Shown: positions 1-64,000 of the stretch, piece by piece | How positions within the stretch are numbered: the first letter of the stretch is position 1 | Layout of the letters: each line of letters opens with the position of its first letter | NCBI GenBank assembly: GCA_029009155.1 | Contig: JAQXJX010000021.1 | Span: 62,001 to 126,000, forward strand | Direction: 5' to 3' | Source of the DNA: Mycoplasmataceae bacterium | GTDB taxonomy: Bacteria > Bacillota_I > Bacilli_A > Mycoplasmatales > Mycoplasmoidaceae | DNA: 64,000 bases | Position numbers and translations under genes: made by a program | Notes under the pieces: model-generated | What the model was told of the DNA's origin: nothing | The model's database searches: none | What the model saw: only the letters and a program-made list of their open reading frames with translations

Positions 1-1736
1 TAGCACAAAAAACAAGTGATAATGTACAACAAAAACAACTTGCTTTTGGTCAAAAACCTAAAGCCTTATCTTGAAATAAAGATGTTTCATTTTCAGGAAA
101 TGTCTTTAATTTAGTTAGAAAAGGTATTAGAGGATTTGCAAATATCTTTATTCCTTTAATTCCAATTTTCATTGGTGGTGGTTTTTGTTTAGCACTTAAA
201 GCTTTAATTGGCTCATGCATAAATAATGCTACAACTGGTTTTGGTGCTGATCTAGCATATTTCTTTAATATGGCTGGAGGAATGATTTTTAGTTCATTAC
301 CAATTTTTGCTGGATACACATGTTCTAAACAATGAGGTGGAAACCCATGATTTGGAGCTGCAATTGGTGCAGTTCTAATTTCACCTGACATTATAAATTC
401 ATGAAGCTTACAAGCTAATGGTTTAGTATACTTACCTATTGGTTCTGATGCTAGTCGTGTAGATTATGTAATAGCATTTTTAAAACAATTATCAGGTTCA
501 GATGATTGAAGAAATGCTCAATCTGCTTTTGTCCAACAATTTAATCAATTACATTGGAGTGAATTAGAATCAGCACTTGCAAATAATCAAATTTCTGATG
601 CTCTATGACAAGATTTCAATAATTGAAAAATATCTTCAGGTGAATCATTAGGTTCACTATTAAGTGGTGTTAAAATAGTAAGAGTATTGTTTTCTTCATG
701 CTCATTCTTTTCTCTTAAATTAATTGGTTATCAAGGTCAAGTATTTACAATCATATTAGTTAATGCTTTTGCTGTTAATGTTGAAAAACTATTAAAGAAA
801 GTTATTCCTGATTGTGTTTCATTAGTATTTAATCCATTATTGATAATTAGTTCATCTATTTGAATGGCATTTTGAGTAATTGGACCATTTGGAAGATGAA
901 TTAGTGATGGTGTAGCTTTCATATTCAGCTCATTATTCAAATATACAAACTATGGATATGGTATTGGTATTGGTGGTGCTATATTAGCCTTCTTATACTC
1001 TCCATTAGTAATGACTGGTTTACATCAAGGTATGTTACCGGTAAAAGCAACAATCATTTCAATGCAAGGTGTTGATTATACAACTCCTATTGAAATATGT
1101 TCAAACTGCTCACAAGGTATTGCTGCTTTAGTTCTTCTATTATTTGTTGTAAAATCAAAAGAAAAATTACGTGGACAAATGATTTCTGGAGGAATTTCTG
1201 CAAACTTTGGAATCACAGAACCAGCAATCTTTGGTATTACATTACAATGTAAACATGCTTTCTTAGCAGGTATGATTGGTGCAGCGTTTGGAGGATGATG
1301 AGTAGGTATGACACAAACATTAGCTAATACTATTGGTATCTCATCATGATTAGGATTAGTACAATTCTCACCATTTGAACCAACTGAATCTATTCAAATT
1401 TGATGAAACTCATTATCATGAACTCCAGTATTACAAAATATTCCACCAATGTTTAATATGTTAATAGCATTATTAATAGCTGTATTTGCAACTTCATTAA
1501 TGACTATTATCTTATCAGCAACAAAATTTGGTAAAAAACAAATTGCTGAATATTCTCAAACAAATGATCAAACTCAATTTGCATTATGACTTGATAAAAT
1601 TTTGAAGAAAAATAAAGGACCTAAAGCTCCAACTAGTGCAAATAATAAGTCTTCATCAAGTAAGAATGAACAAAATAATGTAGTGCAAACAAGTAAAAAC
1701 ATGTTTTCATTAAACATGAGAATAAGAGGATTTTAA
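1..1736 (+). CDS. PTS sugar transporter EIIC (EIIBC), 3' part
   Basis: Membrane permease subunit of a phosphotransferase system that imports and phosphorylates a sugar. The start lies before the window. Reading UGA as Trp gives one open frame with many hydrophobic segments. The Glc-superfamily EIIC hallmark GITEPAIFGI is encoded near 1210-1240, preceded by GLHQGMLPVK near 1017, a pattern seen in the glucose/beta-glucoside/trehalose-sucrose EIIC group. No EIIB or EIIA motif is visible in the part present; EIIB could lie upstream. The C-terminus ends in a polar Lys/Ser/Asn-rich tail of about 55 residues. The next gene starts 3 bases after the stop, so they are probably co-transcribed. Sugar specificity cannot be decided here. 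Confidence 0.85.
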
Positions 1737-1738
1737 TT

Positions 1739-2140
1739 ATGGAAGAAATAAAAACAAATAATGTAACTAATAATCCACCAAAAACAGATAATGTTAAAAA
1801 AACTGATTCTTCAAAAAATAAATCTAAAAAAATATCATTAATTTTTAACTACATTGTAAAGCATCGTTTTTGAATAACAGTTATTTCTTTATTGATATTC
1901 TCAATTATTTGTTTTGCATTGGTTGGATATTATGGAAAATATTTATTTAATCCAATCCCAGATGCTGCTACAACAAATCCTGAAACATATTTTTCAATGT
2001 CATGGTGAAGAATGTACTTTATTATGTCTGTTTTATTTGCTCTAATTGCTATCTATATGATTTTTAAAAAATATTGAAAAGGTTTTAAATCATTGTTTAA
2101 ACATAAAACAAAAACTAAAACAGAAAAATCAGATAAATAA
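1739..2140 (+). CDS. Hypothetical small membrane protein
   Basis: A 133-residue protein starting 3 bases after the PTS gene stop, so likely translated from the same mRNA. It has a polar Asn/Lys-rich N-terminus of about 38 residues, a first membrane segment around residues 45-68, a second around 86-104 and a Lys-rich C-terminus. UGA Trp codons occur inside. I do not recognise a family. The position suggests an accessory protein of the sugar transporter, which is inference only. A terminator follows directly. Confidence 0.7.
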
Positions 2141-2141
2141 G

Positions 2142-2166
2142 GAAGCAAAACATTGCTTCTTTTTTA
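2142..2166 (+). terminator. Rho-independent terminator after PTS operon
   Basis: Stem GAAGCAA (2142-2148) pairs with TTGCTTC (2153-2159) around a 4-base loop and is followed by a T run. It ends the PTS/membrane-protein transcript. Confidence 0.85.
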
Positions 2167-2187
2167 TTTGTATAATGTTTTTTACTT

Positions 2188-2589
2188 ATGAAAAAGAAAT
2201 TAATATTTAGTTTAATTGTTACATTTTTACTTGCTTTAAGCATTTTACTGACTGTTGCATTATTTTATGCTTTTTCAAACCAAACTTCATTGTTAACAAC
2301 AACATTAAGTGAAGAATCTATTCAAAAAATTTGAGGTTTGGAATGATACTGATGATTATTAATAGCTACTGGTGCTGCTTTTGTTCTATTTTTAATTGTT
2401 TCTTTTATATTTAAACTTTTTGGAAAACTATTCAAAATTATTTTGATATTAGGAATACCTGCTTTGATTGCTATGGGTGTTAGTTTTCCATTCATTCATA
2501 GAAATAATCAAAAGCAAAATTCGACTATTCATGAAACATCACTAACTTTAACAAAGCAAAATACAGAAGATAATTCTAACAAGATTTAG
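2188..2589 (+). CDS. Hypothetical membrane protein
   Basis: A 133-residue protein beginning MKKKLIFSLIV. It has an N-terminal hydrophobic segment (about residues 5-27) and two more (about 52-75 and 80-100), separated by a short Ser/Thr/Glu loop. The C-terminal 30 residues are polar. Two UGA-Trp codons lie just before the second membrane segment. No recognised family. It stands alone between two terminators. The start is the first ATG after the upstream terminator; no good Shine-Dalgarno sequence is visible. Confidence 0.6.
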
Positions 2590-2627
2590 TTTTTTGCATA
2601 GATAACAAATTTTAAAACAAACAAAAT

Positions 2628-2661
2628 ATAAGACATTAATGTGTGGTCTTATATTTTTTTT
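2628..2661 (+). terminator. Rho-independent terminator
   Basis: ATAAGAC (2628-2634) pairs with GTCTTAT (2646-2652), followed by A and a run of T. Ends the gene at 2188-2589. Confidence 0.8.
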
Positions 2662-2870
2662 ATTGTTGTATGAAAATGTATCTTTAAATAGTATATTGCT
2701 ATGGTGTTATATTTGGTAACATGAAAATGATTCAAATTTAATAAGATAAAACTCTAATAAATAGTTATCTACTTTTTGTTATTATTTATTTAAATCAAAA
2801 TTTACATAGTAAATATAAAAAAATATATTTCTTTCAAAAATTATTTTTTCTCATATAATTATGTCTTGGA

Positions 2871-3058
2871 ATGACATCTGCAAAAATGTGATTCTAAATA
2901 TTAACAAACATATAGATATGAAAAAAATACAAACAATCAAAAACAATAGATTTAAATTATCTAACATTGTTAGGTTATTTGTTTGTGCATTTAAGCAAAA
3001 TTATAAGCACATCTATTTATTTTATATGTTTGATGTTGCAGGTCATATAACTAATTAA
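2871..3058 (+). pseudogene. Small repeat-element ORF, frame-disrupted copy
   Basis: Homologous to the 67-residue ORF at 21086-21289. The shared protein part is NKHIDMK near the middle, SNI-x-RLF, and the ending AGH-x-TN. In this copy the A run after ATGACATCTGC is two bases shorter and further indels follow. Translation from the equivalent ATG (2871) therefore stops after 8 codons, and only the part from ATG 2918 (46 residues) stays in the conserved frame. The ATG at 2861 cannot be a start because it overlaps the -10 box. It is either a decayed copy or uses an internal start without a Shine-Dalgarno sequence. Confidence 0.4.
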
Positions 3059-3091
3059 GTTTAATAAACATTTTGTAAATATAGATTATTT

Positions 3092-3143
3092 AAAAGTTTA
3101 GTGATACTTAATTAGAATAAAAAAAGTAAAACTAAACTTTTTT
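3092..3143 (+). terminator. Terminator of repeat element copy A
   Basis: AAAAGTTTAGT (3092-3102) pairs with ACTAAACTTTT (3131-3141), with an inner TACTT/AAGTA pairing and a T tail. The same hairpin is conserved in copy B. Confidence 0.8.
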
Positions 3144-3204
3144 GATATTGATATTCTATATGTTAGTTAAAAATATAAATAATAAAAAATAGGAATTATT
3201 AAAC

Positions 3205-4169
3205 ATGAAACTTAAAAAAATACTACCATTATTTTCATATGGATTACTACAATTGGAATAGTAACCCCAACATTGGTAAATATTAGTAACTCAAAAAATA
3301 TTAAAACTAATATTATTAATAATGAGACATTATTTACATCAAATTCATCTGAAACTAAAGTAAATTATGATGAACTTGAAATTGAGTGAAATAATTATCA
3401 AGAACACAAATCACTATGTAATATGTACTATGATAATGACAATAAATTGACTTTAGATCAAATTCAAAAAATAACAGATTTACAAAATAATTACATTAAC
3501 ATATTCAAAATTAATAATTATTCATTAGAACAAATTAAATTTTATATGTGTGAAAATTTTCCACAATATAAAGAAGAATATAAAAAAAGCGTAAAAACTA
3601 TTAATTTCAATATAAATTGAATTAATAATGAAGTAAGTGACACCAATTTATTTTTTAAAATATCTTCTTCAGATGAAGAAAAAATTCAAAGTAAAAAAGA
3701 TGAATTAAAGAGAAGTGTTCCAGATTTAGAAAGTCATAGATCTAAATATATTATTTGATGTTCAATTGCTTCTGCAGCAGCTGCAGGGTTCTTTGCTGCC
3801 GCCTTTTGAACTTTCGGAGCTACTATTCCTTTTGGTGTAGCAGCAACACAAGCTGCCACTCAGTTTGGAATAGGTCAAGACTTGTTAAAAAAAGAAATAG
3901 ATGCAATAAATGAACTAGTTGATATAAATATAATTCAACTTATATATCGTTTGAATGATATTAAAAATATTGCTAATCTTACACAAGATATAATACATCA
4001 ATTTAATAAACTAATTGGTCTACTAAATTTGGTATCTTGAATGATTGGCCCAGTAGGGACTATTATTAGTATTGCTAATTCTGCTTGATTTAAAATATTT
4101 AAATTTGTCTTCAAAAGATTTTTAGATCACATGTTTTTTATAGTAAATTTCTTTGATAATTTGAAATAA
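3205..4169 (+). pseudogene. Secreted/membrane protein gene with frameshift in the signal peptide
   Basis: ATG at 3205 has AGGAA nine bases upstream and begins MKLKKILP, but this frame stops after 18 codons. The long open frame is offset by one base and continues to 4169 (about 310 residues). Adding one A to the A7 run at 3212-3218 would join them into a protein starting MKLKKNTTIIFIW, a normal signal-peptide shape. The rest is a polar region (about residues 40-165), a Lys/Glu region, a long Ala/Gly-rich hydrophobic segment (SAAAAGFFAAAFW) and a second hydrophobic segment near the C-terminus. No family recognised. A phase-variable tract, a real null allele or a sequencing error are all possible. 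Confidence 0.55.
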
Positions 4170-4192
4170 TATTAAAAGGAATTTTTAGTAAC

Positions 4193-4912
4193 ATGCAAAT
4201 TTTTGGTTTTTTAGTGTTTTTTCTTGTGATTATTTTTTATTTGAATTTAGAAATTCACTATACTTTTGCAGAAAATAGAATTGTTAGAAAATTTAAAAAA
4301 AGCAAAAACAAATCATTAATAAAAAATATATTAAGTGGTGATGCAAAAAGTTATATTTGCGTTTTATTTAAATACTCTTATGGATTAATAATTGATTTAA
4401 TCATATTTACATTATCTTCCATCATTAGCTGATTTTTTTATATTTGTTTTATGTTTGATTTTAAATGATCATGAATATTATTACTCGCTATTGTTTTGTA
4501 TTCACTTCTTTTAGTTTATTTCTCAATAAGAGTGTTTTCTAAAAAATATAAACTTTACTATATTAGAAAAAGAATTAAATTTATTAATAAAGTAATTACT
4601 GATAAAACATCCGGTAATTTTAATAAAAATATTAATTTAAGTTTAATCAATGAAAGTTTAATTAAATTTAAATTAATTGAACTTAATCCAACATCTAAAT
4701 ATGATAAAAAGTATGTAAGAAAGATTAATAGCGTTTTTGATAAAGTTAATGAATTATTAAAAGAAAATGATCAAGAAATGCTTTTACCTTATATGATGCA
4801 ATTTTGTTACTACATAATCATTTATCAAAATGGTAATAATAATGAATTAAATAAGTATGTTAGTTCTATTCCCAATTTCTTTAGTTTTAATGATGAAACT
4901 AGCAGTGTATAA
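4193..4912 (+). CDS. Hypothetical membrane protein
   Basis: A 239-residue protein with an N-terminal membrane segment (residues 3-18), two more around 66-85 and 90-110 (through two UGA-Trp codons), and a mainly helical polar C-terminal half rich in Lys, Asn and Ile. AAAAGGA lies 14 bases upstream of the ATG. It follows the frameshifted gene by 23 bases and precedes another membrane protein by 20 bases, so the three probably form one unit. The layout (membrane N-terminus, helical C-terminus) resembles the next gene, but I see no clear sequence match and no known family. Confidence 0.65.
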
Positions 4913-4932
4913 ATAAGAGATATTATTGAATT

Positions 4933-5595
4933 ATGAATAAAAATGAAATTATTGTATTAACTTGCATATTGATTGGAACATTAATAAATGCTTTTGTTAT
5001 TTTTCTTTACTTAAAAAATAAAAGAAGACTTATTTTGCTTTCAAAAAAGAAATCAAAATATTTATCAAACAAAGCTATTGATGTTTTCTTTATTGATGGA
5101 ACTTATTTTCCTTTTAAAGAACTTATAATTAGAGCATTTATTATTGCGATAATTATAAGTTCTATATCATCGGTTTTATTTTCAAATCTAGTTATGGGAA
5201 TATCTAATAAAACATGGTTTAAAGTTTTATTAGTTAGTTTTGATGTTATTTTATCTTTTACATGCTTTTTAATAGGTATTGTTTATGATATTGATTACAA
5301 AAAATGAGGTAGTAAAGTTGAAAGAGTTAATATTAATGAACAAGATTTTAAGAAGTTTATTAATGATCTTCTTCAATATAAACTAAATAGCAACTCATTG
5401 AATAAGAAACTTAATAAACTTTATAAAATGAAATATTTAAGTGATAGACATTGTGCTGAAAATACTATTTCATTATTAGGTTCATTAATTAGTTTTACTA
5501 ATAGTAAAGAGAATTACTTCTTAGATAATGTTAATAAAAATAAGAAACAAGAATTTATTAAAAGCATTGATTCATTTTATTCTTCAATAATTTAA
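4933..5595 (+). CDS. Membrane protein, paralogue of the gene at 21514-22179
   Basis: A 220-residue protein: N-terminal membrane segment (about 5-27), a conserved motif SKYLSNK-x-IDVFF near residues 42-54, two further membrane segments (about 63-85 and 98-118), and a helical cytosolic-type C-terminal domain with QEFIK near the end. The minus-strand gene 21514-22179 encodes a protein of almost the same length with the same motif order, so these are members of one lineage-specific family. Both lie close to a copy of the repeat element. Function unknown. Confidence 0.7.
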
Positions 5596-5675
5596 TAAAG
5601 AAGAAGTTATAAGGTGTATTATCTAAACTGTTTTTACAACAATGCATAAAATTAAAATTTTATTATTTTTAATTG

Positions 5676-5681
5676 TATAAT
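5676..5681 (+). promoter_or_regulatory. -10 box of the infC-rpmI-rplT operon
   Basis: TATAAT preceded by TTG one base upstream. Transcription would start near 5688, giving a leader of about 160 bases before infC. Confidence 0.65.
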
Positions 5682-5687
5682 GCTTTT

Positions 5688-5849
5688 GTTATAAAAGAAA
5701 GTAGTATACACTCACCTGATCTCACAATAGAGTTGGGTAAAAAAAGCTTTTAGATTTTATTAATCTAACATCGTATTTACTTTTTTAATGTAAAACGGTG
5801 TTTTTTTATAACAAATAGTGAATAAAACAAAGGTAACAACAAGTAATAG
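5688..5849 (+). promoter_or_regulatory. Structured leader upstream of infC (attenuator type)
   Basis: The long untranslated leader holds a GC-richer conserved-looking stretch (5700-5738), a hairpin TTAGATT/AATCTAA (5750-5756 with 5762-5768) and then a terminator-like hairpin directly before infC. The infC-rpmI-rplT operon is known in Firmicutes to be repressed by ribosomal protein L20 binding its leader. The order of parts here fits such a switch, but I cannot show an L20 site from sequence alone. Confidence 0.5.
5768..5807 (+). terminator. Terminator-like hairpin inside the infC leader
   Basis: ACATCGTATTTAC (5768-5780) pairs imperfectly with GTAAAACGGTGT (5790-5801), followed by seven T. 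It lies 43 bases before the infC start, so it is probably a conditional attenuator. Confidence 0.6.
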
Positions 5850-6371
5850 ATGGATATTAAAAGATTAATTAATAATCAAATCCGTGATCATGAATTAAAT
5901 GTAATTGATGAAAATGGAAAAAACTTAGGTAAAATGTCAAAGCGTGATGCTTTGGCATTAGCTGAAGAAAGAGGATATGATTTAGTTCTAATCAATCCTG
6001 CAAGGCAAAGTGGACAATTATCAATTGCTAAGATTGCAGATTATGGCAAAATGCTATATGAGCAAAAAGTTAGAGAACGTCAATCAAGAAAAAATCAAAA
6101 TGTAGTTAAGGTTAAAGAAATTAAAGTAAAACCTCAAATTGCTGAAAATGATTTAAAATGAATGGCAAAAAATGCTATAGGTTGATTAACTGATGGTAAC
6201 CAAGTTAAATTTAAAATTAAGGCTTATGGTCGTATTGGAGCAAAGCAAGAATTAATAAATGAAACTTATGAAAAATTTTTATCATTAGTTGGTACAATTG
6301 GTAAAGTTCAATCACCATTAAAGAAGGTTACACCTGTTTTATACGAAGCTACTATTATTAAAAATAAATAG
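5850..6371 (+). CDS. infC: Translation initiation factor IF-3
   Basis: A 173-residue protein, the normal IF-3 length. It keeps the 30S subunit free and checks start-codon/initiator-tRNA pairing. The N-domain starts [17 protein letters not shown] and carries [16 protein letters not shown]. The C-domain follows a Lys-rich linker and two UGA-Trp codons. An in-frame TAG lies immediately before the chosen ATG, so translation cannot start further upstream. AAAGGT lies about 17 bases upstream, an unusually distant and weak Shine-Dalgarno, consistent with translational control. First gene of the infC-rpmI-rplT operon. Confidence 0.95.
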
Positions 6372-6379
6372 GAGAGTTT

Positions 6380-6574
6380 ATGGCAAAGATTAAACAAAAA
6401 ACTAAACGTGCTTATGCTAAACGTGTAAAAATTACTGGAACTGGTAAAGTAATGAGCAAACATGCAAACCGTTCACACTTAGCACACAACAAATCAACTA
6501 AACAAAAAAGACATTTAAAGAAAGATGTTGTAATGAAAAAATCAACATTAAAAACTTTAAAATATGCACTTTAA
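6380..6574 (+). CDS. rpmI: 50S ribosomal protein L35
   Basis: A 64-residue very basic protein with the L35 pattern: [15 protein letters not shown], then TGTGKV, and [17 protein letters not shown]. It is a component of the large ribosomal subunit. AGGAG lies 6 bases upstream of the ATG. It sits 8 bases after infC and 15 bases before rplT, the standard gene order. Confidence 0.95.
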
Positions 6575-6589
6575 TAAGGAGAATAGAAT

Positions 6590-6949
6590 ATGAGAGTAAA
6601 AGGTGGATCAACAACTCGTCAAAGACGTAAAGCAATGAAAAGACGTGTAGAAGGTTCTTGAGGAACTAGACATACATCTTTCAAAATTGCTCATCAAACA
6701 TTTATTCAAGCGCAAGAATACGCTTACAGAGACCGTAAAAACAAAAAACGTGATTTCCGTAAATTATGAATTGCTCGTATTAATGCTGCATGCCGTCCTT
6801 TAGACATTACTTATTCACAATTAATTAATGGTTTAAAGAAACAAAATGTTGCTATTAACCGAAAAATGTTATCAGAATTAGCAATTAGTCAACCAGATGA
6901 ATTTAAACTAATTGTTGAAGTAGCTAAGCAAGCTAAAACAGCTAAGTAA
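6590..6949 (+). CDS. rplT: 50S ribosomal protein L20
   Basis: A 119-residue basic protein, the normal L20 length, starting [16 protein letters not shown]. It binds 23S rRNA early in 50S assembly and in related bacteria also represses its own operon through the leader. Conserved [19 protein letters not shown] lies in the middle. AAGGAG is 10 bases upstream of the ATG. Trp occurs as UGA. Last gene of the operon, followed by a strong terminator. Confidence 0.95.
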
Positions 6950-6954
6950 TTAAG

Positions 6955-6993
6955 AATAAGAAGGAGTTTACAATAAGCCCTTCTTATTTTTTT
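6955..6993 (+). terminator. Terminator after rplT
   Basis: AATAAGAAGG (6955-6964) pairs with CCTTCTTATT (6979-6988) and runs into T7. Confidence 0.85.
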
Positions 6994-7039
6994 GTAATAT
7001 TTTTACAATTATGTATAAATATTAAGAATGAGGTATTAT

Positions 7040-7534
7040 ATGAAGCTGGACTTATCAAACATATTTAATGAACAAAAACAATTAGACTTAAAGATTCAAA
7101 AAAATCATAATGTGAGTTATGATATGGTGTCAAACAAACTAATTGTTGCTTTAGCAGTAGAATTAGGCGAATTAGCAAATGAAGTTAGATGTTTTAAATT
7201 TTGATCTTTTAAACCTGCTAGTTCAAAGGAAACAATTATTGAAGAATATGCTGATGGAATTCATTTCATCACATCAATTTCAATTATGCATTCAATCTCT
7301 CCTATTTTTGAAGTTTCCCATGAAGTTTGTAAATTGGATAATGAACAACTATCATGTAAGTTTAAAGAATTATTTGATTTAATATCCACATTAAACAACC
7401 CTGCTGACATTAAAATTTGATATGTAAAATATATTGAATTAGGTTTTGCTTTAGGTTTTGACATTAATGACATCATTGAAGCTTACCAAGTTAAACATCA
7501 AAAAAATATTGATCGTCAAAATAATAATTATTAA
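7040..7534 (+). CDS. Dimeric (MazG-like) dUTP diphosphatase
   Basis: A 164-residue all-alpha protein of the type-2 dUTPase family. It hydrolyses dUTP to dUMP, keeping uracil out of DNA and supplying dUMP to thymidylate synthase. The metal-binding helices are visible: AVELGELANEVRCFKFW (about residues 42-58) and EEYADGIHFI (about 68-77). These match the E-x2-E ... E-x2-D pattern of the all-alpha NTP pyrophosphatases. Four bases separate it from the next gene. Thymidylate synthase, DHFR and dCMP deaminase, also in this window, complete the dTMP pathway. Confidence 0.85.
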
Positions 7535-7537
7535 TCA

Positions 7538-8245
7538 ATGATTAAAAAACACGCTAATTTTAATAGTGAATTTATGACAGGATATGTAGACAATCAACCT
7601 GTTACTTTTAAGGTTATAACTACTAATAGCAGGAGTATTTGCTTTAAAATTGATAATAAAAGCAAAGAGATTGTTTTGCATAAAGGTTATTATTGTTCTG
7701 ATGATTTTGTTTCTAAATACATAACTAAATATTTACCTAAATATTACAAATCAAGTTTAGATTACAAAAATCATAATGTTAATGCAATATGCAATGATTA
7801 TTTAACTATTTTTACTAATAAATACCCAATTAAAAAAATTAAATCTAATCACAAAAATTATTATGAGATATTAAATAACACAATTTATATGCATTTAACT
7901 AATGATGATAATCAAGCAAAAGTAGTAAAAAAGATTTATGAAGATTTAGCTGCACCATTTATCATAAAAAGAACTCAATATTGAGCAAAAAAAATGAATT
8001 CTTTGGTGAAAAAAATTATCTTCAAAAATATTAATTATGCTTTTGCTTATTATCGTTATTCAGATAACTCAATAACTTTTTCTTTAAGGTCTGCTTGTTG
8101 TTCACTTGATGCATTTGATTATTTAATCATTCATGAATTATCTCACTATTTTTACCACAACCATAAAACAGAATTTTGAAATAAAGTAGCAGAATTCTGC
8201 CCAAATTATAAAGAACTTGATAAAAAGCTTAAACAATATCAATAA
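7538..8245 (+). CDS. YgjP-like M48-type metallopeptidase-fold protein
   Basis: A 235-residue protein whose C-terminus carries the zinc motif HELSHYFYHNH followed by F-x-N-x-V-AEFCPNYKELDK. This matches the YgjP/DUF45 family (HELxH plus a downstream H and the W/CP-x-Y ending). The N-terminal part is Lys/Asn-rich and poorly conserved. Family members are usually described as predicted metal-dependent hydrolases; their cellular substrate is not settled. It follows the dUTPase by 3 bases and is probably co-transcribed with it. Confidence 0.75.
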
Positions 8246-8284
8246 TATTTTTAGAATAATTTCTTCTCTTGTTTTTTAGCCAAC

Positions 8285-8314
8285 TAATTAATAAAAATAT
8301 TTTAATTATTTTTT
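8285..8314 (+). terminator. Possible terminator before pheS
   Basis: TAATTAA (8285-8291) pairs with TTAATTA (8302-8308), followed by T-rich sequence. All A/T stem, so weak. Confidence 0.4.
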
Positions 8315-8378
8315 AATACTTAATATTGTTAAAATATTTAATACATATATTTAATTAATTAGTTTAACAGGGAATTAT

Positions 8379-9413
8379 ATGAATAGTATTATTAGTAAAA
8401 AAACTCAGCTTTTAAAGGAATTAAAAGAAAAATTAGTTAAATGTAATAGTATTAATGATTTAACAATCATTAAAAATACATTTATTAATAACAACATTAC
8501 TCCTTTATATGCTCAATTAAAAAAAGTTGCTAAAGAAGAAAAACATGATTTTGGAGCAGCAATTAACAACTTTAAAAATGAAGCTCTTGAGTTGTTTAAT
8601 TCCTTTATTGAACAAATAGAATTAAAAGAAGATGATAGTAAGCATCAACCTAAATTTGATTTGAATATCAATTCTGCAAATTACTCAAAAGGTAGCTTAA
8701 CTGCTATTACTATTATGACTAAAGAAATTCTTGATTTTTTTAGTAAACTTGATTTTCAAATTGTTAACGGTAGTGAAATCACATCAGTTAAATACAATTT
8801 TGATTTTTTAAACGTTCCACTTGATCACCCAGGACGTCAAACAAGCGAATCTTTCTACTTTAATCCAACAACAATGTTGCGTGGACATTGTACAGCATCA
8901 ACAGCAGAACAATTGGTAAAACAACATAAACAAGAAAAAATTAAAGTATTAACTTATGGTAATGTTTACCGTAATGATGATGATGATGCAACACACTCTC
9001 ACCAATTTACTCAAGTTGATCTAGTTTGAGTTGAAGAAGGATTATCAGTTGCAAATTTAAAATGATTATTAAGTTCAATGCTTAAATATCTTTATGGTGA
9101 TAAAGTAAAAATTAGATATCGTTTATCATTCTTCCCATTTACTGAACCATCAATTGAAGCAGATATTGCTTGCCCATATTGTGGTGGTAAAGGATGTCCA
9201 GTTTGTAAAAAAACAGGATGAATTGAAGTATTAGGAAGTGGTATGTTAGCTCCTAATGTAATGGCTGCTGCAGGAGTTAATGTAAAATCAGGAATTGCAT
9301 TTGGTATTGGTATTGAACGTTTAGTAATGATTAAGTACGGTATCAAAGACATTAGAGATGTATACACTAATGACTTTAGATTTTTAAATCAATTTAAACA
9401 GGAGAATAAATAG
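8379..9413 (+). CDS. pheS: Phenylalanyl-tRNA synthetase alpha subunit
   Basis: A 344-residue class II synthetase subunit that forms an alpha2beta2 enzyme with PheT and charges tRNA-Phe. An N-terminal coiled-coil region (1-85) is followed by the catalytic core. Motif 2 lies around [20 protein letters not shown]. Near 9170-9220 is a GGKGCPVC segment. Motif 3 [14 protein letters not shown] is close to the end. Only 2 bases separate it from pheT. No T-box stem is evident in the 130-base upstream gap. Confidence 0.95.
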
Positions 9414-9415
9414 TT

Positions 9416-11782
9416 ATGTTATTATCAAGAAAATTATTATGTGAATTATCTCCTAATTTTAGTAAAGTTAGTGATGATCATATTCGTACTGGTGTAATGA
9501 ATATGGGGATGGAAGTGGAACAAATTATTCATCATCCTAAGTTAGAAAATATTTGTGTTGGTGAAATCATTAAGGTTGAAAAACATCCTAATGCAGATAA
9601 ATTAAATGTTGCTGAAGTTTTAATTTCTGAAAAACCAAGAATTGTAAAAACTATAGTTTGTGGAGCAAACAATTTATTTGTGGGCCAAAAAGCTGTAGTA
9701 GCAATGGTTGGTGCTAAACTATATGATGGTCGAGAAATTGGAGAAAAAACTTTACAAGGAATTACATCATGTGGTATGTTATGTGGTTACCCTGAACTTA
9801 CTCCATACAACCATGAATCAATGTCAGATAGTGATAAATCTGGAATTATTACTCTTGATTCAAATGCAAAAGTTGGTGATACAAATATTGCATCTTTCTT
9901 AGGGTTAGATGACACTATTTATGATTTATCTATTCCATCTAATCGTCATGATTGACAATCTGTTTTATTGTTAGTTGAAGACATGTCTAAATTCTTTGGT
10001 TTTAAATCAAAATTGCAAATCAATGAAACAATAAAATCTGATGTTAAAAATATTTATAAATTATCAATTGATCAAAATATCAGCTCATGTGGAACAATGT
10101 ATGTAATTGATGAATATATTACTAAGCAATCTCCATGAAATTTAAGAGCAACATTGTTAAATAGTGGTGTTGAATTAGTTAGTCAAACTATTGATAACAT
10201 AAATTATATTTCATTATTAACAGGTGTTTCACCATTACTTTTTGATGCTGATAAATTACCTAAAAATTTAATTCAAAAAATGGGTAATGGTGAAAAGGTA
10301 ATTGTTAAAAATAAACCATACACTTTAACTAATAAAGACGCAATTTTAGTAGATGATAAAGGTGTTGTTTTAGCAATTGATAACATTAGAGCTGTTGATG
10401 ATTATGCAGTTACTCATTTAACTAAAAAAATTGTAGTTTACATTAGTAATACAAAACATGATTTAGTTAGAAATACAATTACTCGCCATAATTTATCATC
10501 TAAATCTGGTAAAAATAATTCTAAACGTAATTGTGGATACCAAATGAGCTTATTTAATAACATGTTATTAAAAGGCTATGGTAAAAAAGTAATATCTGCA
10601 TGTAGCAACAAAATTGCTTTAGAAAAAGATAAAACAATTAAATGTAGCATGGAAGAATTAGTAAGATTTAATGGAATTGAATCTGAAAATCCTGTTGAGT
10701 TTGCAATAAAATCTCTTGAAAAATTAGGATACACTGTTAAAGGTGATACTGTAATAGTTCCAGGTTATCGTAATGATCTAGAAAATGATCAAGATATTTT
10801 TGAAGAAGTATTAAAAGTTTATGGTGTAAATGAATTACCAATTAAACCTTATACTGCACCTGTTGATTTGCTTTACAAAGAAGAATCAAATTATTCTAAG
10901 TTACATGAAATTAAAAAGATATTAATCAATGATTATATATGCGAAACTAAGACATATAACTTAACATCAAAAGAAAATGCTAATGTATTCAATTTCTTTA
11001 ATTTAAAACCTTTCTATCATTTAAATCCATGTACAAACAAAGCACGTGAATACATTCGTACAAATTTAGTTTCTTCATTATTAAGCGTTTTTGCTTTCAA
11101 CTTAAATCGTAAAAATGAATTACAACCAATTTTTGAAATGCAAAAAATTTTCACTGAAGAAGTTAATACAAATTTAACTATTCTATCACCTGAAAAATAT
11201 GTTCTTGATCCAATTAATAATGTTGTGTTAAACTTTAATACAACAGGATTAAAAGCAATAGCTGTACAAATTGCTCAACATTTAGGAATCAAATTGGACA
11301 TAGAAATTATCAATGATTGCCCTTATTTATATGCTAATGATGCTTTAAAAATTTCATATAAGGGCAAAACAGTTGGTTACATTGGATGCATAAGACAAAA
11401 AATGTTAAAACCATATAAAATAAATGAAGAATTATATGTTTTAACACTTAATTTAGAAGATCTATTAAAAGATAAAAACTTAGTTCAATGAAAGGTAAAA
11501 GATCTTGATCAAAACATTCCTGTTTATAAAGATATTACTTTCAATGCAACAAAAAATACTAATATTTTTGCTATACTAAACTCGTTAGATAATTTATTAG
11601 TTATAAAAGATTATTCTTTTATAAAAGCTTACAAATTGAGTGAAAATGAAATAGCTTATACTATAAGATTCACAGTAGCTAATAATAATTATCAAAACTT
11701 AACAAAACAAGAAATAGATGAGACAATTAAAGCTGTTGTAGACATAATAATTGCTAATAAAGCTGAAATAAAAGGAATATAA
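9416..11782 (+). CDS. pheT: Phenylalanyl-tRNA synthetase beta subunit
   Basis: A 788-residue protein, the normal PheT size. An N-terminal tRNA-binding EMAPII-like domain (about residues 40-150, with GEIIKVEKHPNADKLNVAEV) is followed by the B3/B4 and B5 domains and a C-terminal anticodon-binding ferredoxin-fold domain. It pairs with PheS and provides editing and tRNA recognition in the family. The open frame is continuous only when UGA is Trp (for example near 9954, 10136 and 11489). The deaminase gene starts 3 bases after the stop. Confidence 0.95.
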
Positions 11783-11785
11783 AAT

Positions 11786-12268
11786 ATGAAACGCAAAGAT
11801 TATATCGATTGAGACCAATATTTTATGGGTGTTGCAAAATTATCTGCTTTGCGTTCTAAAGATCCAAATACACAAGTAGGTTGCTGTATTGCAACTCCTG
11901 ATAATAGAATTGCATCATTAGGATATAATGGATTGCCATATGGTTTAAGTGATGATGATTTTACTTGAGAAAATCGTGATAGCACACAATTAGAATGTAA
12001 ATACTGATATGTTTGTCATTCAGAATTAAATGCTATTTTGAACTATCGAGGAGAATCATTAAAAGGATGCAGATTGTATGTAACATTATTCCCTTGTAAT
12101 GAGTGTGCAAAAGCAATTATTCAATCTGGAATAAAAGAAGTTATTTATGAACAAAATCTTTATCCTGATTCAATGTCAACAAAAGCTTCAATTAAAATGT
12201 TGACATCAGCCGGAATTAAATTAACACAATATACTAATAAAAATTATCAGGTAAAGTTTCTTGTCTAG
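11786..12268 (+). CDS. dCMP deaminase
   Basis: A 160-residue zinc deaminase converting dCMP to dUMP for dTMP synthesis. It has the zinc-site motifs HSE (His78, Glu80) and PCNEC (Cys104, Cys107), and an N-terminal [15 protein letters not shown] segment typical of the ComEB/dCMP deaminase family. It directly precedes the anaerobic ribonucleotide reductase gene. NrdD makes deoxynucleoside triphosphates, so a dCTP/dCMP route to dUMP fits this placement. Confidence 0.9.
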
Positions 12269-12318
12269 TTATGTTTTAAAATAAATTTAGTAAATGAGAA
12301 AGAAGGAGAAATGTTGCT

Positions 12319-14340
12319 ATGGTTTATGTAATTAAGCGTGATAATAGAAGGGTTTTATTTAACAAAGATAAAATTCAATCAGCAATTATTAAATCTTCTG
12401 AAAATAATCAAGTAGATTTAAGTATTAAAGAAGTTAAAAAGATAGTAGATTTAGTAGTTAAAAAAATTACTGACACTAAATTAGAATCTATTGCAGTTGA
12501 GCAAATCCAAGATATGGTTGTTGACTCTCTTTATGAACTAGGATATTCTTTATTAGCAAAGATGTATCAATCTTATCGTGAAGAAAGAACACGCATCAGA
12601 GAATCAAAATCTGATTTAATGAAAAAGATTATTTCAATTGGTATTGAAACTGACCGGGACAATGCAAATGTTGGTAATAACTTTTCTGCTAAACTATTAA
12701 GAATTGCTTCTGAAGCTAATAAATGACATATTCTAAATGTTATTCTTCCCCCTCGTTTAGCTAAATTGCATGAAAATGGTGATGTATATATTCATGACTT
12801 AGATAGTTACAATTTGACAGTTAATTGTTTGCATTTACCAACTGGAAAAATTTTAGCTCGTGGTTTTAATACTGGTTATGGTTCAATTAACCCTCCTAAA
12901 CATATTGAGGTAGCAGCTGAATTAACTTGTATTTTATTACAATCTACTCAAAATGATATGTTTGGTGGTCAAAGTCATTGTAATTTTGATAATGATTTAG
13001 CTCCATATGTTGCCTTAACTAGAAATAGTATTCGTAAATCACTAATTGAGAATAATATTGCTTTAGATAGAATTGATGAAATTACAGAAGCTCAAACAAA
13101 CCGTAGAGTTCATCAAGCAATGCAAGCAGTTGTATATAACTTAAATACTATGCATTCACGTGCTGGTAGTCAAGTTCCATTTAGTTCACTTAATATTGGT
13201 ATTCCTAAATCTAAAGATGCAGCTTTAGTATGTCAAGCTTTCTTAGAAGAATATGCTAAAGGTATGGGACAAGGTGAACAACCTATTTTTCCAAATATTA
13301 TATTTAGAGTAAAATCAGGTGTTAACCGTGAAGAAGATTCACCATATCATTATTTATTTAAATTAGCTTGTGAAGTAGCTGGTCAAAGAATGAATCCAAC
13401 ATTCATGAATATTGATGCTGATTTTAATAAAGAATATTATGACAAAGGATACATGCCAGCCACAATGGGATGCCGTACATACATAATGTCTAATATTAAT
13501 GGTGAACCTGGTGTTGAAGGTAGAGGTAATAATGCACCTGCTACTATTAACTTAGTTCGTTGTGCTATTTTAGCTAAAGGCGATATTAATAAATTCTTTG
13601 AAATATTTGATCAAAGAATTAATGATGCAATGGAAATAAATGAACACCGCCATGAAACATTGAAGAAATTAAAAGTAAAAGACTTACCATTTGTTGCTGG
13701 ACAAAAAATTATGTTAGGTAGTGAAAACTTACAACCAGATGATTCAATTGAACCAATTATGAAAAATGGTTCATGAGGTATTGGATACATCGGACTAGCT
13801 GAAACTCTAACGGCTTTAATTGGTAAACATCATGGTGAAAGTGCACAAGCGCAAGAACTAGGTTTAAAAATTGTTACACATTTAAGAGAACGTTGTAATG
13901 AATTTACTAAAGCTAAAAAGATGAATGTAAGTTGTTATGCTACTCCAGCTGAAGGCTTAAGTGGAAAATTTGTAGCAATAGATAAACGTATCTTTGGTGT
14001 AATCAAAGGTGTTACCGATAAGAATTATTACACTAATAGTTATCATATTCCGGTTGGTTTTCATATTTCTATTGCTGATAAAATTAAGATTGAAGCACCT
14101 TATCATAAATTATCTAATGGTGGACATATTTCATATATTGAATTTGATTCATATCCATCAGGAGAAACAATTAGAAAGATTTTAACTTGGGCTTATTCTC
14201 AAACAAACATAAATTACATGGGTATTAACTTCCACATTCGTTATTGTAGAGATTGTGCTGAACGAATGCACAAAGCAGAAATTGAACGTAGAAAAAAACA
14301 AATTGAGGATGCTCAAAAGGAGCAATTAGCTAATGCTTAA
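12319..14340 (+). CDS. nrdD: Class III anaerobic ribonucleotide reductase, core lacking the glycyl-radical domain
   Basis: A 673-residue enzyme reducing ribonucleoside triphosphates. An N-terminal ATP-cone (about 1-95; VIKRDNRRVLFNKDKI) is followed by the ten-stranded barrel. Cys385 in MGCRT is the catalytic thiyl position, and Cys170 in TVNCLHL matches the second active-site Cys. Normally the C-terminus has two zinc CxxC pairs and then R-x-TGYL. Here the protein ends after the first pair (Cys643, Cys646 in YCRDC), with a 27-residue charged helix-like tail instead. The missing piece is encoded separately at 14907-15119. AAGGAG is 10 bases before ATG 12319; ATG 12311 opens only six codons. nrdG overlaps its 3' end by 8 bases, so no radical domain can follow in frame. 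Confidence 0.93.
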
Positions 14341-14854
14341 TGATGATAGTAAATTAATTAGATTAGCAGGAATTGCTGAAAATAGTTTGGTTAATGGAAA
14401 AGGTTTAAGAAAAGTATTTTTTTCTCAAGGGTGTTCCCACCATTGTGAGGGTTGCTTTAATCAACATACTTGAGAATTTGCAGGCGGTAGAATGTTTGAT
14501 ATGGATGAATTGGTTCAAAAAGTAAAAGATGAACCTTTCCTTGATGGAGTAACATTTTCTGGAGGCGATCCTTTCCAACAAGCAGACAAATTTGCTTATT
14601 TAGCTAAAAAATTACATGAAGCTAATATTAATATATGAGCTTATACTGGTTATACATTTGAAGAATTAATGAAATTAGCTCAAACTAACCCCCACATTAA
14701 ACAAATGATAAATAATGTTGATGTGATAGTAGATGGTCGCTTTATGAAAGATAAAATGAGTGAAAATCTAAAATATTGTGGTAGTTCAAACCAAAGAGTT
14801 ATTGATGTAAAATCATCATTAAACGAAAATAAAATAATTTTATTTAAAGATTAA
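14333..14854 (+). CDS. nrdG: Anaerobic RNR-activating radical SAM protein
   Basis: A 173-residue radical S-adenosylmethionine enzyme that installs the glycyl radical on NrdD. The 4Fe-4S motif is CSHHCEGC (Cys34, Cys38, Cys41), followed by VTFSGGDPFQQ and a VDVIVDGRF segment, both typical of NrdG. AAAGGAG inside the nrdD 3' end precedes the ATG, and the genes overlap by 8 bases, so synthesis is coupled. Its protein substrate should be the separate 70-residue Gly domain encoded just downstream rather than NrdD itself. Confidence 0.93.
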
Positions 14855-14864
14855 AAAATAATGT

Positions 14865-14870
14865 TATATT
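14865..14870 (+). promoter_or_regulatory. Possible -10 box for the detached NrdD radical-domain gene
   Basis: TATATT preceded by TG-like context (ATGTTATATT) in the 52-base gap after nrdG. It would allow the small subunit to be made in excess over NrdD/NrdG. No clear -35. Confidence 0.4.
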
Positions 14871-14906
14871 ACAAGTGTTAATATAAAAAAGGAACAAAGT
14901 AAAGAC

Positions 14907-15119
14907 ATGGAAAAGAAAGAAAATCAAGTTGCTTATAAAGTAACATATTTAACAGCAGATGAATGTACATGTCCAGTTTGCGGAAGCCATAACATTCAAA
15001 ACGTTACACGAATTACTGGTTATCTTTCATTAGACGAAAGATTTGGCCCAGGTAAAGTTGAAGAACGTGCTGATAGAGTTGCTCATAATTGTGAAGCATC
15101 TAAAAAAATATATCGTTAA
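14907..15119 (+). CDS. Detached glycyl-radical/zinc domain of class III RNR
   Basis: A 70-residue free protein that equals the C-terminus missing from NrdD. It carries the second zinc pair CPVCGS (Cys22, Cys25, plus Cys20) and the radical loop RITGYL with Gly38 as the predicted radical site. Next come RFGPGK and ERADRVAH, the standard NrdD ending (R-x-TGYL...GK...E...DR..H). It has its own start, a purine-rich AAAAAAGGAAC upstream and a strong terminator, so it is a real gene and not a shadow frame. It must dock on the NrdD core to supply the radical. The four-Cys zinc site would be shared between two chains. Confidence 0.9.
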   Translation: MEKKENQVAYKVTYLTADECTCPVCGSHNIQNVTRITGYLSLDERFGPGKVEERADRVAHNCEASKKIYR

Positions 15120-15130
15120 TATATAAAAAA

Positions 15131-15156
15131 CACACCAATTAATGGTGTGTTTTTTA
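15131..15156. terminator. Bidirectional terminator
   Basis: CACACCA (15131-15137) pairs with TGGTGTG (15143-15149), flanked by A6 and T6, so it can end both the nrd operon (+) and the LRR gene (-). Confidence 0.85.
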
Positions 15157-15197
15157 ATTGAAAGAGGTGCAAACATAGATTAATTACAAAATAGTTA

Positions 15198-17291
15198 TTA
15201 TTTTACCTTAATCTTATCTCTAGATGATGATCAATATGGATTATTACAATATTTGTCTTTTATGGTTTGATCTTTAACTCAAATGGTATTTATTTTAGTG
15301 TTATATAAACAACCATCTTTATCAAAAGGTTTAGCATTTAAACTAATTACATGATCTAATGCAGATAAATCTAATTCTTTTAAAGGACTTATTTCTGCAA
15401 AAGCATTATTACCAATGTGTTGAAGACTATTTGGTAAAACGAGTTTATCAGATTCAAGATCATCACATTTATAAAATGCTTGTTCTCCAATGTCTTCAAG
15501 ACCTTCATTAAAGTTAATACTGATAATTTCTTTACTAGTTAAAAAAGTATTACGTGAATTACCATAAAAAGCTCGATTTCCAATTTTCTTAATACTGCCA
15601 GGAATAGTTAATTTACATTTTTTAAAATATCAACGTTCTCAACAGCTATAGAAGGCGTCATCATTTATTTCAGTTATTATATGTTCATTTGGGCCATATA
15701 TAAACTTACCATTATTGAAATTGAAATTTCCGGTTGCTTCAAAATTACGAGAAACAGATTTAATTTTAGTTTCATTAGGATCTGAATAACTAAAAATAAA
15801 TGTACTATCATTATTTCCGCCAATATATTGTGAATTTATTTCTTTAATTTCTTCATCTTTACATGCTAAATATTTTGCAGCAGAAGATCAAAATTTATCT
15901 TTTAGATATGCTTGTTTTGTAGTTTGATCTTTAACTAAAATTTTAGTTACATATGTTTGAGATAAAAAACCTTTTCCACCAAAAGGATCAGCATCTAAAC
16001 TAATTACATGATCTAAAGCTGTTAGATCTAATTCGTCAAATGAAGTTATACCTTCAAAAGCTCGATTGCCAATGTGTTGAAGACTATTTGGTAAAACAAG
16101 CTTATCAGATTCAATATCTTTACATGAACAAAAAGCAAGTGCTCCAATATCTTCTAAACCTTCATTAAAGTTAATGCCGATAATTTCTCTTTTAGTCAGG
16201 AATGAACTACGTGAGTTTCTATAAAAAGCATGATCACCAATTTTTTTAACAGTAGAAGGAATAGTTAAATTACATCTTTTAAAGTATCAATCATCACAAC
16301 CACACTCGAAAGCACCATTTCCAATTTCTGTAATTGTATACTCAACATCATTAAATTTAAATTTACCACCATTAAAATTGAAATCTGCAGTTGCTACAAA
16401 TTCATGACTTACATAATTCAATTTTACATCGCTTCGTGTTGTATATTTAATATCGAATAAACTATCATTACTTCCGCCAATATATTTTGAATTAATTCTG
16501 CTATGAATAACATAATCATTTTCACATGCAAAATATTTATTAGATGAACATCAAAAAGCATCTTTTGAATATGCTTCTTTCATCTTTTGATCTTTTAGAA
16601 TAATTTGTATTACATTACCTATTGAGCAAATTTGTTTTCATTCTATATCTAATTTAATTACATGATCTAAAGCAGATAAGTCATATACATATACAGTCAT
16701 TGAAGAAAATGCATTTTTTCCAATATATTTAAGACTGTTTGGTAATTTTATTGTTGTACTTAATTCAATATTTGAATTCTGTCAAAAAGCTTGCTCTTCT
16801 ATATATTCAACCCCTTCTTCAAAGTTGATGCCAATTATTTCTTTATTACCTCCGCCACTAAAATTGCGCGCAAAAGCACATTTTCCTATTCTTTTAACAG
16901 TAGAGGGAATAGTTAAATTGCAATTTTTAAAGTATCATCTAACGGGGCTACAATAAAAAGCGTTATCAGCAATTTCTGTAATACTGTATTCAGTTCCATT
17001 ATATTTCAACTTACCACCATTAAAATTAAAATCTCCACTTGCTACAAAACTAGTATTAGCTCCTAAAATTGTGCAATTGTGTCCTGTAAATTTAACATTA
17101 ATTGTTCCTTCATCAGCACCAATTAATTTAGCATCAATTTCTTTAATATCTGCATCAGATATATTATTTTTGTTTATATTTTTTATTTCATTCTTTGTAA
17201 TATTTTTATTAAAAGAAGTTGCAACAATGTTTGTTAAAAAACATGCGGAACTTAATCCAACAAGCACCTTAAAATATTTTTTATTTTTCAC
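15198..17291 (-). CDS. Secreted BspA-like leucine-rich-repeat protein, three tandem modules
   Basis: A 697-residue protein with an N-terminal signal peptide (KYFKVLVGLSSACFLTNIVA) and no C-terminal membrane anchor, so predicted secreted. The mature part is three tandem modules of about 215 residues, starting near 17135, 16500 and 15850. Each has a FNFN-x-GK strand, EYSITEI-like strand, NAF-x-C LRR_5 repeats, LPNSLQHIGN and an ALDHVI-x-L element. BspA-type LRRs mediate adhesion in oral bacteria and are greatly expanded in Trichomonas. The start is GTG at 17291 with AGGAAGG upstream. The stop is at 15198. Many Trp are UGA. Confidence 0.88.
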
Positions 17292-17375
17292 TCCAATACC
17301 TTCCTATTTTTATTTTCTCTCTCATTAAAATTATTATTACATTAAAATAAAAAAATAATTATTTTTATACTTTGT

Positions 17376-17381
17376 ATTATA
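17376..17381 (-). promoter_or_regulatory. -10 box of the secreted LRR gene
   Basis: ATTATA on the plus strand (TATAAT on minus), about 85 bases upstream of the GTG start. Confidence 0.55.
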
Positions 17382-17402
17382 GATAGGTATTAATATTAAA
17401 TT

Positions 17403-17429
17403 AAAAAATGACAATATTAATTATTGTCA
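17403..17429 (-). terminator. Terminator of the trigger factor gene
   Basis: TGACAAT (17409-17415) and ATTGTCA (17423-17429) form a perfect stem; the minus strand continues into T6. Confidence 0.8.
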
Positions 17430-17454
17430 AGTTATTTATGTAAATGTTTTGTTT

Positions 17455-18777
17455 TTATTTCTTTTGAATTAATTTTTCAATTAGTTTATTAAATACAGCT
17501 TCTTGTAATAAATTACCCTTTACTTGATCTAAACTATCGTTTCTTCTTATTATTTCTCACATTTGATCTGGTGAAACCTTATTTTTAATTGCCATGCTGC
17601 AGACTTCATCATCAATTTGATCTGGTGAAACTGAAACCTTTAATTCATTAGCAATTTTGTCAATAGCAAACATCAATTTCATATTTTTCATTGATTGCTC
17701 TTTAATTAGTTCATCAAATTTTGCTTTAGTTTTAAAAATTTGTTCTTTTTCAATATATTGATCAAGAGTTAAACCACTTTGTTGTGCTACTTGTGCATAA
17801 CTTTGATTGAATCAGTTAATTTGAGAATTTAAAATATTTTCAGGGTAGTAATCTAATTCAACTTCATCAACAATTTTATTAACTATGATGTTTTTAATTC
17901 TTTCATATTCTGCTTTTGTTTTTTGTTCTAAAATTGTCTTTTTAAAATATTGTTTTAGTTCATCTAATGTATTAATATTAGGGAAACCAAAAGTTCTTAT
18001 TATATCAGGAGTTAATTCAGTATTAGAAGAACTTGTAATGTTTAAAATTTCTACTTCAAATTTAGCTTCTTTATTTGCTAATTCATTATATTCTTCAGGA
18101 AGTGTTAATGTAATAGTAAATTTATCACCTTTTTTATGGTTGATTAATTGTTCTTCAAAGCCTGGAATAAAATCACCATTACCTATTGTTAATTTATAGT
18201 TTTTTGCAGTTGAACCAGTAAATTCTTTATTTTCAACTGTACCATGAAAATTAATTTCAACTGTATCTTTATCTTGTACAATATTAGCTTCTTTATCACT
18301 ATTATGATTCTTCCTTTTGTTAAGAATCATTTGGATTTGATTTTCAATTTCAATATCTGATACTTTTGGTTCTTGATAATCAATGTTTAAATTGTTATAG
18401 TCAAAAATTTGAACTGCAGGACATAAGCTAAATTTGTATAAGAAAGTTATATTTTCTTCATTGATATTAAGAACTTCAGCATTATATGAATCTTCAATAA
18501 TGTTTTTGTTTTTAATTTCATCGCTATGAATTAATTGTGAATATGTTAAATTATTAACATTATTAATGAAATCTTGTGTAAATATTTGTCTTGGATTTAT
18601 ATGTTGACGAACAATTGCATCAGGAGCATGTCCTTTTCTAAAACCAGGAATAGTAAAGTTCTTTTTAAAATTGTTGTAAGCTTTATTTACCATAGACTTT
18701 CAGTCTTTTTGATCTGGTTGTACTTCTACATCTAATGTGTGGTTAATTTTGTTTTCTTCTAGTTTGATAATTTTCAT
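17455..18777 (-). CDS. tig: Trigger factor (ribosome-associated chaperone/PPIase)
   Basis: A 440-residue chaperone binding nascent chains at the ribosome exit. The N-domain ribosome-docking signature IPGFRKGHAP is present (about residues 44-53). A central FKBP-type PPIase domain follows (IEINFHGTVENKEFTGSTA and FIPGFEEQLI). The C-terminal domain is long and helical. The ATG at 18777 is chosen because it gives the standard N-terminus (MKIIKLEENKINHTLDVEV). A UGA-Trp codon at residue 25 hides it if the standard code is used. No Shine-Dalgarno is apparent. Divergent from the glycosyltransferase. Confidence 0.93.
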
Positions 18778-18856
18778 AAAAAATTTGCTATATAAAAAAT
18801 GTTATATACTTTAATTATAAGTATTAATTTTTTTAAGAAACAACGAATAGAAAAAT

Positions 18857-19765
18857 ATGAAAAGTAATAAGATAAGTATTGTAATTCCTGTATATGAGAC
18901 TGATCCAAAATTATTGATGGAATGCTTTAAATCAATTGATGATCAAGAATATCAAAATTTTGAAGTTATAGTTGTTAACGATTCATCAAAAAAATATTCA
19001 ATTTTAAAGTTTATTAATGATTATGTAAAAAACCATGAAAAGTATAAAGTAATTAATTTGATAGAAAATAAAGGCCCTGGAAATGCAAGAAATATTGGTG
19101 TAAAAAATTCCACAGGTGACATTATATTCTATATGGATTCAGATGATTATATTACACCAATTGCATTAAAACGTGTAAATGAAGTATTTAATGAATTTCC
19201 TGATTTAGATATTTTTAGTTTTGAAAATAGAGTATTGATGGTAGATGGAATTTTTAGAAATGTTACTCAATATCGTTTTAATACAGAAAAGCCTGTAAAT
19301 GTAAATGAATGGAATAATGCTATGCTTGACAAATGTTCAGTTTGAGCAAAAGCATATAAAAAATCATTTTTAATTGATAATAATATTTGGTTTTTAGACA
19401 AAGATGTTTACATGGAAGATATGTATTATCTAATTGTTACTTATTCTAAAGCAAAACAAATTTTATTTAAACCAGAACCAAATTATATTTTAAGAGAAAC
19501 AATAAATTCGAGAACACAATCGTGTTTTACTATTGAAAAAATGGAAGGTTTATTTAATGCTATCAAATCAGCATATGATTCAATTAAAAATGACAATAGT
19601 TATATTTCAAATAATTATCACAAATTATTTGATTTGATTTTTAATAGTAAGATGAAAGAGCATCGTTTATCTAATGAATTGATCAACAATCCAAAATATG
19701 ATCAAATATTAAAGGAAGCAAAAGTGTTTAGCAAATCTCTAAATGATTTAAAAAAGAGGAATTAA
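18857..19765 (+). CDS. Family 2 glycosyltransferase
   Basis: A 302-residue GT-A fold transferase. It has the nucleotide-binding start ISIVIPVYETDP, the NKGPGNARNIGV loop (about residues 75-86), the metal-binding MDSDD motif (about 94-98) and an acceptor-side MEDMYYL (ED motif) typical of GT2 enzymes. It lacks membrane segments. Likely role is adding sugar to a glycolipid or surface polysaccharide; donor and acceptor are unknown. It stands alone with its own terminator. Confidence 0.85.
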
Positions 19766-19774
19766 ATAAATAAT

Positions 19775-19804
19775 AAAACACATGTAGTCATACATGTGTT
19801 TTAA
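19775..19804 (+). terminator. Terminator after glycosyltransferase gene
   Basis: AAAACACATGTA (19775-19786) pairs with TACATGTGTTTT (19791-19802) around GTCA. Confidence 0.85.
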
Positions 19805-19810
19805 AATATA

Positions 19811-19887
19811 TGGCGCACCCATAGAGATTCGAACTCTAGACCCCAGGTTTAGGAAACTTGTGCTCTGTCCAGCTGAGCTATAGGTGC
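19811..19887 (-). tRNA. tRNA-Arg (anticodon CCT)
   Basis: The minus strand folds as a 77-base tRNA: acceptor GCACCTA/TGGGTGC, D-arm GCTC/GAGC, anticodon loop TTCCTAA with CCT, T-arm with GTTCGAATC and an encoded CCA end. It reads AGG. The anticodon stem has one A-C mismatch (29-41). Confidence 0.93.
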
Positions 19888-19934
19888 AAAAGTTATTTCT
19901 ATTTATTTTAAATTATTAATTTAATTTATTAAGA

Positions 19935-19972
19935 TTAAAAAGAAAACAACCATAGATTTTATCTATGGTTGT
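19935..19972 (-). terminator. Terminator of rpmB
   Basis: ACAACCATAGAT (19946-19957) pairs with ATCTATGGTTGT (19961-19972). On the minus strand it is followed by a T-rich tail. Confidence 0.8.
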
Positions 19973-19991
19973 ATAAATATTTGTGGAATAA

Positions 19992-20189
19992 CTAAGCTAA
20001 TTTATTATCACGTTTAAGTGTTTTTAATGTTTTAGTTGATACCATAACACGTGTTGAAGTATTTTTACCAGTTTTAATATTAGCTGGTTGTAAATTAACT
20101 TTTCAAGTACGACGTGAATGATTCATTGCAAATGAACGAGAATTTCCTGTCATTTGTCCACGATTTGTTAATTGATCTCTTCTTGACAT
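19992..20189 (-). CDS. rpmB: 50S ribosomal protein L28
   Basis: A 65-residue basic ribosomal protein with the L28 pattern MSRRDQLTNRG, then SRSFAMNHSRRTWKVNLQ (Trp encoded by UGA) and ending in KTLKRDNKLA. Single-gene unit with its own terminator, next to the tRNA-Arg gene. Start is the ATG at 20189. Confidence 0.93.
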
Positions 20190-20618
20190 ATTTAGTTAAC
20201 TTTTCTTTAATTTGTACGCTAATTATATATAAATATTTAATATTTTTTATAATCTAGTTTAAAAACTGCATTATACTTGGTTATAAATAAAAACAAAATG
20301 ACGCATAATAGTGAAGTTATATACATCATTTTGTTCATTAACTTAATTTAAATATGTTCTATAAATATTGGTCATGCAGTTTACAAGGTAAAATAACATC
20401 AGTCAATCAAGATATAGATAATATTTAAACCAGTTTAATAATTTTGTCTTTTTTTATTTTTTTGTTTTCTAGTAAGTTTTCTCCCTTTGTTATAAATATT
20501 GTTTATTAACCCTTTTTTAAATTATTACTTTTTGTTCCTCCTATACTTTAATATTATTTTTTGAAAATTTTATTTATGTATTATTTGTTCCCCCTATTAT
20601 TTATTGAAATTAATTGTT
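20190..20618. other. AT-rich stretch without a recognisable gene
   Basis: No convincing ORF. On the minus strand it holds several purine-rich, Shine-Dalgarno-like runs (AGGGGGAAC near 20590, AGGAGGAAC near 20535, AAGGGAG near 20480), none followed by an ORF. This looks like eroded coding DNA. A terminator for a minus-strand transcript lies at 20281-20333. Confidence 0.4.
20281..20333 (-). terminator. Terminator of a minus-strand unit
   Basis: CAAAATGA (20294-20301) pairs with TCATTTTG (20326-20333). The minus strand then runs into TTTTTATTT. Confidence 0.6.
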
Positions 20619-20762
20619 TTATTTTGGTTTAGTAACTAAAGCATCGGCACGTGTATTAAAAAATATTTGCTTAAAAAGATTTAGTCATGATGAATTGTTC
20701 TTATAACACCTACAATGCTTTATCAGCATATATTTTTCTTTAATAATTTTTGTAATTTCCAT
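20619..20762 (-). CDS. Small ORF, 47 residues, unknown
   Basis: Starts MEITKIIKEKYMLIKH and ends ADALVTKPK, with GAGGT 5 bases before the ATG. It contains Cys-x-Cys and one UGA-Trp. No family recognised. It sits with a second small ORF and Shine-Dalgarno-like remnants between rpmB and the repeat element, so it may be a remnant of a mobile or lineage-specific locus. It may also not be expressed. Confidence 0.35.
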
Positions 20763-20836
20763 TTTTACCTCTCAAGTTTTATTATTTATTATTGTTAGTG
20801 ATAGTGTACTTTGTAATATATTTTGTTGATTAGATT

Positions 20837-20947
20837 TTAGATTTCTCAGATTCTTGCACTCAGTTCCTCTGCCTTATGGTACGAGGATAGATGCATTTTA
20901 ATCCATTCAATAAAAGTATGTCTGTGTTTTGTCTTAATTTTTCTCAT
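20837..20947 (-). CDS. Small ORF, 36 residues, unknown
   Basis: Starts MRKIKTKHRHTFIEWIK, with AAAAGGA 9 bases before the ATG. It is basic at the N-terminus and ends SARIWEI (UGA-Trp). The GC content of part of this ORF is higher than its surroundings. No family recognised. Could be the N-terminal remnant of a larger gene. Confidence 0.35.
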
Positions 20948-21001
20948 TTTAAATTCCTTTTAATTTTTAACTCTCATATAGATTTTTCATTCAATTGCTT
21001 T

Positions 21002-21345
21002 AAAAAAAGTTTAGTTTTACTTATTTGGCTAACTAAGTATCACTAAACTTTTAATTAATTTAAATCTATTCTCGTTTGTTAATTCTTAATTAGTCCTATG
21101 ACCTGCAATTTCAAGCATATTGAATGAATTGAAGCAATAATGAATGCAAATGTGATTTAGTTCAATTGCACGATCAAATAATCTAGCAATGTTAGATGAT
21201 TGAAATCCAAAATTCTTGATTATTTGTAAGTTTTTCATATCTATATGTTTGTTAATGTTTTTAGAATCACATTTTTTTGCAGATGTCATTCCGAAAATTA
21301 TTATATGACCAAAAATTAAAAAAAATAAAAAATGTGAAAAAAAAT
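21002..21345 (-). repeat. Dispersed promoter/small-ORF/terminator element, copy B
   Basis: Reverse-complement counterpart of 2826-3143. On the minus strand: T-rich tract, GGTCATATAAT (-10 on plus 21299-21304), GGAATGACATCTGC, a 67-residue ORF (21086-21289) and a conserved terminator (21002-21052). The promoter end, 21300-21375, is also directly repeated at 22220-22290, upstream of the membrane-protein gene. Confidence 0.75.
21086..21289 (-). CDS. Small protein of the repeat element, apparently leaderless
   Basis: A 67-residue ORF beginning MTSAKKCDSKNINKHIDMK and ending MLEIAGHRTN. Copy A keeps the central SNI-x-RLF and the AGH-x-TN ending but is frame-disrupted upstream. The ATG lies only about 10 bases after the -10 box, so the mRNA would have almost no leader. 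Retention of the C-terminal protein motif across indel-containing copies argues for past or present coding. No known family. Confidence 0.45.
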   Translation of the reverse strand: MTSAKKCDSKNINKHIDMKNLQIIKNFGFQSSNIARLFDRAIELNHICIHYCFNSFNMLEIAGHRTN

Positions 21346-21460
21346 ATCTTCATTACATAGTAATGAAAAAATTAATTTTATTTAAAATATTGGTCTAAAT
21401 TCTTATTTTAAATAACATAAACATACTGAATTTAATAATAACTTTTACAATCTAACCACA

Positions 21461-21495
21461 AAAAAAGAGCATGCAATTAGCACATGCTCTTTTTA
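21461..21495 (-). terminator. Terminator of the membrane-protein gene
   Basis: AGAGCATG (21466-21473) pairs with CATGCTCT (21483-21490), flanked by A6 and T5, so it can work in both directions. Confidence 0.8.
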
Positions 21496-21513
21496 TATTT
21501 TCACCAATTAATA

Positions 21514-22179
21514 TTATTTACAAACATTTAAATAGAAAGTATTTATTGTTTTAATGAATTCTTGTTTTTGTTCTTCATTAGAGTTATCTAAGAAGAATTG
21601 ACGTTTATAGTTTGTAAAAACAATTAGACTGTTTAATAATGAAAGTACATCATTTTTACATTGGTTATCATTCATGTATTTCTTATTAGAAATTTTAGAT
21701 AACTTGTTTGATAATAATTTGCTGTTAACTTTATATTGAGATAGACTATTAACAAACGCTTTAAATTCTTGTTCATTAACACTAATATCATTAAGTTTGT
21801 TTTTGAACTTTTTATAGTTAGCATAATCGTAACGAATACCTAACACTAATAAAAGACTAAATAAAGCTGAACATACAATGTATAAGTTAGTATTGATTTG
21901 AGAACTAAATCAGTTTTGTAAAACACTGAATGTTAAAACAGTGTTAATTACTAATAAACCAACTAATGTAAATACAAGTTTAAACACTAAATTGTTAAAT
22001 GAAAAATAATATCCTTCATTAAAAAATACATCGATTGTTTTGTTTGATAAGTATTTAGAATTTTGACTAAATGGTGAGATGTATCTTTGTTTATTTTTAA
22101 CATAGCATAAAGCAGAAATAGCTATTGCTACAATTGCTACTATTAAAAGTGATAATACGATGATTTCTGTCTTTGACAT
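21514..22179 (-). CDS. Membrane protein, paralogue of the gene at 4933-5595
   Basis: A 221-residue protein: N-terminal membrane segment after MSKTEIIVL, the motif SKYLSNKTIDVFF, two more membrane segments and a C-terminal helical domain with QEFIKTINTFY. Length, topology and motif order equal the plus-strand gene 4933-5595. Two potential -10 boxes lie upstream (ATTATA on plus at 22198-22203 and 22225-22230), the second inside the shared repeat promoter. No good Shine-Dalgarno. Function unknown. Confidence 0.7.
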
Positions 22180-22219
22180 AACTAAATTTTTAACAAAATT
22201 ATATCTATTGTCGTTCCAA

Positions 22220-22290
22220 ACATTATTATATGACCAAAAATTAAAAAAATAAAAAATGTGAAAAAAATTAATTTTATTTAAAAAAATATT
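22220..22290 (-). repeat. Second copy of the repeat-element promoter
   Basis: Nearly identical to 21300-21375: TTTTTGGTCATATAAT on the minus strand, preceded by T-rich runs with TTTTCACATTTTTT. The A/T homopolymer lengths differ between copies. Confidence 0.7.
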
Positions 22291-22332
22291 TTTTTACTTT
22301 TGTGAATATTGTATTAGTGAGAGGAAAAAACT

Positions 22333-23058
22333 ATGGAAAACATATTAATTTATTTAACAAGAAAGCACCAATTTTTTTGAGATGAAATTTATAAAGCTAT
22401 TTCAAATCATGAACCAGTTGTAAAAGAAGAAGTTAAAAAACTAAGTGCTTTAGATACTAATAAAACAACACTAATTTCAGATTTTTATCCAACATACCTA
22501 ATGAAAGCTTTTAAACCACCATTTGTGTTATTTCATTTAGGTAATTATGATCTTATTAGTAATAAAATGATAGGAATAGTAGGCAAGATTGATGAAACGA
22601 AAATTAAAGTATTAAAATTTTTAGCATCAAATCAGTATGTAATGAACTTTAAATTGAGTTCAATGGAAGATAATGATTTAGAATTATTACAAAAAAATAA
22701 AATTCCATGTATCATTTTCTGTGATGATATTATGATGGTGAAACAAGGTAGTCAATATCAAAAATATTTAAAAGAGGATAATTTTTTATTTTTGTCTGAA
22801 ACCTACATGAATTCAAAAAATACTTCATTTTTGGAATATTACATAAACAGAATTTTTGTGGGTCACGATCTACCAATTATCATCTTTGATAAAAGTATCA
22901 ATGATGATTTAGGATTAATTACATATTTAAATATAACAAAACATAAAGTTTACTTATATGAGCAACAACACACTAAACCAGAATATGATAAACATATAGG
23001 TGCAGTAAGAATAAACAATTTTAATGATCTAAAAGTAGTTTTTATAAATAAAAACTAA
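22333..23058 (+). CDS. DprA/Smf-like protein, divergent
   Basis: A 241-residue protein resembling the Rossmann part of DNA-processing protein DprA as found in mollicutes: FVLFHLGNYDLI, then GIVGKIDET, KIPCIIFCDD and DLPIIIFD. DprA loads RecA on single-stranded DNA during transformation. The usual GSR and YG motifs are absent or changed, so the activity may be altered. AGAGGA precedes the ATG. It lies just upstream of topA, a common DprA neighbour (dprA-topA), which supports the call. Confidence 0.6.
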
Positions 23059-23103
23059 AAAACTTTATATATTATAGGTTGTTTTTTTAATGGGTAAGTG
23101 TTA

Positions 23104-23109
23104 TATAAT
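23104..23109 (+). promoter_or_regulatory. -10 box of topA
   Basis: TATAAT 12 bases before the topA ATG. The transcript would begin about 5 bases before the start codon, so the mRNA is nearly leaderless. Confidence 0.55.
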
Positions 23110-23121
23110 TTTTTAACCAAT

Positions 23122-25215
23122 ATGAACAACAAACTACTAATAATTGAGTCACCAAATAAAATTAACACTATTAGTAAATATTTAAACAACAAAGAATTTA
23201 CTATTTTAGCAACAATCGGACACATCCGTGATTTACCAAGTTCAGGAATGGGTTTTGATGAAAAAACATTAGAACCAAAATGAATAGTTCCTCGAAAGAA
23301 AAAAAATGATCGTCAATCTAAAGAAGAAATAATTGATGCAATTAAAAAAACTGCAAACATGGTTGATGAAATCTATTTAGCAACCGACCCTGATCGAGAA
23401 GGAGAAGCTATTTCTTGGCATGTTTATGAAATTCTTCCTGATAAAGACAAAGCAAAATGTAAGAGAATTACATTTAATGAAATAACAAAAACAGCTATTA
23501 ATGAAGCACTATCCAAACCTAGGAATCTAGATTTATTGTGAGTAAATTCACAATTTTCACGTCGCCTAATTGATAGGTTGGTTGGATATAAAGTTTCTAA
23601 AGTTGTCAAGCAAAAAACTTCTGGTAAATCAGCAGGTAGAGTTCAATCAGTTGCATTAAAATTTATTTATGATCGTGAAGATGAAATAGCTAAATTTGTT
23701 CCTAAAAAATGATGAACAGTTGACCCTTTAGTTAAAGGATTAAAAAATAATTCATTGATTTTACGTGAAGTTAATCCTGACTTAAAAGATATTAACTGTA
23801 ATAAAATTGATGATGAAAAAGAAGGAAGTGGAGTTAACTTCTATGATATTGATTCAGCTAATAAAGTTGTAGCTAATTTAACTGATGAATATAAAATATA
23901 TGCTATCGATGAACCAAAACAATATAAATTCAATCCAAAGGAACCATACAAAACATCTACTCTTCAACAGGATGCAATTAATAAATTAGGTTGAAGTGTA
24001 AGCAAAGCAACACTTGTGGCTCAAAAATTATATGAAGGTGTAAAGATAGGTGATGATTATGTTGCACTAATTTCATACCCAAGAACTGATAGTATTCGTA
24101 TTTCTGATACTTTTAAAGAAAAAGCAAAAAGCTTTGTTCTTAAAACATATGGTCAAAAATATTACCAAGAACACACTTTCAAATCAAAAGGTAATAGTGA
24201 TAATGTTCAAGACGCTCATGAAGCTATACGTGTAATCGATCCATTCATTACTCCACAAGATATTAAAGACAAAGTTGCAAAAGATGAATATATACTATAT
24301 CGATTAGTTTGATGCCGTACAATCAGTTGTTTTATGGCATCTGCAATTTATGAAAATATAGTTGTTAGAATAATAAATAATAAAAATAAATTTTACACAT
24401 ACTCACGTACTCTTGTATTTGATGGATTTAAAAAAGTTTATTCGTCAAATGATGAAGATGAATTGCCATTAAGAGATTTGAAATTAACAAAAGAATTAAT
24501 TGGAACTAATGTTCCAATTCAACAAGTTGATGTAAAGGAACATTCTACTACTCCTCCGCCTCGCTTTAATCAAGCTAGTTTAATTAAAGAATTAGATAAT
24601 GCAGGTGTAGGTAGACCATCAACATATAAATCGATGGCAAACATGGCTCTAGAAAGAGGATATGCTGAATTAATTAATCGAGCATATAAACTTTTACCAT
24701 TAGGTAAAACTGTTTGTGAATTTTTGGAAAAATATTTTGATTTTATTTTAAATGTTGATTTCACAAGTCGTGTTGAAAAATCATTAGATGATATAGCTGA
24801 TGGAAAAATTGATTGGAAGGAACCAATAAAAAAACTTCAACCAATTTTAGAAAAAGGCTTGAAATTAGCAAAAGATAGTGAAAAAATAGAGAAAACTTTA
24901 GAAAAAGTAGGAAGAGCTTGCCCAAATTGTGGCAGTGAATTAGTCTACCGTTATTCTAAAAACGATCACACAAAATTTATTGGTTGTTCTAACTATCCTA
25001 AATGTAAGTATGCTGAATTTCCTACTAGTCCAACAGTTGAATTAGATGAAAAATGCCCAAATTGTGGTCATAATTTAATCATTAGATTAAATAAAAAACA
25101 TCGTAAGTTTGTAGGATGTAGTAATTATCCATCATGCCACTACATCTTAAAGTGCGATGCTAAAAAAATTCAAGAATTAGAAGAAAAAGCAAAAAATAAT
25201 AATAAAACAAATTAG
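23122..25215 (+). CDS. topA: DNA topoisomerase I
   Basis: A 697-residue type IA topoisomerase that relaxes negative supercoils. The TOPRIM domain starts LLIIESPNK and has ATDPDREGEAISW (about residues 86-98). The active-site Tyr lies in ISYPRTDS (about residue 318). GVGRPSTY marks the gate region. Two C-terminal zinc ribbons (CPNCG...C...C twice) follow. ATG 23122 is chosen over an upstream GTG because the conserved N-terminus begins there. No Shine-Dalgarno is present, in line with the leaderless promoter. Confidence 0.95.
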
Positions 25216-25245
25216 ACGATAGAAAAATAAAGTTAGGAGAAATAT

Positions 25246-25563
25246 ATGACACTAAGAGTAGTTTCATCAAAAGATTTTAAAGAATTAATTAATTCTAATG
25301 AATTAATTATTGTTGATTTTTATGCTGATTGATGTGGTCCATGTCGGATGTTATCTCCTAACATTGAAAAACTTTCAGAAGAATACAAAAATATTAAATT
25401 TGCTAAGGTTAATGTTGATGATTGTTCAGAATTAGCGCAAGAATTAGGTATTACTTCTATTCCGGCTGTTTTCTTTTTTAAGGATGCAAAAGTAATAAAT
25501 TCTTTTGTTGGTTTTAAACCATATGAAGAAATTAAAACAATAATAAATAATTTTTCAAAGTAA
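25246..25563 (+). CDS. trxA: Thioredoxin
   Basis: A 105-residue thioredoxin fold protein with the redox motif WCGPC (Cys30, Cys33), the FYAD lead-in and cis-Pro in TSIPAVFFF. It reduces protein disulfides in the cytosol. GGAG lies 8 bases before the ATG. Formate, not thioredoxin, is the usual reductant for many class III RNRs, so no specific link to NrdD is implied. Confidence 0.95.
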
Positions 25564-25578
25564 TCAAATAGGATTTAT

Positions 25579-27138
25579 ATGTCAAAAAAAATATATATAA
25601 CAACACCAATATATTATGCTTCAGGCAAGCCACATATTGGTCATGCTTTTTCTACTATTTTAGCCCACTCAATAGTTGGTTATAAAAAAATGTTAGGCTA
25701 TGAAACACTATTTTTAGGCGGTATGGATGAACATGGCCAAAAAATAGCAGATAAAGCCAAAGCTATCAATAAATCTCCACAAACTTTTGTAGATGAAATT
25801 TGTGATGAATTTACAAAATTGTGAAATAAACTAGGAACTAAATATGATTGTTTTGTTAGAACATCTAATTCTAATCATTGTCAAGTTGTTCAAAAAGTTT
25901 TTTCTCAATTTTTTAATGATAAATTTATTTACCTTGATACATGAAAAGGATTATATTGTGTTCAATGTGAAGAAAATTACACATTGGGTAATGCAATTAA
26001 AAAGGATGGCGAATTATATTGCAAAGTTGGACATAAATTAACAGAAAAGTTTGAAGAATCATATTTTCTTAAACTTTCAATGTTTCAAGAATGGTTAGAA
26101 AACTTTTATGTAGACAAACCAAAATTTATAATTCCTACAGAAAGATTAACTGAAATTAGAAATAACTTCATAAAAGAAGGTATTGAAGATTTATCAATTA
26201 CTAGAACAACTTTTGATTGAGGTATTCCAGTTATTGAAAATAAAAAACATGTTATTTATGTTTGAATTGATGCATTAATGTCATATTTAACAGGCCTTGG
26301 TTTTTTACAAGATGATGATTCTTTATATCAAAAATTTTGAAATAGTGATGATGTAGAGCGTGTTCATATTGTTGGAAAAGAAATTACACGTTTTCATGGA
26401 ATTTATTGACCAATCATGCTAAAAATGTTAAATGTTAAAATGCCAACAAATTTATTATCTCATGGTTGAATTGTTACTAAAGAAGGAAAGATGTCAAAAT
26501 CATTAGGCAATGTTGTTGACCCTATTGAATACATTGATAACTATGGTAGAGATGCATTAAGGTATTTTCTTTTAAGAACAATAAATACAGAATCAGATGG
26601 AATTTTTTCACATGACTTGTTTATTAGTACTTATAACACAGATTTAGCAAATAATTATGGTAATTTTATTTCTCGTACATTGGGAATGCTAAACAAATAT
26701 ACTAATGGTATAGTCCCAAAATTTAATCCATCTGTATTAGATGAAAAAGATAAGCAAATTATTAATGAAATTACTAATGTTAAATCTTTAATAATTAACG
26801 AGATCAATAATTTTAAAATCAATAACGTTTTAGCTCACATTATGAATATAAATTCATTAGCTAATAAATACATTGAAGATACTAAACCTTGAACTTTAAA
26901 ATCAGATAATCAAAAGGATAAATTAAATAGTTTCTTAACAATAGTTGCCAATGTATCAAAGACACTAACTTATCTATTAAGCCCTGTTTTAATTGATGGT
27001 ACATCAAAAGCCTTAGAACAATTGAATTTATCTAATTGTAATCTAAATTTTGATAATGCTTTTGAATTTAATACAATGGATGAATTAAAAGTAAATTCAT
27101 CATCACCTATTTATGTAAGAATAGAAAATAAAAAATAG
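25579..27138 (+). CDS. metG: Methionyl-tRNA synthetase
   Basis: A 519-residue class I synthetase. The HIGH-type motif is PHIGHA (about residue 18) and the KMSKS loop is exactly KMSKS (about residue 304). GWIVTKEGKMSKSLGN and the Met-pocket sequence YVWIDALMSY are present. It ends without a C-terminal tRNA-binding extension; the YtpR-like protein at 54717 could provide one in trans (speculation). Starts 15 bases after trxA. Confidence 0.95.
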
Positions 27139-27197
27139 TTTGCTTTTCTGTAAATTTATATTAATATAAAATTACACATTTACGGAAGGTAAATTTT

Positions 27198-30100
27198 ATG
27201 GAAAACACAAATAAATTTAATAATTTTTTTATTCAATCAAAAATATTAACTGAAGACGAATGTAATTTATTAAATGATTGTGTTGAATTTTCATTAGATA
27301 GAACTAATCCTAATCAGTTTTGTATTGTTATAGATAATAAAAAAGTTATTTCTCCAGATATCTTTGTTAAATTATTTAAATTTCATAAAGAATCAATTAA
27401 TAAAAATTTGACTATAAAATTTCTTAATTTGTATTCAACATATACTGCTGATGAGATTGTAGAATATTTTAAATATTTTATTAATTTTAAAAATCTTGAT
27501 TTAGACACATATAAGTCTGTATTAATTAATAAACCATTTTCTCAATGTGAAGATAAACTTTTAATAAAGTATATAAGCAATTTTGAACTATCTAATTTTA
27601 AAAAAATTAAAGATAACTTTTTATCATTTTTAAAAACTTCATTATTTAAAATTAATGACATTGATTTTCAAATGTTAGACAATGAACAAACTGTTAGTTT
27701 ATACAAAAAAACTATGGATGAAAAAATTACCAATAGTTTTAAATCTATTTCTGATTCAGCAAGACAAATGAAAATTGTAACTAATGAAAATAAAATTAAA
27801 TCAAATACAGTTACACCAATTGAAGAAATTGATAGTAACACACAAAGAGCAATTATAGAAGGACAAATTTTCAATATAGATGTTACAATTACTAAAAAAA
27901 CAAATCGTAAAATTTATACTTTCTCAATAACAGATTATAATAGTGGAATTATTGTTAAAATCTTCCCAAGTGATAGCTCAAGTAATTCTTATCAAAATAA
28001 GCAAAATGTAATAACAGATGAATATATACAAACATTCAAAAAAGGTGATTGAGTAAAAATAAGAGCAACTTTTAGTGTTGATAACTATCAAAATAACCAA
28101 GTTACAGGTATTGCCAATCAAATTATGAAAATTAATTGTCCTAAACAATTTGTAAGGGAGGACAATTCTACCAAGAAAAGAATTGAACTATTATGTCATA
28201 CTAAAATGACTGCTTTTGACGGAATATGTAGTGCAAGCGAAGTTGTAGAAAGGGCTAAATCATATGGTTGAGAATGTGTAGCTCCTATAGATCGTTTCAA
28301 TGTGCAATCTTTTCCTGAAATTTTTTCTATTAGCAAAAAAACTAAACAAAAAGTTGTATATGGTTGTGAGATGAATGTAATAAATCGAAACAATCTAATT
28401 GTTAAAAATCCACGAGATGAAAATTTAGAGACATCAGAATTTATTGTTTTTGATATTGAAACATCTGGATTATATTCATACAACAATGACCTTATTGAAT
28501 TTGGTGCAATTAGAATCAAAAATGGTGTTGAAGTTGATAGAATTGACTTTTTTGTTAAACCATCTAAACCAATTTCTTATTTTATTTCCAATAAAACTCA
28601 CATTACTAATGAAGTACTTCAACAACATGGTATTGATATACATGAAGCTTTAAAGAAAATTAAAGATTATGTTAAAGATCTTACATTGATTGCACATAAT
28701 GGTATAAAGTTCGATTATCGTTTTATAAATAATAAATTAGAACAATATGGTTTTGAACCTTTAACTAATCCAATAATCGATACAATGCAATTATCTAGAT
28801 ACCTAAATGAGAAAGCAACTCAACACAATTTAGGTACCATTTCACGTGGATATAAATTAGTATATAACGACGAAATTGCTCATAGAGCTGATTTTGATGC
28901 TGCTGTTTTATTTGAAGTATGAAAAATAATGGTTAGTGAATTGAAAAAACAAAATATTACTAATTTACAACAATTATCAACTTTAAATAATGAAAGCTTA
29001 TATACACGCCAATTTGCTGAAAATTTTGTTGACATATATTGTAAAAATCAAGCATCAATTAAAAAGATGTATGAATTAGTTTCTATTGCATCAACTGACA
29101 ATTTTTACAATATGCCAAGATTGTTTAAGGATAATATTGAAAAGAATAGAGAATACTTTTTAATTGCCAATTCTCCTGTTGAGAGTGATGTATTTGATGT
29201 AGCCTTTAATTCCACTACTAAAGAATTAGAAAAAGTCATTAATTTTTATGACTATATTTTTGTTTCTAGTCCTCAAAATTTATTACATGAAATTCATAGA
29301 GAAAATTTTAGTTTAAAAGATGCTGAAGCAATTATTTTAAAAATAATAAACGTATCTAAAAAACTAGGTAAAAAAGTAATAGCAGTAAGTGATGGTTATT
29401 ATTTAGATATATGAGATCAAATTGCTCATAGAGTTTATGTAAGTTCAAAATTATTAGGTGGAAAATCACACCGTTTACACCGTTATGATCAATCAAATGA
29501 AATATTGCCTGATTATCATGTTCGTACAACAGAAGAAATGCTAAAAGAATTTGATTTTTTAAATGACAAAAAATTAATTGAAGAAATTGTGATTGATAAT
29601 GGTTATGATTTTATTAAACAAATTGATAATGAAATAAAACCTTTACAAGATAAATTAAATGCTCCAAAGATTAGTGATGCAGAAGAAAAACTAAAAGAAT
29701 ATGTAAAAAACAAATCTCATGAAATGTATGGAGAAAATCTTCCAGAAATAGTTTCTAAACGAATTGATAAAGAATTAAATTCAATTATCAATAATAAGTT
29801 TTCTGTAATTTATTGAATTGCGCACTTATTAGTATTGCAATCATTATCAGATGGTTTTTTAGTAGGAAGTCGTGGATCGGTAGGATCATCATTAGTAGCA
29901 CACTTTTTAGATATTACAGAAGTTAATGCTTTACCAGCACACTATTTGTGTAAAAAATGTCATTATTCTGATTTTAATGTTGTTGCAGATGATGGCTTCG
30001 ACTTACCACCTAAAAAATGCCCAGTGTGTGGTGAGATGATGTATGGACAAGGACATAATATTCCTTTTGAAACATTCCTAGGCTTTCATGGTGAAAAGGT

Positions 30101-31562
30101 TCCTGATATTGATTTGAACTTTTCTGGTTTGTATCAAGCTAATGCTCACAATTTCATTAAAAAAATGTTTGGTGCAGAGCATTCTTTTAGAGCAGGAACT
30201 ATCGCAACAGTTGCTGAAAAAACTGCTTATGGTTATGTAAAGAATTATTTTGAAAATGAAGGTAAAACTTTTAAAGCAAATCCTGTGTATATTGAATGAA
30301 TAAAAAATAAATGTACTGATGTAAAAAGAACAACAGGGCAACATCCTGGAGGAATTGTTATTGTTCCTAATGAAATGAGTATTTTTGATTTTTGTCCATA
30401 TAATTTCCCGGCTGATGATAAAACACAAGATTGATATACTACACATTTCCCTTTCGAAAGTTTACATGACACTTTATTAAAGTTTGATATTCTTGGACAC
30501 GATGATCCAACAAAATTAAAACTTTTAGAAGAATATACAGGAATTGATGCAAAAACAATCCCTTTTTATGATCCTAAAATCATGAAATTATTTACATCAA
30601 TTGAACCATTAGGAATAACTTCAGAACAAGCAAATGGAGAAAAGAATGGTGCAATTGGTTTACCTGAATTTGGTACTTCATTTGTTCGTGGATTATTAAA
30701 TGATTCTCAACCAAAATCATTTGCAGATTTAATTCGAATTTCAGGGTTAAGTCATGGTACAGATGTTTGACTAAATAATGCACAAACTTTGATTAGAGAT
30801 CATCATTTAACTTTATCACAAGTAGTAGGTTGTCGTGATGATATTATGACTTATTTAATAAAATGTAATGTTGATCCATTAGTAGCTTTTAGTACCATGG
30901 AATCTGTACGTAAGGGTAAAGGAATTAAACCTAATGATATGGAAGTTATTAAATCTAATAATGTTCCACAATGGTATATTGATTCATGTTTAAAAATTAA
31001 ATATCTATTCCCAAAAGCACATGCAACAGCATATGTAATAATGGCTTGAAGAATTGCATGGTTCAAAGTTAATTATCCATTAGCATTTTATGCAACATTT
31101 TTAACAATTCAATCTGATTTGTTTGACATAAAAACTATACTAGCAGGACCAACTGCTATTAAAGAAAAAATTAATAAGATTAAATCAATGCTAAACAATA
31201 ATGCTACTAAAAAAGATGTTAAAAATAAAGATAAAGATTTAATCCCAATTTATGAAATAGCATTAGAAATGTATGCACGTGGATTTGGATTTAAATGTGT
31301 TGATTTAGAAAAATCAGAAGCATCAAAATATGTAATAGATGGCAATTGTTTAATCCCACCATTTACAGCAATAGATGGTTTAGGTATAGCAGCTGCTGAA
31401 AGTGTTGTTAAAGCAAGAAAGGAAAAACCGTTTGTTAGCAAGGAAGATCTAATGCAAAGAACACAACTTAATAAAACAGTATTAGATTTTCTTAATGAAT
31501 TAGGTGTTACTGATAAATTAAAAGACAATAATCAACTATCATTATTTGATGATTTATTTTAG
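27198..31562 (+). CDS. polC: DNA polymerase III alpha subunit, PolC type
   Basis: A 1454-residue Gram-positive-type replicative polymerase with built-in proofreading. In order: a divergent N-terminus, an OB-fold region (about 225-330), a DEDD exonuclease (FDIETSGL near residue 418; HRADFDA at its end), a PHP-like part, a zinc-binding segment (CKKCH ... CPVCG), the polymerase aspartates in PDIDLNFSG (about residue 969), and a helix-hairpin-helix tail ([12 protein letters not shown]). Many UGA-Trp codons break the standard-code frame. GGAAGG precedes the ATG. Confidence 0.96.
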
Positions 31563-31577
31563 TAAGGAGTTTATATT

Positions 31578-32084
31578 ATGTTAAATATCATTTTGTTTCA
31601 ACCAGAAATACCAGAAAATACAGGAAATATTGCTCGTACATGTGTTGCATTTAATGCAAGATTACATTTAATTAGACCATATGGATTTTTTTTAACAAGC
31701 AAAGCAATTAAAAGAAGTTCGGTTACATATTGAGACAAATTAGATTTGCATGAATATGATTCATATGATGAATTTGTCCAAAAAAATAATATCAATAATG
31801 AAAGCCAAATTTATTACATAACAAGATATGGCAAACATACAACAAACAACATTAAATATAACTTAGATAATGATGTTTATTTAATGTTTGGAAAAGAATC
31901 AACAGGTATTGATAAACAAATTCTAAAAGATAATTTAGATAAGACAATAAGGATACCAACATCAGAAAATGTTAGAGCATTAAATTTATCTAATTGTGTT
32001 GCAATGTTATCTTATGAATATGTTAAAAGAAATGAATTTAAAGGTTTGTCAGAAGAAGAACCTTTTAAAAAGGATGAAATATAG
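31578..32084 (+). CDS. trmL: tRNA (cytidine/uridine-34 2'-O)-methyltransferase
   Basis: A 168-residue SPOUT-fold methyltransferase that methylates the wobble ribose of tRNA-Leu. Family motifs: [15 protein letters not shown] at residues 7-21, [10 protein letters not shown] in the middle and [18 protein letters not shown] at the SAM knot. AAGGAG precedes the ATG, 15 bases after polC. Confidence 0.93.
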
Positions 32085-32137
32085 TATATTCTTGTTAATG
32101 TTAAAAAGGGAACTTAATCAAAAGAATTTATTATCTA

Positions 32138-32143
32138 TATAAT
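32138..32143 (+). promoter_or_regulatory. -10 box of the PFOR gene
   Basis: TATAAT 15 bases before the PFOR ATG. No Shine-Dalgarno lies between them, so the transcript is nearly leaderless. Confidence 0.55.
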
Positions 32144-32158
32144 AAATTATTGATAAGT

Positions 32159-35668
<3,510 letters not shown>

Positions 35669-35863
35669 TTACTTATCTTCTTCTGATAATTCAATTGCAC
35701 ATGCAGGGCATACATCACAACATGCACCACATCCAATGCATTTATCCTTATTTACATGTGCTTTTCCATCTTCACCAATTTGAATAGCACCAACAGGACA
35801 CACACCTTCACATGCACCACATCCTAAACATGCATCACAATTAACTTTTGCTTTTTTTGCCAT
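35669..35863 (-). CDS. 2[4Fe-4S] ferredoxin
   Basis: A 64-residue electron carrier with two complete cluster motifs, CLGCGACEGVCP and CIGCGACCDVCP. It is the likely electron acceptor of PFOR, whose stop codon directly abuts this gene's stop. The ATG at 35863 is preceded by AAGGGGG 8 bases upstream on the minus strand, which decides it over longer in-frame starts. There is no hydrogenase or other oxidant of ferredoxin in this window, so the final electron sink is unknown. Divergent from the PFL core gene. Confidence 0.93.
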   Translation of the reverse strand: MAKKAKVNCDACLGCGACEGVCPVGAIQIGEDGKAHVNKDKCIGCGACCDVCPACAIELSEEDK

Positions 35864-36003
35864 ATTTACCCCCTTAGTAGTAAAATTATTACATAATATC
35901 AAAACACTTATTATTTATCTACTTTAATTTAAATCGTTCATATATAATATGTTTGTTAATATTATAAAAATATTAAATTATAAATCGAAAGTTCGGAGGA
36001 AAT

Positions 36004-38205
36004 ATGTCAAAAACTTGATTTAAACAATGAGAAGGTTTTAAACCTGGTTCATGATCTAATGAAATTGACGTTCGTGATTTCATTCAAAAAAACTATACTC
36101 CATATGAAGGAAGTAGTAGTTTCTTAACTGGACCAACTAAAGCTACTCTTAATCTATGAGACAGGGTATTAGAATTATCTAAAAAAGAAAGAGAAAATGG
36201 TGGTGTTTTAGATATGGACACTCGTTGCTCATTCATTGATGCTTTTGGACCTGGTTATTTATCAGATGCTAAACACCGTGATGAAGAAAAAATTGTTGGT
36301 GTTCAAACAGATGAACCATTTAAGAGAGCATACATGCCTTTTGGTGGTGTTAGAATGGCAAATGCTGCAGCTGAAAATTATGGATTTAAAGCAGACCCTA
36401 AGTTAGTTGAAATTTTTACAAAATATCGTAAAACTCACAACCAAGCTGTATTTGAAGCATACACACCTGAAATGAAAGCTGCAAGACATGCTCACATTAT
36501 TACAGGTTTACCTGATGCATATTCAAGAGGTCGTATTATTGGTGACTACCGTAGAATTGCACTATATGGTATTGACTATTTAATTAATGAAAAACTAGAA
36601 GCACGTGAAAAAATGACTGATGTTATGTCAGCTGATGTAATCCGTGTAAGAGAAGAAGTTGCTGACCAAGTAGCTGCTTTAAAAGCTATGAAAACTATGG
36701 CTGCTGCATATGGTTTTGATATTTCTCAACCAGCTGCAAATGCTAAAGAAGCTATTCAATGAACATACTTTGGTTATTTAGCTGCAGTTAAAGACCAAAA
36801 TGGTGCTGCAATGTCAGTAGGTAGAGTTTCTACATTCTTAGATATTTATATTGAAAGAGATTTAAAAAACAATTTAATCTCTGAACAAGAAGCTCAAGAA
36901 TTAATGGACCAATTCGTAATGAAATTAAGAATTGTTAAATTCATGAGAACTCCTGATTACAATGATATCTTTAGTGGTGACCCAATTTGAGCTACTGAAT
37001 CAATTGGTGGTATGGGTATTGATGGAAGAACATTAGTTACAAGAAACTCTTTCCGTATCATTCACTCTTTATCAAATATTGGACCTGCTCCAGAACCAAA
37101 TTTAACTATTTTATGATCTACACGTTTACCAGAAAACTTTAAAAAATTCTGTGCTGAATACTCAATTAGATTCTCTTCAATGCAATATGAATCTGATGAT
37201 TTAATGCGTGTAACTCATGGTGATGATTATGCAATTGCATGTTGTGTATCTCCAATGAAAGTTGGTAAACAAATGCAATTCTTCGGTGCTCGTGCTAACT
37301 TAGCAAAAGCATTATTATACGCAATTAATGGTGGATATGACGAAATGGAATGTCAAAAAGATCCAGAAAATTGTGACAAACACCGTTTAGGACCATGATT
37401 ACCTCAATTAGACACAACTGAAGGTGTAGCATTATGCTATGAAGAAGTTAGAGCTAGATACCGTGAAGTAATGAAATGATTAGCAAAATTATATGTTAAC
37501 ACATTAAATGTTATTCATTACATGCATGATAAATATTACTATGAAGCAGCTCAAATGGCTTTATATGATTTAGATGTATACCGTTTCTTTGCAACAGGTA
37601 TTGCTGGTGCTAGTGTAATTGCTGACTCATTATCTGCAATTAAATATGCAAAAGTATATCCAGTTTGAAAGAAATTACCTAATGGTCGTTCAATTGCTGT
37701 AGACTTCAAAGTTGAAGGCGATTTCCCTAAATATGGTAATGATGATGACCGTGTAGATATGATTGCTGTTGATGTAATTTCTGAATTTGTTACAGAATTA
37801 AAGAAAAACCCAACTTACCGTGATTCTCATGTAACTACTTCAATCTTAACAATTACATCAAACGTTATGTATGGTAGAAATACTGGTACAACTCCTGATG
37901 GAAGAAAAGCTGGTCAACCATTTGCTCCAGGTGCTAACCCAATGCATGGTAGAGATGCTTCAGGTGCTGTTAACTCATTATCATCTGTTTCAAAAATTCC
38001 ATTCAGATATGCAGCAGATGGTATATCTAACACATTCTCAATTATTCCAGGTGCTTTAGGAAAAGATGGCAAAATGTTAGTTATTTCAGGTGATGAATTA
38101 GACATGGAAAAAATTGCTCGTGCAAAAGCATGTGATGATTCAAAACCATGCTCATCTACTTCAAAATGCAAAAAAACTACTAAAACTTGCAAAAAAGGTA
38201 AATAA
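36004..38205 (+). CDS. pflB: Pyruvate formate-lyase core lacking the glycyl-radical domain
   Basis: A 733-residue PFL catalysing pyruvate + CoA to acetyl-CoA + formate. The barrel is complete: WEGFKPG start, [12 protein letters not shown], and the active Cys413-Cys414 pair in [10 protein letters not shown]. Up to [15 protein letters not shown] it follows E. coli PFL. There E. coli continues into NLAGLMDGYF and the radical loop RVSGYA, which are absent here. Instead comes a new tail of about 40 residues with four Cys and many Lys ([22 protein letters not shown]). A terminator follows, so there is no hidden domain downstream. The radical domain is the separate gene 63389-63652. GGAGG precedes the ATG. 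Confidence 0.93.
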
Positions 38206-38225
38206 TTAAATCTAAATAATAAAAG

Positions 38226-38254
38226 ATTATGACCACACCGGTCATAATTTTTAT
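38226..38254 (+). terminator. Terminator after the PFL core gene
   Basis: ATTATGACC (38226-38234) pairs with GGTCATAAT (38240-38248), then T5. Confidence 0.87.
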
Positions 38255-38290
38255 TTTTATAATATTAATATATACATTAGGTTGATATTT

Positions 38291-40942
38291 ATGAGAAAAA
38301 GTGTAAAAGGTAAGATTAAATTAAGTTTCATAATGTCTTTTATTGGTCTTTCAACATTGGGATCACTATTTGTTGGTAGTAATGTTAATACTAACAGCAA
38401 TAATGTTTCAACAAAAGTTTCGAATCCAGTAAATGAAGCATCTTTTGTTGTAACTTATTTAGATGATTCATCTGTTGAACAAACTATAACATGTTCCACT
38501 GATGCTGATTTTAATGCATTGTGCATTCCTGATGGTCAAACAACAGTTACATTAAACGGAACAACTATTGATATTACAAAAATTACATCAATAACACTTG
38601 ATTATGAAACAGGTGATTGAAGTAATATTACGACAATAGGAGATAATTTTTTAAAAGGATTTACTAGTTTATCTAAATTTAGTTTGTCCAATATGCCAAA
38701 TCTAACTTCAATTGGTGCTGGTTTTATGGATGGATGTACTAGTGTAACGGAATTAGAAATTTCAAATTTACCATTATTAGCTTCAGCTGAATTTTTATCT
38801 GCTTTACAAACATGTACAAGTTTAACAGATATAACTATTAGTCAACTTCCTCTTGTTGATCAAACTTCTTTAAAAAACGGAATTACAAACTTATCAGGAT
38901 TACTTACAAAAATTGACATTAGTAACATGGATGGAATTACAAGTGTTGCTGATTTATTTAGCTCAATGACAGTATTAGAAGATTTGAGTCTAAGTAATTT
39001 AACTAATGTAAATTCATTGACATCAGAAATATTCACAAGTATTTCGGGTTTACGAATATTAAAATTAGCTAATATTGGTGTAACTACATTCCCAGAGAAT
39101 TTTTTAGCAAATTCTTCATTGACTTCTCTTACTTTAGGTGAATTTCCAACATTGACTTCTTTACCTATAGGATTTTTGAGTAATTCTGCTAATTTAACTG
39201 CATTAAACTTTCAGAGTGATTTAACAAATATCACTGCCATTCCTAATGACTTTTTAACAGGTTGTTCAAGTTTATCTAATGTCAATGTTTCAATATTATC
39301 AAATTTAACAAGAATAGGAAACAATTTTTTAAAAGGCTGTTCAAGTTTGAATGCATTTGATATTAGTACTATTTCTAATTTATCAAGTATTGGAACAGGT
39401 TTTTTAAAAGATTGCACTATTTTAAACTCAATCAATTTTCCTACTTCTTTAACAAATATCACTGCCATTCCTAATGATTTTTTAGTTAATTGTAGTAACT
39501 TAATAGCTTTAGACCTTTCTGGCTTTGGCAATGTTACATCAATTGGAACAAATTTTTTAAGTCAATGTAGTTTATTGTCTAACATTGTTTTCCCAACATT
39601 CAGTAATTTAACTTTAATTAATGATTATTTCTTATCTGGATGTTCTGATCTAAGAAACATTGATTTCGCAAACTTTGCTAATGTTGAAACAATAAAAGGA
39701 CATTTTTTAGATGGATGTATTGCATTAAGAAAATTAAATTTTGGTCCTTGTACTAAATTAACTTCAATTGGTGCAAAATTTTTAAATAATTGTAGCGATT
39801 TACAAACAATGGATTTAATGGAAAAAGAAACTCCACCAACTTTAACTAGTTGAGGTGATAATTTAAGTGCTTTAACGTTAATTACAACTAATTTTAATTC
39901 ATATGCTTCTGCTACAACTTGAAGCGAAAAAGCTCCTCTTATTAAGAACAATATGGTTGTAGTTTGTTCAGTAACAACAGGAACTGTAGGTCAAGAAGTT
40001 CAAGTAACTGCTACAATCAATAATTTAGATCATACTACTGATCCTATTACATGAACTGCAGATTCTACTTATATCCAAATTAGCGATCCTACTTCATATT
40101 CTGGCGTTGCTAAAACTATAAAACTATTAAAAGCTTCTTCTACTCCTATAGTTATTACTGCTACATCTGGAAGTTATGTAAGAACTATTTCTATTACTAT
40201 TAATCCAGCAACTGTAACTGCTATTACTTTACAACAATATAGTTTTGAAAATGTTGAAATAGGTTCAGAAATTACAAACGTTGCCACAATTAATCCAGAA
40301 GCCGATCCAACAACACCAATTTATTGAAAGGTTCGTCAAACTTCTGACGCACATGCTGTTAATATTGTTAATAGTGAAACAACAACAGGAGTAGCGGTTA
40401 GAATTAATATTTTATATCGTCCAAAACAAGGAAGTGGAACTGTGATGTTTGATGTAACATCAGGTGCAAAGAAAACATCTTTTGTAGTTAATATTAAATA
40501 TAAAGATGTTGAGAGTGTTCAAATTGAAGGAACACCAACAATTAAAGGAAATGAATCAACAGGTGGTAGTCAAATTTATAAAGCTATAGTAAATCCAGTA
40601 GGTTCTGATCAAAGTGTTGAATGATCAATTGAAACACAAGATCATCCTGATTGAATTACAATCAATTCTTCTACAGGTGAATTAAAATGAACAGATGCTG
40701 CTGTTCTTGGTGAATATACTTTTAAGATTAGAGCAACTTCAACAGCATTTACTCAATTTTTTGGTGAAAAATTATGTACATTAATTATTAATACTAAACC
40801 TACCCCTCCAGCTCCTTCACCAAGTGTAAATAATAGTAATTGATTAGTTTGAATAGGAGTAGAATCAATCGGAATTTTAGCAATAATTATTGGTGTATAT
40901 TTCCTAGCTTCATTCTTCTATAAAAAACATTTAAGAAAATAA
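38291..40942 (+). CDS. Membrane-anchored LRR/Ig-like surface protein
   Basis: An 883-residue surface protein. It has an N-terminal signal peptide (to about residue 36) and about fifteen LRR_5/BspA-like repeats of roughly 23-28 residues (pattern L-x-x-IG-x-x-FL-x-GCSSL). Ig-like beta domains follow (about 545-840, with VGQEVQVTATI and SSTGELKW elements), then a Pro-rich hinge, one membrane helix (about 851-873) and a short basic tail. The C-terminal anchor faces the protein outward. The start is ATG 38291 with AGG upstream. A 30-base exact repeat lies inside (39220-39249 and 39448-39477). Likely host-interaction role is inference. Confidence 0.88.
39220..39477 (+). repeat. 30-base exact direct repeat inside the LRR gene
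   Basis: 39220-39249 and 39448-39477 are identical and in the same frame, encoding LTNITAIPND. The intervening 198 bases are in-frame LRR units, so recombination between copies would delete 76 residues (228 bases) without a frameshift. Confidence 0.8.
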
Positions 40943-40959
40943 ATTACAATATCCAAAAA

Positions 40960-40990
40960 AATAATCAATAATATATTTGATTATTTTTTT
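40960..40990 (+). terminator. Terminator after the LRR/Ig-like gene
   Basis: AATAATCAA (40960-40968) pairs with TTGATTATT (40977-40985), then T run. Confidence 0.75.
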
Positions 40991-41008
40991 TATATATGGA
41001 GATATTTT

Positions 41009-42172
41009 ATGGATTATGCAAAAGAATCATTAAGACTACATAAAGAATGAAATGGAAAAATTTCAATTAATGTTAAATGTCCAGTTAATACTAAAGAAGA
41101 ATTAGCTTTAGCATATACACCAGGTGTTGCACAACCATGTTTAGAAATTCAAAAAGATCCTAATAAAAGCTATAGCCTAACATGAAAAAAGAATTGTGTT
41201 GCTGTAATAACAGACGGTAGTGCTGTTTTAGGTTTAGGTAACATTGGTCCAGCTGCAGGTATGCCAGTAATGGAAGGAAAAGCTGCCTTATTTAAAGCTT
41301 TTGGTGATGTTGATGCTGTTCCTTTGTGTATTAAATCTAATAATGTTGATGAAATAGTTAACACAATTTATTTATTATCTGATTCTTTTGGTGGAATTAA
41401 TCTTGAAGATATTTCTTCTCCTCGTTGTATTGAAATAGAAGAAAGATTAAAAAAATTATGTGATATTCCTGTTTTTCATGATGATCAACATGGAACAGCT
41501 ATTGTAGTAGCAGCTGCTATTATTAATGCAACTAAATTAACTAATAGAAAACTGGAAAATACAACAGTAGTTATTAATGGTGCTGGTAGTGCTGGAATGG
41601 CTATTGCTAAATTATTATTATTAATTGGTATTGGTGATATTAGATTATGTGATATTAATGGAATAATTGATTCAACTGATAATCGCTTAAATATTTATCA
41701 AAAAGATTTAGCTATTAAAACTAATAAAAATAAAGTAAAAGGCAAATTAATTGATGCATTAAAAGGTGCTGATATATTTGTTGGTGTTTCAGCTAAAGGA
41801 TGTTTAAAACCTGAAATGATAAAAGTAATGAATAAACGTTCTATTATTTTAGCGATGGCTAATCCTATCCCAGAAATTATGCCAGATGAAGCTTTAGCAG
41901 CAGGTGCAGAAGTTGTTGGAACAGGACGAAGTGATTTCCCTAATCAAATTAATAATGTGTTAGTTTTCCCAGGAATTTTTAGGGGTGCATTAGATGTTCA
42001 AGCTAAACAAATTACTGATGAAATGAAAATTACTGCAGCTTATGCAATAGCAAGCTTAGTTAGTGATGAGCAATTATCTAAAGATTACATTATTCCAAGT
42101 CCATTAGATAAATCAGTTACAAAAGTTGTAGCTAAAGCAGTTAGTGATTGCTGATTAAAAAATAATAAATAG
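41009..42172 (+). CDS. Malic enzyme (malate dehydrogenase, decarboxylating), short form
   Basis: A 387-residue enzyme of the short bacterial type. It oxidatively decarboxylates malate to pyruvate with NAD(P)+. Motifs: YTPGVAQPC (about 33-41), VITDGSAVLGLGNIGP, FHDDQHGTAIV with metal-binding Asp, the nucleotide-binding INGAGSAGMA and ANPIPEI. Cofactor preference cannot be decided. GGAG lies 8 bases before the ATG. The fumarase gene begins 11 bases after the stop, so the two form a malate-handling operon feeding pyruvate to PFOR or PFL. Confidence 0.93.
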
Positions 42173-42182
42173 GAAAATGAAT

Positions 42183-43553
42183 ATGAGCAAGTACAAAATA
42201 ATGAAAGATTCAATTGGTGAAATTGAAGTTCCAGCCGATAAATTTTATGGACCACAAACACAAAGAAGTTTATTAAACTTTACAATTCATAATGAGAAGA
42301 TTCCTTTTGCTTTGATTTCAGCAATCGCAACAATTAAAAAAGCTTGTGCAATAGCTAATAATAAAGCAAATAAAATGGATGAAAGATCCATGAAAGCCAT
42401 CATTAATGTTTGTGATATGATTATTAATCATGAATTAGATGATAATTTTGCATTATCTGTATGACAAACTGGTAGTGCCACACAGACTAATATGAATGTC
42501 AATGAGGTAATAGCTAATAAAGCTAATATTTTAGACAATACTTTACATATTCATCCTAATGATCATGTAAATATGTCACAAAGTTCGAATGATGTCATCC
42601 CTACAGCAATTCATTTAATGATTGGTGAATTAATTAATAAAAAATTATTGATTGCTATTGATGATTTAATTAATGTATTTAAAAAAGTAATTAGTGATAA
42701 AACATTTGATATTGTTAAAGTAGGAAGAACACATTTACAAGATGCAACACCAATAACATTGCATCAAGAATTTTCTGCATTTATTGATATGCTAGAAAAC
42801 AATAAACAAATTATCTTAGAATCATTAAATTACATTTATCAATTACCTATTGGTGGCACTGCTGTTGGAACTGGTTTAAATGCTCCTAAAGGTTTTGATT
42901 TAAATGTTTGTAATGAATTATCTAAATTAACATCATATTCATATAAAGTAATGTCTAATAAATTCCATGGTTTAAGTTCTAAAGATTATGTTAGTAATTT
43001 ACACAACTCATTAAAATTATTAGCAGAAAATTTATATAAAATTGCTAATGATATTAGATGATTATCAAGTGGTCCTAATTGTGGTATAGGAGAAATTTTA
43101 ATTCCTCAAAACGAACCAGGAAGTTCAATTATGCCAGGTAAAGTTAACCCAACCCAATGTGAAAGTCTAATGATGTTATGCATTCAAGTAATTGCAAATA
43201 ACTATGCAATTAGCATAGCAAACACACAAGGTAATTTTCAATTAAATACTTTTATGCCCTTAATAGCTTACAATGTAAATCAATCCATCAATTTATTATC
43301 TGATGGAATGAAATCATTTGCTAATAAATGTGTTTATGGAATTAAACCAAATGAAAAAAGAATTAATCATAATATCGAGCATTGCTTAATGCTTGCTACT
43401 GCTTTAAATTCGACAATCGGCTATGATAAAGTAAGTGAAATAGTTAAATATGCTCATAAGAATGGCATTAGTTTAAAAAAAGCTTGTTTAGAATTAAAAT
43501 ATCTAACAAGCGATGAATTCGATAAAATTGTAGATCCAAAAAAGATGTGTTAA
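42183..43553 (+). CDS. fumC: Fumarate hydratase, class II
   Basis: A 456-residue iron-free fumarase interconverting fumarate and malate. Motifs: [41 protein letters not shown] and the signature [15 protein letters not shown]. The C-terminal ending [15 protein letters not shown] ... VDPKKM favours fumarase over aspartase. ATG 42183 gives a normal 8-base spacing from AGGA, whereas ATG 42177 lies too close. Paired with malic enzyme; malate would be routed to pyruvate. Confidence 0.92.
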
Positions 43554-43559
43554 TTTTTT

Positions 43560-44297
43560 TTAACTAAAATCAAAATTTTTAAAAGTGTATGCAGAAATTT
43601 TAATAATATTTAAAATTGATACTTCATCACTTTGACGTTCTTTATCACATCATAATGATAATTTAAGATCAGTATATGCATTATCAGAATCAATTAAAAA
43701 ATAATTTTGTAATTCTGGTAATGACATATCACGAGTGTAATCACTAATATGTAAACCAGGTTGGATACTCTTATCAGGAATTTCTTGAAATGATGTTTCA
43801 ATTCTAATTTGAGTAATTTTTTGAGTTGTCTTGTTATTTAGTGGTAAATTTTTATTGTTATAAATTGGTCGACAATTATTTGCATTAAAATTAATTTCAC
43901 TTTTGAAAGTGAAAGAGTGATTATTTTTAGATGAATAAACAGATGTTGTAAGTAATGAATCAGTTTTATCTCATTGCAATAATTCAGTACATTCACTATT
44001 GTAAAAGAAAGTATCACTAATTCAATTACGCATTGTATAGATTAGATTATCACTTATAGTAGAAAGAGTAAGTTTACTATTAATATAATCTATCTTTTCT
44101 TCTTTTGTTTTTTCATTGAAATTAGGATCATTTTCAAAAGGAGTAGATAGATCAGCATTTCATTCACCAGTATTACTTGAATATCTAAAATGTCTAGTTG
44201 ATGATAAAGTTTGTGAGCAACTTGTAATTAACATGCATGGGATGATAGCAGCTATTGTTAATAAAGGTAAAAATAAAAAAAATTTATTTTTTTTCAT
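43560..44297 (-). CDS. Lipoprotein, unknown function
   Basis: A 245-residue protein with a lipoprotein signal peptide MKKNKFFLFLPLLTIAAI ending in the lipobox ITSC (about residue 27). The mature part has a Trp-containing (UGA) beta-rich pattern and no recognised domain. It follows the metallo-beta-lactamase gene by 31 bases on the same strand. It ends 7 bases from the convergent fumC stop. Confidence 0.75.
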
Positions 44298-44328
44298 AAT
44301 TTAATTTTTTATTTTAATATTTAGTATT

Positions 44329-44982
44329 TTATTTTTTAGAAAAATGAATTAAATAAGCATTTGCTTTTTTAACTTCACTTAATTTCTTATACATGCAACC
44401 ATGACCAGGTAAAATTAAATCATCATCACTATAAGTTGCAAGAAACAATCTAATAGATTTAAAAATTTCTAATTGGTTTCCTGTTGGTAAGTCAGTTCTT
44501 CCTATTGTGTTATAAAAGATTGTGTCACCTGTAAATACATAGTTTTCTCATTTATAACAAACAGAACCCTTAGTATGACCTGGAGTCTCTAAAACATTAA
44601 AAACAAAAGTTCCAACTATTAATTCTTCACCTTCAAAAAACACATAGTTATTTTCATTAATTATTTTAATTTCACCAACTATTTCTTTTGAAAAGTTATG
44701 GTTTAAAATAACATTTTTCTCTTTTAAAGGGCAATATATTTTTGTTTCAAAATTATTTACTAAAACTTCATCAGAAGAATAATGATCATAATGACCATGA
44801 GTTAGAAGTATTCCTCTTAGAGTTAGTTTATTTTCTCTAATAAATAATGTAATTTCATTAGCATATGTAGATGGATCAATTACTACACATTCATTATTAT
44901 CATTATTAATTAGTAAGAATGCATTGTTTTGGTATTCATTACCAAAAAAGGAATATAAATTTTTTGTAATTTTTTGATTCAT
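44329..44982 (-). CDS. Metallo-beta-lactamase-fold hydrolase (glyoxalase II-like)
   Basis: A 217-residue cytosolic hydrolase with the metal motif THGHYDHYSSD (about residues 61-71), a second His in ETPGHTKGS and VFTGDTIF with the bridging Asp, then PGHG near the end. These match small bacterial glyoxalase II-like/MBL proteins acting on thioesters. Substrate unknown. UGA-Trp follows VCYK. Divergent from the mgtA leader. Confidence 0.85.
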
Positions 44983-45060
44983 GAAGATATTATATTTTTA
45001 CTTTTAAAAAGAAAAAATAATTTGGTAGATAAAAAATTTTGGTAAATAAAAAATATGGTG

Positions 45061-45066
45061 TATAAT
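45061..45066 (+). promoter_or_regulatory. -10 box of the mgtA leader
   Basis: TATAAT with an extended TG context (GGTGTATAAT). Transcription would start near 45073, giving a leader of about 190 bases before mgtA. Confidence 0.65.
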
Positions 45067-45097
45067 GTTTTTAATTTATAAAAAGGAGGATAAGAAA

Positions 45098-45205
45098 TTG
45101 AACCCGCATTTGAATAATAATGCTGACAGTGATTATTACACCGAAAATTCAATTTTTTCAAAAGGTTCATTTTTATCCTTTTCTTCAGAAATAATTGCGT
45201 TTTAG
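45098..45205 (+). CDS. Putative leader peptide of the Mg2+ ATPase gene
   Basis: A 35-residue ORF beginning at TTG 45098, with AAAAGGAGG ending 8 bases upstream, the best Shine-Dalgarno in this part of the window. The peptide begins with Asn-Pro-His and has an acidic/polar centre (ADSDYYTEN) and a Ser/Phe-rich end. It uses G/C-ending codons (CCG, GAC, ACC, TCC, GCG) that are rare in the neighbouring genes, so the RNA sequence itself is probably constrained. TAATAAT (45115-45121) can pair with ATTATTA (45132-45138) inside it. Leader peptides that sense Mg2+ through ribosome behaviour are known for mgtA in enterobacteria; the same role here is inference. Confidence 0.5.
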   Translation: MNPHLNNNADSDYYTENSIFSKGSFLSFSSEIIAF

Positions 45206-45208
45206 TGT

Positions 45209-45247
45209 TTAAAATAATAAATTAGCATGTTTATTTAATTTTTTTCT
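45209..45247 (+). promoter_or_regulatory. Weak terminator-like hairpin between leader ORF and mgtA
   Basis: A/T-only pairing of AAATAATAAA with TTTATTTAATTT, followed by T7. Could be the attenuator of the leader. Weak by sequence alone. Confidence 0.35.
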
Positions 45248-45262
45248 TTTCTTATAGATAGA

Positions 45263-47986
45263 ATGAGTAAACAAATAGTAAAAACTAACAACATTAAAAA
45301 TAACAAGATTAAACAAAAATCTCCCTTTACATTAAAGAGAAATCAATTTTTACTCGAACAAGCTAAAAAAAGTGAAAACGAATGTTTGCAATCATTAAAC
45401 ACTACAACTGAAGGTTTAAAAATTAATGAAATTGAAGAACGTAGAGAAAAATACGGATATAATGCAATTTCTACTAAAAAACAAGATACTTGATGAATGT
45501 TACTTTTTAGTGCTTTCTCAAATCCTTTTTGTATTATCCTTTCGATAATTGCTTGTTTGAGTATTTTAGTACCTGTTGCATCTGCAGAAAAAATTGATAT
45601 TTCAGATTGAATTTCATTTGGAATTATTACTGCAATGATTTTAATATCAGGTTTTATGCGTTTCTTTCAAGAAGGAAGATCAAGTAAAGCAAGTGAAAAA
45701 TTAAAACAAATGATTAAAACAACAATTGCAGTTAAAAGAAATGGTATTTTTAAAGAAATTTCAATTGAAGAAATTTTACCTGGTGATATTATTAGCTTAG
45801 CTGCTGGAGATATGATACCAGCTGATATGAGAATAATATCTGCAAAAGACTTATTCATTACTCAATCATCACTTACTGGTGAATCTGAACCAGTAGAAAA
45901 ACTTAGCACATTAATTGCTAATAATGTTACATCAGCTCTTGAATGTTCAAATTTGTGTTTTATGGGTACTTCTGTATCTTCTGGAACTGCTATTGGAGTT
46001 GTACTATCTATAGGTAATGAAACATATTTTGGTTCAATTGCAAAAGCCTTGACTAAAAAAAGAGAAAAAACAGCTTTTGACAAAGGTATTCTTAGTGTAA
46101 GTTGAATTATTATATGAACAATGATTGCACTATCTATTACTATCTTTATTATCATAGGTGCACAAAATAATAGTCAAAGTGGTTGATTAAATGCTTTAAC
46201 ATATAGTTTAGCAGTTGCTGTTGGATTAACTCCTGAAATGCTTCCAATGATTGTTACTTTAAATTTAGCAAAAGAAGCTTTCAAATTATCTAAACAAAAA
46301 ACTATAGTTAAAAAATTGAATTCTATTCAAAGTTTTGGTGCAATGGATGTATTATGTACTGATAAAACTGGAACATTAACAGAAGATAAAATTATTTTGG
46401 AAAGAAATATTAATCTTGAAGGTGATGAAGATCTAAAAGTTTTAAAATATGCTTATTTAAATAGTTTCTATCAAACAGGTTTAAAAAATTTAATTGATAT
46501 AGCTGTTATTGATAAAGCAAAAAGTAAAGGTATTGATAAACCAATTTCTGGATTCACAAAAATTGATGAAATTCCATTTGACTTCCAACGTAAGAGAATG
46601 TCAGTTATTGTTAATGGAAAAGAAACAGGTGAACAATTAGTAACTAAAGGAGCGTTTGAAGAAATTATTCAAATTTGCTCACATTGTGAATATAAAGGTC
46701 AAGTTGTTCCATTATCTAAAGAACTTATTGAACAAGCAAAATCAATAGTTTCTCAATTAAATGCTGATGGAATGAGAGTAATTGCTATTTGTATTAATAA
46801 AAATAGTTTACCAAAGGATCACCCATTCAGTATAGCTGATGAAAAAGATATGTGTTTAATTGGATTTATTGCTTTACTAGACCCACCTAAACCATCTGCT
46901 AAACTTGCTATTCAAGGTTTAGTTAAAAAAGGTGTTATGGTTAAAGTATTAACTGGTGATAATGAAACTGTTACAAAATATGTTTGTGACATGGTTGGCA
47001 TTGAATCTAATACTATTTTATTAGGATCAGATATTATTAATATGTCTGACGAAGAATTAAAAAACAAAGTAATGGATGTAAATATCTTTGCAAAATTATC
47101 GCCTGATCAAAAAGCAAGAATTATTACTGCTATTAAATCTAATAAACACATAGTAGGATTTATGGGCGATGGAATAAATGATGCAGCTGCAATGAAAGCT
47201 TCTGATATTGGTATTTCAGTTGATACAGCAGCAGATATTGCTAAAGAATCAGCTGATATTGTTTTATTAGAAAAAGACTTAACAATTTTAGAAAAAGGTG
47301 TTGTTGAAGGAAGAAAAACTTTCTGCAACATTATGAAATATATTAAAATAACAATTTCATCAAACTTTGGTAACATGTTCAGTTTACTATTTGCCGCAAT
47401 GTTCTTAAATGGTTTAGAACCAATGCTACCTACTCAAATCTTAATTTTAAATATGACTTATGATTTCTCACAATACATGTCTCCTTGAGACAATGTAGAC
47501 CCAGAGTATTACATGCAACCAAGGGCTTGAAATCCAAAATCAATATTTAAGTTTATGTTGTGTATTGGTCCTATTAGTTCGATCTTTGATATATCTAGTT
47601 TCCTAATTATGTATTATTCATTTGGATGAGGTCAAAACAATAATCCAGATACAACATTGTTATTCCAAACAGGTTGATTCTTTGAATCGTTATTAACTCA
47701 AGTAATGGTAATTTATGTATTAAGAACTCCAAAAATTCCATTTATTCAATCATCACCATCTTTTAAAGTAAACTCTGCTTTAATTATGGTTATACTAGCA
47801 GGTACTATATTAGTATTAGTACCTGGATTAGAAACAGCTAACTTATTCTCTTCTTTAGCCTCTAGAAATGTTGATCCTATGGCCCCTTTCTGGATACTAT
47901 ATGCAATTCTATTAGTTATTGCATATGTTATAACTTCTCAATTAGGTAAAGTTGCTTACAAAAAAATATTCCGTGAATGAATATAA
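45263..47986 (+). CDS. mgtA: Magnesium-importing P-type ATPase
   Basis: A 907-residue P-IIIB ATPase driving Mg2+ uptake. N-terminal cation-ATPase domain (GYNAISTKKQDTWW), actuator SSLTGESEP, the phosphorylation site CTDKTGT (Asp367), the nucleotide domain, VLTGDNE and FMGDGINDAAA, and ten or so membrane segments. VGLTPEMLPMIV is characteristic of the MgtA group rather than Ca2+ ATPases. It has only a weak Shine-Dalgarno (ATAGATAG region), in contrast with the strong one on the leader ORF. This fits translational or transcriptional control through the leader. Confidence 0.92.
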
Positions 47987-47998
47987 TAAAACTAGTTT

Positions 47999-48004
47999 TA
48001 TAAT
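47999..48004 (+). promoter_or_regulatory. -10 box of the gene at 48014
   Basis: TATAAT only 9 bases before the ATG, so the transcript would be leaderless. Confidence 0.55.
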
Positions 48005-48013
48005 AAAAATAAT

Positions 48014-48451
48014 ATGGACATTATAAAAATAGAATTATCAGAAATAATTAATGTTGATCATTTATATAGAATTGACAATATTTATGATGAACAAGTAATT
48101 ATTAATAACATTAATAAAGTTAACAATACTCAATTAGATACTTCTCATTTTATCTTTGATAGAATCGACCATGACACTATTTCTTTTTATGCAAAAGACT
48201 GCAGTGAAAAATATCAAGGAAGAGTTTGTATTAAGTATAAACAAGAAAAACATTTAAAATACATTTTTTCAATTGGTTTTTTTGTTCTTATATTCTTGCT
48301 ATTAATGGGGGTTTTATTACCTTGTGCAGTTATATTTAGTAATACAACATTGCTTTATAGTATTATTGGAATTTTTTCTGTAGATTTTTTAGGTGTTATT
48401 ACAACATTAATAGTTTGACCAACAGGTCATAAAAAACATTCTAATAGATAA
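48014..48451 (+). CDS. Hypothetical membrane protein
   Basis: A 145-residue protein with a soluble N-terminal part (about 1-80; acidic/polar, beta-rich pattern) and two membrane segments (about 84-108 and 112-134), ending in a short His/Lys tail. No family recognised. It has its own leaderless-type promoter between mgtA and plsC. The orientation of the soluble part is unknown. Confidence 0.65.
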
Positions 48452-48500
48452 TATTAATATAATTAATATAATTATCTATTTTTAGAAAGTGACATCAGTT

Positions 48501-49343
48501 ATGAGTGTTCTTAAAAAAATTTTGCATTGATTAGCATATCCATTTGTAGGGATAGCTTTTTTATGATCAATGATGCGTGTAAAACAAAAAGCAAAAACAT
48601 ATGCAAAGTATCCTAATTCTATGCCATTAGAAGTAAGATATGAATATGTATACAAGATGGCTAAAAGAGCAATTTTTCTTCGAAATATAAAAATTGAAAC
48701 TTATGGCTTTGAAAAAAATCCACAAGTGCCAGCTTTATATATTGCTAATCATAAATCTACATTTGATCCAATTATTTTATTCAAATATCTTTATGAATAT
48801 CCACAAACTCCATACTTTAAGTTTGTAGCAAAAAAAGAATTAAATCAAAATGATTTTGTTTCATGTGCTTTAAAGTTGGTAGATACAATTTTTATTGATC
48901 GTGAAAATCCAAGAAGTGTTATTGAAGTTTATCGTAATCAAACAAATATGATTAAAGAAAGAAGATCAATTGTTTTATTCATTGAAGGAACTAGAATTTA
49001 TGATATTGATAAAATTGGTCCTTTCCATGCTGGTGCTTTGCATATAGCATTCAATAATTTATGTCCAATTGTTCCAGTTGTAATGTATGGTACTATTGGA
49101 AATAATGGTAAATATGATCGTAAAGAAAATGTTAAATATGTAAAATCTAAAAAAGTTTACGTTGAATGTTTACCAGCCATTAAATCTAATGATTACATGA
49201 CTACTAATATTAATCAATTATCAGATTCATTACATGATTTAATTGAAACTAAATATTTAAGAATCCATAAATTAGTTCAAGAAAAAAGACAAAAAGAAAT
49301 ATTTGAAGAGCCAGATCAAAAACCAAAAGGAATTAGATTTTAA
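48501..49343 (+). CDS. plsC: 1-acyl-sn-glycerol-3-phosphate acyltransferase
   Basis: A 280-residue membrane-associated acyltransferase that makes phosphatidic acid. Motif I is NHKSTFD (His and Asp catalytic pair, about residues 83-89), motif III FIEGTR, and PIVPVVMYG follows. An N-terminal hydrophobic segment (about 5-25, with UGA-Trp) anchors it. The thyA start overlaps its stop by one base (TAATG), so this gene heads a tightly packed operon plsC-thyA-folA-scpA-scpB-trmB. Confidence 0.9.
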
Positions 49344-50212
49344 TGCAACAATATTTAAACTTACTAAAACACATTTTAGATACTGGTAGCGATAATCGTA
49401 AAAATAGGACAATAGTTGATACTATTTCTACATTTGGTTATCAAAACCGATATGATATTTCTGAATATTTTCCTTTATTAACAACAAAGAAAGTTTATTT
49501 TAAAGGAATAGTTGCTGAATTATTATGATTTATTAAAGGTGATACAAATATAAAGTATTTGGTTGATAATGATTGCAATATTTGAAATGAATGACCATAC
49601 GAAACTTTTAAAAAATCAAGTGATTATAATGGTGAAACAATTAAAGAATTTGCACTAAAAATTAAAACAGATCCAGAATTTGCCCAAAAGCATGGAAATT
49701 TAGGTCCAGTTTATGGCAAACAATGAAGAGATTTTAATGGTTTCGATCAATTAAAATGAGTAATTAATGAAATTAAAACTAATCCAAATTCTCGTCGTTT
49801 AATTGTAAGTGCTTGAAACCCTAATGATGTAAATAAAATGGCTTTACCACCTTGTCATTCTTTATTCCAATTTTATGTAAACGATGGTAAATTATCTTGT
49901 CAATTATACCAAAGATCAGCTGATGCTTTTTTAGGTGTTCCATTTAATATTGCTTCTTATTCATTATTAACATATATTATTGCAGCATATACTGGGCTTA
50001 AACCAGGAGAATTTATTCACACTTTTGGTGACTTACACATATATAAAAACCATATTGAACAAGTTAATGAACAATTAACAAGAAAACCAAAAACACCTCC
50101 ACATTTAATAATTAAAAGACTTCCAAAAAATATTGAAGACTTAAATATTGATGATTTTGAAATTGTTGATTATGATCCATACCCAGCAATTAAAGGAAAG
50201 GTAGCTGTTTAA
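49343..50212 (+). CDS. thyA: Thymidylate synthase
   Basis: A 289-residue enzyme methylating dUMP to dTMP with methylene-tetrahydrofolate. The catalytic Cys171 is in [13 protein letters not shown]. The nucleotide-binding [13 protein letters not shown], the GDLHIYKNH segment and the C-terminal [11 protein letters not shown] are all present. Translationally coupled to plsC (TAATG). The DHFR gene starts 2 bases after it, allowing folate recycling. Confidence 0.95.
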
Positions 50213-50214
50213 TT

Positions 50215-50685
50215 ATGATAAAGATGATTTGATGTGAAGATAAAAATCATGGCATTGGTATTGATAATTCTTTAGCTTGAAATATTAAGTCAGAAATGCA
50301 ACATTTCCGTAATGAAACTAAAGGTCAAACTGTTGTATGTGGTGAAAAAACTTTTATTTCATTTGGAAATAAACCTTTACCAAATAGAAAAAATATTGTT
50401 TTAACTTTAGATAAAAATTTTATTGCACCTGGTGCTATTATTTACAATGATTTACATCAACTTTTAGCAGATTATAAAGATGAAACAATATACATAATTG
50501 GAGGAAAAACAATTTATAAATTGTTATTTCCATATGCTGATGAACTAATCATTTCCACTTTAAATAAATCTTATAATTGTAATGTATTCATGTCATTTGA
50601 TTTAAGTGACTTTAAATTAGAGAAAACTTTAAATAATGACGAATTTATAGTTAACTATTATAAAAGAGTAAAAAATGCAAAATAA
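50215..50685 (+). CDS. folA: Dihydrofolate reductase
   Basis: A 156-residue reductase regenerating tetrahydrofolate from the dihydrofolate made by ThyA. N-terminus MIKMIWCEDKNHGIGIDNSLAW matches the DHFR start, and IYIIGGKTIYKLL is the conserved GG loop. The substrate-binding acidic residue and the T-x2-R region are partly diverged. It overlaps scpA by 11 bases. Confidence 0.92.
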
Positions 50686-51466
50686 TAATTTAATTTTTCA
50701 TCTAAAACTAAAAGATTTTGAAGGACCTATTGCATTGTTAGATGCAATGATCCGTGAACGTAAAATGGATGTTTTAGCATTAGATGTTGCTAAAATAGCA
50801 GAACAATACCTTGCCTTTATTAAGTCAGAAATTGACACTATTAGTATTGATGATGCAAGTGAATTTTTAGAAATGGCTACATATTTAGTTAATCTAAAAT
50901 CTAAAAAAATTATTCCAATAGAGAATGTAGCAGAAAAAGAAAATAATTTTGAATATGAACGTGATAAATTAATTCAAAGAATTATTGAATATAGAAAATA
51001 TAAAGAATTAGTTAATACATTAATTGAAAAGAAACAAGAACGTAGTAAGATGCTTTCTAAAGTTGGAAATGATATAGAAAATTATGCTCCAGAATCTTTA
51101 ATTCTTGAAGCTTTACCTGATAAAATTAATCCAAATAAATTATTATCAGCAGTTATGGAAGCATTTGAAAAATATCAAATGTCTTTGTTTGTTCAAAAAA
51201 AGATTTTAGTACAAGAATTATCAATAGCAGATGTTGAAGATGCTTTATGAAATTTCTTAATCAAAAATGATGTAAAAGAAATTTCGTTTAGCAACTATCT
51301 TGAGAGAATTGATCAAATGTTACTATCTCAACAATACATTGTTACTACTTTTTTAGCAATGCTAGATTTAACTAAATATCATAAAATTACTTTATTACAA
51401 AAAGAAAATGATCCAGAAATTTATATTACTAGAGTAATAGAAGAAAATATTACTACAGCAGAATAG
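50675..51466 (+). CDS. scpA: Segregation and condensation protein A
   Basis: A 263-residue kleisin of the SMC-ScpAB condensin complex that organises and segregates the chromosome. The N-terminal kleisin signature FEGPIALLDAMIRERKMDV (about residues 14-32) and EFLEMATYLVNLKSKKI follow the family. A coiled middle and a winged-helix C-terminus come next. Overlaps folA, and scpB begins 11 bases later. Confidence 0.92.
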
Positions 51467-51477
51467 GGAGATATTTT

Positions 51478-52065
51478 ATGGAAAAAAATAATAAATCAAT
51501 AATTGAAAGTGTTTTATATGTTAGTGGTGATGAAGGTATAAAAGTAGCAGATCTAAAAAAAGTTTTAGATCTAGCAACTGATGATATCCGTAAGCTTTTA
51601 AATGAAATGAAAAAAGAGATGGATAATGATCCAAATCGTGGTATAACAATTGAATGCTTTGAGGATACATATCATTTGTTGACTAAAAAAGAAAATCATG
51701 ATGAATTAACTAAATTATTTGACATTAAGATTAAAAATCCATTAACTGGTTCAATGTTAGAAACATTAGCAATTATTGCATATAATATGCCTTGTCCAAC
51801 ATCAAAAGTAGAACAAATCCGTGGACATAATGCTGTCAATACTATTCAAAAATTATTAAAATTAGAATTAATTAAAAATTTAGGAAGATCTAATATGCCA
51901 GGACGTCCTTATGTATATGAAGTAACTAATAAATTCTATGATACATTTGGAATCAAAGATATTAAAGAGCTTCCTCAATTAGATGAAATCATGAAAGATC
52001 TAATGGATGCAGATGAAAACGTTCCAAGCGATTTAGATTTCTTTGATTCAAACCAAGAACACTAG
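51478..52065 (+). CDS. scpB: Segregation and condensation protein B
   Basis: A 195-residue partner of ScpA with two winged-helix domains: IIESVLYVSGDEGIKVADL at the start, and ETLAIIAYNMPCPTSKVEQIRG in the second domain, followed by GRPYVYEVTNKFYDTFGI. An acidic tail ends the protein. GGGAG lies 7 bases upstream. Confidence 0.93.
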   Translation: MEKNNKSIIESVLYVSGDEGIKVADLKKVLDLATDDIRKLLNEMKKEMDNDPNRGITIECFEDTYHLLTKKENHDELTKLFDIKIKNPLTGSMLETLAIIAYNMPCPTSKVEQIRGHNAVNTIQKLLKLELIKNLGRSNMPGRPYVYEVTNKFYDTFGIKDIKELPQLDEIMKDLMDADENVPSDLDFFDSNQEH

Positions 52066-52074
52066 TATTTAATT

Positions 52075-52704
52075 ATGGGCAGATTAAGAAAAGTTAAAGA
52101 CGATATATTAAAATTACAACAAAGCGATTATTTTATTGCTGATCCAGCTAACATAAAATTAAAAGAGCATAATGAAATTGAAGTTGGTACTGGAAAAGGA
52201 CAATTTATTACTAATAAAGCATCAAGCAATCCAGAAATTAACTATTATGGTATTGATAAATTTCCTACCATTCTTTTAAAAGCTATTAATAAACTTAATA
52301 AAAATAAAATTGATATTAATAATCTTCATTTTCTATCATTTGATGCACTTGATTTAAATAAATACTTTCCTAATCATTCTATTGATTGCATTTATTTAAA
52401 TTTTTCAGATCCATGACCTAAAAAGCGACATGAAAAAAGAAGATTAACATCAAAAACATATATTAACATTTATAAGTCTATTTTAAGACCAGATGGTTGT
52501 ATAAAATATAAAACTGATAACTATGATTTCTTTTTATTTACAAAAGAAGAATTAGAAAACAATCCTGAAGTTACAATTCTTGAAATAACAGATGATTTAT
52601 ACAATTCTGAATTTATTAAAGATAATATTCCGACTGAATATGAAACTAAATTTGTTAATATGAATAAAAAAATTAATTACATTAAATTCAAATTTAATCA
52701 TTAA
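52075..52704 (+). CDS. trmB: tRNA (guanine-46-N7)-methyltransferase
   Basis: A 209-residue SAM-dependent methyltransferase. The SAM site is IEVGTGKGQFI (about residues 35-45), with YYGIDKF next. The catalytic/tRNA motif YLNFSDPWPKKRHEKRRL has its Trp encoded by UGA. Last gene of the plsC operon, followed by a terminator. Confidence 0.93.
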
Positions 52705-52770
52705 CACTAATACTTATTAATAGATTTAATCAAAGCTTTAATCTAAATTAACTTTTATAATTTTGTGCAC

Positions 52771-52817
52771 TTATTAGATCAAACATATCTTAATGTTATA
52801 AGATCTAATAATTTTTT
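52771..52817 (+). terminator. Terminator of the plsC-trmB operon
   Basis: TTATTAGATC (52771-52780) pairs with GATCTAATAA (52802-52811), then T6. Confidence 0.82.
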
Positions 52818-52876
52818 ATTTAAATGTATTTTTTATACTTATTTATAAGTATAATGGTTACGCAAAAATAATATTA

Positions 52877-53779
52877 TTATCTTTTCATTTGTACTGCAAT
52901 AATTAATGCATCACTACCAGTATGAGAAATTAATACACTAGGCATAATTTCTTTATCATATATTTCACATTTAATATTATTTGATGATAATTTATCTTTT
53001 ACCATATTGATAGCATTAGATATATCATTAGCTTTACTTTCTTTTTTATTTCTAATGAACATTAAACGTTTAATGTTATCTAAACTAAAATTCTTATATT
53101 TTTCTTCAAAGTATGAGAAACAGCGTTTAATACCTGATTTAACTGAAGTAAAAATCTTATATAGTTTCATACCATTTTCATCTAATGAAACACTTAGTTT
53201 AAGTTTAAGCATGCTCAAGGCAGCTCCAGCCATATTACGAACTCTACCGCCTTTTGCAACTTTTCTAGGATCTCAAACTAATAACATACCAAATAAATCC
53301 TGCTTTGCATTTTCAATATACTTATTTATATTTTCCATTGTTAGCAAATTATTTTTCTTCATTGCTAAAAAATCGTAAATAATAAATTTTAACATTGGTC
53401 CACCCATGTGTTGGCGGATAACTTTTAATTTAGGATAGTCTTCTGCAACTATTTGTCAAGTGTTTTCACTACCTGAAACAGAGCTTGCAATTGGTAAAAC
53501 AAAGATTTCATCATAATCATCATTAATTTTTTCAACCAAATCCATTGCTTCACCAATTGATGCTTGACTAGTTTTTAATTCAATATTTGAATTTTTTTGC
53601 AATTCTACCACTTTTTCATTATTTATATCAACACCATCATGATAAGTTGTGATTTCTTTTTGACCATCTATTTTTGTAGTTGTAGCAGTAACTATTAAAG
53701 GAATAACAAAAACATCAGGTAATTCATTGTTTTTTAAACCTGTGCTTGAATCTGTAATTATTGCAATTTTTTTATTCAT
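52877..53779 (-). CDS. DegV family fatty-acid-binding protein
   Basis: A 300-residue protein of the DegV fold, which binds a fatty acid and in Firmicutes works with fatty-acid kinase (FakB role). The start KIAIITDSSTGL and the TSQASIGE motif (about residues 72-79) match the family; GGRVRNMAG and SHTGSDALI complete it. AAGGAG precedes the ATG. It is downstream of a second DegV paralogue with 25 bases between them. Confidence 0.88.
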
Positions 53780-53804
53780 TAATATTACTCCTTAATTAAA
53801 TTAA

Positions 53805-54689
53805 TTACTCACAATCAACGTATACAGCAAAACAATATGGACCTGTATGAGCACAAATAACACCAGGAACTAGTCCTTTATATAATTTGTATTCTACACC
53901 TTGTAATTTTTTGCCTATTAAATAATCTTCTAAAGCCTCTCTAACGTCTTCTTCATGTTCATGAGTTGGAGAATATATGAAGCCAACCCTTTTAATATTT
54001 TTTAAATCAAAATTTATTATTCTTTCTTTATAAGCTTCGAATGCTACATCAATAGCTTTTTTTAAATTTGAAGCCTTACCATAGTAGCATAAACCGTTTT
54101 TATCTAAAGTAATACAAAGTTTTAAACCTAGCATATTGATGATCATAGATTTAAAGTTACTTACTCTACCACCCTTTTTAAGTTGTTTAACATCATAAAC
54201 AGTTAATAAAGCACACCTTTTATCTTTTACTTTATCAAAATATTGTTGAATTGAATCATCATCAAGTTGATCATTTTTCTTCATTTCAAGAATATCTTCA
54301 ATACTTCATCTTGCTCCTATAGCAACATCATTTTGACAAATTGGTAAAACTTTTGGATAATCTTCAGCTACAAGTTTCCAAGTATTAAAAGATTGTGAAA
54401 GCTTAACAGCAATTGGAATAGCATAAATACGATCATATTTGTCATATATATCTTCAATTATTTCAACAATTTCTCCTATTGAAGCTTGACTTGTGCAAAT
54501 ATCTTGATCATCTTTTATTAATTGTGCAATTTTAACTTCATCACAATTAATACCATCCTTTAGAATAGTAATCTTGCTTTTATCATTCTTATCTTTTAAA
54601 GTTACCGCTAATGGTAACACATAAACATCTGGATATTCTCCATTTTTAATTCCACTTGAGGAATCGACTATAAAACCTATCTTTTTCAT
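53805..54689 (-). CDS. DegV family fatty-acid-binding protein, second paralogue
   Basis: A 294-residue DegV protein: KIGFIVDSSSGI at the start, TSQASIGE in the lipid-head-group site, KGGRVSNFKS and AHTGPYCFAVY near the end. It is similar in layout to the protein encoded by 52877-53779, so the pair arose by tandem duplication. Two FakB-like proteins with different fatty-acid preference are known in Firmicutes. The start codon lies about 7 bases after its -10 box, so it is leaderless. Confidence 0.88.
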
Positions 54690-54716
54690 ATATTAAATTA
54701 TATAACATATATCACT
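54690..54716. promoter_or_regulatory. 27-base divergent promoter region
   Basis: ATTATA on plus (54697-54702) gives a minus-strand TATAAT for degV, while the overlapping TATATAAC serves the plus-strand YtpR-like gene. Both transcripts would begin at or next to their ATG. Confidence 0.5.
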
Positions 54717-55325
54717 ATGATTGCAATTTTCTACAATAAAAACTCTTTGAAAGATACATTAGCAATTACTTTAAACGACAATAAAGTAATTAGTGAAAAA
54801 AATAGTGATAATTACATTATTGGCTATAATGACAAAAATGAAGTTTCATACATTAATATTTTTGATTTTAGCTCATACATGGATTTGGAACCAGGATTTA
54901 TTAAATTGACATCAAATTTAGCTTCTACAATTAAGAAACTTACTAATATAGATTTATTTGAATATATTAATTGTAATGATTTCAAAATTGGACTAGTAAC
55001 ATCATGTGAACCTATTGAAGGAACACATTTACACCTTTGTAAAGTTGATATTCATAGTCAACAATTACAAATTGTTTGTGGTGCAAAAAATGTTAGACCT
55101 AACTTAAAAGTAGTAGTAGCTACTATTGGTTCAATTTTACCTAATGGAACATTTATTAAACCAGGAGAATTATTAGGTCATAAATCTTTTGGAATGTTAT
55201 GCAGTGCAAGAGAATTAAATATTGTAAATTCTAATTTTAATAATATAGGTATTATTGAACTACCAGATGATGCTAAAATTGGTTTATCATTTGATGATGT
55301 ATTTACTAAACAAAGTCAATTTTAA
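54717..55325 (+). CDS. YtpR-like tRNA-binding domain protein
   Basis: A 202-residue protein with a DUF4479-like N-terminal half and a C-terminal EMAPII/PheT-B1-type OB-fold: IGLVTSCEPIEGTHLHLCKVDI, QIVCGAKNVRPNLKVVVATIG and SFGMLCSAREL. The same domain opens PheT in this window. YtpR proteins are stand-alone tRNA-binding modules of unknown partner. It could assist MetG, which here lacks its own C-terminal tRNA-binding domain; this is inference. Leaderless start. Confidence 0.82.
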   Translation: MIAIFYNKNSLKDTLAITLNDNKVISEKNSDNYIIGYNDKNEVSYINIFDFSSYMDLEPGFIKLTSNLASTIKKLTNIDLFEYINCNDFKIGLVTSCEPIEGTHLHLCKVDIHSQQLQIVCGAKNVRPNLKVVVATIGSILPNGTFIKPGELLGHKSFGMLCSARELNIVNSNFNNIGIIELPDDAKIGLSFDDVFTKQSQF

Positions 55326-56101
55326 TTTTCTTTTCAATATTGACACTTTTGTAATAATCTTGGTGTAAATAAAAATAGTGTGATAAATCCATAAGAGATG
55401 GATAAAGCAACAACCATACATCATGGGTAATCTAAGTGTAATATATCAGAAACTCTTCAATATTCACCACCTTTTCAATCGTCAGGTAGTAATCCAGATG
55501 TATGATCTGTTACTAATCCATTTGAAATTTTAACAACAATGAATATGTATAGGTAATAACAAATTGCAAAAATATTGCAAAACATGAAAGTTTTTCAATT
55601 TGCCTTTTTTGAATTCATTAGTAACAAGATACCTGTAATTGTATTAATAAAATGGATTAAAAAGTAAGCACGATTAGGAAAGATTCCTTTGAAAATATAT
55701 TCAAAAGTCATTGATGCATTTGGATCTAATAGAATTTCAAATAATATTGTAATTAAACCACCAAAAAAAGCGAATGGAGCAATAATTTGACTAACTTTTC
55801 TTTTATAGTCAAATATCGGAAGGACACTAATCATTACAGCGGTGAACGGACAAAAATCCAGTAAAAACGCCTTGCTAATTCATATACCATCACCTGAGCT
55901 TAATCCACTTTTTACTGCATCAGCATAATTTAAAATATCTGGAATAAATCTAAATGTAAAAACAAGTGCAGTATTGCATAGTGAATAAATTAATCAAAAA
56001 ATGTATCTTCCTGTTACTTTTTTTACAAATGGATGCAAAAGTACAATACACAAAACTAATATGATAGTAATTGAAGTAAGAAATATACCTGCAAATGTCA
56101 T
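55322..56101 (-). CDS. YwaF/TMEM164-like integral membrane protein
   Basis: A 259-residue protein with about seven membrane segments. Conserved-looking positions include LLDFCPFTAVM (the L-x3-C element), NRAYFLIHFINTITGILLLM and DYPWCM near the C-terminus, which resemble the TIGR02206/YwaF family. The function of that family in bacteria is unclear; an acyltransferase link is known for the TMEM164 branch. Its stop overlaps the stop of the YtpR-like gene by two bases. Several UGA-Trp codons. Confidence 0.6.
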
Positions 56102-56134
56102 TGCTATAATATATTTATATTATATATCATAACA
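56102..56134. promoter_or_regulatory. 33-base divergent promoter region
   Basis: Only 33 bases separate the divergent YwaF-like and nuclease genes. TATAAT-type boxes lie on both strands (for example TATAAT at 56105-56110), so both starts must be nearly leaderless. Confidence 0.45.
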
Positions 56135-57004
56135 ATGCCTTTTATAAAACAATTAAATAAAGACTTTTTTATTAAAAATAATCATATAGAATTATCACCT
56201 GAATATATTAAAGACCCCAAATTTTCAGTTAAGAAAATAACTGGAACTACTTTTGGGTCAGTTTTAGGATTAAACAAATATAAAACACCACTTAAAACTT
56301 GAGCAATAATGGTTGGCATATACAAAGAAACAATGGATGAAACTTTAGCAAAAACTGGAACTATTATTGAACCAAAAATACGAGAATATGCCCAAGAAAA
56401 ACTTAACTTAAAATTTAAAGTTTATAATCCACGTGAAATCAAATATGATGTGTTCAAAGATGATAAAGTATATGGAGGTATTCCAGATGGTGAACCAGTA
56501 GATGAATTTGGTAATATTTCCTATAGTGATGATAAACCTATGTTGGAAGTTAAAACATCAAGTTGTGATTCATTAGTTTATAAGCAAACAGAAGAAAACC
56601 AATTAAGATTGGTAAAAGATGAAAATGGTTTTCCAATTGTTAAAGTTCCAGGTGGTAAAAAAGCTGAATGATTTGATGCAGATAATAAATTTATTATTCC
56701 ACTTGAATATAAATATCAATTAGGTCTATATTTATATTTAAGAAAAGTTAAAAAAGGAGTTTTTGCTGTAGGTTTTCTTCAAAGAGAAGATTATAAAAAT
56801 ATGGAAGATTTTGATCCAAATAAACGAGAAATACATTTAGTTAATTTTTCTATCAAAGATCCTTCTCAATTAGAAAAAGCAATTGAATATGGCAGAGAAT
56901 GATACAAAAAATATGTTAAAAGTGAACCATGTATATCTCCTAAGATTTCTTCAAAAGAAGATATTGATTGATTAAAGAAAGAATTAAAGATTGAAATATG
57001 TTAA
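56135..57004 (+). CDS. YqaJ-like putative nuclease (mollicute MPN551/MAGa7180 type)
   Basis: A 289-residue protein resembling phage YqaJ recombinase nucleases. ITGTTFGSVLGLNKYKTPLKTW matches the G-S-x3-ILG-x-NPY-x-TP motif, followed by a conserved Glu-Pro (IIEPKIREYA) and the catalytic-type LEVKTSS (E-x-K). The C-terminal part is helical. It overlaps thiI by 7 bases. From memory, the order nuclease-thiI-DHH phosphodiesterase is also found in Mycoplasma pneumoniae, so it is an ancestral mollicute cluster rather than a recent phage gene. Confidence 0.72.
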
Positions 57005-58200
57005 GCAAAATTATTTATTTAAAATACGGTGAATTAACTCTAAAAGGAAAAAATAGAGTTAATTTTATTAATTTACTTTATCAAAATATTAGAAATGCTC
57101 TAAAAGATATTAAAAATATCGAAATTAAAAAATCTTTTGATAATTGTGTTGTTAAATGTGATGAACAAGATATAGAAAAAACAATTACTATTTTAAAAAG
57201 AATTCCTGGTATTTATCAAATTATAGAGGCTTATTTTACTTGTGAATTAGATATGCCTAAAGTAGGTTCTATAATAGTAAATAAAATAAGTCAAAAAATT
57301 AATGATGAAAAGATTAAGACTTTTAAGGTATACACAAAAAGACATGATAAAAAATATCCAATTAATTCAATGGAATATTCGAGACAAATTGGAGGTATAG
57401 TTTTAAAAGAATTTTCTTTTCTAAAAGTTGTAATGGAACAACCTCAATTAGCAATCAACATAGAAGTTAAAGAAGATGGTACTATTTTTTATTTTGACAA
57501 AATATTAGGTACTGGTGGTTTTCCTGTTGGTATCAATCATAAGGCTTTAATGTTAATTTCAGGTGGAATTGATTCACCAGTAGCTGCTTCTTTATTATTA
57601 AAAAAAGGTATGAAAGTGGACTTTGTAACTTTTATGACTCCGCCTCATACTTCTGATGAAGCCTTAAATAAAGTCATTGAATTAGTTAAAAGAGTTACAT
57701 TGGATTATCGATTACATAATCCTAGGTTATTCGTAGTTAACTTCACTTATATTCAACATGAATTAGCACACATGTCAAATAAGTCTTATCAAATTACCTT
57801 AATGCGTCGATATTTTTATCGAATTGCTAACTATCTAGCTAAAAAATATAATTACAGTGCAATAGCAACAGGTGAATCAATAGGTCAAGTAGCAAGTCAA
57901 ACATTAGGAAGTATGAAAACAATAGAAAGTGTACTTGATAATGATTTACTAGTATTTAGACCTTTATTAACATTTGATAAACTAGAAATAATTAAAATAG
58001 CAGAACAAATTAATACATATGAAGTATCAATTCTGCCTTATAATGATTGTTGTTCTTTGTTTGTCCCTAAGTCACCTACAACAAATCCATCAATTAAAAT
58101 TGCTGAAGCTATAGAAAAAGAACTAGATTTCATCAATGAAATATTTAACGATACATTAAATAAATATATTAAAATAATAGATTATACTATGAATAAATAA
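56998..58200 (+). CDS. thiI: tRNA 4-thiouridine synthase
   Basis: A 400-residue enzyme adenylating U8 of tRNA for sulfur transfer. An N-terminal ferredoxin-like/THUMP region (about 1-165) is followed by the PP-loop ATPase motif LISGGIDSPVAASLL (about 184-198). There is no C-terminal rhodanese domain, as in Gram-positive forms, so a separate cysteine desulfurase must supply sulfur. Starts inside the nuclease gene and ends 1 base before the DHH gene. Confidence 0.93.
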   Translation: MLSKIIYLKYGELTLKGKNRVNFINLLYQNIRNALKDIKNIEIKKSFDNCVVKCDEQDIEKTITILKRIPGIYQIIEAYFTCELDMPKVGSIIVNKISQKINDEKIKTFKVYTKRHDKKYPINSMEYSRQIGGIVLKEFSFLKVVMEQPQLAINIEVKEDGTIFYFDKILGTGGFPVGINHKALMLISGGIDSPVAASLLLKKGMKVDFVTFMTPPHTSDEALNKVIELVKRVTLDYRLHNPRLFVVNFTYIQHELAHMSNKSYQITLMRRYFYRIANYLAKKYNYSAIATGESIGQVASQTLGSMKTIESVLDNDLLVFRPLLTFDKLEIIKIAEQINTYEVSILPYNDCCSLFVPKSPTTNPSIKIAEAIEKELDFINEIFNDTLNKYIKIIDYTMNK

Positions 58201-58201
58201 T

Positions 58202-59182
58202 ATGAAATTTCTACAAAAACTTATTATTGACAAAATAACTCATTATCGAAAAATATCTTTATTTTTCCATGAAATACCAGATTTTGATGCGTTAGGATCA
58301 TGTTTTGCTTTAAAAAGATTTATTAAAGATAAATTTCCAGAAAAAGAAGTTCACATCATTGGACTTGATATTTTAGATGAAACTTTTTCAAAAGGTTTTT
58401 TTGAATTTAATTTAACTCATGTCAATAATGATTTTATTCGTGAATCACTTGGAATAATTTTAGATGTTGCTAATGAGAATAGAATTTGAACAACAAGGCA
58501 CCGTTTTTGTAAAGAATTAATTAGAATAGATCATCATCCACAAATAGAATCAATAGCTCAAATTGAATGAATTGATTCAGAATCTCCTGCTACATGTGAA
58601 ATGGTTGGTATGCTTTTATATGAATGAGACTCTAAAATTATTAATTCAAATACAGCAATGTATTTATATGCAGGAATACTAACAGATACTGCACGTTTTT
58701 TGTATCCATCTACTCGGCCTGAAACCTTAGAATTATGTTCTAGATTAATAGCAACAAATTTTGATCGTCAAAAGTTAAATGATATTTTATATTTACGTTC
58801 ATTAAAACAAACTACTTTTGAATCAAGAATAATGACATTATTAAAGTTTGATAAGTCATTAGGCTTTGGATATGCAATTCTACCAAAAAATATTTTTAAC
58901 AAGTACAACATCCAGTTAAGAATGAGCATGGTTCATGTTTTTAACAATATTGAAGGATTAAATGCTTGAATGACTATTTATTATGATGATTCTGTTCATA
59001 AATGAAGAGGATCGATTAGAAGTAGAACAATTCAAATAAATACAGTAGCAGAAAAATATCATGGCGGTGGTCATAAATTAGCAGCTGGGTTTACTTTAGA
59101 TAATTATTCTCAAGCTAGGAAAATTATCAATGACATGAAAAAGATGTTAAAAGAACAAATTAATAATATGGAGCAAGGTTAA
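58202..59182 (+). CDS. DHH-DHHA1 phosphodiesterase (NrnA/PdeM type)
   Basis: A 326-residue manganese phosphodiesterase. The DHH domain has PDFDALGS (Asp27, Asp29), LDVA and RIDHHP (Asp110-His112). The DHHA1 domain ends with a GGGHKLAAG motif. This family degrades short oligonucleotides, pAp or pApA/c-di-AMP. It sits one base from the c-di-AMP cyclase gene, which strongly suggests it removes c-di-AMP or its product. UGA-Trp codons occur throughout. Confidence 0.88.
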
Positions 59183-59183
59183 T

Positions 59184-59849
59184 ATGTTATTTAGTAATAG
59201 AGATAGTTCAAGTGTTGTCTTTACAAATGAAATGATAATAATACTAGCATTAGTGGTATTAACTGTTATCCTTGCTATAGTACAAATATTATTTATTATT
59301 TTTCAAAAACAAATTCAAGAATTAATTGATAAAAGAAAAAAAGTTAATAAACAATCTAAAAATGTTACTGAAATCATGCATTTTATAAATGATTTAGCTA
59401 GTACGTTAGCAAAAATGTCATATGATAAAATTGGTGCATTATTAGTTGTAGAAAATAAAGATAATTTGAAGAAATACATTGATTTAGGAAAAAAAGTAGA
59501 TGTTAAATTTTTCCCTGAATTTGTTACTAGTGTTTTTTATAATCATAAGTCACCTTTACATGATGGAGCTATGATAATTAGAAATTTGAAGATAATTAGT
59601 TTATCAAGTTATCTTCACATGACTAGTAGAATTGTTGATGTACAATATGGTGCAAGACACCGTGCTGCATTTGGTATTTGTGAATATTATGATTGTTTTG
59701 CATTTGTTGTTAGTGAAACTAATGGTAATATTACTTTCTCACACCGAGATGAAATTAGACGTTTAAGTCAAGATCCAGAGGAATTAGCAGGTCAAATTAC
59801 ACAAATTTTTTCATCTCTTTCAATATATAAATCACAGTTTAAAAAATAA
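59184..59849 (+). CDS. Diadenylate cyclase (c-di-AMP synthase)
   Basis: A 221-residue membrane-bound cyclase with one N-terminal membrane segment (about 16-40), a coiled linker and the DAC domain with DGA (127-129) and RHRAA (158-162) motifs. It makes c-di-AMP from two ATP, the signal controlling K+ and osmolyte transport. One membrane helix, unlike the three of CdaA, resembles the mollicute CdaM form. Only 1 base separates it from the DHH phosphodiesterase, so synthesis and breakdown are encoded together. Confidence 0.9.
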   Translation: MLFSNRDSSSVVFTNEMIIILALVVLTVILAIVQILFIIFQKQIQELIDKRKKVNKQSKNVTEIMHFINDLASTLAKMSYDKIGALLVVENKDNLKKYIDLGKKVDVKFFPEFVTSVFYNHKSPLHDGAMIIRNLKIISLSSYLHMTSRIVDVQYGARHRAAFGICEYYDCFAFVVSETNGNITFSHRDEIRRLSQDPEELAGQITQIFSSLSIYKSQFKK

Positions 59850-59880
59850 ATGTTAAAATAATAACACTTATATTTTAATT

Positions 59881-59969
59881 GGAGACGTACTCAAGTGGTT
59901 AAGAGGACACCCTGCTAAGGTGTTAGGTCGCTCGTCGGCGCATGGGTTCGAGTCCCATCGTCTCCGCCA
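59881..59969 (+). tRNA. tRNA-Ser (anticodon GCT)
   Basis: An 89-base class II tRNA: acceptor GGAGACG/CGTCTCC, anticodon GCT in CTGCTAA, a long variable arm (CGCTCGTCGGCG), T-arm GTTCGAGTC and encoded CCA. Reads AGC/AGT. Confidence 0.96.
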
Positions 59970-59974
59970 TACTT

Positions 59975-60004
59975 AAAGGATAGCTTAGTTGCTATCCTTT
60001 TTAA
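59975..60004 (+). terminator. Terminator after tRNA-Ser
   Basis: AAAGGATAGC (59975-59984) pairs with GCTATCCTTT (59991-60000), then T. Confidence 0.85.
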
Positions 60005-60060
60005 TTGTCTTAAAACTTAAAGAAGATAAAATATGGTGTAATGTTTGTGAGTCATTTATA

Positions 60061-60372
60061 TTACAACATAGAGACAATATTACCTAGTAAAGAATGAATG
60101 TCTTTGATAAACTTACTATTATCAATCATTTCTTTGTTTAAAGAATATTTATATTTGATGAATTTAATGACTTATTATTTAAATCTTTTATATCCATAGA
60201 TATCTTATTAATTTCTTGATATAAGACATATAAATGGTCTGGATTAAGCAAAATATTAAATTTAGATACTAATTTAATGTTTTTACAATAATTGATAGCA
60301 ATAACAGATTTTTTAATGCAAATCTTTGTTATTCTAAAGTTAAGTAATTGTCTTTCTTTTGTTATAAAACAT
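60061..60372 (-). pseudogene. Remnant of a small helical protein gene
   Basis: On the minus strand a protein-like sequence of about 100 residues can be read in two frames. KERQLLNFRITKICIKK through DIKDLNNKS stops at 60138. A second segment in another frame, SLNKEMIDNSKFIKDIHSLL, then runs to 60061. The only nearby ATG is in yet another frame. Composition is Lys/Ile/Asn-rich and helical. No family recognised. It lies downstream of the LRR gene terminator. It could be a chance pattern in AT-rich DNA. Confidence 0.3.
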
Positions 60373-60403
60373 AAAAAAATATACCTGGAATAGGTATATT
60401 TTT
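60372..60403 (-). terminator. Terminator of the third LRR gene
   Basis: AAAAATATACCT (60375-60386) pairs with AGGTATATTTTT (60392-60403). T run on the minus strand. Confidence 0.8.
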
Positions 60404-60408
60404 AATTC

Positions 60409-62508
60409 TTATTTAACTTTTTTAGTTACTTTTCTTGTTTTTAGTGGAGAAGTTTTAGTAACAGGTTTAGTTGATGTTTTATTTTTTTTCTTTTTATTTT
60501 CTTCTTCTTCTTTTTTCTCTTTAGCAACTATTTTTTTATGTTCTTCCTTATCAAATTCAGTTTTAAATATTTTTGATGAAACATTTTTTGATTCCATATC
60601 AACAATCAATAATTTATTGCGTTTATTTTTAATAATTTCATAAATTATTAATGGAGTAATTGAACCAATTAAAACAAATGCTGCAACTATACAAATTTCA
60701 ATTATTCTTGTTTGTGAAATAGGAGAGGATTTTTGTTCAACTACTTTACTATGATCAATGTTAAAAGAAGATGCGTTTACATAATTAGATTTACTTCCAT
60801 AAGGAACAATTACTTTTGCATTATCTGATAATTTTGGAGCTCAATTTGTATTATCGTCAGCTGAACCATTAAAATGAGGAGGAACAATTGGTAACAATTT
60901 AATAGTTGAAATTTTAGTACAACCTAAATATGTTGATTCATTTGATGCAAATGAATCAATAGTATCACCATTAAAACAACCTTCCCCTATGTATGTTACA
61001 GAACTTGGAATGATAATTTCTCCAGATAATGAAGTGCAATTATAAAAAGCATTCTTACTTAAATAAATTAGTGACGTATAAGATAAATCAATAGATTTTA
61101 AGCTACTACATCCAAAAAAGCATTCATCTTTCATTTCAGTTAATGCTGATGGTAGTCTTGTGCATTCATTCATTAAACTACAATTTTTAAAAGCACCTTC
61201 ACCTAAATATCTAATTTTCTTAGATTTAGTTAAATTAAGTTTTTTAAATTTAATATTTTCAAATGCATTGTTTCCAATTATTTCTAAGTTAGATGGAAGA
61301 GTTAATTCATTTCATTCAGAATTGTTAGCACAATTGTAAAAAGCAAAATTACCTATTGAAGTTAAATGAGTAGCATTTGATAAATTTATGCTTTCTAATT
61401 GAGGTACATCACTAAAAGCACTATTACCAATTGATAATAAGTTATCTGTTGCAACAAAAGAACCAGTTAGCGATTCACATTTTTTAAAAGCATTATCACC
61501 AATATATTTAATTGAGTTAGGGATGCTAATATTGCCTACTAAAGTAACACCACAATCACCTTGGAAAGCTCCTGCACCTATTCCATAAACACCATTTAAG
61601 TCAGGAAATTGTTCATTTACATTTTTGTCTTCTTGTGTAATACCATCTTTAATTATTCCTATACATCATTCATTACATCCAGAAACATTTCTTTTTGAAA
61701 AAATGAAATGTGTATCTTGACTACGGTCTGTTAAAAGACTAGTTTTATAAAAAGCATGTCATCCTAAATTTGTTACAGATTGTGGAATAGAAATATAACC
61801 ATTAATATAAGTACAGCCTTGGAATGCTTGACTTCCAATAAATTTAAGTTTTTGGTATGTAGATAAATCTAAATCACCTGTTAATCCTAAACAATTTTCA
61901 AAAGCTGATTCAGCAATAGCTTGTGTATCAGATTCAATTTTAAATTTAATTGGATCTTGTTCACTTATTGGACGATCTTCATCATCTCTATAACCTAAGC
62001 ATCATTTTGTAATTGCAGTAGACCCTGCTTCTGATGTTGAATAAATTAAATTATCTTCAGACTTATTTAAACCTGTTCCTTTAAATACATCTTTTCCAAT
62101 ATAATTAAAAGAACTTGGAATAGTGACAGTTCCAGTTAAATTTGTTCGATCCATGAAACATTCTTTCATGATACCATCAACTACATAGCTAACGCCTTCA
62201 ATAGTTGCTTTTTCTTTTAATTTAATATTTGAACCACTAAAATCAGATGAACTAGAAACTAAAGTGATGTGTTTATTGATAGGGCTTTTAAAATAATTAA
62301 TTGTTCCTTTAATGTTTTCACCGCTAATAAAAGTAGAAGCAACAGCTGAAGGAGTAATAAAATCCTTTTTAAAACTATTACGTTCATTAATTGCAAATGT
62401 ACTTTTAGAGGCTGTAGTATTATTATTTATAACAGTAGAAAAACTTGTAGCTGTAATAATTGATGCAGCAGCCGTAAATAAAAAAGTAAATATTGATCTC
62501 TTCTTCAT
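60409..62508 (-). CDS. Membrane-anchored BspA-like LRR protein with basic cytoplasmic tail
   Basis: A 699-residue surface protein. It has an N-terminal signal peptide (FTFLFTAAASIITATSFS), then LRR_5/BspA repeats (I-P-x-S-V-x-x-IG-x-x-AF-x-x-C/N). One membrane helix (about 603-626, ICIVAAFVLIGSITPLIIY) follows, and then an unusually long 73-residue Lys/Glu-rich tail predicted to be cytosolic. The tail could tie the adhesin to internal structures, which is inference. Several UGA-Trp codons. Start is the ATG at 62508 with AGG 14 bases upstream. Confidence 0.88.
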
Positions 62509-62577
62509 ACTTATAATGAACCTATATTAAAACAAATCTATTTTAAAAAATAATATTTATTATTATAGTAAAAAATA

Positions 62578-63321
62578 TTAATTATTTGGTTTTGCTTTTT
62601 TAATACATTTCATAGCGTTTGCAATATCATTTTCAGTTGGTACTTTAACATCAGAAAGCTTATATTGTATTCCCATTTGTTTGTATTTATCAACTGCCAT
62701 ATTGTGATATGGTAATATTTCAAAACGTTTTAAATTTCTTAAAGAAAAAATAAATTTTCCTAAATTGAACAAATCTTCAGGATCATCAGTATAAGAAGGA
62801 ATTAATACTTGTCTTAATCAAAAAGATTGATTATTTTCATCTAAAAATTTAATTAAATTTATTTCTCTTTGTTCTTCAATTCCTGTTAATAATTTGTGTT
62901 TTTTTGGATTAATATGTTTAACATCAACTATTCAAAGAGGGTTATATTGACAAATTTCTAAATATTTTTCTTTAGTAGAGTCAGTAAAATTAACCCCACT
63001 TGTATCTAAAGCTAAGGAAATATTAAGATCATGACATTTTTTTGCTAATTCTTTAATGAATTTTAAGTGGATTAAAGGATCTCCACCTGATATAGTAATA
63101 CCACCTTTTTTATAAAAAGAAATATTACGTTGATATTTTTCTATGATTTCATCAACTGTAATTGTATTAATACCACTTTTATTTAATTCTCAAGATTCTG
63201 GATTGTGACAATAAAGACAACGGTATAAGCATCCTTGACTAAAAATGACTAATCTTACACCAGGGCCATCCACAGCACCAAAAGATTCGATTTTGAAATA
63301 AGGTAATTTAAGTTGTTCCAT
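62578..63321 (-). CDS. pflA: Pyruvate formate-lyase activating enzyme
   Basis: A 247-residue radical SAM enzyme that abstracts hydrogen from the PFL glycine. The 4Fe-4S motif is [13 protein letters not shown] (Cys31, Cys35, Cys38), preceded by [16 protein letters not shown] and followed by [11 protein letters not shown], all typical of PflA. The gene lies directly downstream of the detached PFL radical-domain gene, its true substrate, and 25 kb from the PFL core. A terminator between them probably lowers pflA output relative to the radical domain. Confidence 0.94.
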
Positions 63322-63330
63322 AAAGCTTTT

Positions 63331-63368
63331 AAAAAAATAACAAACAATAAGGTTTACTTATTGTTTGT
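63331..63368 (-). terminator. Terminator between the PFL radical-domain gene and pflA
   Basis: ACAAACAATAAG (63340-63351) pairs perfectly with CTTATTGTTTGT (63357-63368). The minus strand then has TTATTTTTTT. Partial readthrough would set a high radical-domain to activase ratio. Confidence 0.85.
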
Positions 63369-63388
63369 ATTACTAATAATTTGTTGAA

Positions 63389-63652
63389 TTATATAGATTT
63401 GTGGAATGTTCTACTAATAACTTCATCTTGTTGAGCTTTTGTCAATTTAATGAAGTTTACAGCATATCCGCTAACACGGATAGTTAATTGTGGATATTTT
63501 TCAGGATGTTTTTGAGCATCTAAAAGTGTTTCACGTGATAAAACGTTAACATTTAAATGGTATGCACCTTTTCCAAAGTATCCATCCATCATATCAACTA
63601 GATTTTCAGTTGAGTTTTCTAATTCAAGAGCTTTGTTTGCTTGATCTTTCAT
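63389..63652 (-). CDS. grcA: Detached glycyl-radical domain of pyruvate formate-lyase
   Basis: An 87-residue free protein equal to the C-terminus missing from the PFL core. [34 protein letters not shown] and the radical loop [10 protein letters not shown] with Gly62, then [11 protein letters not shown]. coli GrcA/YfiD is a stress-induced spare version of this domain. Here it keeps the PFL-type MMDGYF lead-in lacking from YfiD and is the only copy I see, so it is a subunit rather than a spare. GAGGT lies 6 bases before the ATG and TATAAT is upstream. The symbol grcA is by analogy. Confidence 0.92.
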
Positions 63653-63696
63653 ATTTACCTCACTTTTGAAAGCTTTATATTCACTTTCACATTGTT

Positions 63697-63702
63697 ATTA
63701 TA
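63697..63702 (-). promoter_or_regulatory. -10 box of the detached PFL radical-domain gene
   Basis: ATTATA on plus (TATAAT on minus), 45 bases before the ATG. Confidence 0.6.
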
Positions 63703-63854
63703 CTAAAAAAAGCCTAAAACACATAAAAAATCTATTTTATATATAATATAAAATAGTATTTCAAAAATATGCCAATTCTATAGATAATTTTTTATGATTA
63801 ATCATAAAAAAACAATCAAAACTAATGGGAATGTAATTCTCATATTATTCATAC

Positions 63855-63860
63855 TATAAT
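63855..63860 (+). promoter_or_regulatory. -10 box of the partial lipoprotein gene
   Basis: TATAAT 18 bases before the ATG at 63878, with AAAGGTG between as Shine-Dalgarno. Confidence 0.55.
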
Positions 63861-63877
63861 ATATATAGAAAGGTGAA

Positions 63878-64000
63878 ATGAGAAAGTTTTTGAAATCTAA
63901 AGTAAATAGAATAGCTTTAGCTGTAGGTGCATGTTCATTAATAGCTACACCTATTGCTATTGTTGTTTCATGTTCTTTAGGTTCAAAACAAATCGAACCA
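63878..64000 (+). CDS. Lipoprotein, 5' part
   Basis: The first 41 codons only; the gene runs out of the window. The N-terminus MRKFLKSKVNRIALAVGA is followed by a hydrophobic stretch and the lipobox VVSC, so it is a membrane-anchored lipoprotein. Function cannot be told from this part. Confidence 0.75.
   Translation, partial: MRKFLKSKVNRIALAVGACSLIATPIAIVVSCSLGSKQIEP

What the first reader, a model, noticed from the sequence alone, without database searches (positions are those of the whole stretch)
14907..15119. Free NrdD radical domain, with the zinc site divided between two chains
NrdD normally binds zinc with two CxxC pairs flanking a short linker just before R-x-TGYL. Here the first pair (Cys643/Cys646) closes the core and the second (Cys22/Cys25) opens the 70-residue protein. 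A zinc ion could thus clamp the two polypeptides together, giving a metal-dependent, reversible assembly. I know of no description of such an arrangement.
Basis: partly seen in the sequence, partly recalled or inferred. Interest (0 to 1): 0.92.

Follow-up and report, generated by a model that had tools for sequence, protein, structure and literature searches.

The report
Anaerobic ribonucleotide reductase in two pieces
In a group of uncultured gut mollicutes, the only enzyme found for making DNA building blocks is encoded as two separate proteins, a large core and a tiny radical-carrying piece, and the gene break falls in the middle of a zinc-binding site, which suggests that a metal ion joins the two.

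Summary
[quoted passage not shown] No fused NrdD and no class I/II reductase was found in this 92.5%-complete genome. Of 36 genomes of the genus, 34 carry the free GRD; all 33 split-type cores keep the first CxxC and all 32 free GRDs examined keep the second. Compared with fused clostridial NrdD, the break lies inside the zinc knuckle (CxxCG|TYL-x6-CPxC). An intervening gene, reversed order or different contigs in relatives, and purifying selection exclude frameshift, pseudogene and intein. I conclude that this is an obligate two-subunit class III reductase. That one Zn bridges the chains is the best inference but unproven; reversible exchange is speculative. PFL is split in the same genome too (its GRD resembles NCBI's GrcA3, widespread in Bacilli). 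A second NrdD split, after the zinc site, occurs in another Bacilli family, and ~100-aa stand-alone NrdD-type GRDs coexist with intact NrdD elsewhere. None of the papers searched describes a split NrdD.

The parts
12319..14340 (+). nrdD core: ATP-cone plus 10-stranded barrel, no glycyl radical domain (673 aa)
   Evidence: PF13597 1-516 and PF03477 ATP-cone; PRK07111 926 bits; AF2 pLDDT 88.7; fits P. copri NrdD 8p2s residues 120-675, rmsd 1.6 A, Z 45.9
14245..14256 (+). codons for Cys643-x-x-Cys646, first half of the zinc site
   Evidence: sequence; kept in 33/33 split cores; C643 and C646 invariant in the 64-row core alignment
14333..14854 (+). nrdG, radical-SAM activase (173 aa), overlaps the core's end
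   Evidence: TIGR02491 E 7e-50, PF13353, PF04055
14907..15119 (+). free NrdD glycyl radical domain (70 aa)
   Evidence: PF13597 515-562; phmmer to the C-terminus of P. copri NrdD 8p23, E 2e-6; ATG at 14907 after AAAAAGGAAC
14970..14981 (+). codons for Cys22-Pro-Val-Cys25, second half of the zinc site
   Evidence: kept in 32/32 free GRDs examined
15018..15020 (+). Gly38, predicted radical glycine (R-I-T-G-Y-L)
   Evidence: aligns with the RITGYL of 8p23, whose radical glycine is Gly711 (PMC11226230)
15126..15156 (+). possible terminator hairpin CACACCA-ATTAA-TGGTGTG-TTTTTT after the free GRD
   Evidence: read by eye; the consensus scan did not call it
11786..12268 (+). dCMP/cytidine deaminase-like gene directly upstream (nucleotide-metabolism context)
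   Evidence: PF00383 E 3e-25
36004..38205 (+). second split enzyme: pyruvate formate-lyase core without radical domain (733 aa, Cys/Lys-rich tail)
   Evidence: TIGR01255 1-664 of 744, 1022 bits; PF02901 complete, PF01228 only 1-50
63389..63652 (-). free PFL glycyl radical domain (87 aa, GrcA3-like)
   Evidence: PF01228 46-106; NF038360 GrcA3 147 bits, cut-off 158
62578..63321 (-). pflA, PFL activase, next to the free PFL radical domain
   Evidence: TIGR02493 243 bits, above cut-off

Best explanation
The window encodes an obligate two-chain class III ribonucleotide reductase. The core chain carries the ATP-cone, the substrate barrel and the thiyl-radical cysteine (Cys385, in ATMGC385R). The 70-aa chain carries the radical glycine (Gly38). 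NrdG, encoded between them, installs the glycyl radical on the small chain. The small chain docks on the core by completing a Zn(Cys)4 ribbon with two cysteines from each chain (C643/C646 of the core, C22/C25 of the GRD). Its glycyl loop then enters the barrel and passes the radical to Cys385, as in fused NrdD. The likely benefit is that O2, which cleaves glycyl radical proteins at the radical glycine, destroys only an 8-kDa piece that can be replaced. Shown: the split, its completeness, its conservation, the retention of all four zinc cysteines, and the absence of another reductase in the assembly. Strongly inferred: the two chains work together. Inferred: the Zn is shared between the chains. 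Speculative: exchange after damage.
For: Complementary coverage of one profile with no gap. Only these two PF13597 matches in the genome; no PF02867 or PF00268 in it; no PF02867 in any of 36 genus genomes. Split cores and GRDs across the genus. The break sits between the second zinc Cys and 'TYL', and the spacing TYL-x6-C is the same in fused clostridial NrdD and in the free GRDs. Core model is confident and matches NrdD structures up to residue 638, equivalent to P. copri 675, where that enzyme's GRD begins at 676. C170, C385, N404, C643 and C646 are invariant among split and fused cores. Purifying selection on the GRD. Zn-ribbon between barrel and glycyl loop known in T4 and T. maritima NrdD (PMC4493059).
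Against: No experiment shows binding, zinc, or activity. AF2 on a natural GRD-stop-core tandem (G004, stop read as Gln) left the GRD at pLDDT 24-62, so docking was neither shown nor excluded. The other split lineage, whose GRD lacks zinc cysteines, shows that a zinc bridge is not needed for a split NrdD in principle.
Confidence: 0.75

Rival explanations
1. The small protein is an auxiliary spare part, like YfiD/GrcA for PFL, which rescues O2-cleaved full-length NrdD rather than being a constitutive subunit.
For: Free glycyl radical domains that repair PFL are established (PMC8683613), and the same paper speculates about other glycyl radical enzymes. Size and content are similar.
Against: No full-length NrdD exists in the genome, and in 33 genus genomes the split-type core itself lacks a GRD. 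A spare part needs an intact original.
Confidence: 0.05
2. Both chains work together, but the zinc is not shared: each CxxC is a relic, or binds metal within a homodimer (GRD-GRD or core-core), and docking rests on other contacts.
For: Family f20 Bacilli have a split NrdD whose GRD has no zinc cysteines, so docking without a zinc bridge is possible. Residue 640-642 confidence is low in the core model.
Against: All four Cys are invariant across 32-33 species although cores diverge to ~44% identity. They occupy the positions of the Zn ligands of fused NrdD.
Confidence: 0.18
3. The halves are rejoined into one chain by a split intein or trans-splicing intron.
For: Phage RNR genes, nrdD included, are often interrupted by introns or inteins (PMC3653736); clostridial nrdD loci here carry group I and II introns.
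Against: Core tails after the second Cys can be 2 residues long (G034) and free GRDs have at most 23 residues before CxxC, which is too short for intein halves. No intron family reaches threshold in the window. GRDs have their own start codons, and the GRD precedes the core in G004.
Confidence: 0.01
4. Sequencing error, frameshift or pseudogene debris.
For: MAG-quality assemblies.
Against: nrdG intervenes; same architecture in more than 30 MAGs from two collections; pN/pS ~0.04 in the closest pairs.
Confidence: 0.01

Closest known systems
Class III ribonucleotide reductase NrdD (T4 1h78, T. maritima 4coj, P. copri 8p23, S. thermophilus 9d3x)
   Same: Core fold, ATP-cone (in the latter two), catalytic Cys/Asn positions, NrdG partner, GRD sequence with zinc CxxC and RxTGY
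   Different: The GRD is a separate polypeptide and the zinc CxxC pairs are on different chains
YfiD/GrcA and T4 Y06I, spare-part glycyl radical proteins for PFL
   Same: Small free glycyl radical domain activated by the enzyme's radical-SAM activase
   Different: They repair an otherwise complete PFL; here the core never has its own GRD. No zinc site is involved in PFL
NCBIfam GrcA3 (NF038360) with truncated PFL in Bacilli
   Same: Core and GRD as separate genes; the window's own PFL is of this kind
   Different: PFL, not RNR; no zinc site; annotated as autonomous cofactor, no paper found
Split class II RNR NrdJa/NrdJb
   Same: RNR in two chains with a zinc-finger C-terminal domain on the second (PMC9669993)
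   Different: Class II, B12 radical; the zinc finger lies wholly on one chain
Split NrdD of family-f20 Bacilli (L233, L237, L238; found here)
   Same: NrdD core, free GRD of 52-60 aa, nrdG in one operon
   Different: Cut after the zinc site, so the GRD has no zinc ligands; order core-GRD-nrdG; apparently an independent origin

Membership tests
Class III RNR (NrdD) | PF13597/TIGR02487 catalytic barrel above cut-off | tested here: met
   core 553 bits and 566 bits
Class III RNR (NrdD) | Thiyl-radical Cys in the finger loop (MGCR) and partner Cys/Asn of formate-type enzymes | tested here: met
   C385, C170, N404 invariant; C170 and C385 align with T4 NCC and MGC residues
Class III RNR (NrdD) | Glycyl radical motif RxxGY at the C-terminus of the same chain | tested here: not met
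   absent from the core, present on the separate 70-aa chain
Class III RNR (NrdD) | Dedicated NrdG activase | tested here: met
   nrdG between the two genes
Class III RNR (NrdD) | Zn bound by CxxC...CxxC | tested here: inconclusive
   all four Cys present but on two chains; metal not testable
Class III RNR (NrdD) | Enzymatic NTP reduction | not testable with these tools
   needs an assay
GrcA/YfiD autonomous glycyl radical cofactor | Match to GrcA models (TIGR04365, NF038360, NF008341) | tested here: not met
   no GrcA model among matches of the 70-aa protein; the window's PFL GRD does match GrcA3, 147 bits against a cut-off of 158
GrcA/YfiD autonomous glycyl radical cofactor | Coexists with an intact parent enzyme | tested here: not met
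   no fused NrdD in the genome

The most novel reading that the evidence does not exclude
A class III ribonucleotide reductase whose glycyl radical is carried by a separate, exchangeable protein clamped to the catalytic core by an intersubunit Zn(Cys)4 site. It would be one instance of a wider habit in Bacilli of detaching glycyl radical domains, with PFL/GrcA3, a second NrdD split and stand-alone NrdD-type GRDs as others, so that O2-damaged radical pieces can be swapped.
Probability: 0.4. Interest if true: 0.88.

Novelty: new variant of a known kind. Interest (0 to 1): 0.74.

Why it matters
Glycyl radical enzymes are described as single chains whose radical domain must flip out to be activated and whose main chain is cut by oxygen. 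A reductase that uses two chains, in organisms with no other reductase found, would allow the activase to be studied on a small soluble GRD. It would also give a natural test of whether the zinc ribbon is only structural or is a docking clamp, and would extend the PFL spare-part idea to DNA precursor synthesis, which has been suggested but not shown (PMC8683613). Annotation pipelines that expect a 700-aa NrdD would see a truncated gene and miss a 60-75-aa partner.

Tried and rejected
1) AF2 on the G004 locus, where the GRD lies one in-frame TAA upstream of the core, with the stop read as Gln: GRD pLDDT 24-62, pTM 0.59; uninformative about docking. Most free GRDs could not be added to that alignment, because MAFFT placed them on the core. 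2) Short NrdD frames in same-order family f5 looked like more free GRDs, but with TGA=Trp those checked are fused NrdD (716 aa in L152; L151 likewise). 3) Phage and plasmid scans with the 70-aa protein: listed annotated hits are NrdD or hypothetical genes, nothing recognised as a free GRD; six IMG/VR loci were not followed. 6) Promoter scan of the gene cluster: at chance level. 7) Paper searches for split PFL returned nothing relevant; GrcA2/GrcA3 return no paper.

Full report
Observation. With TGA read as Trp, the window holds, in order on the + strand, a deaminase of the dCMP/cytidine family (11786-12268; PF00383), an NrdD core of 673 aa (12319-14340), nrdG (14333-14854) and a 70-aa protein (14907-15119). 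The core matches PF13597 positions 1-516 and the small protein positions 515-562, so one enzyme profile is divided almost without gap or overlap between two genes; NCBIfam models are divided the same way. The core ends FHIRYC643RDC646 plus a 27-residue tail; the small protein reads C22PVC25GSHNIQNVTRITG38YLSLDERFGPGK.

It is the only reductase found. In the window's genome (885 kb, 92.5% complete) these are the only two PF13597 matches. The class I/II catalytic domain PF02867 and the class I radical subunit PF00268 are absent, while the same searches ring in the control genomes. None of 36 genomes of the genus has PF02867.

Conservation. A 60-72% identical free GRD occurs in 31 of 36 genomes of the genus. 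G004, G015 and G017 have a more divergent one with a 15-residue insert. G002 and G026 have no NrdD match at all. Loci fetched from GTDB are MAGs with titles such as Mycoplasmataceae bacterium, Mycoplasmatota bacterium or Ureaplasma sp.; the named Clostridium relatives carry fused NrdD of about 700-730 aa. All 33 split-type cores keep YCxxC, with tails of 2 to about 30 residues after it; all 32 GRDs examined keep CPxC, with the fourth Cys 12-13 residues before Gly. By the coordinates the GRD follows core-nrdG closely in about half of the genomes, lies on another contig or several kb away in the rest, and directly precedes the core in G004. The closest GRD pairs have pS 0.27-0.38 with pN 0-0.02. 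The split cores form one group against the clostridial outgroup (100/100).

Where the break is. Fused clostridial NrdD typically reads FHIRYC-x-x-C-G-TYL-x6-CPxCGS. The split core reads FHIRYC-x-x-C-[not G], and the free GRD reads VTYL-x6-CPxCGS, with the same six-residue spacing. The gene is therefore cut inside the linker of the zinc knuckle, two ligands on each side. Published structures place this Zn-ribbon between the last barrel strand and the glycyl loop (PMC4493059; PMC11226230). The AF2 model of the window core (pLDDT 88.7, pTM 0.80) superposes on P. copri NrdD with rmsd 1.6 A over 510 residues, model 120-638 on chain 120-675; that enzyme's GRD is residues 676-739. The core is thus a complete barrel that stops at the start of the GRD. 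Cys170, Cys385 and Asn404 are invariant among split and fused cores.

Mechanism. Established knowledge of class III RNR: NrdG makes a glycyl radical on the GRD, which must flip out for this (PMC12662201); the radical moves to the finger-loop Cys. Here the GRD is a separate chain, so activation and docking become intermolecular. That the two chains work together follows from complementarity, conservation and the lack of any other reductase. That one Zn is shared follows from invariance of both Cys pairs in their homologous positions; I put this at about 0.75. A homodimeric or relic role for either pair remains possible. Reversibility and exchange after O2 damage are speculation by analogy with YfiD and PFL (PMC8683613). 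My only docking computation failed to give a usable GRD.

The same theme elsewhere. (a) In the same window, PFL is split: core 36004-38205(+), GRD 63389-63652(-), the latter beside pflA. Within the genus 22 genomes have split PFL (21 fetched plus the window) and 8 fused; on the NrdD core tree this needs one change of state if unrooted, and with the weakly supported rooting possibly two. So NrdD is split in some genomes whose PFL is still fused. The PFL GRD resembles NCBI's GrcA3. In ten GrcA3 loci of other Bacilli that I read, a PFL core ending before the GRD lies beside the GrcA3 gene, and pflA was seen in six, so split PFL is not new to annotators, although I found no paper. (b) In another Bacilli family (L233, L237, L238; three genera) NrdD is cut after the zinc site: core, a 52-60-aa RR(V/I)TGYL protein (in L233 with its own AAAGGAG-ATG start), and nrdG. 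(c) Further Bacilli encode proteins of about 95-110 aa ending in RIRRITGYL..RFNDAKRAEE.DR(V/I)KH, without zinc cysteines, several alongside a full NrdD: candidates for RNR spare parts.

Literature. No split class III RNR was found in open-access papers. Split class II NrdJa/NrdJb is known, and intron/intein-interrupted phage nrdD is known; the latter does not apply here because the tails are too short for inteins and a gene intervenes.

Verdict. Observation confirmed; interpretation partly supported. This is a new variant of class III RNR: a two-chain enzyme with a divided zinc site, conserved in a genus of gut mollicutes.

Noticed in passing
window 36004-38205(+), 63389-63652(-), 62578-63321(-): Pyruvate formate-lyase is also split in this genome; its free radical domain (GrcA3-like, 87 aa) lies next to pflA, 25 kb from the PFL core, whose tail is Cys/Lys-rich ([24 protein letters not shown]). 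22 genus genomes have split and 8 have fused PFL.
   Followed up: yes
L233:1073-3584(-), L237:972-3683(+), L238:2906-5413(-): Apparently independent second split of NrdD in an uncultured Bacilli family: core ends after the zinc site, followed by a 52-60-aa GRD gene and nrdG.
   Followed up: partly
L229:3202-3504, L230:2489-2797, L234:272-580, L235:1533-1859, L241-L244: About 95-110-aa proteins with an NrdD-type glycyl radical motif, no zinc cysteines and an N-terminal domain of their own; in several genomes a full-length NrdD is also present. Possible RNR equivalent of YfiD/GrcA; no NCBIfam model of their own.
   Followed up: partly
L099, L107, L086: Clostridial nrdD genes in several pieces, with group I introns (L099, L107) or group II intron (L086) matches inside.
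   Followed up: partly
L140 (G029:C2), L147 (G001:C29), L148 (G034:C9): Extra fused NrdDs in three genus genomes: one of ~724 aa without TGA codons (perhaps contamination) and two cone-less, divergent ones (27-28% identity) beside the split GRD.
   Followed up: partly
genomes G002 and G026: Two genus genomes (85-90% complete) show no NrdD and no PF02867 reductase; either missing contigs or loss of ribonucleotide reduction.
   Followed up: no
window 15198-17291(-), 38282-40942(+), 60409-62508(-): Large proteins with repeated, leucine-rich-repeat-like sequence; 38282-40942 matches BspA-type LRR_5, the other two look similar by eye.
   Followed up: partly
window 32150-35668(+) and 35669-35902(-): Pyruvate:ferredoxin oxidoreductase and a 2[4Fe-4S] ferredoxin next to the PFL core, consistent with a strictly anaerobic life.
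   Followed up: partly
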